From: Hwangdonia lutea
GTDB taxonomy: Bacteria > Bacteroidota > Bacteroidia > Flavobacteriales > Flavobacteriaceae
Assembly (NCBI RefSeq): GCF_032814565.1
Contig: NZ_CP136521.1
Coordinates: 434,001 to 498,000, forward strand
DNA: 64,000 bases
Direction: 5' to 3'
This document shows positions 1 to 64,000 of this stretch, piece by piece. The notes under the pieces are model-generated. The model saw only the letters and a program-made list of their open reading frames with translations. It ran no database searches and was not told where the DNA came from. The translations under genes were made by a program, and so were the position numbers. Each line of letters starts with the position of its first letter. The stretch's first letter is position 1.

Positions 1-1568
1 GAAATGCCTCGTTAAACAAATACAGTTACGAGCCACAAACGCGACAAACCAATTTTGGTACGCTGGCAGATCCGTTGGCATTATTAGTATTTTACGAAGG
101 CCAGGAAAAAGACCAATATCAAACGCTATTTGGTGCTTTGAAAGGCACTTATATTGCAAACGACAATTTAACGGTTCATGCCATTGCATCAACCTATCAC
201 ACCACCGAAGAAGAGTATTTTGATATTTTAGCGCAATACAGATTGGGTGAAGTTAATACCAATATTGGTGATGAAGATTTGGGTGAAGTTGAATTTAGCG
301 AGGGTATTGGCGGACAATTAAATCACGGACGAAACGATTTAGATGCACTAATCACCACGGTTGAGCATAAAGGCGATTTAAAAATTGACGACAACCGCAT
401 TGAGTGGTCTGTAAAATATACCAACGAAGATATTCGCGACTGCTTGGTGGAATGGGAGGTTATCGATTCTGCTGGATTTTCAATTCGTCCACCACATATC
501 GATGCCTTTAACGAGCAACCCTATACACCGTTTGAAGGCCCCATTGAGCCCTTTCAAAACGTGCGTGCCACAAACAATACCAAAATAAATAGATGGCAAG
601 CCTACGCCCAATGGAGTAAACGCTCTGTTATTGGTACGAGCGATGTATGGTACAATGCGGGTTTGCGCGTGCATGATTGGTCGGTTAGCGATAATAATGC
701 TGTCTCTTCGAGCTCAGTCGAGAAGTCAAATCAAACCGTGTTTAGTCCGCGTGCGCAATTTGCCATAAAGCCTTATTGGGAAAAAGATATGCTGTTTAGA
801 ATTGCCGGTGGCTTATATTATCAACCACCATTTTATAGAGAGTTACGCGATGTAGATGGCGTTGTTCAGCCCAATGTAAAAGCACAAAAATCGTTTCATT
901 TGGTATTGGGAAATGACTACAGCTTTAAAATGTGGGAGCGTCCTTTTAAATTAACAACCGAAGCTTATTATAAAAGTTTAAGCGATGTAAACCCCTATAC
1001 TTTGGAAAACGTTCGCATCCGTTATCGCGCTAACAATTCCGCGAAAGCGTACGCCTACGGATTGGATATGCGCCTGAATGGCGAGTTTGTACCGGGAACC
1101 GAATCGTGGTTTAGTTTTGGCTATTTAAAAACCGAAGAGAACATAAACAACCGGGGCTATATTGCACGACCCACAGACCAGCGCTTAAAGTTTGCGGCAT
1201 TGTTTCAAGATTATGTGCCCAACATTCCGAGTATGAAAATGTACTTGAATTTGGTGTTTAATACCGGTTTGCCTGGTGGCTCACCGAGTTATGCCGACCC
1301 TTACGAATATCAAAACAGATTACCATCGTACAAGCGTGCCGATGTGGGGTTTCAGTTCGTTTTGGTTGATGATAAAAAGCAATTTAACAACGGTTGGAAA
1401 AAACCGTTTAAAGAACTGACGTTTGGGGTTGAGATTTTTAACATTTTCGATGTGCAAAACTCCATAACCAATACTTGGGTACGCGATGTGTACAGCAAAC
1501 GCCAATATGCCATTCCCAACTTTTTAACACCGCGGGTTTTTAATGTGCGCACCACCATGAAGTTTTAG
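1..1568 (+). CDS. TonB-dependent outer-membrane receptor, C-terminal part (5' truncated by window)
   Basis: The reading frame is open from base 3 of the window, so the gene starts upstream; the first in-window start-like codon (TTG at 75) is not the real start. About 520 residues are visible. They show the alternating aromatic/polar beta-strand pattern of a TonB-dependent receptor barrel, with long polar loops, a late segment in which a Phe-Gly-Val-Glu-Ile-Phe-Asn stretch leads into Ile-Phe-Asp, and a terminal Phe, as expected for BAM-inserted barrels. The plug and any carboxypeptidase-like N-terminal domain lie outside the window. The substrate cannot be told. A small exported protein follows at 1719. 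Confidence 0.85.
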   Translation, partial: NASLNKYSYEPQTRQTNFGTLADPLALLVFYEGQEKDQYQTLFGALKGTYIANDNLTVHAIASTYHTTEEEYFDILAQYRLGEVNTNIGDEDLGEVEFSEGIGGQLNHGRNDLDALITTVEHKGDLKIDDNRIEWSVKYTNEDIRDCLVEWEVIDSAGFSIRPPHIDAFNEQPYTPFEGPIEPFQNVRATNNTKINRWQAYAQWSKRSVIGTSDVWYNAGLRVHDWSVSDNNAVSSSSVEKSNQTVFSPRAQFAIKPYWEKDMLFRIAGGLYYQPPFYRELRDVDGVVQPNVKAQKSFHLVLGNDYSFKMWERPFKLTTEAYYKSLSDVNPYTLENVRIRYRANNSAKAYAYGLDMRLNGEFVPGTESWFSFGYLKTEENINNRGYIARPTDQRLKFAALFQDYVPNIPSMKMYLNLVFNTGLPGGSPSYADPYEYQNRLPSYKRADVGFQFVLVDDKKQFNNGWKKPFKELTFGVEIFNIFDVQNSITNTWVRDVYSKRQYAIPNFLTPRVFNVRTTMKF

Positions 1569-1612
1569 TGTTTTTTTAACAGCCATTTTAACTTTTGTAT
1601 TGAAAACAGTTA

Positions 1613-1620
1613 TAAATTTG
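1613..1620 (+). promoter_or_regulatory. possible -7 promoter box upstream of the 1719 gene
   Basis: TAAATTTG matches the Bacteroidota -7 consensus TAnnTTTG. A TTG lies 15 bases upstream, slightly closer than usual. It could drive the small exported protein separately from the receptor. Confidence 0.3.
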
Positions 1621-1718
1621 TATATATAAAAGACCAAAATGGACTTTTGGATGATTTATCCCATGTTGCTTAAAATTAATAAACTACTAAAAACAGGGTA
1701 TTGTAAAACTTTCAGTAA

Positions 1719-2102
1719 ATGAAACAGCTTTTTAGAAATATTGTAACCTTAAGCGTGTTGCTAGTTTATAGCTTAGGCACTACAATTTCTGTACAAAATG
1801 TTGTTAGCCATTCGGTTTTAAACGTTGAAAAGCATCAAGGCGATACCGTAAAAGACGCGCAGGCGTCAAAAGCGCTTGCGGCTTATTTATATTCCAACAA
1901 TGATTTTATTGATAGTGTTTTAAACAATTTTTCTTTTGATTTTGATTTTGAAACCGAGGACTTTAAATCGTCGTTTTCAGCCTTAAAACACAAAGAATCG
2001 TACACGCAAAACAAAGTCAACACCTACTTAAATCACAGTAAACATATACGACCGGCGCTTTCTATTAAAGTCCTGCTCTACCCGTTTCATACTTTTTCAT
2101 AA
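1719..2102 (+). CDS. small exported protein of unknown function next to a TonB receptor
   Basis: This 127-residue protein starts with a clear signal peptide (Lys at 3, hydrophobic core about residues 8-25). The rest is polar, with an acidic/aromatic stretch near residues 65-82 (alternating Asp and Phe) and several His and Lys. I do not recognise a domain. It follows the receptor on the same strand after 150 bases. The window contains a similar pairing at 46-49 kb, where a small exported protein sits beside a TonB receptor, so an accessory envelope role for the receptor is an inference from context only. Confidence 0.65.
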   Translation: MKQLFRNIVTLSVLLVYSLGTTISVQNVVSHSVLNVEKHQGDTVKDAQASKALAAYLYSNNDFIDSVLNNFSFDFDFETEDFKSSFSALKHKESYTQNKVNTYLNHSKHIRPALSIKVLLYPFHTFS

Positions 2103-2209
2103 ACTCCAGATTACTTTTTATTTACGCTAATGGTCTGTTTGATTAATTAGCTCAATTTAATTGGCAAAACCGCCATCTCATTCATTTATAACAAATAAAA
2201 ATTTTAATC

Positions 2210-2713
2210 ATGGATACACAAGCCACAATTATAGGATTCATAATACTATTAATTGTAATAACACCTTTAATTTTAATACAAGCCTCTCAAAAAAAGAAAA
2301 AGAAACAGTCTAAAAAAGAGTTTTTTGAAGATGCTGAAAAACATCATTTAGACCTAAAAGACGTCGATTTTTGGGGCACTTATTACGCCATGGCCACAGA
2401 CGAAGTTGCTAATAAATTACTCTATTCCAAAATAATCAACGGCGTTCACAACACTGCAGTAATTGATTTAAATACGGTTAATTCCTGTAGTATTAAAAAA
2501 ACCGAAAGACGCTTAAAAAACAAAACCACAAACAAATCTGAAACCGATAAAATAGATTTAGTGATTAGCTATAAAACCTCTAAAAAACCGGCAAGCATTT
2601 TGGAGTTTTACAACATCGATGTAAATTTTGAAATGAGCAACGAATCCGATATGGTAAAAAAATGGGAGGCTATAATTAACAGCAAATTATTAAAAAGTGT
2701 AAAAGCAGCCTAA
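2210..2713 (+). CDS. membrane-anchored protein of unknown function
   Basis: This 167-residue protein has one N-terminal transmembrane segment (about residues 7-25), followed at once by a very Lys-rich stretch (about 28-38). That pattern suggests an N-out, C-in anchor with a cytoplasmic domain. The soluble part contains a Trp-Gly-Thr-Tyr-Tyr segment and a beta-rich region ending in a Lys-Lys-Trp-Glu helix. No family is recognised. It is monocistronic, with a hairpin terminator directly downstream. Confidence 0.65.
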   Translation: MDTQATIIGFIILLIVITPLILIQASQKKKKKQSKKEFFEDAEKHHLDLKDVDFWGTYYAMATDEVANKLLYSKIINGVHNTAVIDLNTVNSCSIKKTERRLKNKTTNKSETDKIDLVISYKTSKKPASILEFYNIDVNFEMSNESDMVKKWEAIINSKLLKSVKAA

Positions 2714-2742
2714 GACATTGTTTTTTGTTAGTTTGATTGGTG

Positions 2743-2801
2743 ACACGCTATATTGATAGTTTTTTAGTTTTCTATTTAATATGGCGTGTTGTTGTTTTTT
2801 T
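2743..2801 (+). terminator. hairpin terminator after the 2210 gene
   Basis: A 12-bp stem (2743-2754 with 2778-2789, one G-U pair) encloses a 23-base loop and is followed by a T run at 2794-2801. Confidence 0.6.
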
Positions 2802-2879
2802 AAGAAATTCCAAACTATTATTAAGATTTTAAATTTAGTATATTTATGCAACTTCCAATCTTAACCCGACAAAACGAAA

Positions 2880-3410
2880 ATGACTGACGAAACCAGTGTT
2901 ATTAAAAAAGCAGAATTTAATCCAAAAATTAAATCGTACATTCTTTATGTGGTTTCCTTTTTCTTACTGATTTCCATTTTGGGCATCCCAATATTAATTG
3001 TTTGGCTTTTAGGTTTGGGACAACATATTAGCAGACGGTTTTACGACAACTTAGAGTGCCAGTTAACAACCCGAAATTTGGAATTTAAAAAAGGTGTGTT
3101 GTTTAAAGTTGAAAAAACAATTCCGTTAGAGAATATTCAAGATTTAACCTTTATTGAAAATCCGTTGTTAAAATACCTCGATTTACGCATCCTTAAAATT
3201 GAAACCGCTGGACAAAGCAACCCAAAGGGCAGCGATATGAAACTTATTGGAATTATTGATTCTGCTAATTTTAAAAGTCAGGTTTTAAAGCAGCGTGAGG
3301 CCATTCAATCCCATTCAAAAGAAAATATGCAAGCCGCTTCTTCAAACGAAAAAACAAATATTCTACTTGAAGAAATACGCGATTTGCTGCGCGACATCAA
3401 ACATAAATGA
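2880..3410 (+). CDS. PH-domain (YdbS/DUF304-type) membrane protein
   Basis: This 176-residue protein has one or two membrane segments near residues 20-45, then a bacterial PH-like domain. The family hallmark is visible: a segment reading roughly L-T-T-R-N-L-E-F-K-K-G, then an I-P-L-E-N-I-Q-D-L motif and a following I-E-T-A-G strand, as in YdbS/YdbT proteins. These proteins are membrane proteins of unclear role, implicated in envelope stress in Firmicutes. The C-terminal 40 residues are polar, with a coiled-coil tendency. It converges on the cysteine desulfurase gene 10 bases away. Confidence 0.75.
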   Translation: MTDETSVIKKAEFNPKIKSYILYVVSFFLLISILGIPILIVWLLGLGQHISRRFYDNLECQLTTRNLEFKKGVLFKVEKTIPLENIQDLTFIENPLLKYLDLRILKIETAGQSNPKGSDMKLIGIIDSANFKSQVLKQREAIQSHSKENMQAASSNEKTNILLEEIRDLLRDIKHK

Positions 3411-3419
3411 GGTTACATT

Positions 3420-4559
3420 TTAAATAAATTCACGCAAAACATCAACGACGTAATCTATTTCTTCCTTTGTATTATAAATACTAAACGAAAACCGGATGGA
3501 TGGTTTTTGCATATCAGCATCATCCAATATTTCTGCCAACACGTGAGACCCTTTTGTACTTCCGCTTTGGCAGGCACTCCCTTTGGAGCAGGCAATCCCT
3601 TTTAAATCCAACTGAAACAACAACATGCCAGCTTTTTCTGGTGCTACAGGTAAACATACATTCACTAACGTGTAAGTGCCCTTTTCCATATCGGCAGAAT
3701 ACCCATTAAACTTTACCGCTGGCACTTTTGCTTTGAGTTGTTCGATAAAATATTGCTTTAAAGATTTAATGTATTCAGACTCTTCCTCCAAATTATCGTA
3801 AGCCAATGTCATAGCCTCTTCAATACCCACAATATTATGCACACATTCTGTTCCTGCCCGATAACCGCGTTCCTGTTCACCTCCAAAAATCAATGGTTTT
3901 AAGCCCGAGTTTTTTCTAATAAAAACAAAACCCACGCCTTTTGGCCCGTGAAATTTGTGCGCTGCAGCTGCTAAAAAATCCAATTTATCATCTTGTAAAT
4001 CTAATTTATAATGCCCAACTGATTGTACCGTATCGCTATGGAACAGGGCGTTTTTTGCTTGGCATAAATCGGCAACTTTTTTAATATCTAAAATGTTTCC
4101 AATTTCGTTATTAACATGCATTAAGCTTACCAGTGTTTTTTCGGTGGTATTAAGCAAGCTTTCTAAATGCGCATAATCGACTGTACCGTTGCTGTCAACA
4201 TTCACATAATTAACCGTAATATTACAGGTCTTTTCAAGCTGATCGACCGTGTGCAAAACAGCATGGTGCTCCATTTTTGAAGTAATAATATGCGTCACCT
4301 TTAAGTCGCGCACCGCACTTTGCAACACTAAATTATCGGCTTCGGTCCCACCCGAGGTAAACACAATTTCGGCTGCCGAAACATTTAAATAACGTGCAAT
4401 GGTTTTTCTGGATTTTTCAATTAACGATTTAGACGACCTACCAAAACTATGTGAAGATGAGGCGTTTCCATAGTTTTCTCGCATCACCTTAGTCATTTTA
4501 TCAATAACTTCATCACGAATTTGAGTGGTTGCGGCGTTATCAAAATATACCTGTTTCAT
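3420..4559 (-). CDS. cysteine desulfurase (NifS/IscS family)
   Basis: This PLP enzyme removes sulfur from cysteine and hands it on as a persulfide for Fe-S clusters or thio-modifications. The 379 residues start with the family signature Y-F-D-N-A-A-T-T. They contain the T-S-G-G-T-E-A-D-N phosphate-binding turn (about 68-76), the PLP lysine Lys202 in the A-H-K-F-H-G-P-K motif and the catalytic cysteine Cys330 in a G-S-A-C-Q-S-G-S loop. The length is normal. No iscU or sufE lies next to it, so a group I NifS-like stand-alone enzyme is likely. Its precise sulfur acceptor cannot be told. Confidence 0.92.
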   Translation of the reverse strand: MKQVYFDNAATTQIRDEVIDKMTKVMRENYGNASSSHSFGRSSKSLIEKSRKTIARYLNVSAAEIVFTSGGTEADNLVLQSAVRDLKVTHIITSKMEHHAVLHTVDQLEKTCNITVNYVNVDSNGTVDYAHLESLLNTTEKTLVSLMHVNNEIGNILDIKKVADLCQAKNALFHSDTVQSVGHYKLDLQDDKLDFLAAAAHKFHGPKGVGFVFIRKNSGLKPLIFGGEQERGYRAGTECVHNIVGIEEAMTLAYDNLEEESEYIKSLKQYFIEQLKAKVPAVKFNGYSADMEKGTYTLVNVCLPVAPEKAGMLLFQLDLKGIACSKGSACQSGSTKGSHVLAEILDDADMQKPSIRFSFSIYNTKEEIDYVVDVLREFI

Positions 4560-4651
4560 CGAAAGTTCAAATTAAGCGGTTAAATATAATTGCCAAAAAT
4601 ACTTGAAATAAAATTATTGGCAATATGATACGTTATAAATAACAATTCCAT

Positions 4652-4659
4652 TATTTTTG
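4652..4659 (+). promoter_or_regulatory. possible -7 promoter box for the 4676 lipoprotein
   Basis: TATTTTTG matches TAnnTTTG and lies 16 bases before the ATG. No properly spaced TTG is visible upstream. Confidence 0.3.
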
Positions 4660-4675
4660 CCTAAAACCCAAACTC

Positions 4676-5590
4676 ATGCGTAAATTATTTTTTGTTTTAA
4701 TATCATTTAGTTTTGCTTGTTTTATGTCGTGTAGCGATGGCGATATTATTGATGTTAAACTTGATTTTGAAAATGATTTTAGAGCCAAAACTTGTGGCAC
4801 TTCAGATTTGGTGTTTTACAAAACAAAAAACGACCCATCGGAATCGTTATCCGTTGTGATTAAGTCGTTATCACTCGATCCAATATTAAGCTTTACGGGG
4901 GCAGATACTTTAATTACAAAAACTAACAATGCCTTTAATTACCGAACGTACAGCAACGAAAAAATAACAGGCAACGACTTATTTTGTAATGATATTCCAC
5001 CGTCGGACATTATAATTACAAATGATTACGCAAGTACCTGCGATGCCGAAATAACGGCAATCTTAACCGAAGATGATAATGATGGTATTCCAGCGGCGTT
5101 GGAGGATATTAATGGCGATGGTAATTTAGAAAACGATGATACCGATGACGATGGCATACCTAACTACCTTGATGCCGATGACGATGGTGATAATGTTTTA
5201 ACCAAAGATGAAAATCCAGATCCAAATAAAGATGGCAATCCGAACGATGCACAAAATACAGATGGTGAAGGTTTACCCGATTATTTAGATAAAGACGATG
5301 ATGGTGATGGCGTTGACACGAGAGATGAAGAAACCAACACCCAAAACCAAGACCCTACGGACGATATTACCAACCCCGATGTGGGTCCCGATTATTTAAA
5401 CCCAGATGTTGCAAATACAGACACGCCTGCCACGGCATACAGAAAACATACCATTTTTAAAACCTATTTGGTAACGTTGATGTTAAAAGGCATTGACATA
5501 GATATTTTATCGCAAGATGTACTTGATTTTGGTGAGTTAGCTGATGGAAAAACATCAGGCTCTAGAACGGTAACCCCTGATTTTAATTAG
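4676..5590 (+). CDS. lipoprotein with thrombospondin type-3-like calcium-binding repeats
   Basis: This 304-residue protein begins with a lipoprotein signal peptide (hydrophobic core, then F-M-S-C with Cys at residue 19). Residues about 135-235 are extremely Asp-rich, with repeats of the D-x-D-x-D-G-I/V-P type (such as D-T-D-D-D-G-I-P and D-K-D-D-D-G-D-G). These resemble type-3 thrombospondin repeats that bind Ca2+. The flanking regions are unrecognised. A surface or periplasmic structural role is inferred. Its 3' end overlaps the convergent Smr gene by 8 bases, so no terminator fits between them. Confidence 0.75.
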
Positions 5591-6149
5591 GATCTACATT
5601 TTGATAAATATAAACCTCGGTAGCGCCTAAGCCGTATTTCTGGTAATTGGCATCGTAGAATTTCACATTGTTGTAACGCCCAAAAAGGTAATCTAGTTCC
5701 ATTTTTAAAACCCCCTCGCCCACACCGTGGATAAACACGATTTTTTGAATGCGGTTTTTAATGGCGAAATCCAATTGCCTTTGCGCCGTGTTAAGCTGTA
5801 AGGTTAGCATCTCGTGGTTAGTCATGCCCTTTGGAGATTTTACCAATTGATTGATGTGCAAATCAATTTCCATTGTAGGCTCGTATCGATCTTTGGCTTT
5901 TACTTTTTTTGTCGCTCTCTTTTTAGGTTGCTCTTTTTCAGAAATAACAGAATTAATACTCGAATGAGAAAACAATTCGCTTTTTAGCGTTTTATCAGAT
6001 TTGTTTTTAACCAACTCTTCAGCTTTAAAATCCAATAAAAAGCCATCTTCAGTTTCAATCGAAATTAATTCGCCGTCAATCTGTTTAATCACACCCGATA
6101 AATTTTCGTCTAAAACCAATACAGCATCTCCTATTTTAAAAGCCCTCAT
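5583..6149 (-). CDS. Smr-domain protein (MutS2-like C-terminal nuclease domain)
   Basis: This 188-residue protein has an N-terminal beta-barrel-like region (residues 1-50, G-D-A-V-L-V-L start, similar to DUF2027/KOW-like folds), a basic linker (about 75-90) and a C-terminal Smr domain. The Smr motifs are present: D-L-H at about residue 97 and the H-G-x-G-x-G motif near residue 142. Stand-alone Smr proteins are probable nucleases acting on DNA or on mRNA in stalled ribosomes. It is translated after the small membrane gene at 6146, with which it overlaps by 4 bases, implying coupling. Confidence 0.85.
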
Positions 6150-6346
6150 TCATCTTCTTTATTAGTATTCACAACATCTTCATCATCGGTATTTTTACTC
6201 GGAATCCCTCTAGAAATTCTGTAAATTCCAATCATTAACACCATAATACCACCAATTAAAACATATTGATTTTGTTCAGCTCCGGCCTTAGAATATATGG
6301 CTATAATAGCGCCTAAAACAATTAATATGTAATTAAAATATTTCAT
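6146..6346 (-). CDS. small two-helix membrane protein
   Basis: This 66-residue protein has two transmembrane segments (about residues 3-20 and 27-45), separated by a short polar turn and followed by an acidic tail rich in Asp, Glu and Asn. Its stop overlaps the start of the Smr gene by 4 bases, so the two form an operon. The family is unknown; such small proteins commonly precede Smr genes in Flavobacteria as far as I recall. Confidence 0.65.
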   Translation of the reverse strand: MKYFNYILIVLGAIIAIYSKAGAEQNQYVLIGGIMVLMIGIYRISRGIPSKNTDDEDVVNTNKEDE

Positions 6347-6713
6347 TTAAAAAGTCACTTGAATTTAGAATACCAAATTACACTAAAAAATAGATTTTGT
6401 AAAGATCATAGCTAATTAATTAGTATAATACGCTTAATATATGTTAAAAGACTGCTGATTAACAAGGACAATTTAACCCTTAAAGAGTTGACATGGCATT
6501 TGTTGTTGACCCAGATTGTGGTAACAGCAATAATTTACGATACAATAAAACATGGTCCATCAAATTTGAAAAGTAAAGCTTGAAAAATATTCTGCATTAG
6601 CTTAAAAGTACATGCGCCTTCATCAATTTTTATACTATTATTTTGGAGTATAAAAAACATAAACCAATATCCTTTTACTATTTTAGCATCATAAACTAAT
6701 CGTGTTTTTAGTC
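6347..6713. other. intergenic region without a clear gene
   Basis: This is a divergent intergenic stretch of about 360 bases between the 66-residue membrane protein and DUF2752. It contains only one short ATG-initiated frame (6493-6576, 27 codons) with no recognisable domain, which may be a remnant. I see no RNA gene, hairpin terminator or repeat. Confidence 0.5.
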
Positions 6714-6998
6714 ATGCAAGCGCTTGAAGAATATATGCTCCCCTGTTTAAACAAAACGCTTTTTGGAATGGATTGCATGGGTTGTGGTTTACAACGCTCT
6801 GTATCTTTAGTTTTCCAAGGGCAATTTGTGGAGGCCTTTTATATGTATCCAGCTATATACAGCTTAATTTTACTTTTTATATCCATCGTAATAAATATTT
6901 TCTTTAAATTTAAACATTCGAATAAAGTAATTACCATACTTGCAATTATATCAGTACTCACTATTATAACAAGTTTTATTATTAAATTAATCAATTAA
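6714..6998 (+). CDS. DUF2752 membrane protein
   Basis: This protein of about 94 residues shows the DUF2752 hallmark Leu-Pro-Cys followed by C-x-G-C-G-L-Q-R-S (Cys-Met-Gly-Cys-Gly), then two membrane helices. The family is small and of unknown function. I chose the ATG at 6714 over an in-frame GTG at 6702 because the conserved part begins shortly after. It lies 9 bases upstream of the CCC-motif gene, and the two probably form an operon; this pairing is common in Flavobacteria. Confidence 0.75.
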   Translation: MQALEEYMLPCLNKTLFGMDCMGCGLQRSVSLVFQGQFVEAFYMYPAIYSLILLFISIVINIFFKFKHSNKVITILAIISVLTIITSFIIKLIN

Positions 6999-7007
6999 AA
7001 TTCACAC

Positions 7008-7334
7008 ATGGAACAACAAAAACTCAATCCAACCATCGTTTATGTATTAGCTGTTTTAGGTCTTTTATGCTGCTGTTTTGGCGGTTTAGGTTTTATTCTT
7101 GCTGGTATCGCTTTTTTTATAGCGCATAGCAAATTAAATGGCGTAAAGCTTAACCCTGAAAATTTTGAACCTGCAAGTGTAAAAGCCATGAATACTGCTA
7201 AAATTGTAGCATTGGTAATTCTTATAATTAATATTTTATACTTAGTAATGACTATTTACAGAATATCGACTGTTGGTTGGGATGAACTGATGCAGCAATC
7301 TCAAGATATGTTGGAGCAAATGCAGAATAATTAG
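7008..7334 (+). CDS. CCC-motif membrane protein
   Basis: This 108-residue protein has two transmembrane helices (about residues 10-38 and 65-86). The first contains the Cys-Cys-Cys-Phe-Gly-Gly motif that names this family. It resembles DUF4190-like small membrane proteins. The C-terminal tail is Gln/Glu-rich and probably cytoplasmic. It shares an operon with DUF2752 and ends just before a strong bidirectional terminator. Confidence 0.75.
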   Translation: MEQQKLNPTIVYVLAVLGLLCCCFGGLGFILAGIAFFIAHSKLNGVKLNPENFEPASVKAMNTAKIVALVILIINILYLVMTIYRISTVGWDELMQQSQDMLEQMQNN

Positions 7335-7350
7335 CATATATTATCACCAT

Positions 7351-7391
7351 AAAAAAGCCTCCAAAAAGTATTAATTTTTGGAGGCTTTTTA
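7351..7391. terminator. bidirectional hairpin terminator between the CCC-motif gene and fabV
   Basis: The arms AAAAAGCCTCCAAAAA and TTTTTGGAGGCTTTTT pair perfectly around a 7-base loop. A/T tails on both sides suit both convergent genes. Confidence 0.85.
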
Positions 7392-7424
7392 ATTTTAAAG
7401 ATTTATTTGAAAAATTACAAGGTA

Positions 7425-8615
7425 TTATTCTTGTAACCCAGGAATATCAACCATTTCGTTTACATCTTTATCGTAATCGACACCATCAACCTTAAATCCG
7501 AAAAGGTTATAAAAATCGGTTTCATAGCCTTTTAAATCGCCAATATTTGGTAAAGTTTCGGTGGTGGCTTGTTTCCAAAGCTCTAAAACTTTCGCTTGAA
7601 TATCGTCGCGCATTTCCCAATCGTCTATTCGAATTCTTCCGGCGTCGTCCAATTCCAAATTTTCAGCATACAAACGGGCATTGAACAAGCGCTCGATTTG
7701 CTCGATACAACCTTCGTGCACACCCTCTTCTTTCATCACTTTATACAGCAATGAAATATATAATGGAATTACGGGAATTGCAGAACTCGCTTGCGTCACC
7801 AAAGCTTTGTTAACCGATACATAGGCTTGTCCGTTTATGTCTTTTAAAGCATCGGTGATTTTAAAAGCCGTTGCTTCCAAGTGGTCTTTGGCGCGCCCAA
7901 TGGTGCCTTTTCTGTAAACCGCTTCGGTGAGTGATGGACCAATATAAGAATAGGCCACCGTTTTAAAATCCTCGGACAGCACGCCGGCAGACTTTAAGGC
8001 ATCAATCCACATCTGCCAATCTTCGCCACCCATTACAGCAACGGTGTTTTTTATGTCGTCTTCCGTTCCGGGTGCGATAGAAATTTCCTTGACTTCGCCT
8101 GTGTGAAAATCTACCGTATTGTCCGTAAATGTTTGTCCGATTGGCTTTAAAACCGATTTAAAACGCTCGCCGGTTTCGGGATGTGTTCGTACTGGAGATG
8201 CTAAACTGTAAACCAATAAATCAATGTCGCCCAAATCGGCTTTAATCAAATCTATGGTTTGTTTTTTTATTTCATTTGAAAACGCATCGCCGTTAATACT
8301 TTTGGCATACAAGCCATCTTTATGCGCTTGCGTTTCGAAAGCCGCACTATTGTACCAACCTGGAGATGCAGGTCGACCTTCGCTTGGTGGTTTTTCAAAA
8401 AACGCACCAATACTTGCTGCGTTAGAACCGTAAGCAGCCGTAATTCGAGATGCTAAACCAAAGCCCGTAGAAGCGCCAATAACCAATACTTTTTTGGGTC
8501 CATTTTTAATAGGTCGTTGCTTTACGTATTCAATTTGATTTAATACGTTTTGTTCGCAACCTGTTGGGTGCGCTGTTAAACATATAAAGCCTCTTGTTTT
8601 TGGTTCTATTATCAT
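7425..8615 (-). CDS. fabV: FabV-type enoyl-ACP / trans-2-enoyl-CoA reductase (NADH)
   Basis: It catalyses the last step of the fatty-acid elongation cycle, or crotonyl-CoA reduction, using NADH. The 396 residues match the family length. Visible features are the N-terminal I-I-x-P-K-x-R-G-F-I-C motif, the nucleotide-binding G-A-S-T-G-F-G-L (about 47-54) and the diagnostic catalytic Tyr-(8)-Lys spacing in Y-R-K-G-T-I-G-R-A-K. It sits 11 bases after lpdA on the same strand. Whether it serves as the main enoyl-ACP reductase or as a Ter enzyme cannot be decided here. Confidence 0.93.
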   Translation of the reverse strand: MIIEPKTRGFICLTAHPTGCEQNVLNQIEYVKQRPIKNGPKKVLVIGASTGFGLASRITAAYGSNAASIGAFFEKPPSEGRPASPGWYNSAAFETQAHKDGLYAKSINGDAFSNEIKKQTIDLIKADLGDIDLLVYSLASPVRTHPETGERFKSVLKPIGQTFTDNTVDFHTGEVKEISIAPGTEDDIKNTVAVMGGEDWQMWIDALKSAGVLSEDFKTVAYSYIGPSLTEAVYRKGTIGRAKDHLEATAFKITDALKDINGQAYVSVNKALVTQASSAIPVIPLYISLLYKVMKEEGVHEGCIEQIERLFNARLYAENLELDDAGRIRIDDWEMRDDIQAKVLELWKQATTETLPNIGDLKGYETDFYNLFGFKVDGVDYDKDVNEMVDIPGLQE

Positions 8616-8626
8616 AAATTTCGTTT

Positions 8627-10027
8627 CTAAATGTGTAATGCTCTATCCTCCGTTGCGGCTAAAGCGGCTTCTTTAATGGCTTCTGTGTACGTTGGATGCG
8701 CATGCGACATACGTGACACATCTTCTGCCGATGCTCTGTATTCCATAGCCACAACCGCCTCGGCAATCATGTCTGCAGCACGAGCCCCGACCATGTGAAC
8801 ACCTAAAATTTCATCGGTATTTTTATCGGCTAAAACTTTAACAAAGCCATCTAAATCCATGCTTGCTCTACTTCTACCTAAAGCACGCATAGGGAATTGG
8901 CCCGTTTTATAATCTACTCCAGCTGCTTTCAATTCTTCTTCGGTTTTACCAACGGCAGCTACTTCTGGCCATGTGTAAACCACGCCTGGAATTAAATTAT
9001 AATCAATATGTGGTTTTTGTCCCGCTAATGTTTCGGCAACAAACACGCCTTCTTCTTCGGCTTTGTGTGCTAACATCGCGCCTTTAATAACATCGCCAAT
9101 TGCGTAAATATTTGAGGCTGAAGTTTGTAAATGATCGTTGACTTCAACTTGTCCCTTATCATTCAACTTTACGCCCGCAGCTTCGGCATTTAATCCATCT
9201 GTATAGGGACGACGACCCACAGACACCAAGCAATAATCGCCTTTAAATTCTACTTCTTCACCTTTTTTGTTATCTGCTTTTACAATCACCTCATCGCCTT
9301 TTCGCTCAACAGATTTTACTTTATGCGATGCATTTATTTTAAACTTTTGTTTCTTTAAAACCTTATTTAATTCTTTGGATAAGCCCGCATCCATAGTTGG
9401 AATAATGCGATCCAAATACTCAATAACCGTAACCTCTGCACCCAATCTTTTATAGACCTGACCCAGCTCTAAACCAATAACACCTCCACCTATTACAATT
9501 AAATGTTTAGGAATTTCTTTTAATTTTAAGGCTTCGGTTGATGTAATGATACGCTCTTTATCTAAATTGATAAACGGCAGATTTGAAGGTTTACTACCCG
9601 TTGCAATTATAGTGTTTTTGGCTTCAATCTCAGTCGTCTCTTCTCCTTTGATGCTAATGTGCGTGGCATCTTTAAAGCTTCCTAAGCCTTGATAAACATC
9701 AATTTTATTTTTCTTCATTAAAAAATCGATACCGCCCGTGGTTTGATCGACAACGGATTGCTTGCGTGCAATCATTTTTTCCAAATTTACTTTTACATCG
9801 CCTGGAATCTCAATACCGTGTTCTTCAAAATGCTTTACGGCGTCTTCGTAATGGTGCGACGAATCTAAAAGCGCTTTACTCGGAATACATCCCACATTTA
9901 AGCAAGTGCCTCCTAGGGTTGCATATTTTTCAATTATTGCTGTTTTCATCCCTAATTGTGCGCAACGTATCGCTGCTACATATCCGCCAGGACCTGAGCC
10001 AATAATGGCTACATCGTATGATTTCAT
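8627..10027 (-). CDS. lpdA: dihydrolipoyl dehydrogenase (E3)
   Basis: This FAD flavoprotein reoxidises dihydrolipoamide in the pyruvate and 2-oxoglutarate dehydrogenase complexes and in glycine cleavage. The 466 residues contain the FAD-binding G-S-G-P-G-G-Y motif at 10-16, the redox disulfide Cys42/Cys47 in G-G-T-C-L-N-V-G-C-I-P-S-K, the NAD-binding G-G-G-V-I-G-L-E and the active-site H-x-H-P-T-Y-T-E near the C-terminus. No E1 or E2 gene is adjacent. It probably shares a transcript with fabV. Confidence 0.96.
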   Translation of the reverse strand: MKSYDVAIIGSGPGGYVAAIRCAQLGMKTAIIEKYATLGGTCLNVGCIPSKALLDSSHHYEDAVKHFEEHGIEIPGDVKVNLEKMIARKQSVVDQTTGGIDFLMKKNKIDVYQGLGSFKDATHISIKGEETTEIEAKNTIIATGSKPSNLPFINLDKERIITSTEALKLKEIPKHLIVIGGGVIGLELGQVYKRLGAEVTVIEYLDRIIPTMDAGLSKELNKVLKKQKFKINASHKVKSVERKGDEVIVKADNKKGEEVEFKGDYCLVSVGRRPYTDGLNAEAAGVKLNDKGQVEVNDHLQTSASNIYAIGDVIKGAMLAHKAEEEGVFVAETLAGQKPHIDYNLIPGVVYTWPEVAAVGKTEEELKAAGVDYKTGQFPMRALGRSRASMDLDGFVKVLADKNTDEILGVHMVGARAADMIAEAVVAMEYRASAEDVSRMSHAHPTYTEAIKEAALAATEDRALHI

Positions 10028-10154
10028 ATAAGTTTTTGTTGTTCGTTTAAAAAATCAAACACAAAAATACGAATTTTGATTCACTCATTACCACATGGCA
10101 TTAGCATTATTTTTTGTATCTTTTAAAGACTTTTTTAATTTAAAATTATATATC

Positions 10155-10367
10155 ATGGAAAATCACATATACAAAAAAATTGAAATTGTTGGAACATCGG
10201 AAACATCTAGTGATGATGCCGTGAAAAACGCATTGTCAAAAGCATCGAAATCCGTGAAAAACCTACGCTGGTTTGAGGTTACCGAAACTAGAGGCCTTAT
10301 AGGTGATAATGGCACCGTGGACTATTGGCAAGTGACCGTAAAAATTGGGTTTACCATGATGGACTAA
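10155..10367 (+). CDS. dodecin (flavin-storage protein)
   Basis: This 70-residue protein matches dodecins: an N-terminal Y-K-K-I-E-I-V-G strand, an A-V-x-N-A-L-x-K-A helix, the flavin-stacking Trp in L-R-W-F-E-V, and a final V-T-V-K-I-G-F strand. Dodecins assemble as dodecamers that bind riboflavin or FMN. The open frame extends upstream to 10095, but the family starts at the ATG at 10155. The last 17 bases overlap the convergent TPR lipoprotein gene. Confidence 0.92.
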   Translation: MENHIYKKIEIVGTSETSSDDAVKNALSKASKSVKNLRWFEVTETRGLIGDNGTVDYWQVTVKIGFTMMD

Positions 10368-11784
10368 ATTGCCCCTGCTTTGAAATCGCTAAGGCATAGT
10401 CCAAATTATTCATCTCGATCAATGATTTGATTTTAGTGGAAATCATTTTTGATTTCTGTGTATCACTATTATGCGCGTACGCCAATGAGAGCCAATGCAA
10501 ATAATAGGGGTTGCTGGCATCTAAAGTGTTTAAGATCGCTATGGCCTTATCGTGCGTTTTGGTTTTTATAAAAAGTCTGGCTTGAAGCAATTTCATATCG
10601 TCTGACGGATTTGTGCTGTTTTCAATTATGGTTTTTGCTGCTTCGTCGTTGCCTTTTAAAACATGGGCAAAGGCCAAAAAATAAGACTCTAAATCTGAAA
10701 CGCGATCAATGGTTGTTTGCTTAGTAATATTGTTTTTTACAAAATTTTTCCAAGCACCGAAGCTTTTTAAGCCTTCGTTTGGTTGATTGTTTTCAAAATA
10801 CAACCTGGTTATTCGAGAGTGCGCCATATATTGATGAAACAGAGGTTCCCTTTTATTTTCTCCTGAAGCGCTTTCTGCTTTTTGACGGTTTAAAACCACG
10901 ATTGCTGAATCTATTTTTTGTGCTATTAAATAACTGCACACTTTTGATCTCCACTTGTGGCGGTACTCGTAGTCGCTTAACTCGATAGTATCAAAAGGTT
11001 TCAAAGTATTTCTGGCCTCTTTAAAACGCTTTAAAAAACTTAAATTAGCAGCCATTCCCATATAGGCCCAAGGTGCGCTTGGGTTAATGCCCAAAACTTT
11101 TTTATAAGCTTCGATCGATGCCTTATAGCGATGGTCGCGCATTAATAATTCCGCATAGGTATCTCTTGGGTTTTCGTGCTTTGGAAGAAAAGCGATATAG
11201 TTTTTTATCACTTTTTCGGCGTTTTTAAAATCCTGTTTGGCCATATAAGCGTAAGCCAATTCATTATAATGCCTAGATACTTTAGGATTGATTTTCAAGG
11301 CTTTTTTGTAATAGTGGATTGCGGTATCTGGTTGGTTTACGCCGTGGTGAAGGTTTACAAAACCAAACATATAGTTTGCGTGCTCGTCGTTTGGAAACAA
11401 CTTTACCAAAGTTTTAAAACAATCGTATTCTGATTTTCCATCTTGTGTGCCATAAAAATTGTTTCTGGCCAAAACCCACAGTTTTTCGGCCTCGGATAAC
11501 TTATCAAGCTGTTGCATGGCTTTTTTTATATGAAATCGTCTCTTATCGAAATCATCTTTTAACATGCCCAACCGAATGTGCGCCAAAGCAAAGGTTGAAT
11601 CTAACCCAATGGCATTTTGGTATAGCTTTTCCGCTTCATCTGTTTTTAACAATCCTTCAAATTCGACGGCGCGCAGAAACATGGCTTTTGCTTTGTTTGA
11701 ATGGGTCGTGATTGGAATTTTCACATGGGTTTCGGTACATCCAAAAAGCAGAATGGCCATACAAATGATTTGCAACAATTTCAT
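10351..11784 (-). CDS. TPR-repeat lipoprotein, last gene of the exported-protein operon
   Basis: The 477 residues begin with a lipoprotein signal (L-L-F-G-C, Cys16). The remainder is tetratricopeptide-like helical repeats across about residues 30-300 and 390-460, with the A-x-x-x-Y-x-x-A-L-x-x-x-P pattern repeated. It should scaffold partners in the periplasm or at the outer membrane. Its start overlaps the stop of the DUF5916 gene by 4 bases (ATGA), which strongly suggests translational coupling. The partner is unknown; the neighbouring barrel is the obvious candidate. Confidence 0.8.
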   Translation of the reverse strand: MKLLQIICMAILLFGCTETHVKIPITTHSNKAKAMFLRAVEFEGLLKTDEAEKLYQNAIGLDSTFALAHIRLGMLKDDFDKRRFHIKKAMQQLDKLSEAEKLWVLARNNFYGTQDGKSEYDCFKTLVKLFPNDEHANYMFGFVNLHHGVNQPDTAIHYYKKALKINPKVSRHYNELAYAYMAKQDFKNAEKVIKNYIAFLPKHENPRDTYAELLMRDHRYKASIEAYKKVLGINPSAPWAYMGMAANLSFLKRFKEARNTLKPFDTIELSDYEYRHKWRSKVCSYLIAQKIDSAIVVLNRQKAESASGENKREPLFHQYMAHSRITRLYFENNQPNEGLKSFGAWKNFVKNNITKQTTIDRVSDLESYFLAFAHVLKGNDEAAKTIIENSTNPSDDMKLLQARLFIKTKTHDKAIAILNTLDASNPYYLHWLSLAYAHNSDTQKSKMISTKIKSLIEMNNLDYALAISKQGQFSPSW

Positions 11785-14009
11785 CTTAAAAAGGTTTTTG
11801 AAAATTTAACAACCGCCACTTGATTATCGGTAAACGGTGGCCTTGGCGTTAATGCATCCCTGTTTATATGGGCATTGTGGTTGTAAACGAGGTACAGATC
11901 CGTGCCCTCCGTTGGGTTGTACCTAAAGCGTAAATTGAGGCCTGCCTTATTAGACCGTGTATCGTATTGCACATAACTGTTAAGCGATGCCTTTGGGGAA
12001 AAATTAAGTTTAACGCGCGAAAAATACCGGTTTAAATTCAACGTTCTCGAAACTTTGTTGGTGGCGTAACTTTCGGGGAAGCTCAAGCGGTTGTAGCGCA
12101 TTCCCAATTCGGCTTTAAGGGTTTTACTAAAATCGTAAGACACATTGGCATAAGTGGTTAGTTGTTTGCCGCCGTAAAAATCGCCAAACTCCACATCTAA
12201 ATACAATTGGTACGGTTTTGCGTTTCCTGTGCTAAAAAACGGGTTGGCTTTCCACATGGTGTAAGCTCCAACCGGTACGGTAACATCTTTGGCTATTTGC
12301 CATGGCGCGTATAAATTATCTTCAAGGTACATGGGTATAAAGGCCGACAGTTCGTAACCTTTTTTATGGGTTAGGGTAAGGTAAAAATTGGTTTGGAACA
12401 CCTCGTGCACACCATTGGAGGACAGCCAATATTTGGTAAAGTAATGCCCCATTCTAAAAAACCTTAAAAACTCGGGGTTAGCATACGTTTTTCGCCAGCC
12501 ATTGTTTAGCGTAAGCCGTTTGGTGTTGGGGCGCTCCACAAAACCCAATTCCGGGTTAAAGTTTTCGGTATATTCCCTAAAATAATAATCGATGCCAAAA
12601 CCGTTGGGACGAAATGTATTGACCGCCGCACCGTACATGGGTTTCCAGTTTCCCGTTTGGGTATCGAAAGTTGCGGCAACCGTAAACCGGGATCTTATAA
12701 TATCGGTAAACCTTATATTGGCATCGATGGCCAAAAGGTGGTTGCTTTCGTCTTTACTGATTTTATTGGTGTTCAATATCCCGATATTGGAACCTTTGGA
12801 ACCCACCGTTTTTCGCAACCTCGCAACGCTCATGTTATTTGATGCGGCAATGTTTTCAACCTTATGGGTTTGCATGCTCAACAGGCCGTATTGCCATGTG
12901 GAGCTGTTGCCCGTAAACCTAACACCGCCAATAATGGGGATTGCCGAACCGTTTTCGATACCTATCCGCCTGGAATTAAACAAACGGTGATCGAACTGGT
13001 TGGAGTTGAACAAATCTGCATTCTCTAAAAAAAACAGCCTTTTTTCCGCTAAAAAAATGGGGAATCTTGAAATATTGACCACCCTGTCGTCTGCCTCAAC
13101 TTCGGCAAAATCCGTATTCAAAGTAAAATCTATGGTGCTATTGGCGGTGGGTTTGTACTTTACATCCAAACCTATATTGCTCAGTATTTTATCTAAAGTT
13201 TCGCTATCGGCATATTTTTTCCGTTCCAAAAAAGTGGTCTGGTTTTTATAGGCCGTTCCGTTTTCGTTCAAAAGATTCTGACTGATGAAATTCCCTTTTA
13301 AATACGGCGTGATATAAAGCGGTTTTGAAGCCGGTAGATTTTTAAATTGTACCGCTTCGGAATTACTAAAATGATAATGCGCCGATGCGATTTGGGTATT
13401 GTACTGCGGCGAGATGATGCGTTCGTTTTTTTGCTTGTATTTAACAATGGCCTTGATGCGCATGGTGTTTACAGCTGAAGCTTCGTAACGCAGCGAAGAA
13501 AAGGGGATGCGCATTTCTGTGCTCCAACCGTTGTGGTGTATCTGCGATGCGGCATTCCAAAAGGTGTTCCACGAATTGTTGAAATCTTCGCCGTTTCTGC
13601 TAATTTCCAAATCTTGCTTGGTGCCCAAAGGGTTGGTCCTAAAGACCAAAGTGTTGAGTTTATCGTTATAGGAATCGATGTAAAACTCAAAATAATCGTC
13701 GTCCGTTTGTGCTTTATCGCGCTCTAAAGTGGTTGCGAAAATCGTTGAAGGATTGGTAAACGGAATTTGGGCGGAGACATAAAGATATTGGGCGTCATAG
13801 AGCACTTTTACCACCACTTGCTCTGATGCCCTGGCGCCCAGATTGGGTTCTATTTGCTTAAAATCGGTCAGCACATAGGCGTTTTGCCATTCGGCCGGCT
13901 CGATTGAACCGTCAAGCTGAATTGGTGCTGTTTTTTTTGGGATTTCGGGTTGGGAAAACCCCGTACAAATTGAAAGAAAAAAAGCGATATTGACATATGT
14001 TTTGTACAT
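11781..14009 (-). CDS. DUF5916 outer-membrane protein with N-terminal CBM9-like domain
   Basis: The 742 residues start with a signal peptide (cleaved near residue 20). Next comes a carbohydrate-binding family 9-like domain (about 25-210) with the typical L-D-G-x-I-E-x-A-E-W and Y-L-Y-V-S-A motifs. The long C-terminal part (about 230-742) has alternating beta strands ending in Phe-Leu-Arg and is probably a beta-barrel. DUF5916 proteins are frequent in Bacteroidota but have no firm function. A paralogue lies at 42506. It lies third from the 5' end... in order: fourth of five genes, 33 bases after the amidohydrolase. Confidence 0.85.
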   Translation of the reverse strand: MYKTYVNIAFFLSICTGFSQPEIPKKTAPIQLDGSIEPAEWQNAYVLTDFKQIEPNLGARASEQVVVKVLYDAQYLYVSAQIPFTNPSTIFATTLERDKAQTDDDYFEFYIDSYNDKLNTLVFRTNPLGTKQDLEISRNGEDFNNSWNTFWNAASQIHHNGWSTEMRIPFSSLRYEASAVNTMRIKAIVKYKQKNERIISPQYNTQIASAHYHFSNSEAVQFKNLPASKPLYITPYLKGNFISQNLLNENGTAYKNQTTFLERKKYADSETLDKILSNIGLDVKYKPTANSTIDFTLNTDFAEVEADDRVVNISRFPIFLAEKRLFFLENADLFNSNQFDHRLFNSRRIGIENGSAIPIIGGVRFTGNSSTWQYGLLSMQTHKVENIAASNNMSVARLRKTVGSKGSNIGILNTNKISKDESNHLLAIDANIRFTDIIRSRFTVAATFDTQTGNWKPMYGAAVNTFRPNGFGIDYYFREYTENFNPELGFVERPNTKRLTLNNGWRKTYANPEFLRFFRMGHYFTKYWLSSNGVHEVFQTNFYLTLTHKKGYELSAFIPMYLEDNLYAPWQIAKDVTVPVGAYTMWKANPFFSTGNAKPYQLYLDVEFGDFYGGKQLTTYANVSYDFSKTLKAELGMRYNRLSFPESYATNKVSRTLNLNRYFSRVKLNFSPKASLNSYVQYDTRSNKAGLNLRFRYNPTEGTDLYLVYNHNAHINRDALTPRPPFTDNQVAVVKFSKTFLR

Positions 14010-14042
14010 TGAAAACGATTATTGGCAACACATAACCCTGTG

Positions 14043-16031
14043 TTAATTATCGACTAAAACTATTTTGAGATCACCCAGTAAGACCGCCTTTATTTTGTGG
14101 GCATCTGCTGTTTTTATAAGCACATTGAAAGGAAGCCTGGTCCGATTTGCATATCCGGAAAAACCCGGGTAAATAAGCCTAAAATCCTGTTCGCTGGTTT
14201 TTATAATTGTAACCATTGCTTGGTCAACAATGTACTTTTCCCCATACTCCTCAGAATTGAGCTCAATCTGAATGGCCTTGAACATATCGGCCTCATTTAA
14301 CTTTAACCGCTTATTTAAAACATACGCTAAATGGTAATTCACCATATTGTCCAGCTCAAAATATCGAGAGATAAAAGGGTTCCATAATTGCGTATTGGGC
14401 GGTGCGAATTTTTTATATGAAAACTTACCGTGAAACGGACTTTGACCAAGCACCAGCACGGAATCTTGTTTTTTAAAAGCGTTGACCCTTGTAGTGCCTT
14501 CACTTCCTTTGTTCTCTATAGACAGGGAATCGATGGTTTTACCATTAATGCGGTGGCAGCTGTAAGTATGCCTATAATCTGGCGCATCAACAACCATAAC
14601 AGAACGTATTGATATGTTGTTGTTTTCCAACGAATCAATCAATATCCGCTGTTGCCCCACCAAAACGTCGTTTGAGTAAAAGTTGTAATTGAGCTGGGTC
14701 GTTTTTGAATTGGTTTTTAATTTAGGCTTCCAATCGTGAAACATATCGTTAACCCGGTTGATGCTTTTATCCAATTTTAACAGCTCATTTTTTAAATGGT
14801 CCTTATCCATCCAATGATGGTTGTGCATCACGCCTTCAATAGTTTTTATGGCACTTATGTCCTTGAGCGGATTAGCACCCAACACAATGAGTTCTGCCCG
14901 TTTATCAATTTCAATGGTACCTACATCGCTTAATTTTAAAAATCTTGCAGCATCAACTGTTGCGTATTTTAAAGTTTTATAATTTGAAATTCCCGCCTCG
15001 ACAAAAAGCTTCATTTCATCTAAATAAGCAAACCCCGGAACAACCAAAGGATAACCACCGTCGCTGCCCAAAAACAATTGGATGTTGTTATCGCTCAAAT
15101 CTTTTACAAACTGCGCTACATTTGCGTATGGATATTTGGATGGGCTTTGGTTTGGTATGGTATCTGGTTTCCATGTGGCTCTTAACTTTGGCGGTATATA
15201 TTGTGTGTATATCGAATTGTACAGACTATCTTTTTTATGGGACAAAGACCAAGTTTTGTGCACCGCCAACGAAGGTGTAACCGCCTTGTCACAATGCTTC
15301 AAAAGGCTTATAAGCTTAGCTTTATCCATTACAAGTTTTCCGCCCCTTGTAATGCCCGTAAGATTGGTAAACTCGGGTTGCTTACTTTTCAACACCGTGT
15401 TTTCGTTGATAAAAATTGGAAAATGACCACTAATGGGCAAGCCTATTTTTTTTGCTTCATCCAAAATTGGTTTATACGTTTCCGGTAGGCAAGTCGCATA
15501 GACATACATGCCATCGTAACCCAATCGTTTAGCTTCCCGTACCTGTGCTTTTGCCTGGTCTATATTAAAAATGGGTTGTTGGCTGTGATATGGTGCCGGT
15601 GCGCCCGTAGCCCGTAATCCATAGGCGATAATTCGAGGCCCTATAACTTTTCCGTCCTTTATTTGCTCTCTTAGTCCAAGTACATTGATATGGCTGGGGA
15701 TGTCCCTGACCGTTGTTTGCCCATTGGCCAGATAGAGCATTAAATTGGCCTCATTAACATGGGTGTACATATTGATAAAACCGGGTAAGACATAACCTCC
15801 CTTGGCATCGATAACACGATAGCCGTTTGGGACTTTTACACTTTTTGAACTATTTATATCGGTTATGGTGCCGTTAGATATTAAAATGGTCTGCGCCTTC
15901 AAAACGATTTCCGATGTCATAGGAACCACGTTGGCATTTACTATGGCAACCTGGTTTTGTGCCTTTAGCTTAAGCGAAGCAACACATAGAACGAATAGAA
16001 AAAAGACAACAGTTATGTGCTTATAATGCAT
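14043..16031 (-). CDS. exported amidohydrolase-superfamily protein with altered metal motif and C-terminal extension
   Basis: It is about 662 residues from the ATG at 16031; an upstream ATG at 16061 is less likely because the signal peptide starts here. Residues about 25-420 form an amidohydrolase fold: a V-L-P-G-F-I-N segment, G-Q-T-T-V-R-D, S-G-H-F-P, L-G-S-D-G-G-Y and the closing G-T-I-E-I-D-K-R-A-E-L strand. The usual metal-binding His-x-His after the first strand reads Tyr-Thr-His, so the first histidine is missing. The last 240 residues are an unrecognised beta-rich domain. The substrate is unknown; a cyclic amide, ester or dipeptide is typical of the superfamily. Confidence 0.85.
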   Translation of the reverse strand: MHYKHITVVFFLFVLCVASLKLKAQNQVAIVNANVVPMTSEIVLKAQTILISNGTITDINSSKSVKVPNGYRVIDAKGGYVLPGFINMYTHVNEANLMLYLANGQTTVRDIPSHINVLGLREQIKDGKVIGPRIIAYGLRATGAPAPYHSQQPIFNIDQAKAQVREAKRLGYDGMYVYATCLPETYKPILDEAKKIGLPISGHFPIFINENTVLKSKQPEFTNLTGITRGGKLVMDKAKLISLLKHCDKAVTPSLAVHKTWSLSHKKDSLYNSIYTQYIPPKLRATWKPDTIPNQSPSKYPYANVAQFVKDLSDNNIQLFLGSDGGYPLVVPGFAYLDEMKLFVEAGISNYKTLKYATVDAARFLKLSDVGTIEIDKRAELIVLGANPLKDISAIKTIEGVMHNHHWMDKDHLKNELLKLDKSINRVNDMFHDWKPKLKTNSKTTQLNYNFYSNDVLVGQQRILIDSLENNNISIRSVMVVDAPDYRHTYSCHRINGKTIDSLSIENKGSEGTTRVNAFKKQDSVLVLGQSPFHGKFSYKKFAPPNTQLWNPFISRYFELDNMVNYHLAYVLNKRLKLNEADMFKAIQIELNSEEYGEKYIVDQAMVTIIKTSEQDFRLIYPGFSGYANRTRLPFNVLIKTADAHKIKAVLLGDLKIVLVDN

Positions 16032-16070
16032 ATTATAGTATTTTTTTGATTGAAGAACCATTACTTTAAA

Positions 16071-16931
16071 CTATACTTTTTTTGCCACTAAAACGAGGTC
16101 TAGCTCCTTTACTTCAAGGGAAACGACTTTTCCGTTTTCTTTGTTGAAATGAATTGATACCGTTGGAAACTTATTGTATTTAAACCTGTTTTCTCCAACA
16201 CGATATAAAGCACCGCCAAAATTACCGAGGCGCCCCAGGGTCAACATTTTCCTCATGTTCAATTTAACTGAAAACCCATCGTTTTCACCATCGCCATATT
16301 TGTAGTCTCCTAAATAATTTTCTTTATCCGCCGGTTCGCTTAAAAATGTTTTGCCATCGGCATTACCCAGTTTTTCCAAATAACTTATGAGCTTTTCAGA
16401 ATTTGAAATTTGCTCAGAAGTCATTGTGTTTTTCATTCGCAAGCCCGCTTCGGCATGAGCCAGTAAACTGATGCCGTGCGGCCCGTAATTTTTCTGGATG
16501 CCCGGGTAAAACCCTATCATGGCTTTTACGGTATCGAAAGCCCCCAAAACCGCAAAGGTGAATATGTTGGGCTTTGCGCCCTTGCTTAACAAATAGGTTA
16601 CAATATCGCGCCGGCCCACATGCGAAGCCGCACCAACGGCTGTTTCCCAATCGCCAAAACCCCAATCCCAAGTGGCCCTGGATAGCTCCGGGCGTTTATC
16701 GACCAATTCCTTTACACGGTTTAAATCAAAATGCGATTTGCCCACCACTTCTGAAACCACATCGTCGTGGATGGCGGGATAGCGGTAAAACAAATCGTTT
16801 ATGTTTTTAGATTGCCTTTTGGTTTCAACCATGGTTTTGGCATACACGACATTAGGAATTGCCACCGCCAAAGCCCCAAAAACAGCGCTTTTTACAACAG
16901 CCCGTCTTGATAGGTGACTACTCGTTTTCAT
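16071..16931 (-). CDS. Tat-type exported ankyrin-repeat protein
   Basis: It is about 286 residues from the ATG at 16931 (an ATG at 16952 is also possible). The N-terminus carries a twin-arginine motif, S-R-R-A-V-V-K, and a hydrophobic stretch ending at V-Y-A. The middle (about 55-150) has ankyrin-like repeats, with V-G-R-R-D-I-V-T-Y-L-L-S-K-G-A-K-P-N as the clearest. The C-terminal 90 residues are a beta-rich domain of unknown type. Tat export implies folding, or cofactor loading, before export. It overlaps the SMP-30-like gene by 14 bases and precedes the amidohydrolase by 39. Confidence 0.78.
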   Translation of the reverse strand: MKTSSHLSRRAVVKSAVFGALAVAIPNVVYAKTMVETKRQSKNINDLFYRYPAIHDDVVSEVVGKSHFDLNRVKELVDKRPELSRATWDWGFGDWETAVGAASHVGRRDIVTYLLSKGAKPNIFTFAVLGAFDTVKAMIGFYPGIQKNYGPHGISLLAHAEAGLRMKNTMTSEQISNSEKLISYLEKLGNADGKTFLSEPADKENYLGDYKYGDGENDGFSVKLNMRKMLTLGRLGNFGGALYRVGENRFKYNKFPTVSIHFNKENGKVVSLEVKELDLVLVAKKV

Positions 16932-17949
16932 CATTGGTGTTTTGCTGTTCATTTAAACTTACTTTTAAAACCGTTGGTTCGTACAGTTTATGCATTGGGA
17001 ACAGGTTGCCTTCCTCATCAAAACTCCCAAACTGTGCATTTGCTATATAATACAATTGGTCGCCCACTAAAACACCCGTCGTAGGGTTGTTCATCATGGG
17101 GTGGTTGCGCTCTAAAATCTTGCTGTTTGTTATGGTGTTTAACTGATTGTTTAATGTGAATTGCCGCACCGTTTTAACATCGGGCTGTACACCGATTAAA
17201 GTATTTTTGTAGAAATAAAGTCCATCGATACTTTCTCGTCTTGAGATTTTTAGCTGATCGGGATTTTTTAATTCTGAATAGTTTTTCGTTTCAATTTCAA
17301 TTTTGGCCAATCCGTCGGCATGTGCCACAAAAAGGTATTTGTCGTCTGCCGAAATGGTAATGCCATTGGGGTATTTTAACGATTCGGGCTTGGTAAAAAC
17401 CTCGAGTTCGTTTTTGTTGCTTTCAATAATGTAAATGGCATGCGCTTTAAACATGTGGGTGATGTACACATTGCCTTTGGAATCGATAACCAAATCGTTG
17501 AAAAAATGCACGTCGCCTTTATCGGCTAAAACGTATTTTTTAATGAGCTTACCAGAGTCCAGGTCAAACTTAAAGATTCCGGCGGGACGCCCATCGGCAT
17601 CATCCTTAAAGGTGTAATCTTCAAGGTTATTGCCACCCGAACTGCATACCCAAAGCCAACGGTTATGGGCATCTGCCTTCATGCCAATTATCATCCACAA
17701 GCCATCTTGTTGCGGTTTTACAAACTCGGTCTGTTGTCCGTTTTTATCGATTTTAACGATTTTTCCCTTTCGGATACTGCCCACAAAAAAGGCTTGGGTT
17801 TTAAAATCGTACGCAACATTTTCGGGGAGCAGGTCTTTTTCAGGAATTGTAAAAGCAATAAAACTATTATTGACGTGGGTTGGCTGTTCTTGCGCCACAG
17901 ACAGAAAACAGCTCGCAAAACATACTGTTAGCAAATAGAGATTCTTCAT
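16918..17949 (-). CDS. exported SMP-30/gluconolactonase-like beta-propeller protein
   Basis: The 343 residues have a Sec signal peptide (cut near S-V-A-Q-E). A six-bladed propeller of the SMP-30/gluconolactonase/LRE type follows, with motifs such as P-E-N-V-A-Y-D, F-N-D-L-V-I-D-S-K-G-N-V-Y-I-T and Y-P-N-G-I-T-I-S-A-D-D-K-Y-L-F-V. Known members hydrolyse lactones or bind metal and ligands; this one should act in the periplasm or be surface-exposed. It is the first gene of the five-gene minus-strand operon and faces the LytS/LytTR pair. Confidence 0.85.
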   Translation of the reverse strand: MKNLYLLTVCFASCFLSVAQEQPTHVNNSFIAFTIPEKDLLPENVAYDFKTQAFFVGSIRKGKIVKIDKNGQQTEFVKPQQDGLWMIIGMKADAHNRWLWVCSSGGNNLEDYTFKDDADGRPAGIFKFDLDSGKLIKKYVLADKGDVHFFNDLVIDSKGNVYITHMFKAHAIYIIESNKNELEVFTKPESLKYPNGITISADDKYLFVAHADGLAKIEIETKNYSELKNPDQLKISRRESIDGLYFYKNTLIGVQPDVKTVRQFTLNNQLNTITNSKILERNHPMMNNPTTGVLVGDQLYYIANAQFGSFDEEGNLFPMHKLYEPTVLKVSLNEQQNTNDENE

Positions 17950-18160
17950 TTTAAAAAAATTTCGGTGTATTCAAATTTAAAACGAACGCCTTTTAAAAAT
18001 TTGGTTTTTATACCAACACCTGTTTTTTTTATGTAAAACACATCGTATCTCATACCGTGGCAATTCACATAAAAAACCAGCCGGTTTGCATAAAAGTTGC
18101 GCTTAAAAATAAATCTCTATTTTTAATCCAATAGATTTGTAAACTAGATCCCCTATTTTT
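17950..18160. promoter_or_regulatory. divergent promoter region between the exported-protein operon and lytS/lytTR pair
   Basis: The 211-base gap holds a minus-strand -7-like box (TAAATTTG on the minus strand, 17972-17979) and a plus-strand box (TAGATTTG, 18132-18139). Neither has a well-spaced TTG. A LytTR regulator would be expected to bind paired direct repeats here; I could not identify them with confidence. Confidence 0.35.
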
Positions 18161-19183
18161 ATGAAAAGCTTAAACGTTTGGTTCCATATAGGTTTTTGGG
18201 TTGTTTACACAGCCATTTTCACCATAGTGCAGGCCGGATATAAGGGCGAGTACCAAGAGGCTTTGGTTTTTGAGCTTATAAACCTGCCCGTTAGGCTTCT
18301 TGTGGTTTATTTTAATTACTTTGTTTTACTACCCAAACTTTTGTTGCAGGGCAGAATAACCAAGTACTTTCTTTATACCGTAATTACGCTGATTATCGCT
18401 GGGTTTGTACAGCGCTTTGTTAATTATTATGCCTTGGATATGCTTTATCCCAGCATACCGGATTCGGGGATTTGGTTGCCCTACAAGTTTCTTCAGGCGT
18501 CCATTATTATTGCGTCGCCCCTTATTTTTATCATTGGCATCTCTATTGTTTGGAAGGTTGCCCAACTGCAAAAACGCACCAAAAGCCTCGAAAACGAAAA
18601 ACTGCAATCGGAGCTCAAGTACCTGAAATCGCAAATCAATCCGCATTTTTTGTTCAATACCCTAAATAATATTTACGGTCTATCTTTAGAAAACTCCAAA
18701 AAAACCTCGGGGCTTATTTTAAAGCTTTCCGATTTTTTAAGTTTTTCGTTATATGAAAGCAATCAGAAATTGATTCCGTTAGAAAAGGAAATCGCCTTGA
18801 TGAACGATTTTATAGCCCTTGAAAAAAGCCGTTTTGAAGACCGCGTAAACGTGGTGTTGAAACTTCCGAAAAACGAGGCGCAGGACATTTCGATTCCGCC
18901 CTTGATATTGGTCCCTTTTGTGGAGAACGCCTTTAAGCACGGTTTAAAAAACGAGACCGAAATGGCCACCATCAAGATACATTTATCCGTTTCGGAAAAA
19001 ATCCTGAATTTTAGGGTTACAAATTCCAAACCCTTAGATTCTGGGGTTACGGGTAAAAACAAAGGTTTGGGCTTAGCTAACATCCAAAAGCGATTGGACA
19101 TTATTTATGGGAAAAATTACAGTTTAAACATTGATGAACAGCCGGATGTTTACACCATCCATCTTCAAATTAACACAGCATGA
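18161..19183 (+). CDS. LytS/YpdA-type membrane sensor histidine kinase
   Basis: The 340 residues comprise four membrane helices (about 5-25, 38-60, 68-90 and 110-132), a short coiled coil (133-155) and a His-kinase domain. The phosphoacceptor is His162 in the Q-I-N-P-H-F-L-F-N-T-L-N-N motif. The ATP site shows Asn256 in V-P-F-V-E-N-A-F-K-H-G and the G-L-G-L-A-N G-box (302-307). No extracytoplasmic sensor domain is obvious, so it probably senses a membrane-linked signal. Its stop overlaps the start of the response regulator (ATGA). Confidence 0.93.
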   Translation: MKSLNVWFHIGFWVVYTAIFTIVQAGYKGEYQEALVFELINLPVRLLVVYFNYFVLLPKLLLQGRITKYFLYTVITLIIAGFVQRFVNYYALDMLYPSIPDSGIWLPYKFLQASIIIASPLIFIIGISIVWKVAQLQKRTKSLENEKLQSELKYLKSQINPHFLFNTLNNIYGLSLENSKKTSGLILKLSDFLSFSLYESNQKLIPLEKEIALMNDFIALEKSRFEDRVNVVLKLPKNEAQDISIPPLILVPFVENAFKHGLKNETEMATIKIHLSVSEKILNFRVTNSKPLDSGVTGKNKGLGLANIQKRLDIIYGKNYSLNIDEQPDVYTIHLQINTA

Positions 19184-19869
19184 CACGTACCTGTATTATA
19201 ATAGATGATGAGAAAACCGCCCGCAATATCATTAAAACCTATATTGCAGAGGTGTCTTTTTTAGAACTGAAGGGCGCATTTAAAAACGCCATTGAAGCCT
19301 TGGAATACCTGCAAAGCCACAGCGTTGACCTGTTGTTTTTAGATATTGAGATGCCCAAGCTATCCGGGTTGAATTTCGCAAAAATAATAGGCTCGAACAC
19401 GCAAATTATCTTTACCACGGCGCACCGCGAGTTTGCCCTGGACGGCTTTGAACTAAACGCCGTAGATTATTTGTTAAAACCCTTTTCGTTTGATCGGTTT
19501 TTAAAAGCGGTACAAAAAACGCAGGCCAAAACCCCGACCATAAGCCATGAAAAATCCATGGACTACATGTTTATAAAGGTGAACAAACAAATGCTGAAAA
19601 TAGATTTTGACGCCTTGCTGTATATTGAAGGATTGAGCAATTACGTAAAAATACAAACGCACGAAAACGCATTTGTGGTTTACGATAAACTTAGCGCACT
19701 AATTAAAAAACTGCCTGCCCATCAATTTATAAGAATACACAAATCTTATATTATAAACGTTTTGAAAATAAAACTGTACACCAAGGAATTTGTGGAAATT
19801 GACGGCAAACATATTCCCGTAAGTGCCACTTATAGGGCGTCGTTAATGGCGCTTCTTAAAACGCATTGA
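19180..19869 (+). CDS. LytTR-family response regulator
   Basis: The 229 residues have a receiver domain (1-115) with Asp9/Asp10, the phosphorylated Asp55 in L-F-L-D-I-E-M-P and Lys100 in L-L-K-P-F. A LytTR DNA-binding domain (about 125-229) follows, with the I-E-G-L-S-N-Y-V-K-I and F-I-R-I-H-K-S-Y-I-I-N motifs. It is translationally coupled to the kinase. By position, the likely target is the divergent operon starting at 17949, or its own promoter. Confidence 0.94.
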   Translation: MTRTCIIIDDEKTARNIIKTYIAEVSFLELKGAFKNAIEALEYLQSHSVDLLFLDIEMPKLSGLNFAKIIGSNTQIIFTTAHREFALDGFELNAVDYLLKPFSFDRFLKAVQKTQAKTPTISHEKSMDYMFIKVNKQMLKIDFDALLYIEGLSNYVKIQTHENAFVVYDKLSALIKKLPAHQFIRIHKSYIINVLKIKLYTKEFVEIDGKHIPVSATYRASLMALLKTH

Positions 19870-19879
19870 TTAAATTGTT

Positions 19880-21472
19880 TTAATGCTCTTCTTTATTTTC
19901 AATAGCCTTTAAAACCCAATCCAACTCGGTGTCAATCTTTAATTTTCTGTCGTTAATAGTTGGTTTAATTTCAACATTTGGTTTTACGCCATAACCGTCG
20001 GGATGCTGCTTTTGCGGAGCTTCAATTTGCATTAAACCCATCCGTAATTTAAGTTTTGATGTTGGCAATTGGTACAATTTATAAATGCCCGCCACGGTGC
20101 CGTTGTATGCGCCACCGGTTTCTTCGCCCACAAAAGTAGCGCGTTTATTGGCTTTAAGATGCGTTGATAAAAGTGAAGATGCCGAAAAGGAATTTCCGTT
20201 AATCAGCACATACATAGTGCCTTTAAAATGTAAGGGATTGGGTGCTTTTATTTTTGAAAATTTACTGAATCTGTAATACAACTTACCATCTCTTTTTTTG
20301 GTTTTTAACAGGTTGTGGGTTACTATGATGGGCGATAACAAGCCCCCAACAATTTTAAGACTGGTTGAAGAGGTATTGCTCATTACTAACGTCATAAAGG
20401 GTATTCGGCTATTGACTTCGCTTTCGGTAATAAATTGATAGTTTTCATCGGTTAAATACCCGTACAGATTATCGATTTCTGCAATGCGTCCGCCGCCATT
20501 ATCGCGTAAATCCAAAATAAAATACTTGGTTTTAGCCGAATCTAATTTGGCAAAACTTTCCTTGTAAAAATCTTTATACCGGCCATTGCTAAAACTTCTA
20601 ATTTTCATAAAAGCAATAGTGCTGTCTTTACCAATAAATTCAAAATTTCGCGTGTATTTATCTTTAGAAATGTAACCGTGCTTTTTATTGAATTTCCTTT
20701 TCTTTTTTCGAGCAATTCGGCTTGCATTCTTTTCTTCTTTGGTGAGCTTTTTAGGTTTAAGCGTTTTGGTGGAATCGTTTTCAACGTCCTTTTTTTTGTC
20801 TTCTTTCTTTAAGCGTTTAAAGGTTTTTACAAAGGTTGAATCTTCATTTTTAAACGTGACTTTCAAACTATCAACAAAACCTTTGTTTCTGTAATAAAAC
20901 GTTTTGAAATTCTTACCAACAAACCGGTTGTGCAACGTGGTATTATAACCATCGGAGGCAAATTGGGTTTTATAGGTATCGACTAAATTTGAAGTGGAAT
21001 CATTTTCAATTTTAAGCACCTCGCTTCCAACAAGTGTAGAGTCTTTACCTCGTGTGTTTTTAACGTAAAGTTTTTGGTTTAAATATTCGAAATCCAAATC
21101 GTAAAACTCAAATTTTTTCTTTTTCAACACCTTTCTTTCTTTTCTTGTAAACCTTTTATTTGCTGAGCCTACCGAAACATGACCCTGCCTCACGTTTGTA
21201 ACAACGGGTGCTAATATTTTGTAGAATTCCCGAGAAGTCATAGGTTGTTTTATCGTCGTTTTTAAACTATCAAACTTAAAATCTAAATCGGTTTTGGATG
21301 TATATTGATAGAGTTTCGGGTGGTGTTTTTTAAGTTGTTTATAGAGTTTATCCACATCGTTTTGTAAATCTTCAACCCTGTGTAACGATGTAATTTGCTC
21401 GTTATAAGTTTTCACGCTACTGCAAGATGTAACAACGAGTAATACACTAAATATCAGAAAGAATTTCTTCAT
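19880..21472 (-). CDS. S41-family (C-terminal processing type) peptidase, lipoprotein
   Basis: The 530 residues begin with a lipobox (V-V-T-S-C, Cys17). The S41 core is at about 285-510: L-D-L-R-D-N-G-G-G (321-328), the nucleophile region G-N-S-F-S-A-S with Ser430, and F-V-G-E-E-T-G-G-A (448-456). A very Lys/Glu-rich insert at about 218-265 is unusual. It should be an envelope serine protease. It stands alone, converging on the response regulator. Confidence 0.87.
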   Translation of the reverse strand: MKKFFLIFSVLLVVTSCSSVKTYNEQITSLHRVEDLQNDVDKLYKQLKKHHPKLYQYTSKTDLDFKFDSLKTTIKQPMTSREFYKILAPVVTNVRQGHVSVGSANKRFTRKERKVLKKKKFEFYDLDFEYLNQKLYVKNTRGKDSTLVGSEVLKIENDSTSNLVDTYKTQFASDGYNTTLHNRFVGKNFKTFYYRNKGFVDSLKVTFKNEDSTFVKTFKRLKKEDKKKDVENDSTKTLKPKKLTKEEKNASRIARKKKRKFNKKHGYISKDKYTRNFEFIGKDSTIAFMKIRSFSNGRYKDFYKESFAKLDSAKTKYFILDLRDNGGGRIAEIDNLYGYLTDENYQFITESEVNSRIPFMTLVMSNTSSTSLKIVGGLLSPIIVTHNLLKTKKRDGKLYYRFSKFSKIKAPNPLHFKGTMYVLINGNSFSASSLLSTHLKANKRATFVGEETGGAYNGTVAGIYKLYQLPTSKLKLRMGLMQIEAPQKQHPDGYGVKPNVEIKPTINDRKLKIDTELDWVLKAIENKEEH

Positions 21473-21567
21473 TCAAAAAAATAATCACGTTTAAGGCAAC
21501 TAAAGTAATTGTAATTATTTTAATTTATATTGTATTAATTAATCTTTAACTTTTAAGTAAAATCGTT

Positions 21568-21575
21568 TAGCTTTG
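21568..21575 (+). promoter_or_regulatory. possible -7 box for smpB
   Basis: TAGCTTTG fits TAnnTTTG but lies only 6 bases before the ATG. It would give an almost leaderless transcript. No TTG at suitable spacing is seen. Confidence 0.2.
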
Positions 21576-21581
21576 TGCTCC

Positions 21582-22040
21582 ATGCAAAAAACCATTAACA
21601 TACAAAACAAAAAAGCGCGTTTTCAATACGAAATATTGGATAAGTACACCGCTGGAATTGTGTTAACCGGCACCGAGATTAAATCCATTAGAAGCAGCAA
21701 AGCATCCATTGCCGAAAGCTTTTGTGAGTTTAATGAAAAAGGTGAGCTTTTTGTAATAAATATGACCATTCAAGAGTACGCTTTTGGTAATTATTACAAC
21801 CACCGCCCTAAAGCCGAAAGGAAATTGCTTTTAAATAAAAAGGAGCTAAAAAAACTAAATAAAGAAGTGCAGAATACGGGGTTAACCATTATTCCGCTGC
21901 GTTTATTTATCAACGATAGAGGCTTTGCCAAATTGGAAATTGCCTTGGCAAAGGGTAAAAAATTATTCGACAAACGCGAAACCATAAAAGACCGCGACAA
22001 TAAGCGTAATTTAGATAGAATTAAAAAAACGTATAGATAA
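21582..22040 (+). CDS. smpB: SsrA-binding protein SmpB
   Basis: SmpB binds tmRNA and delivers it to stalled ribosomes in trans-translation. The 152 residues contain the family motifs: [10 protein letters not shown] at the N-terminus, [13 protein letters not shown], and the C-terminal [10 protein letters not shown] segment. The ATG at 21582 places the conserved N-terminus at the normal distance; a TTG three codons earlier is in frame but unnecessary. No tmRNA gene is seen nearby. Confidence 0.96.
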
Positions 22041-22117
22041 TTTTAAGACTATCTTAACGCTTCAATTATTACTAAATTTCTACTTTGTGTTCTTTAAAAT
22101 CCCGAAACATTTTTAAT

Positions 22118-22654
22118 ATGAAAAAACGTGTTACCACATTAATTATTTGTCTATTAACCGTTAGCATAAACGCGCAAGACAACACCAAAAAGGTAAAAGA
22201 TTATTCCAATAATGTAAAAACCTTGGATAGTATTATTGGCTCGTTATACGATGTTATTTCTGGCGAAAGAGGCGAAGCTAGAGATTGGGCACTCTTTAAA
22301 CATTTGTTTAAACCCGATGCTAAATTAATTCCGTCGGGGAAGGATAAAAAAGGTGTTTACAAAGTGCGGTACATGAAACCGGACGATTATATAAAAAATT
22401 CGGGCAAATGGTTGGTTGACAATGGTTTTTTTGAAAAAGAAATATTCAGAAAAGTGGATGCCTTTGGTCATATTGCCCAAGTTTTTAGTACCTACGAAGC
22501 TTATAAAAGCGAAGGAGACGAGGAGCCTTTTATGCGTGGCATCAACAGCATTCAACTATTTTATGATGGCTTGCGTTGGTGGATTGTTAATATTTTCTGG
22601 ACTCAAGAAACCGAAGACCAACCCATGCCCAACATTTATCTTCCTAAACAATAA
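22118..22654 (+). CDS. exported NTF2-like (SnoaL-type) protein
   Basis: It has about 178 residues from the ATG at 22118, where a signal peptide begins (K-K-R, hydrophobic core, I-N-A-Q cut). The mature part looks like a cone-shaped NTF2-like fold: an early helix with L-D-S-I-I-G-S-L-Y, then paired beta strands ending in G-I-N-S-I-Q-L-F-Y-D-G-L-R-W-W-I-V-N. The function is unknown. It lies 5 bases before the dipeptidyl-peptidase gene and is probably cotranscribed with it. Confidence 0.78.
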   Translation: MKKRVTTLIICLLTVSINAQDNTKKVKDYSNNVKTLDSIIGSLYDVISGERGEARDWALFKHLFKPDAKLIPSGKDKKGVYKVRYMKPDDYIKNSGKWLVDNGFFEKEIFRKVDAFGHIAQVFSTYEAYKSEGDEEPFMRGINSIQLFYDGLRWWIVNIFWTQETEDQPMPNIYLPKQ

Positions 22655-22659
22655 ACCCC

Positions 22660-24573
22660 ATGATTCAGCATTCTAATTTTAAAACAGTCATACTCACTTT
22701 TTGTATAGTATTTACAAGCATTTTTTCTGTTGTAGCTCAAGAAAAAGCAATACCTTTTTTTAAAGATGGGGAAGCTCAAATAGTCGAGGCTTTTAATACA
22801 CCGGATAAATGGATTCGTCATGATTTATTTGTCGAAACCACTTTTGATACCGATGGCGATGGCAAACTAGACCGTATGCACGTTGGCGTAACCAGACCCT
22901 ATCAAACCGAAACCGAAGGCTTAAAGCTTCCTGTTATTTACGAAACCAGTCCTTATTACGCTGGAGTTGCCCCTGATGTTGATGGTGTTTTTTGGGATGT
23001 AAAACACGAATTGGGCGCTATGGGAAAAGCGCGGGTTCACCCCGAAGTTACCCTATTGGGCGAGCGTCCCATCATTTCAAATTCACAAATTACAACCTGG
23101 GTGCCACGAGGCTATATTGTGGTGCATTCATCATCTCCCGGAACAGGCTTATCACAAGGTTCGCCAACGGTTGGTGGGCGCAACGAATCTTTAGCTCCAA
23201 AAGCGGTTATCGATTGGTTAAATGGTCGTGCAAAAGCTTATACCGAAGCTTACGGCGGTGAAGAAGTAAAAGCGTTTTGGACTACCGGAAAAGTGGGTAT
23301 GACGGGAACATCGTATAACGGCACACTTCCCTTGGCAGCCGCTACCACGGGTGTTGAAGGTTTAGAGGTTATTATTCCCGTGGCGCCAAACACCTCCTAT
23401 TATCATTATTACCGTTCCAACGGATTGGTGCGTTCACCGGGTGGTTATTTAGGTGAAGATATTGATGTGTTGTACGATTACATTCATAGTGGCGGAGAAG
23501 AGCCAATAATTCAAAACAGCCATTCAACGGTTAATGATGCCAATATCCCTAAAGCATTTAAAAACAAAAGAGCCTATAGCAATGCCATGGTACGTGATAC
23601 CGAAATGAAAAATGGCATGGATAGAATTACGGGCGATTATAACGATTTTTGGGCAGGTCGCGATTACCTAAACCACATGGAACCGATGAAAGCCGCTATG
23701 TTAATGGCACACGGTTTTAACGATTGGAATGTAATGCCCGAACACAGTTACCGCATTTATAAAAAAGCCAAAGCCATGGGATTGACCACGCAAATTTATT
23801 ACCATCAATTTGGTCATGGTGGACCACCACGGGTAAGTATGATGAATAAATGGTTTACTCAATTTTTACACGGTATTGACAATGACATTGAAAACGAAAC
23901 CCATAAAGCATGGATAGTTCGCGAAGGCGATAAAATGAGCGAACCAACGGCTTATAAAGACTTCCCAAATCCTGAAGCTGAACCTATAACGCTGCATGTA
24001 ACATCCGGTGCCCCAAAAACAGGCGGATTAACCGCAGTAAAATCAACAAAGCAAGGAAAAGAAACGTTGGTTGACAATTACTCGTTTAGCGGTGAAGCCT
24101 TGGCACGGGCAGAAATAACAAACCATCGCTTATTATTTGTGACGCCCAAACTCACAAAGGATATTCATATTTCGGGTGTACCCCAAATAACCATTAAAAT
24201 GGCCAGCAACAAACCTGCTGCAAATTTATCGGTTTGGTTGGTATCACTGCCGTGGAACGACAGCAGACGCGCAAAAATAACCGACAATATCATTACTCGT
24301 GGTTGGGCAGACCCACAAAACCATAAATCGCTTACCAATAGCGAACCCTTAAAACCAGGTAAGTTTTACGACATCACTTTTGATTTACAGCCGGACGATC
24401 AAATTATAAAGGCTGGACAACAAATTGGGCTAATGATTTTTTCCAGTGATAAAGAATATACGTTACACCCAAAACCAGGAACGGAATTGACTGTGGATTT
24501 GGATCGAACCAGTTTGGTGTTGCCTATAGTTGGTGGTGCCCATAGTTTTAATGAGTCGGTCAAATTACATTAA
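22660..24573 (+). CDS. Xaa-Pro dipeptidyl-peptidase (S15 family), exported
   Basis: The 637 residues start with a signal peptide (cut near V-V-A-Q-E). An alpha/beta-hydrolase of the CocE/X-Pro type follows, with catalytic Ser218 in G-M-T-G-T-S-Y-N-G-T, Asp355 in A-H-G-F-N-D-W-N and His386 in F-G-H-G-G-P. A C-terminal jelly-roll domain runs to the end (about 430-637). It would release X-Pro dipeptides from peptides in the periplasm. Confidence 0.92.
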   Translation: MIQHSNFKTVILTFCIVFTSIFSVVAQEKAIPFFKDGEAQIVEAFNTPDKWIRHDLFVETTFDTDGDGKLDRMHVGVTRPYQTETEGLKLPVIYETSPYYAGVAPDVDGVFWDVKHELGAMGKARVHPEVTLLGERPIISNSQITTWVPRGYIVVHSSSPGTGLSQGSPTVGGRNESLAPKAVIDWLNGRAKAYTEAYGGEEVKAFWTTGKVGMTGTSYNGTLPLAAATTGVEGLEVIIPVAPNTSYYHYYRSNGLVRSPGGYLGEDIDVLYDYIHSGGEEPIIQNSHSTVNDANIPKAFKNKRAYSNAMVRDTEMKNGMDRITGDYNDFWAGRDYLNHMEPMKAAMLMAHGFNDWNVMPEHSYRIYKKAKAMGLTTQIYYHQFGHGGPPRVSMMNKWFTQFLHGIDNDIENETHKAWIVREGDKMSEPTAYKDFPNPEAEPITLHVTSGAPKTGGLTAVKSTKQGKETLVDNYSFSGEALARAEITNHRLLFVTPKLTKDIHISGVPQITIKMASNKPAANLSVWLVSLPWNDSRRAKITDNIITRGWADPQNHKSLTNSEPLKPGKFYDITFDLQPDDQIIKAGQQIGLMIFSSDKEYTLHPKPGTELTVDLDRTSLVLPIVGGAHSFNESVKLH

Positions 24574-24799
24574 GCAAGGTGTAATCGGACATTCAGATGA
24601 TGATACCTAGCTATTAATTGTTGTTTATTTCGGACAAAGCATTTAGTAATGTTCTGGAAAAACTTTACGGTTTTATGGTAAAATCTCATTCTGCTTATAC
24701 TAATATTTTGCATTCATAATAGATATAGCTTTTTATAATCAAATAACCTATAGCTTTTTTTTGTAACTTGTAGTAGTTTCATTTAAAACCTATTAAATC

Positions 24800-25267
24800 A
24801 TGAAAACTTGTCTTCTTCTTTTTATCTCAATATGTTTATTACAATCTTGTAAAAACAATACCGAACCAGTTTCTAACTCTAACAATACAGAAAACACAGA
24901 CAAACCACTTTCCTTAGAAGGCACATGGGAGATTATTAGTTTTTTAAATTATCGGGGAAATGGCGTTGTAGACACTATAAAATCATCGGCTGACACAAAA
25001 CAAATAAAAATGTATTCTGCCACTAAAGTTATGTGGAACAGATTAAGAAAATCCGATTCTACTGAATGGTTTGGTTATGGAGATTATAAAGTTGAAAACG
25101 GCCAGTTAATTGAAACCTTGGAATACGGTTCAAGATCAATGAACATAACAGAAGACACCAATGAGTTTGTTTTTGATATCCTTATTGAAAAAGACTCATT
25201 TACTCAAATTCAAATGGATAGTGAAGGTCAACCTATCTTTGCCGAAAATTACAAACGCTTAGAATAA
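24800..25267 (+). CDS. lipocalin-like lipoprotein of unknown function
   Basis: This 155-residue protein has a lipobox (L-L-Q-S-C, Cys17) and an Asn/Thr-rich linker to about residue 38. A small beta-rich domain follows, with G-T-W-E-I-I-S and later M-Y-S-A-T-K-V-M-W, a pattern like small membrane-attached lipocalin-type proteins of Bacteroidota. It is monocistronic. The 226 bases upstream hold nothing I can name. Confidence 0.7.
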   Translation: MKTCLLLFISICLLQSCKNNTEPVSNSNNTENTDKPLSLEGTWEIISFLNYRGNGVVDTIKSSADTKQIKMYSATKVMWNRLRKSDSTEWFGYGDYKVENGQLIETLEYGSRSMNITEDTNEFVFDILIEKDSFTQIQMDSEGQPIFAENYKRLE

Positions 25268-25297
25268 AAAATCTAGTCATCTCAAATAACAAGTTTT

Positions 25298-25939
25298 CTA
25301 ATTCTTATCCTCCAAAAGTGGCACAAACCGGAACTCACCAAACTCGTGTTGTTCGAATTCTTTTTGTCCTTTTCTAATAAAAAGCGTCATAATTTGCACA
25401 TCATCGCCCACCGGTATTACAAGCCTTCCACCTATTTTTAACTGGCTCAACAAGGGCTTTGGCACAAATGGTGCGCCCGCGGTAACAATTATACCATCAA
25501 AAGGAGCATCTTCGGGTAAGCCTTTATAGCCATCGCCAAAAATGAGCTTTTTGGCACGATAGCCCAATTTCGGTAAAAATTTACTGGTTTTTTTAAACAA
25601 TTCCTGCTGCCTTTCAATACTAAAAACTTTAGCCCCCAACTCGCACAACACAGCCGTTTGATAGCCGCTGCCCGTGCCAATTTCTAAAACTTTGTCGCCT
25701 TTTTTAATTTCAAGCAATTCGGTTTGAAAAGCCACCGTATAAGGCTGCGATATGGTTTGGTCTGCCGCAATAGGAAACGCTTTATCTTGGTAGGCATGGT
25801 CTAAAAAACCAGAGTCCATAAATAAATGCCTCGGTATATTTCCAACAGCCTTTAAAACCGCATCGTTGGTTATTCCTTTGTTTCTTATAACGTTAACTAA
25901 CTGCTGTCGCAGTCCTTTGTGCTTAAATGTATCTTTCAA
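25298..25939 (-). CDS. pcm: protein-L-isoaspartate O-methyltransferase
   Basis: This repair enzyme methylates isoaspartyl residues in damaged proteins using S-adenosylmethionine. The 213 residues show the SAM motif L-E-I-G-T-G-S-G-Y-Q-T-A-V-L (about 79-92), the upstream A-D-Q-T-I-S-Q-P-Y-T-V motif, post-motif V-T-A-G-A-P and the family end V-P-L-L. The length is normal. It is a single gene on the minus strand. Confidence 0.94.
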   Translation of the reverse strand: MKDTFKHKGLRQQLVNVIRNKGITNDAVLKAVGNIPRHLFMDSGFLDHAYQDKAFPIAADQTISQPYTVAFQTELLEIKKGDKVLEIGTGSGYQTAVLCELGAKVFSIERQQELFKKTSKFLPKLGYRAKKLIFGDGYKGLPEDAPFDGIIVTAGAPFVPKPLLSQLKIGGRLVIPVGDDVQIMTLFIRKGQKEFEQHEFGEFRFVPLLEDKN

Positions 25940-26070
25940 TGGTCAGGTAATTTTCAAAGCTAAATTAAGCAAACATTTTTAAGTTAAATCCATTTTAATC
26001 ACTATTTCTTTTCAGTATCAATAAAGCAAAAAATTAGGTAGAAATAATCAATTTCTTGTGTTAAATATCT

Positions 26071-26078
26071 TATTTTTG
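26071..26078 (+). promoter_or_regulatory. possible -7 box for the Gfo/Idh/MocA gene
   Basis: TATTTTTG fits TAnnTTTG and lies 17 bases before the ATG. The nearest TTG is only 12 bases upstream, too close for a confident -33. Confidence 0.3.
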
Positions 26079-26094
26079 TAGAAAACGTAATAAT

Positions 26095-27054
26095 ATGCTA
26101 AAAGCTGGTGTACTAGGTGCTGGTCATCTTGGGAAAATTCATTTAAGACTTCTTAACCAATCGGATAAATACAAACTTGTTGGGTTTTATGATGCCGATG
26201 CGGAAAACGGAAAAAAAGTAGAAGCCGAATTTGGCTATAAATTTTTCGATACCATTGAAGCCCTTATCGATGCGGTAGATATGGTAGATATTGTAACACC
26301 TACACTGTCGCATTACGAATGTGCCAAACAAGCCATTGCGAAAGGCAAGCATATTTTTATTGAAAAACCAATCACCAATACCGTTGAAGAAGCAGAGCAT
26401 ATTCGAGAACTTTTAGCGGAGCACAATATTCGGGGGCAAGTGGGACACGTAGAGCGTTTTAACCCTGCGTTTACCGCTGTAAAAAACGATATAAAATCGC
26501 CCATGTTTATTGAAACGCACCGGTTGGCAGAATTTAATCCGCGTGGTACCGATGTGCCCGTGGTATTGGATTTAATGATTCACGATATCGATATTGTTTT
26601 AAGTGTCGTAAATTCCAAAGTAAAAAGCATTTCGGCAAGTGGTGTTTCGGTAATTAGCGATACGCCCGATATTGCCAATGCGCGCTTAGAATTCGAAAAC
26701 GGTTGTGTGGCCAATTTAACTGCAAGCAGAATTTCATTAAAAAAAATGCGTAAAGCGCGTTTCTTTCAAAAAGACGCTTATATTTCAGTCGATTTTTTAG
26801 AAAAGAAATGCGAGGTGGTTAAAATGAAAGACGCCCCAGAGAACCCCGGTGATTTCGATATGATTCTTCAAAATGCCGAAGGTGTTAAAAAACAAATCTA
26901 TTTTGATAATCCAGAAGTAGAAAACAACAATGCCATTCTTGATGAATTGGAAGCATTTGCCGATGCCATTAATAACAATACAACACCAGTTGTAACCTTA
27001 CACGATGGCACTGAGGCTTTGCGTGTTGCAACCATGATTATCGATCAGTTTTAA
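26095..27054 (+). CDS. Gfo/Idh/MocA-family NAD(P)-dependent oxidoreductase
   Basis: The 319 residues have an N-terminal Rossmann domain with G-A-G-H-L-G-K-I-H and the family motif F-I-E-K-P-I-T-N-T (about 90-98). A C-terminal alpha/beta domain follows, with the substrate-site motif I-H-D-I-D-I-V (about 163-169). Such enzymes oxidise or reduce sugars, inositol, biliverdin or similar. The substrate cannot be inferred from its neighbours. It precedes the 3-hydroxyacyl-CoA dehydrogenase after 109 bases that contain a repeat. Confidence 0.9.
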   Translation: MLKAGVLGAGHLGKIHLRLLNQSDKYKLVGFYDADAENGKKVEAEFGYKFFDTIEALIDAVDMVDIVTPTLSHYECAKQAIAKGKHIFIEKPITNTVEEAEHIRELLAEHNIRGQVGHVERFNPAFTAVKNDIKSPMFIETHRLAEFNPRGTDVPVVLDLMIHDIDIVLSVVNSKVKSISASGVSVISDTPDIANARLEFENGCVANLTASRISLKKMRKARFFQKDAYISVDFLEKKCEVVKMKDAPENPGDFDMILQNAEGVKKQIYFDNPEVENNNAILDELEAFADAINNNTTPVVTLHDGTEALRVATMIIDQF

Positions 27055-27070
27055 AAACCATAATATCAGT

Positions 27071-27137
27071 TCGAGCGCTGTCGAGAACAAATAAAAAAAA
27101 GAACATCACAAAGATTTCCTCCCGATAACTATCGGGA
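27071..27137. repeat. partial TGTCA-family repeat and palindrome
   Basis: The text CAGTTCGAGCGCTGTCGAGAAC resembles one half of the dispersed flavobacterial inverted repeats seen elsewhere in this window. It is followed by a perfect small palindrome, CCCGATAACTATCGGG, at 27121-27136. The repeat lies between two same-strand genes. Confidence 0.5.
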
Positions 27138-27163
27138 TTCACGGAAATAAAAAATAGCTTTAT

Positions 27164-28051
27164 ATGAAAAACATCGCCGTAATTGGAGCAGGCACCATGG
27201 GAAATGGTATTGCACACACTTTTGCACAAAACGGATTTAAAGTTCAACTTATAGATATTAGTGAAGATTCACTTAAAAAAGGTATGGCAACCATTTCTAA
27301 AAATTTAGACAGAATGGTGGCTAAAGAAAAAATAACCGAAGCTAATAAAACGGATACGCTGTCCAATATTTCCACCTTCACAAATATTACCGAAGGTGTA
27401 AAAAACGCGAATCTTGTAGTTGAAGCTGCCACCGAAAATTTAGATTTAAAACTAAAAATTTTCAAGCAGTTAGACGAAGCTTGCCCTGAGCAAGCTATTT
27501 TGGCAACAAACACCTCATCCATTTCCATAACGCAAATCGCAGCGGCGACCTCACGTCCTGAAAAGGTTATTGGAATGCATTTTATGAACCCCGTTCCGAT
27601 TATGAAATTGGTTGAAATTATCCGTGGCTACAACACAAGCGATGCCGTTACACATAGCATTATGGAAATGAGCCGAAAGCTGGGTAAAACCCCAACCGAA
27701 GTAAACGACTACCCAGGTTTTGTGGCCAACCGTATTTTGATGCCCATGCTAAACGAATCGATTGAAACCTTATACAATGGCGTTGCGGGTGTTGCGGAAA
27801 TCGATACCGTTATGAAATTAGGTATGGCACACCCTATGGGCCCATTACAACTCGCCGATTTTATTGGTTTAGATGTTTGCCTGTCTATTTTAAATGTGAT
27901 GTACGAAGGCTTTAAAAACCCTAAATACGCCCCATGCCCCTTATTGGTAAACATGGTTCGTGCGGGTAAATTAGGTGTAAAATCCGGTGAAGGTTTTTAT
28001 GATTATTCTGAAAGCAGGAAGGCTGAAAACGTAGCTAATCAGTTTAAATAG
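27164..28051 (+). CDS. 3-hydroxybutyryl-CoA dehydrogenase
   Basis: It oxidises (S)-3-hydroxyacyl-CoA with NAD+. The 295 residues match the short stand-alone class: G-A-G-T-M-G-N-G-I-A-H at the N-terminus, the N-T-S-S-I-S-I-T motif, catalytic His in G-M-H-F-M-N-P-V-P-I-M, and the C-terminal P-G-F-V-A-N-R-I-L-M-P signature. The start at 27164 gives a normal N-terminus. It probably takes part in beta-oxidation or butanoate metabolism; no partner genes are adjacent. Confidence 0.93.
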   Translation: MKNIAVIGAGTMGNGIAHTFAQNGFKVQLIDISEDSLKKGMATISKNLDRMVAKEKITEANKTDTLSNISTFTNITEGVKNANLVVEAATENLDLKLKIFKQLDEACPEQAILATNTSSISITQIAAATSRPEKVIGMHFMNPVPIMKLVEIIRGYNTSDAVTHSIMEMSRKLGKTPTEVNDYPGFVANRILMPMLNESIETLYNGVAGVAEIDTVMKLGMAHPMGPLQLADFIGLDVCLSILNVMYEGFKNPKYAPCPLLVNMVRAGKLGVKSGEGFYDYSESRKAENVANQFK

Positions 28052-28134
28052 TGTGTAATTTGCAGTCTTACGTGAGTCGTTTTAAATGGCTCCTAAAATG
28101 GTGTTTAAAATTATAGAACCTTAAACCTAAACCA

Positions 28135-28809
28135 ATGAGCATCCAAAAAAACCTTAATAATTTAAAATCAAAATTACCTGAACACGTCACTTTGGTTGCC
28201 GTTTCCAAAACCAAGCCCATTAGCGATTTAATGGAAGCTTATAATGCAGGGCAACGCATTTTTGGAGAGAACAAAATCCAAGAAATGGTAGATAAACACG
28301 AAGACATGCCCGACGATGTTAAGTGGCACATGATTGGGCATGTACAGCGCAATAAGGTGAAACACATGGCGGCGTTTGTAAGTTTAATTCATGGCGTTGA
28401 CAATCTTAAACTGTTAAAGGAAATAAACAAACAAGCCAAAAAACACGATAGAATTATAGATTGTTTACTTCAAATAAAAATTGCATCAGAAGATTCTAAA
28501 TTTGGCATGTCGCCAGATGAAGCTTCAGAAATTCTACAATCGAATGCCTTTTCAGAATTGCAACATATAAAAGTTATTGGCGTTATGGGAATGGCAACGT
28601 TTACTAATGATATGAATCAAATAGAAAACGAATTCAAATTATTAAAAACGACGTTTGACAATTTAAAAGAAGTGCAAACTGCAAACTGCAAACTGCAAAT
28701 TATTTCCATGGGCATGAGTGGCGATTACGAGTTGGCTATAGATTGCGGTAGTAATATGATTCGCGTGGGAAGTAGTATATTTGGCGAACGGAATTACAGT
28801 AAGCAGTAA
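28135..28809 (+). CDS. YggS/PROSC-type pyridoxal-phosphate homeostasis protein
   Basis: This 224-residue single-domain PLP-binding TIM-barrel has the PLP lysine Lys25 in V-A-V-S-K-T-K-P and the family motifs F-G-E-N-K-I-Q-E, W-H-M-I-G-H-V-Q-R-N-K and S-M-G-M-S-G-D-Y. A run of three tandem GCAAACT copies (28674-28694) lies inside the coding region and encodes the linker before the S-M-G-M-S motif. A change in copy number would shift the frame and delete that motif. Confidence 0.94.
   Translation: MSIQKNLNNLKSKLPEHVTLVAVSKTKPISDLMEAYNAGQRIFGENKIQEMVDKHEDMPDDVKWHMIGHVQRNKVKHMAAFVSLIHGVDNLKLLKEINKQAKKHDRIIDCLLQIKIASEDSKFGMSPDEASEILQSNAFSELQHIKVIGVMGMATFTNDMNQIENEFKLLKTTFDNLKEVQTANCKLQIISMGMSGDYELAIDCGSNMIRVGSSIFGERNYSKQ
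28674..28699 (+). repeat. heptanucleotide tandem repeat inside the yggS-like gene
   Basis: There are three full copies of GCAAACT followed by a partial fourth (GCAAA). Seven is not a multiple of three, so slippage would cause a frameshift. Confidence 0.85.
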
Positions 28810-28827
28810 GCAAAAAACCCTTCAAAT

Positions 28828-28869
28828 TTTTAACTTTTAACTTTTAACTTTTAACTTTTAACTTTTAAC
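28828..28869 (+). repeat. heptanucleotide tandem repeat before the exonuclease gene
   Basis: Six tandem copies of TTTTAAC end three bases before the putative ATT start codon at 28872. The repeat puts a TAA stop in every frame within each three copies, so no upstream frame can read through it. Confidence 0.9.
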
Positions 28870-28871
28870 AA

Positions 28872-30233
28872 ATTTACGCAATATTAGACATAGAAACTAC
28901 TGGTGGTAAGTATAACGAAGAAGGCATAACCGAAATTGCAATCTTCAAATTTGATGGCCACGAGATAGTCGATCAATTTATAAGCCTCATAAATCCCGAA
29001 CGCGAGATACAGCCTTTTGTTGTTAACCTTACAGGCATTAATAGCAACATGTTACGCAGTGCCCCCAAGTTTTACGAAGTTGCAAAACGCATTGTTGAAA
29101 TTACCGAAGGTTGTATTATCGTGGCACATAATGCGCAATTTGACAACCGCATTTTAAAAACCGAATTTAAGCGCCTCGGTTTCGATTTTGAACGAAAAAC
29201 CCTTTGTACTGTAGAATTGGCAAAAGATTTAATTCCTGGACAAAGCTCTTATAGTTTGGGCAAGTTGGTACGCTCGCTTGGTATTCCGGTTACCGACAGG
29301 CATCGAGCTTCCGGCGATGCCATGGCCACGGTTAAATTGTTTAAAATACTTTTGGAGAAAGACACTTCAAAAAACATCATCCAACAATCCGTACGCTTAA
29401 ACCCCAAACATCAATTAGAACCTCGCCACATCGATATTATAGAGCAAATGCCATCAGAGACTGGTGTTTACTACATTCACAAGGCCAATGGCGACATAAT
29501 TTACATCGGAAAAAGCAATAATATAAAAAAGCGCATCAATCAACATTTTACAAATACCAATCAAAAATCCAAAAAAATACAGCAAAACGTTGCCACGGTA
29601 ACTTACGAAACCACGGGCAGTGAATTGGTGGCACTTTTAAAGGAAAGCGAAGCCATTAAACGCAACAAACCCATATACAACAGAGCGTTACGGCGCAACG
29701 TTTTTACACACGCCCTGTATAGTTTTAAGGATGAAAACGGGTATATTAATTTAAAAATTGATGATGCCGACGGCAGAAAAAAGGCCATAACCACATTTAG
29801 CAACCGCCAAAGCGGAAAAAGCTTTATCACAAAAGCGGTTGAAGATTTCAACTTATGCCAGAAACTAACAGGACTTTACAAAACCAAAACCAGTTGTTTT
29901 AACTACGATATTAAAACCTGTAACGGGGCTTGTATTGAAAAGGAACCGGCCGAAATTTACAATAAACGCGTACAGGCACTAATAGATAAAAACAGTTATC
30001 ACAATAAAAACATGGTGATTATTGATAAAGGTCGAGCGGTTGATGAACGCAGTGCCATCCTAATAGAAAATGGGGTTTTTAAAGGTTTGGGCTATTTTAA
30101 TTTGAATTACCAAATAAACAATATTGAGATTTTAGAATCCATTATTACGCCCATGGACAGCAATAGAGATACCCAACACATCATTCAAAATTATCTCAGA
30201 AAAAATAAACGGTTAAAAATTATTACGCTTTAA
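28872..30233 (+). CDS. DEDDh exonuclease / GIY-YIG nuclease fusion (PolC-epsilon/UvrC-like), apparent ATT start
   Basis: The protein is about 453 residues if started at ATT (28872). The first 160 residues form a DEDDh 3'-5' exonuclease: D-I-E-T-T-G at 6-11, H-N-A-Q-F-D and H-R-A-S-G-D. A GIY-YIG domain (about 190-275: G-V-Y-Y-I-H and I-Y-I-G-K-S) and a UvrC/Cho-like Cys-rich segment follow. Starting at the first ATG (29049) would remove the exonuclease active site. The preceding in-frame codons up to the TAA at 28866 offer no ATG, GTG or TTG, so ATT is the only candidate that keeps the domain whole; otherwise the start codon has mutated. Confidence 0.88.
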   Translation: MYAILDIETTGGKYNEEGITEIAIFKFDGHEIVDQFISLINPEREIQPFVVNLTGINSNMLRSAPKFYEVAKRIVEITEGCIIVAHNAQFDNRILKTEFKRLGFDFERKTLCTVELAKDLIPGQSSYSLGKLVRSLGIPVTDRHRASGDAMATVKLFKILLEKDTSKNIIQQSVRLNPKHQLEPRHIDIIEQMPSETGVYYIHKANGDIIYIGKSNNIKKRINQHFTNTNQKSKKIQQNVATVTYETTGSELVALLKESEAIKRNKPIYNRALRRNVFTHALYSFKDENGYINLKIDDADGRKKAITTFSNRQSGKSFITKAVEDFNLCQKLTGLYKTKTSCFNYDIKTCNGACIEKEPAEIYNKRVQALIDKNSYHNKNMVIIDKGRAVDERSAILIENGVFKGLGYFNLNYQINNIEILESIITPMDSNRDTQHIIQNYLRKNKRLKIITL

Positions 30234-30238
30234 TACCT

Positions 30239-32197
30239 ATGCAAAAAACTTCTGTACTTCTGCTCCTGTTTTTAAATATTTCCATTTACGCTCAAACCAA
30301 TTTTAATTCAGAAACATTAAAAGTCACTCGTGCCGATTTAGAATTAAATGTTTACGAAAAAGACTCTACCGCAAATGCTTTGGTTTTACACGAATACGGC
30401 AACAGCTATATTGATAACAACGATTATTCTTTAATAACCGAAGAAAAACGAAAAATAAAAATACTAAATCGCGAAGGTTTCAATAAGGCCAATGTTACCA
30501 TTTATTTACAAAAAAGCGATGACCGAAAAGAAAAAGTAAAAAACATTGTTGCCACAACCTACAATTTGGTGGATGGCAAAGTGACGGTTACCAAATTAAG
30601 CGACACCCATATTTTTGAAGAAGAATATAACGACGATTTCACATTAGTAAAATTTACACTGCCAAATATTAAAGAGGGTTCGGTTATAAATTATAGTTAC
30701 ACCCTGCAATCGCCTTTTAAGTTTAATTATCAAGGATGGAGTTTTCAGAGCGATATCCCCAAGCTTTATAGCGAATATAACACGAGCATTCCTGCCAATT
30801 ACGAGTACAACATAAAATTGGTTGGTGGTAAAAAATTGTTTAAAAACGATCAGAAAATAAAACGGAATTGTTTGTACGGTGGCAATGGTGCCCATGCTGA
30901 TTGCACCATTTCCTCTTATGCCATGAAAGATATTCCAGCTTTTATTGAAGAAGATTATATGACCAGCAAATATAATTTCTTAGCCCGGATTGAATACGAG
31001 TTGAAAGTATTTAAAGGATTTGATGGCAGGATAAATAATTACACCAAAACTTGGAAAACCACAGATAGGGAATTTAGAACCGATAAAGACATTGGCAAGC
31101 AACTCTCGAAATCTATAGATTTGGAAGATTTTGTGAGCCATACCGTAATAACTGAAAAAGATACCTATAAAAAAGCCGATGCCATTTATAAACATGTTCA
31201 AGAAAATTACACATGGAATGGCGATTATAAAATATTTTCAGATGTATCTGTAAAAAATTTAATTAAGAATAAATCGGGCAATGTGTCGTCCATAAATATC
31301 TTGTTGCACAACTTACTTAAAGAAGCTGATATTGATGTTAAACCCGTTTTAATTTCAACAAGAGACCATGGATTTCCCACTAAAATATATCCGGTTATTT
31401 CAGATTTCAACTATCTAATTGTTCAAGCTACTATTGATGACAAAACGTATTTACTTGATGCCACAGACGAATACTTGAGCTTTGGCGAAATTCCCCTTAG
31501 ATGTTTAAATAGCTACGGCCGCTTAATGGATTTTAAAAAAGGAAGCGAATGGGTAGACTTAAAACCCAGCACCTTAACGACCATCCAATTTAGAGCAGAA
31601 TTAAATATGGGTGAAAACGATAACATTACGGGCAGTGTAAAATCTAAAAAAACTGGTTATCATGCTTTGGACAGCAGAAAAAGCTATCATCAAAATAATG
31701 ATGCATACCTAACCAATCTAGAAGATAAATACCCAAACATAGAAATATCAAATCATGAGGTAACAAACGAGGGCAAAACCAATCCAGATTTTTTAGAGGC
31801 TTATGATATTGAATACAATTGGGACGACACGGGAGATAATATTTATTTAAACCCCTTCTTTACATCGTTTTTTAAAGAAAATCCTTTTAAACTGCAAGAG
31901 CGCAGCTACCCCATCGATTTTGGATACAAACGCACCTATTACTATATGTTAAAGATTAATTTTGACGATTCGTACACCGTTTTAGAACAACCAGAAAACT
32001 TGAGATTTACATTACCCAATAATAAAGGGAGCGTTCATTTTTCAAATGTAATTATTGATAACGCTATAAATATCATGTTAAAAATCAGCTTTGAAGATGC
32101 TATTTATCCAGCAGAATATTATCCGTATTTAAAAGCTTTTATGAGTAAAATTGTAGATATACAAACCAACTCGCTAATATTATTAAAGAAGAAATAG
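30239..32197 (+). CDS. exported DUF3857 / transglutaminase-like protein, probably non-catalytic
   Basis: The 652 residues have a signal peptide (cut near I-Y-A-Q) and a DUF3857 domain (about 25-220). A transglutaminase-like core (about 300-420) contains the Y-K-H-V-Q-E-N-Y-T-W motif and the closing Y-L-L-D-A-T-D. The position of the catalytic cysteine is occupied by Val349 (S-G-N-V-S-S), so enzymatic activity is unlikely. The C-terminal part is beta-rich. The gene starts 5 bases after the nuclease stop. Confidence 0.85.
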   Translation: MQKTSVLLLLFLNISIYAQTNFNSETLKVTRADLELNVYEKDSTANALVLHEYGNSYIDNNDYSLITEEKRKIKILNREGFNKANVTIYLQKSDDRKEKVKNIVATTYNLVDGKVTVTKLSDTHIFEEEYNDDFTLVKFTLPNIKEGSVINYSYTLQSPFKFNYQGWSFQSDIPKLYSEYNTSIPANYEYNIKLVGGKKLFKNDQKIKRNCLYGGNGAHADCTISSYAMKDIPAFIEEDYMTSKYNFLARIEYELKVFKGFDGRINNYTKTWKTTDREFRTDKDIGKQLSKSIDLEDFVSHTVITEKDTYKKADAIYKHVQENYTWNGDYKIFSDVSVKNLIKNKSGNVSSINILLHNLLKEADIDVKPVLISTRDHGFPTKIYPVISDFNYLIVQATIDDKTYLLDATDEYLSFGEIPLRCLNSYGRLMDFKKGSEWVDLKPSTLTTIQFRAELNMGENDNITGSVKSKKTGYHALDSRKSYHQNNDAYLTNLEDKYPNIEISNHEVTNEGKTNPDFLEAYDIEYNWDDTGDNIYLNPFFTSFFKENPFKLQERSYPIDFGYKRTYYYMLKINFDDSYTVLEQPENLRFTLPNNKGSVHFSNVIIDNAINIMLKISFEDAIYPAEYYPYLKAFMSKIVDIQTNSLILLKKK

Positions 32198-32222
32198 CAA
32201 ATCTTTTACTACTTTTGATTTT

Positions 32223-33086
32223 ATGAGTAAATACACTAGAAATAAATGGCGAGTAAAGCTTCATGAAATTATTTATGAAGCCGATACGCCCGAAGGCAAG
32301 CTGTTTGACGTTGTTTTACTAATAACCATTCTTGCCAGTATTTTATTGGTTATGCTGGAGAGCGTTCAAAGTATTGATGAAAACTTCCATAATTTCCTCA
32401 ATATTTCAGAATGGGTTATTACCATTTTATTTACCATCGAATATATCGCTCGAATTTTAACCGTTCGACGCCCCATAAAGTACATATTCAGTTTTTATGG
32501 CATTGTAGATTTGCTTTCAACCATACCCAAATACATTTCATTAATTGTTGGAGGTGTTCACGCCCTTGCCGCATTGCGGGCTTTAAGGCTGTTACGGGTG
32601 TTTAGAATATTAAAACTAGCACGGTATTTAGGCGCATCTAATAATCTGATGAACGCCTTAAAAGCCAGTAGAGCTAAAATATCAGTATTCCTATTTGCCG
32701 TTATCATTGTTGCCATTATTTTAGGTACTATTATGTATTTGATTGAAGGCGAAAAGAACGGATTTACAAACATCCCTAAAAGCGTCTATTGGTGTATTGT
32801 AACCCTAACCACGGTAGGCTTTGGCGATATTACGCCACAAACACCACTCGGACAGTTTATTGCCTCATTTGTTATGATTTTAGGGTATGGCATTATAGCG
32901 GTGCCAACTGGCATTATATCGGCCGAATACACCAGCCAAAGCAAATCAGGGGAACAAACCAATATTGATAACAACCCAAAACCTGTTCAGCTCAACTCGC
33001 AATGTTGTGTAAATTGTTTAGAAGTTAAGCATCACGATGATGCAGAATACTGCCATAAATGTGGTTGCCAATTACACCATGACTAA
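32223..33086 (+). CDS. voltage-gated potassium channel subunit with C-terminal zinc ribbon
   Basis: The 287 residues have six membrane segments. S4 (about 115-135) carries repeated Arg/Lys every third residue. The selectivity filter T-T-V-G-F-G-D spans 196-202. The cytoplasmic tail (about 240-287) ends in a zinc ribbon with Cys262-x-x-Cys265 and Cys277-x-x-Cys280, an unusual add-on for bacterial Kv channels. The gene overlaps miaA by 8 bases. Ion selectivity for K+ is inferred from the filter. Confidence 0.92.
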   Translation: MSKYTRNKWRVKLHEIIYEADTPEGKLFDVVLLITILASILLVMLESVQSIDENFHNFLNISEWVITILFTIEYIARILTVRRPIKYIFSFYGIVDLLSTIPKYISLIVGGVHALAALRALRLLRVFRILKLARYLGASNNLMNALKASRAKISVFLFAVIIVAIILGTIMYLIEGEKNGFTNIPKSVYWCIVTLTTVGFGDITPQTPLGQFIASFVMILGYGIIAVPTGIISAEYTSQSKSGEQTNIDNNPKPVQLNSQCCVNCLEVKHHDDAEYCHKCGCQLHHD

Positions 33087-33996
33087 GTATTTAATCTCTA
33101 TTGTGGGCCCCACGGCAATAGGCAAAACGGCACTAAGCATTAAGCTTGCACAGCATTTTAATACGGATATTATTTCAGCCGATTCCAGACAGTTTTACAA
33201 GGAAATGCACATTGGTACGGCGGCGCCTTCAACCGAGGAATTAGCGGCGGCTAAACACCATTTTATCCATCATAAATCCATTCAAGATAATTATAGTGTT
33301 GGTGCTTTTGAAAGGGACGCTCTTCAAAAATTAGAAACACTTTTTAAAAGCAAACAGACTATTATTATGGTTGGTGGCTCCGGCCTGTACGTGGATGCCG
33401 TTACAAAAGGATTAGATGAGTTTCCGGATGTTGATAAAAGTATTCGCGAACAATTAAACAGCGCATTGCAAACTAAAGGTTTAAAACATTTACAAAATCA
33501 GTTAAAAGCACTTGACACAAAAGCATTCAATACCATGGCTATTGATAATCCGCATCGGGTTATTCGTGCTTTAGAGATTTGTAAAGGTTCGGGCAAGCCT
33601 TATTCCTCCTTTTTAAACCAAGGAAAAACAGAAAGAAACTTTAACACCATTACCGTTGGTCTCACAGCCGAAAGAGCTATTATTTACAACCGCATTAACC
33701 AACGTGTTGATGTGATGATGGAAAATGGTTTGTTAAATGAAGTGAGAGCTTTAATGCCTTATCAGTCATTAAACGCATTAAACACGGTGGGTTACAAAGA
33801 ATTGTTTAATTACCTTAATGGCAAATGGACTTTAGATTTTGCCATATCGGAAATTAAAAAGCATACCCGCCGATTTGCAAAACGACAACTTACATGGTTT
33901 AAAAAAAATGAATCGACGCTTTGGTTTGATTATGAAACTGATATGAGTAATATTCTAAAAGAAATGGAGCAAAAAATTGCATCTCATAAAGCTTAA
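33079..33996 (+). CDS. miaA: tRNA dimethylallyltransferase
   Basis: It attaches an isopentenyl group to A37 of tRNAs reading UNN codons. From the ATG at 33079 the protein is about 305 residues: P-loop G-P-T-A-I-G-K-T near the N-terminus, D-S-R-Q-F-Y-K-E-M-H-I-G-T-A, and the motif V-G-G-S-G-L-Y-V-D. The C-terminal F-A-K-R-Q-L-T-W-F motif is intact. The start overlaps the end of the K+ channel gene by 8 bases, so the two are translated together. Confidence 0.95.
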   Translation: MTKYLISIVGPTAIGKTALSIKLAQHFNTDIISADSRQFYKEMHIGTAAPSTEELAAAKHHFIHHKSIQDNYSVGAFERDALQKLETLFKSKQTIIMVGGSGLYVDAVTKGLDEFPDVDKSIREQLNSALQTKGLKHLQNQLKALDTKAFNTMAIDNPHRVIRALEICKGSGKPYSSFLNQGKTERNFNTITVGLTAERAIIYNRINQRVDVMMENGLLNEVRALMPYQSLNALNTVGYKELFNYLNGKWTLDFAISEIKKHTRRFAKRQLTWFKKNESTLWFDYETDMSNILKEMEQKIASHKA

Positions 33997-33997
33997 T

Positions 33998-36670
33998 TTA
34001 AAACAATGTTGTTTGCCCTTCATCGTCGTTTTCAGATTCATTTGGTTTATCATTTGGTTTTGAGGTATTATCTGCTTTTTTATCTTCTGAACTATTTGCT
34101 GAAACTTCCATTTCATCAACTACTTCAATCTCATCGGCATGTTTTTGCTCGGGCGCTTCAAAAGGAATGGGGTCCAACAAATTAATTTGATTTACTTTAT
34201 CCTTTGTAAGCTGATTACCCAAAGCATTTATCCCTTTAACGGCAATAAACGCTTCGAGGTTAATTTCAAGATTCTCTTTTCGGTCTTTACCACGCTCTTT
34301 GGCAAATACAACTTCTGCCATGGGTTTCCAATCGGTAGAAACAAGCTCCAATTGTGAATTAGGATGGTCTGAAATAAACGATTCTTCTTTACCTTCATTC
34401 TCAATTAAAAAGCGTTTTACATAGTACAATTCTTTTTCACCATTAAAATAAATAGCGGATATTGGCTTTTTTGGCACCCATTTTTCCATTACAATCATAT
34501 CATCATCAAAATGCATGGTAACTTCTGGAGTTACGGTTTTTACCATCCCCGATTGATTGATGATTAACAGCTTGTCTTCGCCTCTAAATTCGCCCACCAA
34601 ATCGCCTCTACCATCAACATTTAAGCGCTGTACGGCATCATCAAACCAGATTTTACGGGGTTTTAAAGTTGACACACCCTTCTCCTTCAGCTCAACACGC
34701 TTCACGGAATACTTAGTGACCAAATTCCCTTTTGATGTACGGCCTTTTATAAGAATATCGGCAAAATCGATGTCCCATTTTAGCTTTTTTATACTGCCTG
34801 CCTGACGTAAATTAACGGTAACCACTTCGGCCTCGCCATTCGGGTTTGCTGAAAAATACAGTGCAACCGACCCTTTATTGCCGTTGGTTAAATCGTACTC
34901 TTTATCGCGTGTAATGCTAGTTACAGCAAATCTTTTTATATATGACGGTCCCTTTTTACCATCCCGATAAATCATATTATAAATGGTGCGTTTGTCCTTC
35001 TTTTTAAACACTGCCACATGAATAATGTCTTTACCAATAAAGGTTTTGGTGTCCACTTTGGTAACCATCATTTTGCCTGTTTTGGTAAACACAATAATAT
35101 CGTCGATATCGCTACAATCGCAAACATATTCGTTTTTGCGCAACGAGGTTCCAATAAAACCTTCTTCCCTATTTACATAAAGCTTGGTATTTCTAATAAC
35201 AACTTTGGTGGCATCAACATCATCAAAGGTTCTAATTTCAGTTTTGCGTTCGCGCCCTTCGCCGTAATCTTTTTTTAGCCTTTTAAAGTAAGCGATAGCA
35301 TAATCAATAAGATTTGCCAAATGATGTTTTATTTGAGCAATTTGATCTTCTAAAGCATCAATTTTTTGTTGTGCTTTATCGATATCAAATTTTGAAATAC
35401 GCTTGATTCGTATTTCGGTTAAACGCACAATATCGTCTTCTGTAACTTTACGTTTTAAATGTTTTATATGAGGTTGTAACCCCTTATCGATAGCCGAAAT
35501 AACACCTTCCCAAGTTTCTTCTTCTTCAATATCGCGGTAAATTCTGTTTTCAATAAAAATGCGCTCTAATGATGCAAAATGCCATTGCTCTTCAAACTCG
35601 TTCAATTTTATTTCTAATTCTTGTTTTAAAAGTTGAACGGTATTATCGGTTGAACGGCGCAACATTTCCGAAACCCCTACAAACAAAGGCTTATTGTCTT
35701 CAATAACACAACCCAAAGGCGAAATTGATGACTCGCAGCTCGTAAAGGCATACAAGGCATCAATGGTTTTATCTGGCGATAAGCCTGACGGAAGATGAAT
35801 TAATATCTCCACCTCGGCCGCAGTGTTATCTTCAATCTTTTTAACCTTTATTTTACCTTTATCATTAGCTTTTAAGATAGAATCTATTAACGACGATGTG
35901 GTGGTACCAAAAGGAATTTCGGTAATTGCCAAGGTGTTTTTATTAACCTGCGAAATTTTTGCTCGAACCCTCACTTTGCCACCTCGTAAACCATCGTTGT
36001 AATTAGAAAAATCGGCAATTCCTGCAGTAGGAAAGTCTGGTAAAAGCGTAAATCGTTTACCTTGTAAATGTTTTATGGAAGCCTCGATAAGTTCGATAAA
36101 ATTATGAGGCAATATTTTAGTTGATAAGCCCACCGCAATACCTTCGCCACCCTGTGCCAAAAGCAACGGAAACATAACCGGAAGGTTTACGGGCTCTTTT
36201 CGCCTGCCATCATAACTGGCCTGCCATTCGGTAATTTTAGGGTTAAATACAACATCCAGCCCAAACTTTGAAAGACGCGCTTCAATATAACGCGATGCCG
36301 CTGCCCTATCGCCCGTTAAAATGTTTCCCCAGTTTCCTTGGGTATCGATTAACAAATCTTTCTGACCAATTTGCACCATGGCATCGGCAATACTGGCATC
36401 ACCGTGAGGGTGATATTGCATGGTATGCCCCACTATGTTTGCGACTTTATTGTAGCGTCCATCATCCAAATCTTTCATGGAATGCATAATGCGACGCTGC
36501 ACGGGTTTAAAACCGTCCTCAATGGCAGGTACAGCACGTTCTAATATAACATACGATGCGTAATCTAAAAACCAATCCTTATACATACCAGTAACTCTGG
36601 TAATGGTTTCTTGGGGCTCTTGATTTTCTGTATTGTTGTTTTCTAAATCGTCTTTTTGGTCTTCTGTCAT
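33998..36670 (-). CDS. parC: DNA topoisomerase IV subunit A (ParC/GyrA family)
   Basis: The 890 residues have the breakage-reunion domain at the N-terminus, with active-site Tyr128 in A-A-A-S-R-Y-I-E-A-R, and Q-Y-H-P-H-G before it. A long helical region (about 380-480) and C-terminal repeats follow, then an acidic tail rich in Asp, Glu, Ser and Asn. The partner parE lies on the same strand just upstream, with a small ORF between them. I call it topoisomerase IV rather than gyrase because of this pairing and the acidic tail. Confidence 0.93.
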   Translation of the reverse strand: MTEDQKDDLENNNTENQEPQETITRVTGMYKDWFLDYASYVILERAVPAIEDGFKPVQRRIMHSMKDLDDGRYNKVANIVGHTMQYHPHGDASIADAMVQIGQKDLLIDTQGNWGNILTGDRAAASRYIEARLSKFGLDVVFNPKITEWQASYDGRRKEPVNLPVMFPLLLAQGGEGIAVGLSTKILPHNFIELIEASIKHLQGKRFTLLPDFPTAGIADFSNYNDGLRGGKVRVRAKISQVNKNTLAITEIPFGTTTSSLIDSILKANDKGKIKVKKIEDNTAAEVEILIHLPSGLSPDKTIDALYAFTSCESSISPLGCVIEDNKPLFVGVSEMLRRSTDNTVQLLKQELEIKLNEFEEQWHFASLERIFIENRIYRDIEEEETWEGVISAIDKGLQPHIKHLKRKVTEDDIVRLTEIRIKRISKFDIDKAQQKIDALEDQIAQIKHHLANLIDYAIAYFKRLKKDYGEGRERKTEIRTFDDVDATKVVIRNTKLYVNREEGFIGTSLRKNEYVCDCSDIDDIIVFTKTGKMMVTKVDTKTFIGKDIIHVAVFKKKDKRTIYNMIYRDGKKGPSYIKRFAVTSITRDKEYDLTNGNKGSVALYFSANPNGEAEVVTVNLRQAGSIKKLKWDIDFADILIKGRTSKGNLVTKYSVKRVELKEKGVSTLKPRKIWFDDAVQRLNVDGRGDLVGEFRGEDKLLIINQSGMVKTVTPEVTMHFDDDMIVMEKWVPKKPISAIYFNGEKELYYVKRFLIENEGKEESFISDHPNSQLELVSTDWKPMAEVVFAKERGKDRKENLEINLEAFIAVKGINALGNQLTKDKVNQINLLDPIPFEAPEQKHADEIEVVDEMEVSANSSEDKKADNTSKPNDKPNESENDDEGQTTLF

Positions 36671-36675
36671 ATTTT

Positions 36676-36756
36676 TGTCATTCCTGCTAAGGCAGGAATC
36701 TTATTGTTTTAAACTCAATACTATTAAAATGGCTTCCTACTTGCGCAGGAATGACA
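36676..36756. repeat. TGTCA-family inverted repeat between parC and the small ORF
   Basis: TGTCATTCCTGC (36676-36687) and GCAGGAATGACA (36745-36756) form a perfect 12-bp inverted repeat with 57 bases between them. The left arm also folds into a local hairpin, ATTCCTGC with GCAGGAAT, over three or four bases. Confidence 0.75.
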
Positions 36757-36769
36757 GCCGGATTATGTT

Positions 36770-36946
36770 TTAAATTTTCTTATTCGTAAAATATCCTATT
36801 ATAACAAACACCATGGCTAACATGCTCAAAAACCCTCCCAAGTTTTGGTTTGAGAAAAGATTATTATAATCCAAAATAAAAAACCAACCGATAATTAAGC
36901 TTGAGGGTATAATTAGCTGGGTAATTATTTTTGTTTTTTGATTCAT
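36770..36946 (-). CDS. small two-helix membrane protein between parE and parC
   Basis: This is a 58-residue ORF starting at the ATG 36946, six codons of which are polar or basic (M-N-Q-K-T-K). It has two hydrophobic helices (about 7-25 and 38-52) and a basic end (N-K-K-I). It lies 3 bases downstream of the parE stop on the same strand, so it is probably translated. I know of no named family. Confidence 0.6.
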   Translation of the reverse strand: MNQKTKIITQLIIPSSLIIGWFFILDYNNLFSNQNLGGFLSMLAMVFVIIGYFTNKKI

Positions 36947-36949
36947 ATA

Positions 36950-38809
36950 TTACTTCTCTTTTTCAATTAAATCCAATTCTACTTTCAGATTATCAATAAT
37001 AAACTCCTGTCTGTCCGGTGTATTTTTCCCCATATAAAAAGACAATAACTCGTCAATAGACATATTATCGTCCAACATTATAGGATCTAACCGAATATCA
37101 TCACCAATAAAATGCTTGAACTCATCGGGTGAAATTTCACCCAGTCCTTTAAATCGTGTGATTTCCGGTTTTGGTTTTAATTTTTCGATGGCATCACGTC
37201 GTTCTTCTTCAGAATAGCAGTAAATGGTTTCCTTTTTATTGCGCACCCTAAACAACGGCGTTTGCAAAATATACAAATGCCCTTCTTTGATGACTTCAGG
37301 GAAAAACTGAAGGAAAAATGTAATCAACAACAAACGGATATGCATCCCATCAACATCGGCATCGGTAGCAATAACCACATTGTTATAGCGTAAATCTTCT
37401 AAGGATTCTTCAATATTTAAAGCCGCTTGAAGTAGATTGAATTCTTCGTTTTCGTAAACTATTTTTTTACTCAACCCGTAGCAATTTAAAGGCTTCCCTT
37501 TTAAACTGAAAACGGCTTGTGTATTTACGTCGCGTGATTTTGTAATACTTCCCGAAGCGGAATCGCCCTCGGTAATAAACAAGGTGGTTTCCAGGTTTCT
37601 TTCGTTTTTAGTATCTCCAAAATGTATGCGGCAATCGCGTAGTTTTTTATTGTGAAGACTTGCTTTTTTAGCTCTGTCTTTGGCCAATTTTCTAATGCCC
37701 GATAATTCCTTACGTTCGCGTTCGGCCTGTAAAATTTTACGCTGAATTTTCTCTGCTGTATCTGGGTTTTTATGCAGAAAATTATCTAACTGAGTTTTTA
37801 CAAAATCGTTGATATACGTACGTACCGTTGGTAAATCGCCGCCCATATCGGTAGAACCCAATTTGGTTTTGGTCTGACTCTCAAAAACGGGTTCCATCAC
37901 CTTAATGGCAATGGCGCTTACTATCGATTTTCTAATATCTGAAGCATCGTAATTTTTACCATAAAATTCTCGAATGGTCTTTACTATTCCTTCCCGAAAG
38001 GCGTTTAAATGGGTACCGCCTTGGGTGGTGTTTTGTCCGTTTACAAAACTGTGATATTCTTCGCTATATTGGGTTTTACTGTGCGTTAGGGCAATTTCGA
38101 TATCATCGCCACGTAAATGGATAATGGGATATAATCTATCGGATTCATTAATGTTTTCGCTTAATAAATCCTTTAATCCATTTTCGCTATAATATTTTTC
38201 GCCATTAAAAACTATGGTTAAACCGGGGTTTAAATACACATAGTTTTTAAGCATTTTTACGATGTACTCGCTCCTAAATTTATAGTTTTTGAAAATAGTA
38301 TCATCGGGAACAAAAGACACTTTGGTTCCTTTTCGGCGCGAGGTTTCTTCTAATAATTCCTTGTTGGTTAAGTTACCTTGCTCAAATTCCGCGGAAGCGC
38401 TTTTACTATCGCGGGTAGATTCTACTCTAAAAAATGACGACAAGGCATTTACCGCCTTAGTACCAACACCATTTAATCCCACCGATTTTTTAAAGGCTTT
38501 GGAGTCGTATTTTCCACCGGTGTTCATTTTTGAAACCACATCGACCACCTTACCCAACGGAATACCACGACCGTAATCGCGCACCGTAACCTTGGTGCCT
38601 TGAATGGAAATTTCGATGGTTTTGCCAGCGCCCATAACATACTCGTCAATGGAGTTGTCGAGCACTTCTTTTAAAAGGATATAAATACCATCGTCTGGCG
38701 ACGAACCATCACCCAACTTGCCAATATACATACCTGGTCGCATACGGATATGTTCCTTCCAGTCTAGTGAACGTATATTGTCTTCGGTATAATTGGATTG
38801 TACAGCCAT
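36950..38809 (-). CDS. parE: DNA topoisomerase IV subunit B (ParE/GyrB family)
   Basis: It provides the ATPase and TOPRIM domains of topoisomerase IV. From the ATG at 38809 it is about 619 residues. The GHKL ATPase motif E-V-L-D-N-S-I-D-E and the G-R-G-I-P-L motif are near the N-terminus. The TOPRIM signature E-G-D-S-A-S-G is near residue 420, and D-A-D-V-D-G-M-H lies downstream. An ATG four codons earlier is less likely. It precedes the 58-residue ORF and parC. Confidence 0.94.
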
Positions 38810-38925
38810 AAAATTGAGCAAAATTTAATGATAGGACGCTAATATAACACAACCAATTATAATATAAAACAGCGATATCACAAAGTAATTAACAATAAAA
38901 AATTGTTTTTGTTGAGAACGTTGAA

Positions 38926-39830
38926 CTACAGATTGTTTCCTTTTTTTAAAGACACCAATAAGATGCCAATAATAACCAATAAAACGCCAAATAACTGAAG
39001 CAGCGATAAGGTTTCATTTAAAAAAATAGCAGCCAAAACTATGGTGGAAATCGGCCCCACTCCGGCTACAATGGCAAAGTTTGAAGAGCTAATCATTTTA
39101 ATGGAAGCCGACACTAAAAACGATGGAATTACGGTAGCGAAAACTGCAATTAAAAATCCTAATAAATAAACTTCCCATGAAAAACCAAACAGATTGGTTT
39201 CGCTAATAATGCTGTAGTGAACAAATACACAAACACAAGAAACGAGCATCGCGTATGCCGTAAAATTTATGACACCAAATTTGGGAATTAACCATCCGCT
39301 GCCCACTAAATACGAAGCATAAGTGACAGCACTTAATAGTATAAAAAACCCACCCAAATATGTGTTTGCGCCAGAAACGGCAACTTCATCTGAAAATGTA
39401 ATTACAACACCAAAATAAGTTAAACCAATAGCACTGGCTTGAATTTTGGTAATGGGCTGCTTTAAAAACAACTTATTAAAAGCAGCACCATAGTGGGGTA
39501 CAAAAATAAAATGATGCGTTCTAAACTGGCCTTTATATAAGTGAGTCCAACAAAATCGAAATAACTTGCTAAATAGTAACCTATAAAACCAAAAAACACC
39601 ACCCAAGCGTAATCGCTGTTTTTAATTTTTACATCTTTATTTTGATGGCGATAAACATAAGCGATAACCAGATAAATAGGAAAGGAAAACAACATACGCA
39701 ATAACAAAATGCTTATTGCATCCACTTGAAAATTATAGGCCAATTTCACCATAACGGCCTTTGACGAAAATAGAACTATGCCTAAAATTCCAATAACTAT
39801 CCCGTACAAAAACTGCTTTGTTGTTTGCAT
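38926..39830 (-). pseudogene. EamA-family (DMT superfamily) transporter, frameshifted
   Basis: Two overlapping frames are joined by a one-base deletion. The 5' frame (39830 down to 39462) gives the first half, through the sequence L-Y-P-T-M-V-L-L-L. The 3' frame resumes with N-K-L-F-L-K-Q-P and runs to 38926. In the intact sequence an A run of three would stand at 39476-39477, where two are now present (CTTTTA-ATAAG). Together they would give 301 residues with ten membrane helices and two EamA repeats. A sequencing error cannot be excluded. Confidence 0.82.
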
Positions 39831-39934
39831 GCTACGAAAGTAGAATTGTGTTTTACAACCATATGCCTGTTTGAATTAAAATTACGATGTTCAAGTAAAA
39901 AACATATCAAGCTACTCGTAATGAAAAATTAAAA

Positions 39935-40699
39935 CTAAAAACCCTCAAAAACCCCCAAACCAAATAAGGCGAAATCGTATTTTACAGGGTCGTTTGCATC
40001 CAATTTACGCAATGCCAAATCGAGTTCCAAAAGCGCTTTGGCATCATTTTGTTTGCGCTTTAAAAGCCCTAATTTTCTAGCTACCTTCCCGGAATGGACA
40101 TCTAAAGGACAAGATAACTGTTTAGGTGACAAGCTGTTCCAAATACCAAAATCTACACCTGCATTGTCGTTGCGCACCATCCACCGTAAAAACATGTTAA
40201 TACGTTTTGCTGCTGAATTTTTTAACGGATCACTCACGTGTTTTTGGGTGCGTTGTAAATGTTCAATTTCAAAAAAAACAGACTTAAAGTTTGAAATGGA
40301 TTTTTGTAATGAATCGGCTTCGGCATGTTTTGCGAATACAGCTTCTAATCCGTTGTGATTTTTATAAACATGCTGCAACGATTTTACAAACTGTGCACAA
40401 TCACTCCCATTAAAGGTACGGTGCACAAAAGGCTGTAGTTTTTCTAAATCGGTTTCATTGTGATTTAAAACAAAATCGTAAGGCGCATGATCCAACAAAT
40501 CCATCAAACGGTTTGCGTTGTTAATGATGCTTTTTCGGTTTCCCCATGCAATGGTCGCCGTTAAAAAACCAGCAATTTCAATATCTTCTTTTTTATAGAA
40601 TTGATGCGGTATTTGAATAGGGTCGCTTTCAATAAACTTTGGGTTATTGTACTGAACAACTTTAGCGTCCAAAAATTCTTTGAGTTCTGTTTTTTTCAA
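39935..40699 (-). CDS. TIGR02757 family protein
   Basis: The 254 residues match the TIGR02757 (DUF2400) family: D-P-I-Q-I-P-H-x-F near the N-terminus, F-L-T-A-T-I-A-W-G-N-R-K-S-I, and later C-P-L-D-V-H-S-G-K-V-A-R-K-L-G, which resembles the helix-hairpin-helix region of DNA glycosylase-type folds. The function is unknown. The 203 bases upstream hold no gene. Confidence 0.88.
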   Translation of the reverse strand: MKKTELKEFLDAKVVQYNNPKFIESDPIQIPHQFYKKEDIEIAGFLTATIAWGNRKSIINNANRLMDLLDHAPYDFVLNHNETDLEKLQPFVHRTFNGSDCAQFVKSLQHVYKNHNGLEAVFAKHAEADSLQKSISNFKSVFFEIEHLQRTQKHVSDPLKNSAAKRINMFLRWMVRNDNAGVDFGIWNSLSPKQLSCPLDVHSGKVARKLGLLKRKQNDAKALLELDLALRKLDANDPVKYDFALFGLGVFEGF

Positions 40700-40902
40700 T
40701 GTTTTGATTTTGAAGATTCAAAAGTAGGTCAATTTTAAGACATAATCTGGTTTCAACAACTCTTCTTATATGTATTAAAAATCTTATATTTCAAATAAAA
40801 ACATCGATAAAAAACAAAAAACAACTTTAAAAAGCAAGATTTATGGATGAGAAGTACTAAAATTTCAATTTAAAACGTTAATTAGCAAATAAATTAAATA
40901 TT

Positions 40903-41712
40903 ATGAGAAAAATTATAGCCCCTATGCTTGTACTGCTTTTTATGAGTTGTCAAGACGATGAATTACAACCTATTGATGCCAACGCATCTACCATTGAAGT
41001 GTTAACCGAGTATGCCATTGTAAGCAAAGTTTTTCAGGATGTAGGTAACAATAGCGGCGATGCTGTTTTAAGTTCTGAAAGTTCGACCACTTCAAAATCA
41101 AGTAAAACCAAAAATGGCGACAGCCCTATAATTACGGTTGAGCCTCAAGATTTTACTACTTTTCCTAAAACCATTACAATTGACTATCAATCAGGTGTGT
41201 TGTGTAAAGATGGCATCACACGTAAAGGCAAAGCCACAATAGTTTCAACCGATTGGTACGGAAAAACAGATAGCGAGCATACCACAACTTTTACAGATTA
41301 TTACCATGAAGACTTTAAGGTTGAAGGCACGCACCACGTTAAAAATTTAGGCAAAAATCAAGATGATCATTTACAATACAGTGTGACTATTGAAAATGGA
41401 AAAATTACTGCTGAAAATGGTGCGTCTGTTAATTACATCGAAAATTCTACTAGAACTTGGGTAGCAGGTTCTGATACACCTTTTAATATTTGGGACGATG
41501 AATATATGCTAGACGGTTCGCAATCCGGAACAAGCTCCAAAGGCATTGCATATGCGTTGACTGTTGAAGAATCCTTGCATTTTGTGTTACTACCTCGAAG
41601 TATAAAATCTGGAATTCTTGATATTGATGTTGCCGATATTAACGACATTAAATTGAATTATACCAATTCAACCATTACCATATTAGGTAAAACGTATCCT
41701 TTAGGAAATTAA
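40903..41712 (+). CDS. lipoprotein of unknown function
   Basis: The 269 residues have a lipobox (L-F-M-S-C, Cys16). A Ser/Thr/Lys linker (about 55-75) follows, then a beta-rich domain with D-Y-Q-S-G-V-L-C-K-D-G-I-T-R-K-G-K-A, a pattern I recall in Bacteroidota lipoproteins without named function. A monocistronic unit with a strong terminator follows it. Confidence 0.72.
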   Translation: MRKIIAPMLVLLFMSCQDDELQPIDANASTIEVLTEYAIVSKVFQDVGNNSGDAVLSSESSTTSKSSKTKNGDSPIITVEPQDFTTFPKTITIDYQSGVLCKDGITRKGKATIVSTDWYGKTDSEHTTTFTDYYHEDFKVEGTHHVKNLGKNQDDHLQYSVTIENGKITAENGASVNYIENSTRTWVAGSDTPFNIWDDEYMLDGSQSGTSSKGIAYALTVEESLHFVLLPRSIKSGILDIDVADINDIKLNYTNSTITILGKTYPLGN

Positions 41713-41734
41713 TTATTAAAATACATAGGTAAAT

Positions 41735-41766
41735 AAAAAGGCCCATAGATTTCTATGGGCTTTTTT
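41735..41766. terminator. bidirectional hairpin terminator
   Basis: GCCCATAGA and TCTATGGGC (41741-41760) pair over a two-base centre. A runs precede and T runs follow, so it can serve both the lipoprotein and the convergent ABC gene. Confidence 0.85.
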
Positions 41767-41787
41767 ATTGCTTAAACTAAATAAAAT

Positions 41788-42453
41788 TTAGTTGTTTATT
41801 ATTTTCCCGTCAACCATGGTTAACTTCCTATCAGCCAAATTTGCCAGTTCTTCATTGTGGGTAACAATTACAAAGGTTTGCCCAAACTCTTCGCGAAGCT
41901 TAAAAAACAGACTGTGTAAGGTTTCGGCAGATTCGCTATCCAAATTTCCAGAAGGCTCGTCGGCAAAAATTAAATCGGGATTATTAATTAAGGCTCTAGC
42001 CACGGCAACCCGCTGTTGTTCGCCACCAGATAATTCATTTGGTTTATGGTCGTGACGATGCGATAAGCCTAAAAAATCTAAAAGTTCTTTGGCACGTTTT
42101 TCGGCTTCGGCCTTTTTAGTGCCTTTTATAAATGCTGGTAAGCATACGTTTTCTAAGGCTGTAAATTCCGGTAATAACTGATGAAACTGAAAGATAAACC
42201 CAATATGCTCATTCCTAAACTTTGCCAAGGCTTTATCGTTTAGCGCATTAATATTGGTATTGTTTATGGTGATATTGAAATCCTCTTTTTCCGAAGCTCG
42301 ATCTAAAGTACCCAAGAGTTGCAACAAGGTGGTTTTTCCTGCGCCCGAAGCACCGACAATAGATACGACTTCGCCTCTTTTTACATGAATATCTACACCT
42401 TTAAGGACGTGTAAATCGTTGTAATATTTATGAACATTATGTGCTTTAATCAT
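41788..42453 (-). CDS. ABC transporter ATP-binding protein, LolD-like
   Basis: The 221 residues have Walker [10 protein letters not shown], the Q-loop in [10 protein letters not shown], signature [15 protein letters not shown], Walker [13 protein letters not shown] and a switch His in T-H-N-E-E. The subgroup (LolD/MacB/FtsE) is typical of lipoprotein export or peptide efflux ATPases. No permease gene is adjacent, as is common for flavobacterial lolD. Confidence 0.88.
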
Positions 42454-42505
42454 ACCAATTAATTAGGGCAATGAAAGTAATACTTTAAAGATTTATAAGC
42501 AACGA

Positions 42506-45016
42506 TTAGCTGTTACTTTTCCTTTTAAAAATAGTTTTAAGATTTGAATAATCGATAAAATATTGAAGCTTTATGGAAAACACATGTTGTATGGGTTGAT
42601 CCAACAAGGTGTTTAAACTATTAAAGTAATTGTCTTTTGACGCCGAATCTAAATTAAATAATGAATTTCGATACAACGCGGTAAGTTGGCTACCCGGAGC
42701 AAATTGCCACGAATATCGTAAATCTAGATTCCAAGTATTAAAATTAATATTCGGGCTATCTGGAATACTATCAACATTATAAGCATTATTTGAAGAAAGC
42801 GTGCCGTCGTTTTCAAGAACAAACAATTGGTAATCATAATTTACGGTACTCCAAAAGTTTCTAAAAGTGAGCCTTATGGCGTGTAGCGGATTGAAATTGT
42901 AGGCTCCGGAAAGTCCGTTTTCAATCGAAACCACATCGCGTTCGCCAAAAACAATATCATCATTTATATTATCCACAAAACCGCGACTTCCTTTGTTGTT
43001 TTGGTATTCAAACTCATAAGACAGTCTAAACTTGTCGTTAAATCTTATGGTGGGTTCCACTTCAAACTCATAGCCAAACAAATCCCTTTCTTTGTCGAAC
43101 ATGGTAAACGACCCTAAATTAGCTTCGATAGAAAATGTTTTATTGGCGTTGGTTTCAAACCAAACACCGCCCGAAACAAAGTTTTTGTAGATAAAAAAGC
43201 GTTTGTTTTCAAAATCTCGAGGTTCAAAATAATCGTACTGTTTTCCGAGGTCGAAATTAACTCGGGCTCCAAACCACATCAATTTTTTGGTTTGCGCACT
43301 AATACGCATTCCAAGATTTGCGCCTGTAAAAGTGCTGGGGTTGTACAAACGGCGGTAATTTACCCAAGTATTAAACCTAAAATCATTCAGCTTTTCAGTA
43401 GGCTCAAAAATTTGATAAGAAGCATCGACACCAAAATTGCTATAATTGTTTCGGTTGTTTAACCCTAAGTCGTTTATATCATATTCCTCATCTGCAAAAC
43501 TATGGTCGAAACTATAGCGGTACTTGCCATGTGTTTTTCTAACCATAAAAAACGAACTTAAACCCGTACTCATGCCATCGGACAAATTCACATTGCTCAT
43601 TTTTATTTGACCACGAACATTATAGGTGTTTCTTTTATTTGAAATATCGGCCAAAAACCCCGTAACATTGGCGTCTCTAAAACCTCCATCTCTTGTAACA
43701 TTGGTATTTATTAAACTTACCGAGGAATTGCCATTAAATTGCTGGTCGAGCACCAAAATATTGTAATTGGCTAGCGGTTCGGTGATTCTATTTCTATATG
43801 AAATAACACTATCTGTTATGGCTTGCGTGTTTTGGTCTCTAATATATTCGGTAGTTTTTATTCTAGCCTCTGTTTTTTCGGTAACCGCATTGAAAAAACC
43901 AACACCCAACCCTTTTTTTGTGCGCCCAGAAACCTTTATGGCGTTTAGCGTTTTTACAACACTTGGGTTATCAACAATTTCTTCGTTAATATTACTGTTG
44001 TTTATTAGTTCGTCTTCAACGTGGCCTTGCTCCACGGGCGCGTTACCAATACGCCGCGAAAAAAACAAATCGCCTTTATTGAACAAATCGACACCTTCTT
44101 TAAAAAACTGGCGTTGTTCGCTAAAAGTTTGCTCGAACGGGCCTAGGTTCAATCTTACATTATCAAAGGCAGCCTGACTAAAATCTGGGATTAAAGTGGC
44201 ATCTAAAGTAAAGTTTTCGGTGATGCCGTATTTTACATCCAATCCAACGTTAAAATCGGTTTCGTGCTCGCCATCAAAAGAGGTTGAAATACCCGAAACA
44301 AAAGGATAAAAGCTTAAACGCGTTGGTGGTTTAATGTTTTTAATACCCCTTAATTCACCGTGATATAATCCAATATTTCCTTTGGTTCTGTCAATCGGGT
44401 TCCAAGAATATTGCGAGTTATCAATCCGAAATCGCCTATGAAACTGTAAACCCCAAGTTTGCACTTCATCATTGGAAAACCGGAGTGCTCGGTACGGAAT
44501 TTTCATTTCTACAATCCACCCGTCGTCAACAATTTTTACGGCACTATCCCAAACGGCATTCCATCCAAAATCTTCGCCATTATCAATACTGGGCGAAGCA
44601 ATGGCATCAGCCTGATTTCCTGAACTGAACACAAAAAACTCGGTGTCGTTTTGGGCATCGTTATTAGGGTTTAACACCACGCCAAAAAAATCGGATTGCC
44701 CAAAATTGTCGCGGCTCGAAAATTGTTTTTGGATGTCTTCGGGCTTATCCTTTAAATAGGCCGCAATATAAATGGCGTTATCATCATAAGTCATTTTTAC
44801 AATGGTATTTTGATGCGCTTTCTCTGCAACACCCATTTCCGGTCTAAATTGGGTAAAATCCTTGGCTTCGTCTGCATTTTTCCATGCATCGTCATTTAAC
44901 ACACCATCAATTTTTGGCGCCTTAGCGGTTCTTACAATATTTAAGGTTTTTTTATCCTGTGCGTAAGCAATAAAAGAGAATAATAAAATAAAGCATAGCG
45001 TAGTTAGTTGCCTCAT
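42506..45016 (-). CDS. DUF5916 outer-membrane protein with N-terminal CBM9-like domain (second copy)
   Basis: The 836 residues have a signal peptide (cut near A-Y-A-Q-D), a CBM9-like domain (about 30-220: K-I-D-G-V-L-N-D-D-A-W and I-Y-I-A-A-Y) and a long C-terminal beta-strand region (about 240-836) that is probably a barrel. It resembles the protein at 11781 in architecture but is longer and not part of an operon with similar genes. Its substrate is unknown. Confidence 0.85.
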   Translation of the reverse strand: MRQLTTLCFILLFSFIAYAQDKKTLNIVRTAKAPKIDGVLNDDAWKNADEAKDFTQFRPEMGVAEKAHQNTIVKMTYDDNAIYIAAYLKDKPEDIQKQFSSRDNFGQSDFFGVVLNPNNDAQNDTEFFVFSSGNQADAIASPSIDNGEDFGWNAVWDSAVKIVDDGWIVEMKIPYRALRFSNDEVQTWGLQFHRRFRIDNSQYSWNPIDRTKGNIGLYHGELRGIKNIKPPTRLSFYPFVSGISTSFDGEHETDFNVGLDVKYGITENFTLDATLIPDFSQAAFDNVRLNLGPFEQTFSEQRQFFKEGVDLFNKGDLFFSRRIGNAPVEQGHVEDELINNSNINEEIVDNPSVVKTLNAIKVSGRTKKGLGVGFFNAVTEKTEARIKTTEYIRDQNTQAITDSVISYRNRITEPLANYNILVLDQQFNGNSSVSLINTNVTRDGGFRDANVTGFLADISNKRNTYNVRGQIKMSNVNLSDGMSTGLSSFFMVRKTHGKYRYSFDHSFADEEYDINDLGLNNRNNYSNFGVDASYQIFEPTEKLNDFRFNTWVNYRRLYNPSTFTGANLGMRISAQTKKLMWFGARVNFDLGKQYDYFEPRDFENKRFFIYKNFVSGGVWFETNANKTFSIEANLGSFTMFDKERDLFGYEFEVEPTIRFNDKFRLSYEFEYQNNKGSRGFVDNINDDIVFGERDVVSIENGLSGAYNFNPLHAIRLTFRNFWSTVNYDYQLFVLENDGTLSSNNAYNVDSIPDSPNINFNTWNLDLRYSWQFAPGSQLTALYRNSLFNLDSASKDNYFNSLNTLLDQPIQHVFSIKLQYFIDYSNLKTIFKRKSNS

Positions 45017-45297
45017 TAAGGTTGATTTTGATGTTTTGGTTGATGGTTAAAAGACAATAATAATCAAAAATTGTTACACTTTTAACAAATGTAGTTTTGT
45101 TAAAAGCCTAATATTCTTAAGTAAACGTTAAAAAAACAATCTAATTGTTAATATTTTTTTGAAATTTTAATAAGAAGATTACGTCTAAGTTTTTTTGATT
45201 ATTTTTATTCGAATAAGAATTATTAAAAGTATCACTTAGGAATTTCAGTAAAATTACCGAGCTGATTTAAGCTAAAAATCTTAATAAAAAACATAAC
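45017..45297. promoter_or_regulatory. divergent intergenic region between the DUF5916 gene and folE
   Basis: This 281-base AT-rich divergent spacer must hold both promoters. I see no convincing TTG plus TAnnTTTG pair and no hairpin. Confidence 0.3.
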
Positions 45298-45885
45298 ATG
45301 CCATATAAAAGTTTTGAAGAGTATAATATACAAGTAACCGACGATGTTAAGGACAGATATAAACACATTATTGAAGATTTAGGCGAAGATACCCAAAGGG
45401 ATGGTTTGCTAAAAACGCCCGAACGTGCCGCAAAAGCGATGCAATTTTTAACCCAAGGCTACAACCAAGATCCGGTTGAAGTTCTTAAAAGCGCCATGTT
45501 TAAAGAGTCTTACAACGAAATGGTGATTGTGAAGGATATCGAATTATATTCGCTTTGCGAACACCACATTTTACCTTTTTTTGGAAAAGCCCACATTGCA
45601 TACATCCCGAACGGACAGATAGTCGGGTTAAGCAAATTGCCTCGAATTGTTGACATATTCGCAAGACGGTTGCAGGTACAGGAGCGCTTAACCGAACAGG
45701 TTTTAGATTGCATAAACGACACCTTAAAACCGCAGGGCGTTGCTGTGGTTATTGAAGCGTCGCACATGTGTATGATGATGCGCGGTGTGCAAAAACAAAA
45801 CTCGATAACAACAACTTCGGGTTTTAGGGGACAGTTTGAAAAAATTGAAACTAGAAACGAATTTTTAAAACTTATTGGCAAATAA
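45298..45885 (+). CDS. folE: GTP cyclohydrolase I
   Basis: This enzyme forms 7,8-dihydroneopterin triphosphate from GTP for folate or related pteridines. The 195 residues show D-T[11 protein letters not shown], the zinc-site [23 protein letters not shown] and the catalytic region [10 protein letters not shown]. This is the canonical type IA enzyme. Confidence 0.95.
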
Positions 45886-45928
45886 TTTTTGGTATATTTT
45901 TTGCGTTATACAGACTAAAACAAAGCCT

Positions 45929-46219
45929 ATGAATTTAGAAAATTTAAGTAAAAACAAAAAATTAACATTAAGCATATTGTTTGATATTGTTGGAATGCTC
46001 ACCCTTTTAGATATTATTTGGGCGCCGGCATCGGCCTATTTAATGAGTAAAATGTACAAAGGAACGAGAGGTAAAGTGGCTGGTGTAGTATCGTTTATTG
46101 AGGAGGCCATTCCGGGACTTGACATTATTCCTACCTTTACCATTATGTGGTTTTTAACCTATGTTTTTCAGAAAGAAGAAAAGCCTATTGTGATTGAGGT
46201 TGAAGCTGAAAACGAATAA
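45929..46219 (+). CDS. small membrane protein
   Basis: It has about 96 residues from the ATG at 45929. The frame opens earlier, overlapping folE, but the upstream part is Cys/Trp-rich and not conserved-looking. One or two membrane helices lie at about 17-35 and 68-88, separated by a basic/polar loop. The C-terminal tail is acidic (E-V-E-A-E-N-E). The function is unknown. It follows folE by 43 bases and may be cotranscribed. Confidence 0.62.
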   Translation: MNLENLSKNKKLTLSILFDIVGMLTLLDIIWAPASAYLMSKMYKGTRGKVAGVVSFIEEAIPGLDIIPTFTIMWFLTYVFQKEEKPIVIEVEAENE

Positions 46220-46237
46220 TAATATTATTATAAAAGC

Positions 46238-46370
46238 AGAAGCTGTCTAAAAAGTCGTTTGAATTTAATTTGTCAGGTTGAGCCTGTCGAAACCGATCTT
46301 GATTATCAGTAAGTTAAAATATTTCGACAAGCTCAATATGACATAGAGTAAGACCTTTTAGACAGCTTCT
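46238..46370. terminator. large stem-loop with nested TGTCA-family inverted repeat
   Basis: The outer arm AGAAGCTGTCTAAAAAG pairs with CTTTTAGACAGCTTCT, which is followed by a T run, so it looks like a terminator for the convergent genes. Nested inside is a longer inverted repeat (46271-46292 with 46321-46343) starting TGTCA and matching at about 19 of 22 positions. Confidence 0.75.
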
Positions 46371-46378
46371 TTTTTTTG

Positions 46379-48604
46379 TTATAAGCTATAGGTAAACCCT
46401 AAATTAATAGATCTGCCCATATTAAATATACCATCGGGTTTTAACCGTGATAAATGGTTTGTATACGTTTTGTCGGTTAAATTATTTCCCGAAAGTGTAA
46501 CGTTCAATTCATTGTTAAACACCGAAAAGTCTCCACCTAAACCAGCGCTTAAAAGACTGTAGCCGTTGGTGTTGGTTTCAAAAGTACTCACCTTATCTTG
46601 CTTGAATGTAGACTTTAACTTAACAAAAGCATAGCCTTTTTTAATCCAATTATCTTCAAATTCGATTCTTATAATATTACTTATCGACTTAGCTGGAATT
46701 AGCGGTAAATATGTATCATCCATTTGTTTTCCGGTAACGGTTTCAAAGCTCGACTCAAAATGCAACCAATCTAAAGGATGCGGATGCAAATGCAGTCCAA
46801 ACTCGCCACCATAAAGTATTGCGTCGTTTTGTAAATACACAAAAACAGGCGTATTATCGATAACATTGCCATCGGGCGAAAGGAAAATATAATTATGTAT
46901 CCGGTTATAAAAACCGTTTACGAAAATCTCCAAATGTTCGTTTTTCAATTCGAAAGCGATATCGGTTTGAAAGTTTTGCTCGCTTTTTAAATTGATGTTT
47001 CCTATTTCGTATCGGTTTGTGCCTTCGTGAGTACCATCGGACGTCAATTCAGATAAATTAGGCGCTCTAAATCCTGTTGCAAAATTTACACGTGCAGTCA
47101 TGTTTTCCGCAATATTTTTTTTGATTCCGAATGCGCCGTTAAAACTATTAAAGCTTTTGTTTATGCCTGAAACCACAGTAATGTTTCGGTTATCAAAACG
47201 CGCACCAAGCTGAATATCTAGGTTTTCAAAATGAATATGAGAGGTAGCCAAAACACCAAAATCGTTAGTTGTGGCGTCTGGAATCAGCTCTTCTTCGCCA
47301 TAATTTGAATTGATTTGGTTCATCCCTTGAGCCCCCACAATGGTTTCAAATTTACCCAGTTTTGGAAGGTGATATTTTACATCGTAATTAAATGTTTTTA
47401 GTTTCATCCGAAGTGCCGCTTCTAACATTTCATCTTCTTCACCTTCTTCATGTTGCTCGTGCTCTTCTTCGGTTTCATGATGGTGATGGTCTTCAAACTC
47501 TTTTCTATCATTATAAACATATCCTAAATTGAGGTCTAATTTCGAGTTGTTAAAAAACAAAACCGATTTATAACTAAACACATGGTTTGTAATATTTTGA
47601 TACGGCAACAAAGGCGTTTTGTTTGTTGATTGCTCCCCGATTTCTTCTGGAATCCCTAATTTAGAATTGTTAAGATTATACCGAAAAGCCGTTTTAATCG
47701 CTTGGTTTTGAAAGCCCAAACCTGCTTTAAAATCCTGCTCTCTGTAACGCGTATTGGTAACGCGATACGCTTTTGTTTTGTAATCGGAATGTTCGGTAAG
47801 ACTTCCTCTAAATAAAAATTTAAAATTATTGACCGAAGATTTATAGCCCGCATTGGTACTAAACCCTTTGGTATTGCTGTAATAGTTTGTTCCAAAATCG
47901 CCCGAATCGGTATTGTTATTAGCGAATCGTTCAGGATTCAGATAAAGTACTCCGCCCAGAGCATCGCTACCGTAAAGCAATGATGCTGGCCCTTTGATAA
48001 CCTCAACGCTTTCAACACCGGCATCGTTAACACCCAAACCGTGTTCGCTTCCAAACTGCTGATTTTCCAACCGAACGCCTTGCGTGTAAACCAAAACACG
48101 GTTAGAGCTCAAGCCTCTAATTACCGGTTTGCCTATGCCTATACCCGTTGTAACACTTTCAACACCAGCAATATTGGTAATGCCGTCGGCCAAAGTTACA
48201 GCACCACTAGCCTTTAATTCTGCAACGTTTTTGTGTTCAACTTTCATCACATTATCGCGCTGTAGTTTATGAAAAGGTGTGGAAATGATAATGTTTTCCA
48301 TTTCAATGGCTGAAGGTTTTAATTGAATGGTTAACGGGTTGTTTAACGGAATGGTAACATTTACCGATTGGGTTTGGAAACCCATCATTGAAAATAACAA
48401 GGTGTGCGTGCCTGTGGGCAAATCGTTTAAAGTAAATTCACCATTTTCGTTAGTGCTTGTGCCTTTCTCTAAATGAGGCATGTAAACGGTTACATAAACC
48501 AATTCTATATTTGTGTTAGCATCGGTTACGACGCCTTCTATTTTATTTTGTGAAAATATATTTGATACTGCTAATAGTAGCAGCATATTAAGAAACAACT
48601 TCAT
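46379..48604 (-). CDS. TonB-dependent receptor with histidine-rich loop, probable metal transporter
   Basis: The 741 residues have a signal peptide, a carboxypeptidase regulatory-like domain (about 20-98), a plug (about 105-225: G-I-G-K-P-V-I-R-G-L-S-S-N-R-V) and a beta barrel ending in F-T-Y-S-L. The loop at about 370-397 contains clusters of His and Glu (four consecutive His at 373-376). This is typical of zinc- or copper-type receptors such as ZnuD. The small His-containing gene upstream supports a metal role. The metal is not determined. Confidence 0.9.
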   Translation of the reverse strand: MKLFLNMLLLLAVSNIFSQNKIEGVVTDANTNIELVYVTVYMPHLEKGTSTNENGEFTLNDLPTGTHTLLFSMMGFQTQSVNVTIPLNNPLTIQLKPSAIEMENIIISTPFHKLQRDNVMKVEHKNVAELKASGAVTLADGITNIAGVESVTTGIGIGKPVIRGLSSNRVLVYTQGVRLENQQFGSEHGLGVNDAGVESVEVIKGPASLLYGSDALGGVLYLNPERFANNNTDSGDFGTNYYSNTKGFSTNAGYKSSVNNFKFLFRGSLTEHSDYKTKAYRVTNTRYREQDFKAGLGFQNQAIKTAFRYNLNNSKLGIPEEIGEQSTNKTPLLPYQNITNHVFSYKSVLFFNNSKLDLNLGYVYNDRKEFEDHHHHETEEEHEQHEEGEEDEMLEAALRMKLKTFNYDVKYHLPKLGKFETIVGAQGMNQINSNYGEEELIPDATTNDFGVLATSHIHFENLDIQLGARFDNRNITVVSGINKSFNSFNGAFGIKKNIAENMTARVNFATGFRAPNLSELTSDGTHEGTNRYEIGNINLKSEQNFQTDIAFELKNEHLEIFVNGFYNRIHNYIFLSPDGNVIDNTPVFVYLQNDAILYGGEFGLHLHPHPLDWLHFESSFETVTGKQMDDTYLPLIPAKSISNIIRIEFEDNWIKKGYAFVKLKSTFKQDKVSTFETNTNGYSLLSAGLGGDFSVFNNELNVTLSGNNLTDKTYTNHLSRLKPDGIFNMGRSINLGFTYSL

Positions 48605-48669
48605 ATATGTATTTTTAATTTAATAATTATTTTATGTTGAAAACCAATTTCAACAACTTTATAATGGCA

Positions 48670-49002
48670 TTAAATTAACGCAGGCGGACCGCGAAGAGAA
48701 GTTTGTAAGCGTTGGTATTTACTAAGAAAATGATATTGCGATGCAATGTGTTGGGTATCAATTTGCTCTAAAAACAAATCAACATAAAAAAAAGAATACG
48801 TGAAATTTTTATTGAGCTTAAACTTGTAAAAGTCGCAATCAACATCAATTTTATGTATATGGGTGGTGCTGTAACCTTCACAGACTTCGTGGGTGTGGTG
48901 CGTAAATATATGTGCAAATTTTACAGCCGATGGCACTAAAAACACCAGAGCAATGCATAGGGTAATAACCTTAAAAGCAATATGTTCTTTAATAAATTGC
49001 AC
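48670..49002 (-). CDS. small histidine-rich exported protein next to the TonB receptor
   Basis: The 110 residues have a hydrophobic N-terminus (about 10-30) and a His cluster (H-I-F-T-H-H-T-H-E, then H-I-H near 45). The end, S-L-R-G-P-P, is characteristic of small proteins paired with TonB receptors in flavobacteria, as I recall. The start codon is GTG (49002), overlapping the stop of the upstream gene as TAGTG. A role as periplasmic metal handler is inferred. Confidence 0.72.
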   Translation of the reverse strand: MQFIKEHIAFKVITLCIALVFLVPSAVKFAHIFTHHTHEVCEGYSTTHIHKIDVDCDFYKFKLNKNFTYSFFYVDLFLEQIDTQHIASQYHFLSKYQRLQTSLRGPPALI

Positions 49003-49496
49003 TAATCCAAAAAGCGTTTAAAACCAATTTTACGAAGCATCTTTTTTTCAAAATCCCAAAAAAACTTGTATTGCCCAAAGAGCCATCCTATTGCCACCAA
49101 TAGTATTTGGTAAAAAATAAATCCGATAACAATATACAATACCCAATATGCGAACGTTGGCAAATTCTCTTTACTAATACCCATGAGTTTAATAAGCGGC
49201 TTGCTAACAAACAACGAGGATGAACCCGTAGTTGCAAACACCAAAAAAATGCTTATCATTTCCCATTTAAAGGTGACGTCCCATTTTTTTTCCAATTTAT
49301 TAAAAATGAAAAGGGTTAACTTTAAAAGCGCAAAAAAGATAACTCCACTTAAAACTAAGGTTAACACAACATGGACATCTTTTAAGAGCACTTTAGATAA
49401 TTTAAAAGACGAATAACCTAAAGCTATAATACCCAATAAGGGAAAAACAAGTTGCCAATTTTTATGTATTTGCCAATGCTCTTTAAATTTCTTCAC
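49002..49496 (-). CDS. membrane protein, possibly DUF6787 type
   Basis: The 164 residues have four to five hydrophobic segments (about 15-33, 40-58, 77-95 and 118-145), and a C-terminal amphipathic part with Q-Y-K-F-F-W-D-F-E-K-K-M-L-R. I recall that motif from a flavobacterial family catalogued as DUF6787. The function is unknown. The stop overlaps the GTG start of the next gene by one base. Confidence 0.68.
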   Translation of the reverse strand: MKKFKEHWQIHKNWQLVFPLLGIIALGYSSFKLSKVLLKDVHVVLTLVLSGVIFFALLKLTLFIFNKLEKKWDVTFKWEMISIFLVFATTGSSSLFVSKPLIKLMGISKENLPTFAYWVLYIVIGFIFYQILLVAIGWLFGQYKFFWDFEKKMLRKIGFKRFLD

Positions 49497-49513
49497 TATA
49501 AAAATTTTGAGAG

Positions 49514-49521
49514 CAAAAATA
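49514..49521 (-). promoter_or_regulatory. possible -7 box for the 49496 gene
   Basis: On the minus strand this reads TATTTTTG, 17 bases before the ATG at 49496. No well-spaced TTG is found. Confidence 0.3.
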
Positions 49522-49532
49522 GTTAAAGTGTT

Positions 49533-49970
49533 TTAAATTCGAGGTGTAAAACCAGCTAATTGTTGCTTATAAGTTAATTGAAAGTAGATAAAGTAATTAT
49601 ATAGTTTATAATTTACATCGTAGCCGTAATCAATTCCTGGTTGATAATCTATTTGCAATTCGTAAAGATCCGGATTATAGCGCAGGGGTTGCATAACTCT
49701 ACTATTCCATTCTGTAACGTAGAGATAGTTTCTGTTTTCCAAAAATTGTTGCGAATAGTAACCCTCTGGTTTTGCTCTGCTTGCCAACCAAAAATTAAAC
49801 CCCGGTTCGATAATTATAATTTCGTATTCCAACTCGTTGTTGGCAATTTTTACCGTATCGTTTTGGGTTGCTTTGTTTGCTAATTCGTTATTTGAAGAAG
49901 GTATTCTTTTTGACGTATTGCATCCAATAAGAAAACCGAGTACTAGTATTAGATAGAGAAACGTTTTCAT
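49533..49970 (-). CDS. lipoprotein, DUF6146-like
   Basis: The 145 residues have a lipobox (F-L-I-G-C, Cys17) and a beta-rich mature part with E-I-I-I-I-E-P-G-F, L-A-S-R-A-K-P-E-G-Y-Y-S and N-Y-L-Y-V-T-E-W-N-S-R. This fits the flavobacterial DUF6146 lipoprotein family as I recall it. It lies 36 bases upstream of the 49496 gene on the same strand. The function is unknown. Confidence 0.72.
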   Translation of the reverse strand: MKTFLYLILVLGFLIGCNTSKRIPSSNNELANKATQNDTVKIANNELEYEIIIIEPGFNFWLASRAKPEGYYSQQFLENRNYLYVTEWNSRVMQPLRYNPDLYELQIDYQPGIDYGYDVNYKLYNYFIYFQLTYKQQLAGFTPRI

Positions 49971-50095
49971 AACTTATTTGTTTTTAATTTAAAGATACAA
50001 AAATCATTCCTTAATCGATTGATTTTTAATTGATTTTAAAAAAAAATGCCAAACATAATGATTGACATTTTTGAACTTTTTAAAGAGAATGTCTT

Positions 50096-50734
50096 TTATT
50101 TTCCTCCAAAAAGGCCACCTAATAACCCACCGAGTCCGCCTTTTTTCTTGGCACTTCCCAATACCATTCCAGCAACGTCGTCCACAACGCTACCATCGCC
50201 ATCAGCATCCAATATTTTTTCTAAAAAACTTTGTTCTTCTTTGGCAGCACTACCACCAAGCAATCCCCCAAGCAAACCGCTTAAATCGTTCGGTGTACTT
50301 ACATTGTTTTGTCTGGTTTGTTTTCCTATAACACCCATTAAAATTGGTGCTGCCACCTTAAGAATATTCGCGACAGAACCTGCATCCAAACCAGATTTTT
50401 CACCAATAATTTTTTCAACCCCTTGCTTTTTGTTCCCTAAAACATGGTTTAAAATTTTATCACCATCGGTTTTTACCTCATCATTAACACCGCCACTAAA
50501 TAAGCCTCCAAGGTTATCTAAAATGCTACCATCGTGTTTATACATTAATGCGCCCATTAAGCCTTGAGCGCCTTCTGGGGTGGATGTGTTTCTTTCCATA
50601 GCTTTCATTAATACCGGTAAAGCCATGGTTAAAACACTGCTCGTTCTGGTTTCATCGGTTCCTGTGGAGCCTGAAACACCGCTAACAATGGTTTTTCCCA
50701 GGTCGCTGTTTAATAAGTCTAAAATTCCTGACAT
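50096..50734 (-). CDS. DUF937 protein
   Basis: The 212 residues have the DUF937 pattern: M-S-G-I-L-D-L-L near the N-terminus, small-residue-rich helices, L-G-N-K-K-Q-G-V-E, and glycine-rich segments including G-G-L-G-G-L-L-G-G-L-F-G-G at the C-terminus. The function is unknown; the family may be related to YidB. It follows serC-serA on the same strand at 126 bases. Confidence 0.85.
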   Translation of the reverse strand: MSGILDLLNSDLGKTIVSGVSGSTGTDETRTSSVLTMALPVLMKAMERNTSTPEGAQGLMGALMYKHDGSILDNLGGLFSGGVNDEVKTDGDKILNHVLGNKKQGVEKIIGEKSGLDAGSVANILKVAAPILMGVIGKQTRQNNVSTPNDLSGLLGGLLGGSAAKEEQSFLEKILDADGDGSVVDDVAGMVLGSAKKKGGLGGLLGGLFGGK

Positions 50735-50860
50735 GATTGTATTTTGTTTTTTTAAGATTAATAAATTGGATGTTGAAGGTACAAAAAAAGTCCCAACATA
50801 TAGTTAAGACTCATTTATACCGTTTAGGTCACATTTTATTTTTAATTGAAAAGAATGTCT

Positions 50861-51811
50861 CTATCCAAGAATGCTTATAATTTGTGATGCTAATTCTGTA
50901 CCAATTCTATCTTGCGCTTCGTTAGTCGCTGCACCGGTATGCGGAGTTAATGATAACGAAGGATTCATTAATAGCTGAATTTCTGGCTTAGGTTCTTTTT
51001 CAAAAACATCTAAGGCTGCTCGGGCCACTTTACCGCTTTCAATAGCTTTAATAAGGGCAACCTCGTTTACCACGCCGCCTCGCGCTGCATTCGCAATAAT
51101 TACACCGTCTTTCATCATGTTAAATTCGGCTTCATCTATAACGTAGCTTTGTTGTGATGGAACGTGTAACGTGATGAAGTCTGATTGTTTTAAAACCTCT
51201 TCTTTTGAAATGGTTTCAATTTCAAAATTAAGAGTTTGTCCGTCAAAAAAGTCTAATTTCAAATTGGCTTTCTCGATAAACGGATCGAAAGCAACTACTT
51301 TCATACCCGCACCAATAGCTACTTTTGCGGTAGCTTGACCAATGCGACCAAACCCTAAAACACCTAAGGTTTTTCCTTTTAGTTCCGTGCCTTTAGCATA
51401 AGCCTTTTTTAAGCCTTTAAAGTTGCTATCGCCTTCTAAAGGCATATCTCTGTTGGAGTTGTGTAAGTAACGTGCCAATCCGTAAAGGTGGCCAAATACC
51501 AATTCTGCAACAGAATGCGAAGAGGCAGCTGGTGTGTTTATTACCGAAAGCCCCTTCTCGCGAGCATATTCAACATCAATGTTATCCATACCAACACCAC
51601 CGCGACCAATAATTTTTAAGCTAGGACAAGCATCAATTAAATCTTTGCGTACCTGTGTGGCACTGCGCACCAACAAAACATCGATTTTATTTTCGTTTAT
51701 GTAGTTTATAAGCTGCTCTTGTGCAACCGTTGTGGTGATAACTTCATAGCCACCTTTTTCTAGTGCATCAATTCCGCTTTGTGAAACACCATCGTTTGCT
51801 AATACTTTCAT
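50861..51811 (-). CDS. serA: D-3-phosphoglycerate dehydrogenase, short form
   Basis: It opens serine synthesis from 3-phosphoglycerate. From the ATG at 51811 it is about 316 residues and lacks the C-terminal ACT domain. It has I-G-R-G-G-V-G-M-D-N-I-D, the nucleotide-binding G-F-G-R-I-G-Q-A-T-A and the active-site H-x-G-A-A-T. serC lies just upstream. A start ten codons earlier is open but would add a non-conserved leader. Confidence 0.92.
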   Translation of the reverse strand: MKVLANDGVSQSGIDALEKGGYEVITTTVAQEQLINYINENKIDVLLVRSATQVRKDLIDACPSLKIIGRGGVGMDNIDVEYAREKGLSVINTPAASSHSVAELVFGHLYGLARYLHNSNRDMPLEGDSNFKGLKKAYAKGTELKGKTLGVLGFGRIGQATAKVAIGAGMKVVAFDPFIEKANLKLDFFDGQTLNFEIETISKEEVLKQSDFITLHVPSQQSYVIDEAEFNMMKDGVIIANAARGGVVNEVALIKAIESGKVARAALDVFEKEPKPEIQLLMNPSLSLTPHTGAATNEAQDRIGTELASQIISILG

Positions 51812-51829
51812 TTGAAACTTATTTTTATT

Positions 51830-51910
51830 TATTCCCACAAAGGTGGGAGTCTTAATAATTTTATTTTAGCTAGCTTAATGAGATTCCCTACTTCGAGGGA
51901 ATTGCAAATG
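51830..51910. repeat. short palindromes in the serA/serC spacer
   Basis: TCCCACAAAGGTGGGA and TTCCCTACTTCGAGGGAA are two small inverted repeats in the spacer. They may be a degraded copy of the GATTCC-type intergenic repeat common in the group. Confidence 0.45.
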
Positions 51911-51918
51911 CTAATCTA

Positions 51919-52983
51919 CTAAGCCTTACTTTCTAATTCGCTCATTATTTCAACTAAAGCTTTAACACTGTCCAATGGCAATGCATTGTACATTGAAGCT
52001 CTGTAACCGCCAACACTTCTGTGACCGTTTATACCGTTAATTCCGCCTTCTTTCAACATGGTTTCGAAGGTTTCTTTTAGGTTTTCGTTTTCTAAAGTGA
52101 ATGTGGCATTCATGGTTGATCGGTCTTCTTTGGTTGCGAAACCTTTAAACAAGGGGTTCAAATCAATTTCAGAATACATTAAGCTTGCTTTCTTTTCGTT
52201 CTCTTTTTCGATAGCAGCAACTCCTCCAAGATTTTTTAGCCACTCTAAAGTTAACATGGATGTGTACACAGCAAAAACTGGCGGTGTATTAAACATGCTG
52301 CCTTTGCTTATGTGCATTTTATAATCCATCATTGATGGGATTTTACGCGAAACTTTACCCAAAACATCTTCTTTAATAACCACTAAGGTTGTACCCGCTG
52401 CTCCTAAATTTTTTTGTGCACCGGCGTAAATTAAATCGAATTGACTGTAATCTATGGCACGTGAAAATATATCGCTGCTCATATCGCAAACCATAGGAAT
52501 ATCGCATTTTGGAAACGATTTCATTTGCGTACCAAAAATGGTATTGTTTGTTGTAAAATGAAAATAATCGTAATCTGAAGGAATATCATATCCTTTAGGA
52601 ATATAGTTATAATTGGCATTTGCAGAAGAAGCTACTTCGTAAATATCGTCATAGATCTTCGCTTCTTTAATGGCCTTTGCTGCCCAAGTTCCCGAATTTA
52701 AATAACCCGCTCTTTTTTCTAAAAGATTTAAAGCCACCATTAAAAACTGTGTGCTGGCACCACCTTGTAAAAATAAGGCCTTATAGCCTTTGCCTTCTAA
52801 ACCTAGTAACTCTAAAGCCAATGCTCTGGCTTTTTCCATAATTTCAACAAAGTCTTTACTTCGGTGCGAAATCTCAATTACAGATAAACCACTGTTGTTA
52901 TAATCCATTACCGCTTCTGAAGCTTTTAATAAAACCTCTTGAGGTAAAATAGATGGTCCTGCGTTAAAGTTGTGTTTTTTCAT
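51919..52983 (-). CDS. serC: phosphoserine aminotransferase
   Basis: The second enzyme of serine synthesis and a PLP transaminase, 354 residues. The N-terminus H-N-F-N-A-G-P-S-I-L-P is diagnostic. The PLP lysine lies in A-G-A-Q-K-N-L-G-A-A-G, and the C-terminus shows G-H-R-S-V-G-G-Y-R-A-S-M-Y-N. It pairs with serA on the same strand. Confidence 0.94.
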   Translation of the reverse strand: MKKHNFNAGPSILPQEVLLKASEAVMDYNNSGLSVIEISHRSKDFVEIMEKARALALELLGLEGKGYKALFLQGGASTQFLMVALNLLEKRAGYLNSGTWAAKAIKEAKIYDDIYEVASSANANYNYIPKGYDIPSDYDYFHFTTNNTIFGTQMKSFPKCDIPMVCDMSSDIFSRAIDYSQFDLIYAGAQKNLGAAGTTLVVIKEDVLGKVSRKIPSMMDYKMHISKGSMFNTPPVFAVYTSMLTLEWLKNLGGVAAIEKENEKKASLMYSEIDLNPLFKGFATKEDRSTMNATFTLENENLKETFETMLKEGGINGINGHRSVGGYRASMYNALPLDSVKALVEIMSELESKA

Positions 52984-53094
52984 TAAATATCATTTTTTGT
53001 TTTCACGAAAGCGAAAAACTATACATTGAATTATTATGGTGCAAAGGTGGTAATTTCTATGTAAAATTATGTTATTAAAATAATAATTTTTGCC

Positions 53095-54153
53095 CTATAT
53101 TTCTGTTAAAAATGCAATAGTATCCACGTCATCTGCATAATCCCAAAGTTGTGGTTTTTGGGTGTTACCAAAAGCGATTTCATTGCTTAAAAACCCGTTT
53201 GAAACGACACATTGAATTTGCCGTGCGTCGGCTTTTAATTTTTGTTTTAGTTGCTCTGCATCGTCATAATATTCGTAAAACAAGGTTGCAATGGGCGATG
53301 CATAACTCGCATCTTCTTTAATCATAAAAAAGCCATTTTCAAGCATATCGAACTCACTCATTAAATACACGGCTTTATTATAATCGTAATTATTAGCGTA
53401 TTTGGCTTTTTCAACAATGGGGTGCCAATGATAAATCGCTTCAAATAAGGCATCAAATTTATAGTTTTTTGGCACAAATAACTTGGACACATTCCTGCAG
53501 CCCAAACCAAAATATCTAAAAATGTCTTCTGATAAGTTTTGCAAATCTTCAGGTGATTCGTTGCCATTTAAAACCGCAACCGAATTTCTGTTATTCCGAA
53601 TAATTGATGGTTTGCCTTTAAAATAATACTCAAAATAACGTGCTGTATTATTGCTTCCGGTGGCAATTACAGCATCAAAATCTGTTAGTTTTTCTTCGGT
53701 AAATTCTATTTTACCTTTAAAATCCTTTTCAACATATTCCAAATATTTGGCTAAAAAAGGAAGTAAATGTTTGTCGTTTGAAGATTGCTTAACCAAAACC
53801 CGATGCCCCGATATGAGTACCGATAAAAAATCGTGAAACCCTACTAACGGAATGTTTCCAGCCATAACAACGGCAATTTTTTTCGGGTTAACGGTATCTA
53901 AATTATAGGGTTGTAACCAAGTTGTTAAGTTTTCGAGGGTTAAGGAATCCGACCACCCTTTAAGCGCAAATTTTATGTTTTCTTCTGTAAACCAGCCGTT
54001 GTGCTCTTCGGCCAACTTCAACTGATGTTTAAAACCATCAAAAAATAAAACGTTGTGTTCCACATTATCCTTTTTTTGGATAGCTTCATTAGAAAATTGA
54101 CTTATAAAATCTCCTAATTTTACAAAAGCGTTAATTCTTTGTTGTATATTCAT
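53095..54153 (-). CDS. LuxC-like acyl-CoA reductase
   Basis: From the ATG at 54153 the protein is 352 residues. It resembles acyl-CoA reductases of the LuxC type: [14 protein letters not shown], a nucleotide-binding part with A-T-G-S-N-N-T-A, and the catalytic Cys in G-L-G-C-R-N-V-S-K. It reduces fatty acyl-CoA or acyl-protein to aldehyde using NADPH. Flavobacteria commonly have this gene beside a ferredoxin, as here. No other bioluminescence gene is nearby. Confidence 0.86.
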
Positions 54154-54160
54154 CCTATAT

Positions 54161-54191
54161 TTGGTTATGAATGGTTTTGGCTTTATTTTTG
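54161..54191 (+). promoter_or_regulatory. Bacteroidota-type promoter for the ferredoxin gene
   Basis: TTG at 54161-54163 is followed by a 20-base spacer and TATTTTTG at 54184-54191. The match and spacing agree with the Bacteroidota consensus TTG-N17-23-TAnnTTTG. The ATG lies at 54230. Confidence 0.65.
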
Positions 54192-54229
54192 CAACTGCAA
54201 ATTTAAGCAAACTCAAGAGAAAAAACGCT

Positions 54230-54583
54230 ATGGCAATTATAATAACAGACGAATGTATAAATTGTGGTGCATGCGAACCGGAATGCCCAAATACAGCAAT
54301 ATATGAAGGTGCAGACGATTGGCGCTATAAAGACGGTACGAGTTTAGAAGGTACCGTTGTGCTGACTAACGGAACAGAGGTTGACGCTGAGGAAGCTCAG
54401 GAACCGATTAGTGACGAGATTTACTATATCGTCCCAGATAAATGTACCGAGTGTAAAGGGTTCCACGACGAGCCACAATGTGCTGCGGTTTGCCCCGTGG
54501 ATTGTTGTGTACCCGATGAAGATATAGTGGAAACCGAAGAAGAATTATTGGCCAAACAACGCTTTATGCACCCTGATGCTTAA
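54230..54583 (+). CDS. 4Fe-4S dicluster ferredoxin
   Basis: The 117 residues have a first cluster motif [12 protein letters not shown] and a second C-T-E-C-x8-C-A-A-V-C-P-V-D-C. It should carry electrons for an oxidoreductase. The open frame extends upstream to 54161, but that would run through the promoter; the ATG at 54230 matches the usual M-A-I-I-I-T-D-E-C start. It is divergent from the acyl-CoA reductase. Confidence 0.94.
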
Positions 54584-54610
54584 TTGAAAACCGACATTAA
54601 AAGATTTATT

Positions 54611-54643
54611 AAATCCTGAGCTTTTGGCTTGGGATTTTTTTTT
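54611..54643 (+). terminator. hairpin terminator after the ferredoxin gene
   Basis: AAATCCTGAGC pairs with GCTTGGGATTT (G-U pairs allowed) over a five-base loop, and a T run follows. Confidence 0.7.
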
Positions 54644-54741
54644 GAAAAATAATAAGTGCCAACAAAAAGCGTTGGTGTATTGTCACATTTTAGATTTTAA
54701 ACCGTCTTTATTTCAGCGTTACCCAGTAAAATGGCGGCATG

Positions 54742-54768
54742 TTGTTACAAAGAAAAATATTAACTTTG
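54742..54768 (+). promoter_or_regulatory. Bacteroidota-type promoter for the TPR/HTH regulator
   Basis: TTG at 54742-54744 is separated by 16 bases from TAACTTTG at 54761-54768. The ATG is at 54801. Confidence 0.55.
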
Positions 54769-54800
54769 AATCTCCGTTTCCCTCATACCCAAAACAGATT

Positions 54801-56459
54801 ATGAAAGTTTTTATATCAATTTATGTTTTGTTAATGTCAGTTGTATGTTTTTCGCAACAAAAAATTGATAGCTTAAAAACGGTACTTGCCAATCAAACTT
54901 CAAAGTCCGAAACCTATGTCGATCTTGTTAACGCATTGGGCTATAATTATTGGATTGTCGATCCCAACGAATCTTTAAAATATGGTAAACAAGCTTTAAA
55001 TTTAGCCGATAGCCTTAACTATCTTTCGGGAAAATCCAAAGCAAATCGCGTACTTGGAGTAGCGTACTGGTCGCAGGGCAATCATTTAGATGCGATTAAA
55101 CATTTAAACGACGCCTTAGAGCAAAATAAAAACCTGAATGATGCCGAAGGCGTTGCCAACACAACGTTAAACCTTGCTATGGTTTATGCGGCATTGGATG
55201 AAGATGAAAAAGCTTTGGCCATGTACGACGATGCCATTACCCAATTTACCGCTTTAAACCTAGAGAGCAGGATAGCCACGACCTACACCAAAATAGGATC
55301 GGTTTACATAAAACAGGGTAGGCTCTACGACGCCAAAGAATATTTAACCAATGCCTTAAAGATGCATACCAAAGCCAATTTTAACTACGGTATCGCCGAG
55401 GCGCATAACAGATTGGGCATCCTGTACGTTGAACAAGGCGAAAAAGAGCAGGCTTATTACCATATTGAAAAATCGATAGTGTACGGCAGAAAAGTAAACG
55501 ATACCGATGGGATGACCAGCAATCTCATACAATACGGTAAGCTTTTGATGCTCGACAAAGCCTTCGATACGGCCGAACAGCATTTGGTTTTGGCCATAAA
55601 ACGCGCTAAAGAACATAATTTAAAACGATACGAACTTGAAGCCTACAAAGCGTTAAAAGAACTCAAGAAACAGGAGGGAAAACCCGAGGAGGCCCTTGGT
55701 TATTACGATAAATACGTGGCTTTAAAGGACAGCATTTTCAATTCGGAAAAAACCATGCGCATTTCGGCATTGGAATTTAACAATCAAATCGAAGCCAAAG
55801 AAAAGGAACTGGAACTGCTCGCCGAAAAAGAACGCACCAACAACACCATTAAATGGAGTTTGATAGTTGGTTTGGTGGGCCTCATGTTTTTTACCATTTT
55901 TTATTTCCTGAATTTTAAAAAACGCATTGCCCAAAGGCGCGAACTGCAAATCACCAAGGAAGAGTTTAACAAAACCGAATTGGAAAATGCCAAACTAAAG
56001 CAGCATGAGTTGACACAAGAGCTTGAATACAAAAACAAAGAGCTTACCTCGTACACCCTTAATTTTGTGCAGAAAAGCGAACTGTTCCAACAGCTAAAGG
56101 AAAAAATAGAGGCTTTAAAAACGGCGACTCCCAAACAGCATGACCGCATTATTAGGGAGCTAAACCAGGTTGTAAAACAGCATATCAATATCGATAGGAA
56201 TTGGGAAGATTTTAAGCGATATTTCGAAGAAGTGCACACCGGCTTTATTGCGCAGCTAAAAGAAAAACACCCCAATTTAAGTACCAACGATTTGCGAATT
56301 TGTGCGTTAACACGTCTTAATTTAAACATTAAAGAATCCGCTACCATATTAGGAATTACTCCAGAAAGTGTAAAAACAGCACGTTACAGACTCAGAAAAA
56401 AGCTAAACCTCGAACCCAACCAAGAGCTTTTAAGCTACTTTTTAAAACTGGAAAATTAA
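54801..56459 (+). CDS. membrane-anchored TPR regulator with C-terminal HTH
   Basis: The 552 residues have a signal sequence (cut near C-F-S-Q-Q), six or more TPR repeats (about 40-300), a membrane helix (351-371), a coiled coil (375-445) and a C-terminal LuxR-like helix-turn-helix (about 494-536: I-K-E-S-A-T-I-L-G-I-T-P-E-S-V-K-T-A-R). The architecture suggests an envelope sensor whose inner part binds DNA, as known for several Bacteroidota regulators. The likely targets are the genes downstream, by position. A longer frame from 54624 is rejected because the signal peptide and promoter fit 54801. Confidence 0.88.
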   Translation: MKVFISIYVLLMSVVCFSQQKIDSLKTVLANQTSKSETYVDLVNALGYNYWIVDPNESLKYGKQALNLADSLNYLSGKSKANRVLGVAYWSQGNHLDAIKHLNDALEQNKNLNDAEGVANTTLNLAMVYAALDEDEKALAMYDDAITQFTALNLESRIATTYTKIGSVYIKQGRLYDAKEYLTNALKMHTKANFNYGIAEAHNRLGILYVEQGEKEQAYYHIEKSIVYGRKVNDTDGMTSNLIQYGKLLMLDKAFDTAEQHLVLAIKRAKEHNLKRYELEAYKALKELKKQEGKPEEALGYYDKYVALKDSIFNSEKTMRISALEFNNQIEAKEKELELLAEKERTNNTIKWSLIVGLVGLMFFTIFYFLNFKKRIAQRRELQITKEEFNKTELENAKLKQHELTQELEYKNKELTSYTLNFVQKSELFQQLKEKIEALKTATPKQHDRIIRELNQVVKQHINIDRNWEDFKRYFEEVHTGFIAQLKEKHPNLSTNDLRICALTRLNLNIKESATILGITPESVKTARYRLRKKLNLEPNQELLSYFLKLEN

Positions 56460-56586
56460 ATACCGCCATATTTCCACTAAATTTTTATTACTTTTTTCTT
56501 ATAAATATCACATAATTAAAACGCTGTAATTCAGTTTGTTGTGTGTTTTTGTTTACCTAATGTTTACCAGTTTTTAAGTTAAAATT

Positions 56587-56625
56587 AAAAGTGGTCTACC
56601 TAAATTAAAAGGGCAGACCACTTTT
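56587..56625 (+). terminator. hairpin terminator after the TPR/HTH regulator
   Basis: AAAAGTGGTCT and AGACCACTTTT pair as an 11-bp stem over a 17-base loop, followed by a T-rich tail. It separates the regulator from the next gene. Confidence 0.8.
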
Positions 56626-56738
56626 TGTGCACGCGTTTTATTTTAAAACCGAATGATGTGCTTTTAGATTTGCATCATCATTAAATCAAAATTTAAAAAA
56701 TCAAGAAACGAGTTGTAAATCGAATTAAATTAAAAATC

Positions 56739-58466
56739 ATGAAAAAAACAATTTATGCATCAGCAATTATAACCCTTACGCTATCACTATGCGTTACGGC
56801 AATTCTTTTAAATAAATCTGAATCTAAAGTTTCTAAACCCTTAGCCTATAATTTTGTAAAGTGTACACCCGCAAAATTCCTGTTGGGCGAAGTGGATACA
56901 ACAAAACAGATTTCGCCATTATTCAATAATTTGGGAAACCTGGATTTTAAGATTTCTACAAATAATGATAGGGTACAGGCCTTTTTCAACCAAGGTTTAA
57001 AACTCAGTTATGCTTTTAACCATGCCGAGGCTCACCGCTCTTTTATGGAAGCGGCACGATTGGCTCCAAACGTTGCCATGAACTATTGGGGGCAAGCTTT
57101 TGCCTTAGGGCCGAATATAAACGATACCCAACCGGATGAGGAGCGCAAAAAAAACTACAACAAGGCCATCGCCAAAGCTAAAAAACTAGCGCCATTGGCA
57201 ACTCCGAAGGAGCAGGCATTGATTAAAGCCTTATCGGCAAGATATAGCGAAGATTTAAGTAAGGACGAAGCCGAATTAAATATGGTCTATATGCAGGAAA
57301 TGGCCAAAGTGGCTAAAACGTATCCTAATGATGCCAACATTCAAATTTTATACGCCGCATCGGTAATGAATACCGTACCGTGGAATTATTGGGATAAAAA
57401 CGGAAAACCATCACCAAATATAAAAGAGGCCAAAGCAGCTTTGGAACAAGCCATGAAACTGGAACCGGAAAACCCGGGCGGACACCATTATTACATCCAC
57501 ATGGTAGAATTGCCTTATCCCGATCTTGGTGTTGAAAGTGCCGATAAACTAGCCTCGTTAATGCCTGGAGCCGGACATATAGTGCACATGCCTTCGCATA
57601 TTTATATTCGAGTGGGCCGCTATAAAGATGCCGTAAAAGTTAATCAGGCAGCAATTTTAGCCGATGAGGATTATATCTCGCAATGTTTTTCGCAGGGGCT
57701 GTATCCGTTAGGTTATTATCCGCACAACATCCATTTTTTATGGTCTTCGGCGAGTTTGTTGGGCGATAGCGAATTGGCTATCGATGCCGCTAGAAAAACG
57801 GCCGAAAAAGTACCCGCCGGCGAATTGGTCGATCTGCCCTTTTTGCAAGATTTCGCAGCCACACCTTTGCTGGCTTACACACGGTTTGGAAAATGGAACG
57901 AGATTTTATCGACGCCCGCACCACACTCGAAAATCAAACATTTGAATCTCATTAGGCATTATGCCAGAGGGATTGCGTTTATCAGAAAAGGAAATATAAA
58001 AGATGCAGAAGAAGAATTGGCGGCCATAAAAATGCTAAAAGAAGACCCAGAGTTGGAAACCTTGGTAGCCACGCCCAACAATAATTCCGCATCCATTGCA
58101 GCTATAGCTTTCGAAGTTGTAGCAGGGGAATTAGCGGCATTGAAAGACGATTTGCCCACCGCCATTAAACATCTTGAAAACGCTACCGTACTAGAAGATG
58201 CCTTGGTTTATACCGAACCCGCGGCGTGGCACATCCCGACACGGCAGAATTTAGGAGCTGTTTTAATGAAAGCCGAAAAATATGAAGCAGCCGAAAAAAT
58301 ATACAAAGAAGATTTGGCGGTGTTAAGACAAAACGGATGGTCGCTCATCGGATTATACAATGCCTATGTGGCGCAAGGAAAAAAATCTCAAGCAAAGACT
58401 ATAAAAAAGGAATTCAACAAAGCTTGGAAAGATGCCGATATCAACATTACCAATTCAATTTTATAA
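56739..58466 (+). CDS. exported TPR protein with conserved histidine cluster
   Basis: The 575 residues have an N-terminal hydrophobic segment (about 5-25; an uncleaved anchor is possible) and TPR-like repeats. A distinctive family region includes N-Q-G-L-K-L-S-Y-A-F-N-H-A-E-A and M-N-Y-W-G-Q-A. Residues about 247-290 carry many His: G-H-H-Y-Y-I-H-M and G-H-I-V-H-M-P-S-H-I-Y. The His pattern could bind metal, which would fit the neighbouring SCO protein. The function is not known. Confidence 0.78.
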   Translation: MKKTIYASAIITLTLSLCVTAILLNKSESKVSKPLAYNFVKCTPAKFLLGEVDTTKQISPLFNNLGNLDFKISTNNDRVQAFFNQGLKLSYAFNHAEAHRSFMEAARLAPNVAMNYWGQAFALGPNINDTQPDEERKKNYNKAIAKAKKLAPLATPKEQALIKALSARYSEDLSKDEAELNMVYMQEMAKVAKTYPNDANIQILYAASVMNTVPWNYWDKNGKPSPNIKEAKAALEQAMKLEPENPGGHHYYIHMVELPYPDLGVESADKLASLMPGAGHIVHMPSHIYIRVGRYKDAVKVNQAAILADEDYISQCFSQGLYPLGYYPHNIHFLWSSASLLGDSELAIDAARKTAEKVPAGELVDLPFLQDFAATPLLAYTRFGKWNEILSTPAPHSKIKHLNLIRHYARGIAFIRKGNIKDAEEELAAIKMLKEDPELETLVATPNNNSASIAAIAFEVVAGELAALKDDLPTAIKHLENATVLEDALVYTEPAAWHIPTRQNLGAVLMKAEKYEAAEKIYKEDLAVLRQNGWSLIGLYNAYVAQGKKSQAKTIKKEFNKAWKDADINITNSIL

Positions 58467-58477
58467 ATCTATTTAAA

Positions 58478-59134
58478 ATGAAAGAATATATAGTTAAATC
58501 GTCATTATCATTATTGATATTAGCTTTAATCTCTGCTCATGTATATAAATTATATCTGTCGCATAAAGACGCGCCAATTGTTTACAATCCAACCGATGTG
58601 AATCCTGAATTGGTAGATGCGAGTTTACATAATATAAGTAAAAACCACAAGATTGCCGTTTTTGAATTAATCAATCAAAACGGAAAAACCATCACGCAAA
58701 AAACCTATGAGAATAAAATTTATGTCGCAGATTTCTTTTTTACGAGTTGCCCAACCATCTGTCCGGTTATGACCAATAATATGGTAAAAATCCAAAAAGA
58801 ATTTTTAGATGACGACGAGGTTATGCTGTTATCGTTATCTGTAACCCCAGATGTTGATAGTATTCCGAGATTGAAAGCTTACGCCAAAAGACATGGTGTG
58901 ATAGACTCAAAATGGAACATTACAACAGGCAATAAAAAACACATTTATGAGCTGGCGCGCAAAAGTTATTTCGCGGTTACTGATGAAGGCGATGGCGGGT
59001 TACAAGATTTTATACATACCTCAAATTTTATCCTCATAGATAAAGACAAACAAATAAGAGGAATCTATGATGGTATTGAAGATGAAGACATCTTGCGTTT
59101 AATTGAAGATATTAAAACCCTTCGAAGCCTATAA
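58478..59134 (+). CDS. SCO1/SenC-family protein
   Basis: The 218 residues have an N-terminal membrane anchor (about 8-25) and a thioredoxin-fold SCO domain with Cys91-Pro-Thr-Ile-Cys95 and the third ligand His179 in F-I-H-T-S-N-F. SCO proteins deliver copper to, or reduce thiols of, cytochrome oxidase and related enzymes. The start at 58478 is 11 bases after the TPR stop, so the two form an operon. Upstream in-frame codons overlap the TPR gene and are rejected. Confidence 0.9.
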   Translation: MKEYIVKSSLSLLILALISAHVYKLYLSHKDAPIVYNPTDVNPELVDASLHNISKNHKIAVFELINQNGKTITQKTYENKIYVADFFFTSCPTICPVMTNNMVKIQKEFLDDDEVMLLSLSVTPDVDSIPRLKAYAKRHGVIDSKWNITTGNKKHIYELARKSYFAVTDEGDGGLQDFIHTSNFILIDKDKQIRGIYDGIEDEDILRLIEDIKTLRSL

Positions 59135-59137
59135 TTG

Positions 59138-59779
59138 ATGAAGCATTCAGATTTCAAAAACAATATTGTTCGCGGACCTATAAATGCTTGGGTGTTTAAA
59201 TTCCTTGATGGTTACATGAATTATCTTTTTGGAAAATCTAAAAGGAAACTCTTTAAGAACCATCCAGAAACCATTGTTGAAATTGGCTCGGGTACAGGGG
59301 CAAATATGCGCTATTTAACAAAGAGAACAAATCTAATCGCCATAGAACCCAATATTTATATGCATAATAATTTAAAAAAAAATGCTGTAAAATATGGCAT
59401 TAATCTGGAAATAAAAACCATGGTTGGCGAGTCGATAGATTTACCAGATAACTCATGTGATTTTGTGGTATCTACTTTAGTGCTTTGTACTGTAAACAAT
59501 CCTGTAACATGTATTAATCAAATTAAACGCATATTAAAACCATCGGGGATTTTTGTGTTTGTTGAGCATGTTAAAGCTAAGGAAAAAAGCATTTTAGCCT
59601 ACATTCAAAAAATATTGCACAAACCGTGGCATTGGTTTTTTGAAGGATGCCACACCAACAGAGACACCAAATCATTATTGGAATCTGCCGGGTTTAACAC
59701 ACTGGAAATTGAGGCTTATAATTTGTATTCGCCCTTTATTCCGATTACATCTCAAATAAGAGGGAAAGCCACCAAATAA
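59138..59779 (+). CDS. SAM-dependent methyltransferase, class I
   Basis: The 213 residues have the SAM motif V-E-I-G-S-G-T-G-A-N-M (about 45-55), an acidic motif at strand 2 (I-E-P-N), S-T-L-V-L-C-T-V-N-N and I-L-K-P-S-G-I-F-V-F-V-E-H. It resembles UbiE/thiol methyltransferase-like proteins. It starts 4 bases after the SCO stop. The substrate is unknown. Confidence 0.86.
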   Translation: MKHSDFKNNIVRGPINAWVFKFLDGYMNYLFGKSKRKLFKNHPETIVEIGSGTGANMRYLTKRTNLIAIEPNIYMHNNLKKNAVKYGINLEIKTMVGESIDLPDNSCDFVVSTLVLCTVNNPVTCINQIKRILKPSGIFVFVEHVKAKEKSILAYIQKILHKPWHWFFEGCHTNRDTKSLLESAGFNTLEIEAYNLYSPFIPITSQIRGKATK

Positions 59780-59822
59780 CTTTAAACAAAGTTGAAAAGT
59801 ATATCATTTTAAAACTATAATT

Positions 59823-60413
59823 ATGAACTATTGCCAACTACAAAAACTTAAGCTAGAGCTTGCCGTTAAAGCAAAAAAAGGCACCGACTTTATATTGGCG
59901 GCTTCCGTAATTTGGTTCGCCATAGCTTATATATGGTCATTGCAGGCCACATCGTACAACAAAAGTGTGTTGGTTTTTATAATTGGTGCATTGTTACTGC
60001 CGTTGGCTTATTTGTTTTCAAAACTCTTAAAAACACAATGGAAAGTCGCGAAAAACCCGCTGCAATCCTTGGGACTTTGGTTAAATTTTGCGCAGTTGTT
60101 TTACTTTCCGTTTTTGGTGTTCGTGTTACTTACGCTACCGGATTATTTTGTAATGGTTTACGCCATTATTACAGGTGCGCACCTGTTCCCCTATACCTGG
60201 TTTTACGACGATAATACCTATGCGATCATGGCAGGAATTATTTCGGCCACGAGCCTGATTATGGGATTGAATTTCCCCACGGAAACCCTGTTTTACATTC
60301 CATTATATACGGGATTTTTATTACTGGCCATGTTTATAATTCTATGGTTTTCTATGCATGAAATCATTCAAAAATGGGAAGCACAGAATGATAAATTTAA
60401 TAATAAACAATAA
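59823..60413 (+). CDS. integral membrane protein, possibly DUF7010 type
   Basis: The 196 residues are mostly hydrophobic, with six helices. Distinct features are W-S-L-Q-A-T-S-Y-N, G-A-H-L-F-P-Y-T-W-F-Y in the middle, and a polar C-terminus with W-E-A-Q-N-D-K-F. I recall a DUF7010 membrane family with this look. The function is unknown. It lies 44 bases after the methyltransferase and probably belongs to the same operon. Confidence 0.68.
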   Translation: MNYCQLQKLKLELAVKAKKGTDFILAASVIWFAIAYIWSLQATSYNKSVLVFIIGALLLPLAYLFSKLLKTQWKVAKNPLQSLGLWLNFAQLFYFPFLVFVLLTLPDYFVMVYAIITGAHLFPYTWFYDDNTYAIMAGIISATSLIMGLNFPTETLFYIPLYTGFLLLAMFIILWFSMHEIIQKWEAQNDKFNNKQ

Positions 60414-60479
60414 CAAAATTATTGACGCACCATTACATTTATTAAACCATTTCATTAATCAAATTAAAAATCATTAATC

Positions 60480-61028
60480 ATGAAAACAATTAAGATCACA
60501 TTATTATCACTAATCACATTGTTATCGTTTGCATGTAGCAACGACGATGAAAATTACAACAACCAACCCGATCCGGTTGAAACACTATTAAACGTTATTG
60601 CAAAAGGCACATCGGTTGCGTAAATAAAGACCATTGTGCATCATCAAAACGGAAAACAACTTGAAGCCTTTTGTTTCCTCATGGATTTGGTCGATGCCAA
60701 AACAGGCGAAATTATTGGCACCGTAGAAGATTGCGACGTAGGCACTACAGAATTTGAGGACGGCACTTTGGTATCGCAAGTTATTACCAAATTTAATTTT
60801 AACGGTAAAGGCTCTATTACCTCGGAAAGTTCGGTTTTACAAACACCAATTGGCGACGGGCGTTTCACCACCGTTTTTGTACCCACGGAAAACAACATCA
60901 TCGATGCTACTTTCGAATTTGAAGGTGCAAAGGGTACCGCAACACTAAATGGAGAAGTGGATCTGTCTCAATTTGATAACAACATTATCATTTTTAATTG
61001 TGTCTTTGAACTGAAGTTTACAAATTAA
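60480..61028 (+). pseudogene. lipoprotein interrupted by an in-frame stop
   Basis: An ATG at 60480 opens a lipoprotein signal (L-S-F-A-C with Cys near residue 18), then an Asp/Asn-rich linker, until a TAA at 60621-60623 (codon 48). The same frame then continues without a further stop to 61028 and encodes a beta-rich domain (F-C-F-L-M-D-L-V-D-A-K-T-G-E, then I-G-T-V-E-D-C-D-V-G) that looks like an allene oxide cyclase or dirigent-type barrel. A single point mutation would explain the stop. The remainder (from GTG 60636) may be expressed alone, but would lack a signal peptide. Confidence 0.72.
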
Positions 61029-61088
61029 GCATATATATTTTTTTGGATAGTTAAATTTTTTCGGGGATTAGTTAACATATTCAAAACC

Positions 61089-61122
61089 AAAAGCCTATAG
61101 CGAGCAATCAACATAGGCTTTT
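61089..61122 (+). terminator. hairpin terminator
   Basis: AAAAGCCTAT and ATAGGCTTTT form a perfect 10-bp stem with a 14-base loop. It closes the lipoprotein operon before the lectin-like gene. Confidence 0.75.
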
Positions 61123-61177
61123 AAATTCTTTTTCAAAAAACGTTTATTTAAAAAATCATCAATCAAAATATCAAAAA

Positions 61178-62179
61178 ATGAAAAACAACTACTTAATTAC
61201 ACTAATTTACATCTGCTTTACAACAACGGTTTTCAGTCAAATTAGTGATTTAAGCGACGAGTTTAACGATGCTGCACTAGATCCATCGTGGAATTTATTC
61301 CAAACCCAATATTACCAAACGCCCGTTCCCGTGAATAACGGCTTTATGGAAATGAGTCTTGATGATACCGAGTGCAACCGCACCTGCGTGTGGTGGGTAG
61401 ACATGAACGCGGGACTTATTTACAAAGAAGTTACGGGCGATTTTGAAGTGGTTACCGCCGTTTACACCAAACAAAAAACCAACCCCACGCAAGATATCGA
61501 TAGGTGGACGCAGTTGGCGGGTTTAATGGCACGGGATCCTACATCAACAACATCTGGAAACGAAAACTATGTGTTCAACGTTGCCGGAATACGATTTGAT
61601 AACCCGTCGGTCGAGCTAAAATCTACAACCAATAATACGAGTTCTATTAGAGCTTATACCAACAATATGTCCGGTACCGCCGCAGAACTCAGAATGGTGC
61701 GGGAAGGCGCGCTTTTTAGCCTATATTCGCGCCAAATAGGAAGTCCAACTTGGATGTTTCGCGATGCTTTTAACCGTCCCGATTTGCCCGAAACCTTGCA
61801 AGTGGGCCTAATAGCTTATGTGTTTGAAGCCTACCCGGGAAACCTGCTCGCGCAATTTGATTATATTAGGTTTAGCGAAGTGACGCTGAGTGATGATGAA
61901 ATGGGGTATTCAAATCATCAAGTGAATATGTATCCAAACCCTGTTAAAGAGGCATTGAACATCGAATTGAAAGCGAAACCAAACAACGCGTTTACCGTTG
62001 AAATCTACAATGTTTTGGGCAAAAAAATATTTGACAGACCTTTTATCGCTTCAAACGCTAAAACGACGAAAATAAAAATAGCATTATCGAAATTAAATAT
62101 GGTTTCGGGTATTTATTTTTTCAAGCTGAAAAGTGAAGAAGCTGATTTTGGCACTTACAAGTTCGTGGTTAATCATTAA
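61178..62179 (+). CDS. T9SS-secreted lectin-like protein (DUF1349-type) with type A sorting domain
   Basis: The 333 residues have a signal peptide (cut near V-F-S-Q-I) and a concanavalin A-like/DUF1349 domain (about 25-230: L-S-D-E-F-N-D-A-A-L-D-P-S-W-N and T-Q-L-A-G-L-M-A-R-D-P). The C-terminal Por sorting domain (about 250-333) has Y-P-N-P-V-K-E-A-L-N-I-E and the closing G-I-Y-F-F-K-L. It would be exported by type IX secretion and attached to the surface or released. It binds or degrades a glycan (inferred). Confidence 0.88.
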   Translation: MKNNYLITLIYICFTTTVFSQISDLSDEFNDAALDPSWNLFQTQYYQTPVPVNNGFMEMSLDDTECNRTCVWWVDMNAGLIYKEVTGDFEVVTAVYTKQKTNPTQDIDRWTQLAGLMARDPTSTTSGNENYVFNVAGIRFDNPSVELKSTTNNTSSIRAYTNNMSGTAAELRMVREGALFSLYSRQIGSPTWMFRDAFNRPDLPETLQVGLIAYVFEAYPGNLLAQFDYIRFSEVTLSDDEMGYSNHQVNMYPNPVKEALNIELKAKPNNAFTVEIYNVLGKKIFDRPFIASNAKTTKIKIALSKLNMVSGIYFFKLKSEEADFGTYKFVVNH

Positions 62180-62204
62180 AAAAAGTGCTTTAAAAAAATA
62201 AACC

Positions 62205-62235
62205 ACTATGGATTTTAAATCCATAGTTTTTAATA
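62205..62235 (+). terminator. hairpin terminator after the lectin-like gene
   Basis: ACTATGGATTT and AAATCCATAGT are perfect complements around one central base and are followed by a T-rich tail. Confidence 0.7.
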
Positions 62236-62262
62236 AAAGAATGAAATTCTTTTTTGAGTGCG

Positions 62263-62345
62263 TGTCATTCCGACAGAGCAAAGTAACGAGGAATCCCATG
62301 GTTTTGAATTTATAATGGGATTTCTCACTGTGTTCGAAATAACAA
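62263..62345. repeat. TGTCA-family intergenic repeat
   Basis: GTGTCATTCCGACAG and AACGAGGAATCCCAT, with the second half ATGGGATTTCTCAC and TTCGAAATAACA, form an imperfect inverted repeat of the flavobacterial GTCATTCCGA-GAGGAATC type. Confidence 0.65.
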
Positions 62346-62428
62346 ATACTCTCAAAAGTTTAAAGAAACTAAAGTAACTGCAATGATCCCGAAGATTCGG
62401 GAGCAGGGTCTCAACCTTTAACTAGATA

Positions 62429-63058
62429 ATGAAGTATTATTTATCGTCATACAAATTTGGAAATTGTGTTGATTCACTAAAGCAAATGCTTCCTAAAGGT
62501 GCCAGAATTGCCCACATAAACAATGCGAGAGATTCTAAAACCATCAGTAAAGAAATCAGAAACAAGCATTTAAAAGAAGAAATGGTGTTTATGGATAGTC
62601 TGGGGTTTATTAGTGAGCATCTGGATTTAAAAAACTATTTCTACAAGAAAAGCCAATTGAGAAAAAAAATGGATTCATTTAACGGTGTGTGGGTCTGTGG
62701 CGGTAATGCCTTTGTGCTAAGGCAGGCCATGAAATTAAGTGGCTTCGATAATATATTCAATGAGCTGCATTTTAAAAAAGACTTTTTTTATGGAGGCTAT
62801 AGTGCGGGAATATGTGTACTTTCAGATTCATTAAAATATATACAATCTGTTGACAAACCAAACGATTTTCCGTATAAAGAAATCAATGAAACCATTTGGG
62901 ACGGACTAAACGTATTCAGCTATGGCATTTTACCACATTATAAATCCAACCATCCTGAATCTGAAGCAATTGGAAAAGCAGTTAATCACTGCATAGATAA
63001 TAAATGGCTTTTCAAAACACTGAGAGATGGCGAGGTTATGATACATAAAACTAACTAA
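62429..63058 (+). CDS. S51-family peptidase-like (dipeptidase E fold) protein
   Basis: The 209 residues have a type 1 glutamine-amidotransferase-like fold with W-V-C-G-G-N-A-F-V-L-R-Q and the nucleophile elbow G-G-Y-S-A-G-I-C (catalytic Ser in Y-S-A). This matches peptidase S51/PepE-like proteins, which cleave Asp-X dipeptides. The last codons fall inside the left direct repeat of the MITE-like element. Confidence 0.85.
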   Translation: MKYYLSSYKFGNCVDSLKQMLPKGARIAHINNARDSKTISKEIRNKHLKEEMVFMDSLGFISEHLDLKNYFYKKSQLRKKMDSFNGVWVCGGNAFVLRQAMKLSGFDNIFNELHFKKDFFYGGYSAGICVLSDSLKYIQSVDKPNDFPYKEINETIWDGLNVFSYGILPHYKSNHPESEAIGKAVNHCIDNKWLFKTLRDGEVMIHKTN

Positions 63059-63259
63059 ATGTATAACCCGTTGTGCATTTTGAATGAAAATAATTTAAAT
63101 ATGTCAGTTCGAGTGATTTTGAGGAACGAAAAATTGTATCGAGAACCCATTTATAGTTCAAAAAATTCTTATTCTCGATACAAATTCCACTCATTTCAAT
63201 CGTAAAATTCACTCGAATTGACAGAATTCTGCCAAAATGCACAACAGGCTAAATGTATA
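63055..63259. mobile_element. MITE-like element flanked by an 11-bp direct repeat
   Basis: CTAAATGTATA occurs perfectly at 63055-63065 and 63249-63259. Between them lies a 183-bp element. Its termini CCCGTTGTGCATTTTG (63067-63082) and CAAAATGCACAACAGG (63233-63248) are 16-bp inverted repeats with one mismatch. Inside are two more nested inverted repeats (63102-63120 with 63204-63223, and TTGTATCGAGAA with TTCTCGATACAA). There is no ORF longer than about 60 codons on either strand that looks real. The remaining bases to the ychF start at 63398 hold its promoter. Confidence 0.65.
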
Positions 63260-63305
63260 TAAATTAACCAACCGTAAAGTTTGTCTCAATTTCATGCTTG
63301 ATTTT

Positions 63306-63339
63306 TTGTGCTTTTAAACGGCAAAAATAACTACATTTG
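63306..63339 (+). promoter_or_regulatory. Bacteroidota-type promoter for ychF
   Basis: TTG at 63306-63308 and TACATTTG at 63332-63339 are separated by 23 bases, at the long end of the known spacing. The ychF ATG is at 63398. Confidence 0.5.
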
Positions 63340-63397
63340 CACTCGCGAAAACCAAAGTCTTGGTTCTTGTATCTTTAATCAAATTATCTGAAGAAAA

Positions 63398-64000
63398 ATG
63401 AAAGCAGGAATTGTAGGATTACCAAACGTAGGAAAATCGACCTTATTCAATTGTTTATCAAACGCTAAAGCGCAAAGTGCAAACTTTCCGTTTTGTACTA
63501 TCGAACCCAATATTGGCGTGGTAAATGTACCCGATCCGAGGTTGGAAAAGCTGGAACAATTGGTAAACCCGGAGCGTGTACAACCTGCCACGGTAGAGAT
63601 TGTTGATATTGCAGGTTTGGTTAAAGGCGCTAGTAAAGGCGAAGGTTTGGGCAACCAGTTTTTAGCTAATATTCGCGAAACCGATGCGATTCTTCATGTA
63701 TTGCGCTGTTTTGATAACGACAATATTGTGCATGTTGATGGCAACGTAAACCCCATTCGAGATAAAGAAACCATTGATATGGAACTTCAGCTTAAAGATT
63801 TGGAAACCGTTGAAAAAAAACTGGATAAAGTTAAGCGCGCTGCCAAAACAGGAAACAAAGAAGCCCAAAAAGAAGAAGCGGTTTTATTAAAATTAAAAGC
63901 AGGTTTAGAAGCAGGAAAATCGGTACGTGCCATAACATTTTCAGAAGATGATTACATCGATTTTGTAAAACCATCGCAACTCATTACCGATAAGCCAGTA
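63398..64000 (+). CDS. ychF: Obg-family GTPase/ATPase YchF, 5' part (cut by window end)
   Basis: About 201 residues are visible. The G1 P-loop [12 protein letters not shown] is near the N-terminus. The switch regions and [20 protein letters not shown] are intact, and V-L-R-C-F-D precedes the coiled-coil insertion. YchF binds ATP as well as GTP and is a redox-responsive translation-associated protein. The frame stays open to the last base of the window. Confidence 0.95.

Follow-up and report, generated by a model that had tools for sequence, protein, structure and literature searches.

Translation of the exonuclease/GIY-YIG nuclease gene in the window (the entire 64,000-nucleotide stretch of Hwangdonia lutea DNA analysed here) almost certainly begins at an ATT codon. 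The explanation that best accounts for the observations as a whole, and that is probably correct, is that this AUU start at position 28872 is kept weak by selection and acts as a conserved translational throttle on the nuclease. A preliminary description of the sequence had given the layout of the region accurately: six TTTTAAC copies, a TAA at 28866, the ATT at 28872, an open frame thereafter and a first in-frame ATG at 29049 (Table 1). It had offered two readings, namely that ATT is used or that a former start codon was lost by mutation, perhaps as the repeat expanded.

Table 1 Features of the nuclease locus and its upstream neighbour (window coordinates).
Feature	Position	Strand	Remarks
yggS-family PLP protein gene, upstream neighbour	28135..28809	+	TIGR00044, 204 bits; ATG start; control gene
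TTTTAAC heptanucleotide array, six copies	28828..28869	+	Exact copies; A/T-rich; TAA stops in all frames just 5′ of the start
In-frame TAA, last stop 5′ of the nuclease gene	28866..28868	+	One codon (CAA) separates TAA from ATT
ATT start codon (almost certain), exonuclease/GIY-YIG gene	28872..28874	+	Start-type codon here in 155 of 164 orthologues; TTG one codon upstream in the other nine
Nuclease CDS, 453 amino acids plus stop	28872..30233	+	Frame open to the stop at 30233
Codons 2–9 (TAC GCA ATA TTA GAC ATA GAA ACT)	28875..28898	+	Strongest synonymous constraint in the gene
Exonuclease motif I (D-I-E), codons 6–8	28887-28895	+	Would be lost with a start at 29049
Codon 13, AAG	28908..28910	+	AAG in 39/43 first-set ATT/ATC/ATA genes; AAA is the usual codon
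ATG at codon 60, first in-frame ATG/GTG/TTG	29049..29051	+	Rejected as main start

Both catalytic domains are present and intact in the predicted product. Residues 4–157 match a DEDDh exonuclease domain (Pfam PF00929, E 2e-32) and residues 198–269 match a GIY-YIG domain with UvrC/Cho-like sequence (Pfam PF01541, E 2e-10). Profile comparison likewise returns Cho and UvrC, and the structure matches are the PolC/DinG exonuclease and UvrC, with motif I aligned to the PolC/DinG structures. The order of a DEDDh exonuclease followed by a GIY-YIG/UvrC-like part is the same as in exonuclease/UvrC-type fusions (the NCBIfam PRK07883 group and excinuclease Cho). However, the window protein scores under every cut-off of the PRK07883 equivalogs (best 283 versus 495 bits), which indicates that the nuclease represents a separate flavobacterial branch. 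The host genome carries a second exonuclease/GIY-YIG copy (3117686–3119014) that is roughly 40% identical and has an ordinary ATG start; an in-frame TAA that had been flagged there is simply the natural end of the gene.

Start codons of orthologous and control genes

We collected orthologues from the genomes of relatives together with 80 named contigs, and then from 60 more, which yielded 164 distinct sequences after duplicates were removed. All belong to Flavobacteriaceae, a family of mostly marine bacteria, and the closest named relatives of the host genome are Gaetbulibacter, Wocania and Flaviramulus. At the position of the window's ATT, 57 orthologues carry TTG, 51 ATT, 25 ATG, 9 GTG, 8 ATC and 5 ATA. 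ATT is therefore the second commonest codon after TTG, and ATT, ATC or ATA (hereafter ATH) occupies the position in 64 of the 164. Genera with ATT include Gaetbulibacter, Algibacter and Lacinutrix, and Winogradskyella has ATA. The remaining nine orthologues, of an Ulvibacter type, have TTG exactly one codon upstream of the window's start position. A by-eye tally of 113 listed orthologue rows gave ATG 43, TTG 37, ATT 23, GTG 6, ATC 3 and ATA 1. The codons TTA, CTN, GTT and GTA never appear at the position among the 164 orthologues. Because other isoleucine, leucine and valine codons are never found there, the position is that of a start rather than of an internal codon, and its restriction to start-type codons across Flavobacteriaceae constitutes a pattern beyond chance. 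In the Ulvibacter-type genomes (nine loci: L092, L095, L101 and L105–L110), the old start position holds Asn or Glu codons.

An in-frame stop lies 1–22 codons 5′ of the start in the 43 ATH genomes of the first orthologue set, and 42 of these 43 have no ATG, GTG or TTG between that stop and the start. In the window, no canonical start giving the full protein occurs before codon 60. The ATG at 29049 is thus the first standard in-frame start, and one could suppose that translation begins there, or reads through from upstream, with the ATT being internal or untranslated. A main start at 29049 would, however, remove motif I from the protein. Furthermore, pN/pS is lower in codons 10–59 than in any other long segment compared (0.097 in ATT/ATC/ATA genomes; the other codons of the exonuclease domain have 0.167 and the rest of the gene 0.291), and this purifying selection excludes 29049 as the main start. 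The stops close 5′ of the ATT in nearly all genomes and the spectrum of start codons also argue against this alternative, which appears already contradicted and which we regard as very improbable.

These results bear on two findings that, according to the preliminary description, would speak against the use of ATT. At the sequence level, we found no in-frame ATG upstream of the repeat, and initiation at 29049 is contradicted by conservation. The reading in which ATT is used agrees both with the 64 ATH orthologues and with the strong purifying selection that precedes 29049.

The start usage of two control genes is ordinary. Of 102 yggS loci from the same genomes, 97 have an ATG start, and the paralogue of about 40% identity begins with ATG in 15 of 19 cases, TTG in 4 of 19 and ATH in 0 of 19. 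The gap between yggS and the nuclease gene ranges from 1 to 435 bases and exceeds 80 in 5 of 44 ATH genes, which is too variable for coupling to yggS to be a requirement.

A different picture is seen with infC, the gene for translation initiation factor IF3, whose known starts are AUU, AUA, AUC and CUG. The infC gene of the host genome (near 173604) is without ATG, GTG or TTG and aligns to an ATA start (GCC ATA GCA ATT AGA). Thus, the ribosomes of this lineage very likely use ATH starts.

Start-codon turnover and the sequence around the start

A tree of the orthologues, built without their first 15 codons, contains one clade of 92 orthologues in which the start position is ATT in 49, TTG in 30, ATC in 8, ATA in 4 and GTG in 1, with ATG in 0. 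Inside this clade, the codon changed between the ATH and NTG classes at least 20 times. A change from ATH to TTG takes two substitutions, and the sole single-step path via a usable start passes through ATG. We fitted a gain/loss model with this path through ATG on the 90-row core of the clade. A model in which ATG is gained and lost at the same rate was rejected (LR 68.9), as was loss at three times the rate of gain (LR 26.9), and the model that fits has a rate of ATG loss that exceeds the rate of gain by a factor of about 20 or more. Across the whole tree, ATG loss is only about 3 times faster than gain and 25 of 164 orthologues use ATG, which indicates that the constraint against ATG is lineage-dependent.

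What is conserved at the start is the class of codon, while the codon itself turns over, and within the ATT clade the start is very probably under selection to remain weak. Independent exchanges between ATT/ATC/ATA and TTG are unusually numerous (at least 20) and ATG is not kept, so selection for weak initiation becomes measurable from sequence alone. That a weak start has persisted at the exact codon through these changes suggests that the cell deliberately makes little of the enzyme. The preliminary description had reasoned that an ATG at this position in close relatives would mark the window's start as mutated. This test gave the opposite result, as the codon is ATT or TTG in close relatives and ATG is confined to other lineages.

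The sequence around the weak start is purged of rival start triplets. In codons 2–10, counted in any frame, ATG, GTG and TTG triplets occur 0.02 times per gene in ATH genes, whereas 1.63 are expected from synonymous shuffles; the corresponding values are 0.31 versus 1.60 in TTG genes and 0.50 versus 1.49 in ATG/GTG genes. Codons 2–9 of the window gene hold none in any frame. The 21 bases 5′ of the start are also depleted in start triplets (0.05 versus 0.26).

The base at −3 is T, a poor context for initiation, in 79% of ATG/GTG orthologues and A in only 6% of them; A is found at −3 in 47% of ATH genes and 60% of yggS genes. In Flavobacterium, A at −3 favours initiation (PMC6847099). The link between T at −3 and the start codon holds up after tree correction (LR 17.8) but is modest, and control columns show the test to be liberal. 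In our reading, either the codon or its context keeps the total strength of initiation low. Shine–Dalgarno sites are not used in the phylum of the window's genome (PMC6847099). Among ATH genes, an SD-like tetramer is present in 4 of 64 (0.8 expected), and the window has none.

Synonymous constraint was scored in 206 columns, with Ser, Arg and Leu left out. The six most constrained columns in ATH genes are codons 7, 6, 2, 13, 3 and 4. TTG genes exhibit the same constraint at codons 7, 2, 6 and 3, and D6 is unconstrained in ATG/GTG genes. Start-triplet avoidance is enough to explain TAC2, the choices at codon 5 and most of ATA7. As a full cause of the constraint, however, it fails, because GAC6, GCA3 and AAG13 are left unexplained; GAC6, for example, is used in 98% of ATH genes versus 23% expected under such avoidance. 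Therefore, something else must also be selected at these codons.

One candidate is an mRNA element, made up of the start together with codons 2–13, to which a protein or a small RNA would bind and which would render initiation conditional, for example on DNA damage. The fact that codons 2, 3, 4, 6, 7 and 13 are the top-ranked columns is consistent with this idea. So is the behaviour of GAC6, which remains associated with weak starts once the tree is taken into account (LR 21.8, against a maximum of 14.4 among 25 control two-fold columns) and does so counter to the base-composition trend. However, the constrained segment pairs with 16S rRNA, taken from a locus in which exact matching did not locate the anti-SD motif, more weakly than its synonymous shuffles do, and the genome contains no further copy of the element even when 3 mismatches are allowed. 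In addition, avoidance of rival starts covers part of the constraint. We consider such an element unlikely. The same holds for its more specific form, in which the first 13 codons would be a dedicated regulatory RNA element that accompanies near-cognate starts only and makes this a stress-induced nuclease in a phylum without Shine–Dalgarno use.

A proposed throttle and genes with comparable starts

A simple throttle on the amount of nuclease is, in our judgement, the likely reason for the weak start. According to this proposal, translation would begin at the near-cognate AUU at 28872, which the initiator tRNA would decode at low efficiency in an A/U-rich leader devoid of a Shine–Dalgarno site, such that only small amounts of this two-nuclease DNA repair protein would be made. 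Excess nuclease may be harmful, by analogy with pcnB. Selection for a weak start is well supported, and the physiological reason is inferred.

The pcnB gene of Escherichia coli, encoding poly(A) polymerase, reportedly has an AUU start that limits its translation (Binns and Masters 2002). Both genes place AUU on a nucleic-acid enzyme, although for the window nuclease the limit on translation is our proposal, and the two differ in protein and phylum. Furthermore, the nuclease codon drifts among ATT, ATC, ATA and TTG yet stays weak, is without a Shine–Dalgarno site and is followed by strong synonymous constraint.

The weak start might instead serve as a switch that senses IF3, as in infC, with expression of the nuclease rising upon IF3 shortage or ribosome perturbation. 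ATT, ATC and ATA are the codons against which IF3 discriminates most, TTG being far better tolerated, and most relatives retain ATA at infC, a few having CTG or ATC instead. Conserved near-cognate starts are thus common to both genes, that of infC in the host genome being ATA by alignment. The two patterns differ, however. TTG, GTG and ATG are all absent from the start of infC, the genuinely IF3-regulated gene, in the 27 loci read, whereas the nuclease exchanges ATH and TTG freely, in at least 20 switches. Indeed, the nuclease start is not restricted to the codons that IF3 rejects (AUU, AUA, AUC and CUG), given the 57 + 9 orthologues with TTG and the 25 with ATG. This contrast makes IF3 sensing less likely, and we view it as distinctly improbable; the simple throttle remains the reading that we prefer.

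To our knowledge, very few bacterial genes conserve a near-cognate start as such. As in the class that includes pcnB and infC, the nuclease has no full-length AUG, GUG or UUG start, and its near-cognate start is conserved across species. Conserved non-canonical starts have also been described in Staphylococcus aureus for cvfC1 (AUU) and ccpN (AUA), which give about 10–30% of AUG expression in reporters and depend on extended Shine–Dalgarno pairing (PMC13009471). The nuclease resembles these genes in having a conserved non-canonical start but differs in lacking a strong Shine–Dalgarno site, as the scarcity of SD-like tetramers in ATH genes indicates. It also belongs to a phylum without Shine–Dalgarno use. 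Gene callers limited to ATG, GTG and TTG are expected to truncate the nuclease in many genomes, dropping its active-site motif.

The TTTTAAC array upstream of the start

The array lies two bases from the ATT, and no canonical start precedes motif I. This layout is compatible with the second reading in the preliminary description, taken one step further: an original ATG was lost during repeat expansion, and the gene would now be poorly expressed or decaying. However, the 64 orthologues with ATT, ATC or ATA are mostly without the array, the frame is intact and under purifying selection, and ATG is entirely absent from the 92-row clade. Because most ATT orthologues lack the array, which can also be present before TTG, the start was not lost by this route. 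The lost-ATG reading is already contradicted, and we give it almost no weight.

Ten orthologues (the window's and nine others), with starts that include ATT, ATC and TTG, have at least two TTTTAAC copies ahead of the start, and the junction TTTTAACAA-AT is often common to these array-bearing genes. Arrays of the same unit also occur at other sites in the genomes of several relatives. The array is thus a simple repeat, common among flavobacteria and found repeatedly at this site, rather than the cause of the ATT.

An overlapping leader open reading frame that ends in a conserved +1-frame TAG was considered and rejected, since in the window it is closed by stops within the array. Genomes differ in how widely the repeat is spread. 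Two relatives (G366 and G149) have many TTTTAAC arrays genome-wide. In the window's genome and in one other (G029), the sole array of at least three units is the one at the start of the nuclease gene, and no other site in the 3.9 Mb host genome carries such a tandem. A separate TGCAAAC array (3.9 copies, 28673–28699) falls within the yggS coding sequence, at a place where similar residues occur in relatives without an obvious insertion.
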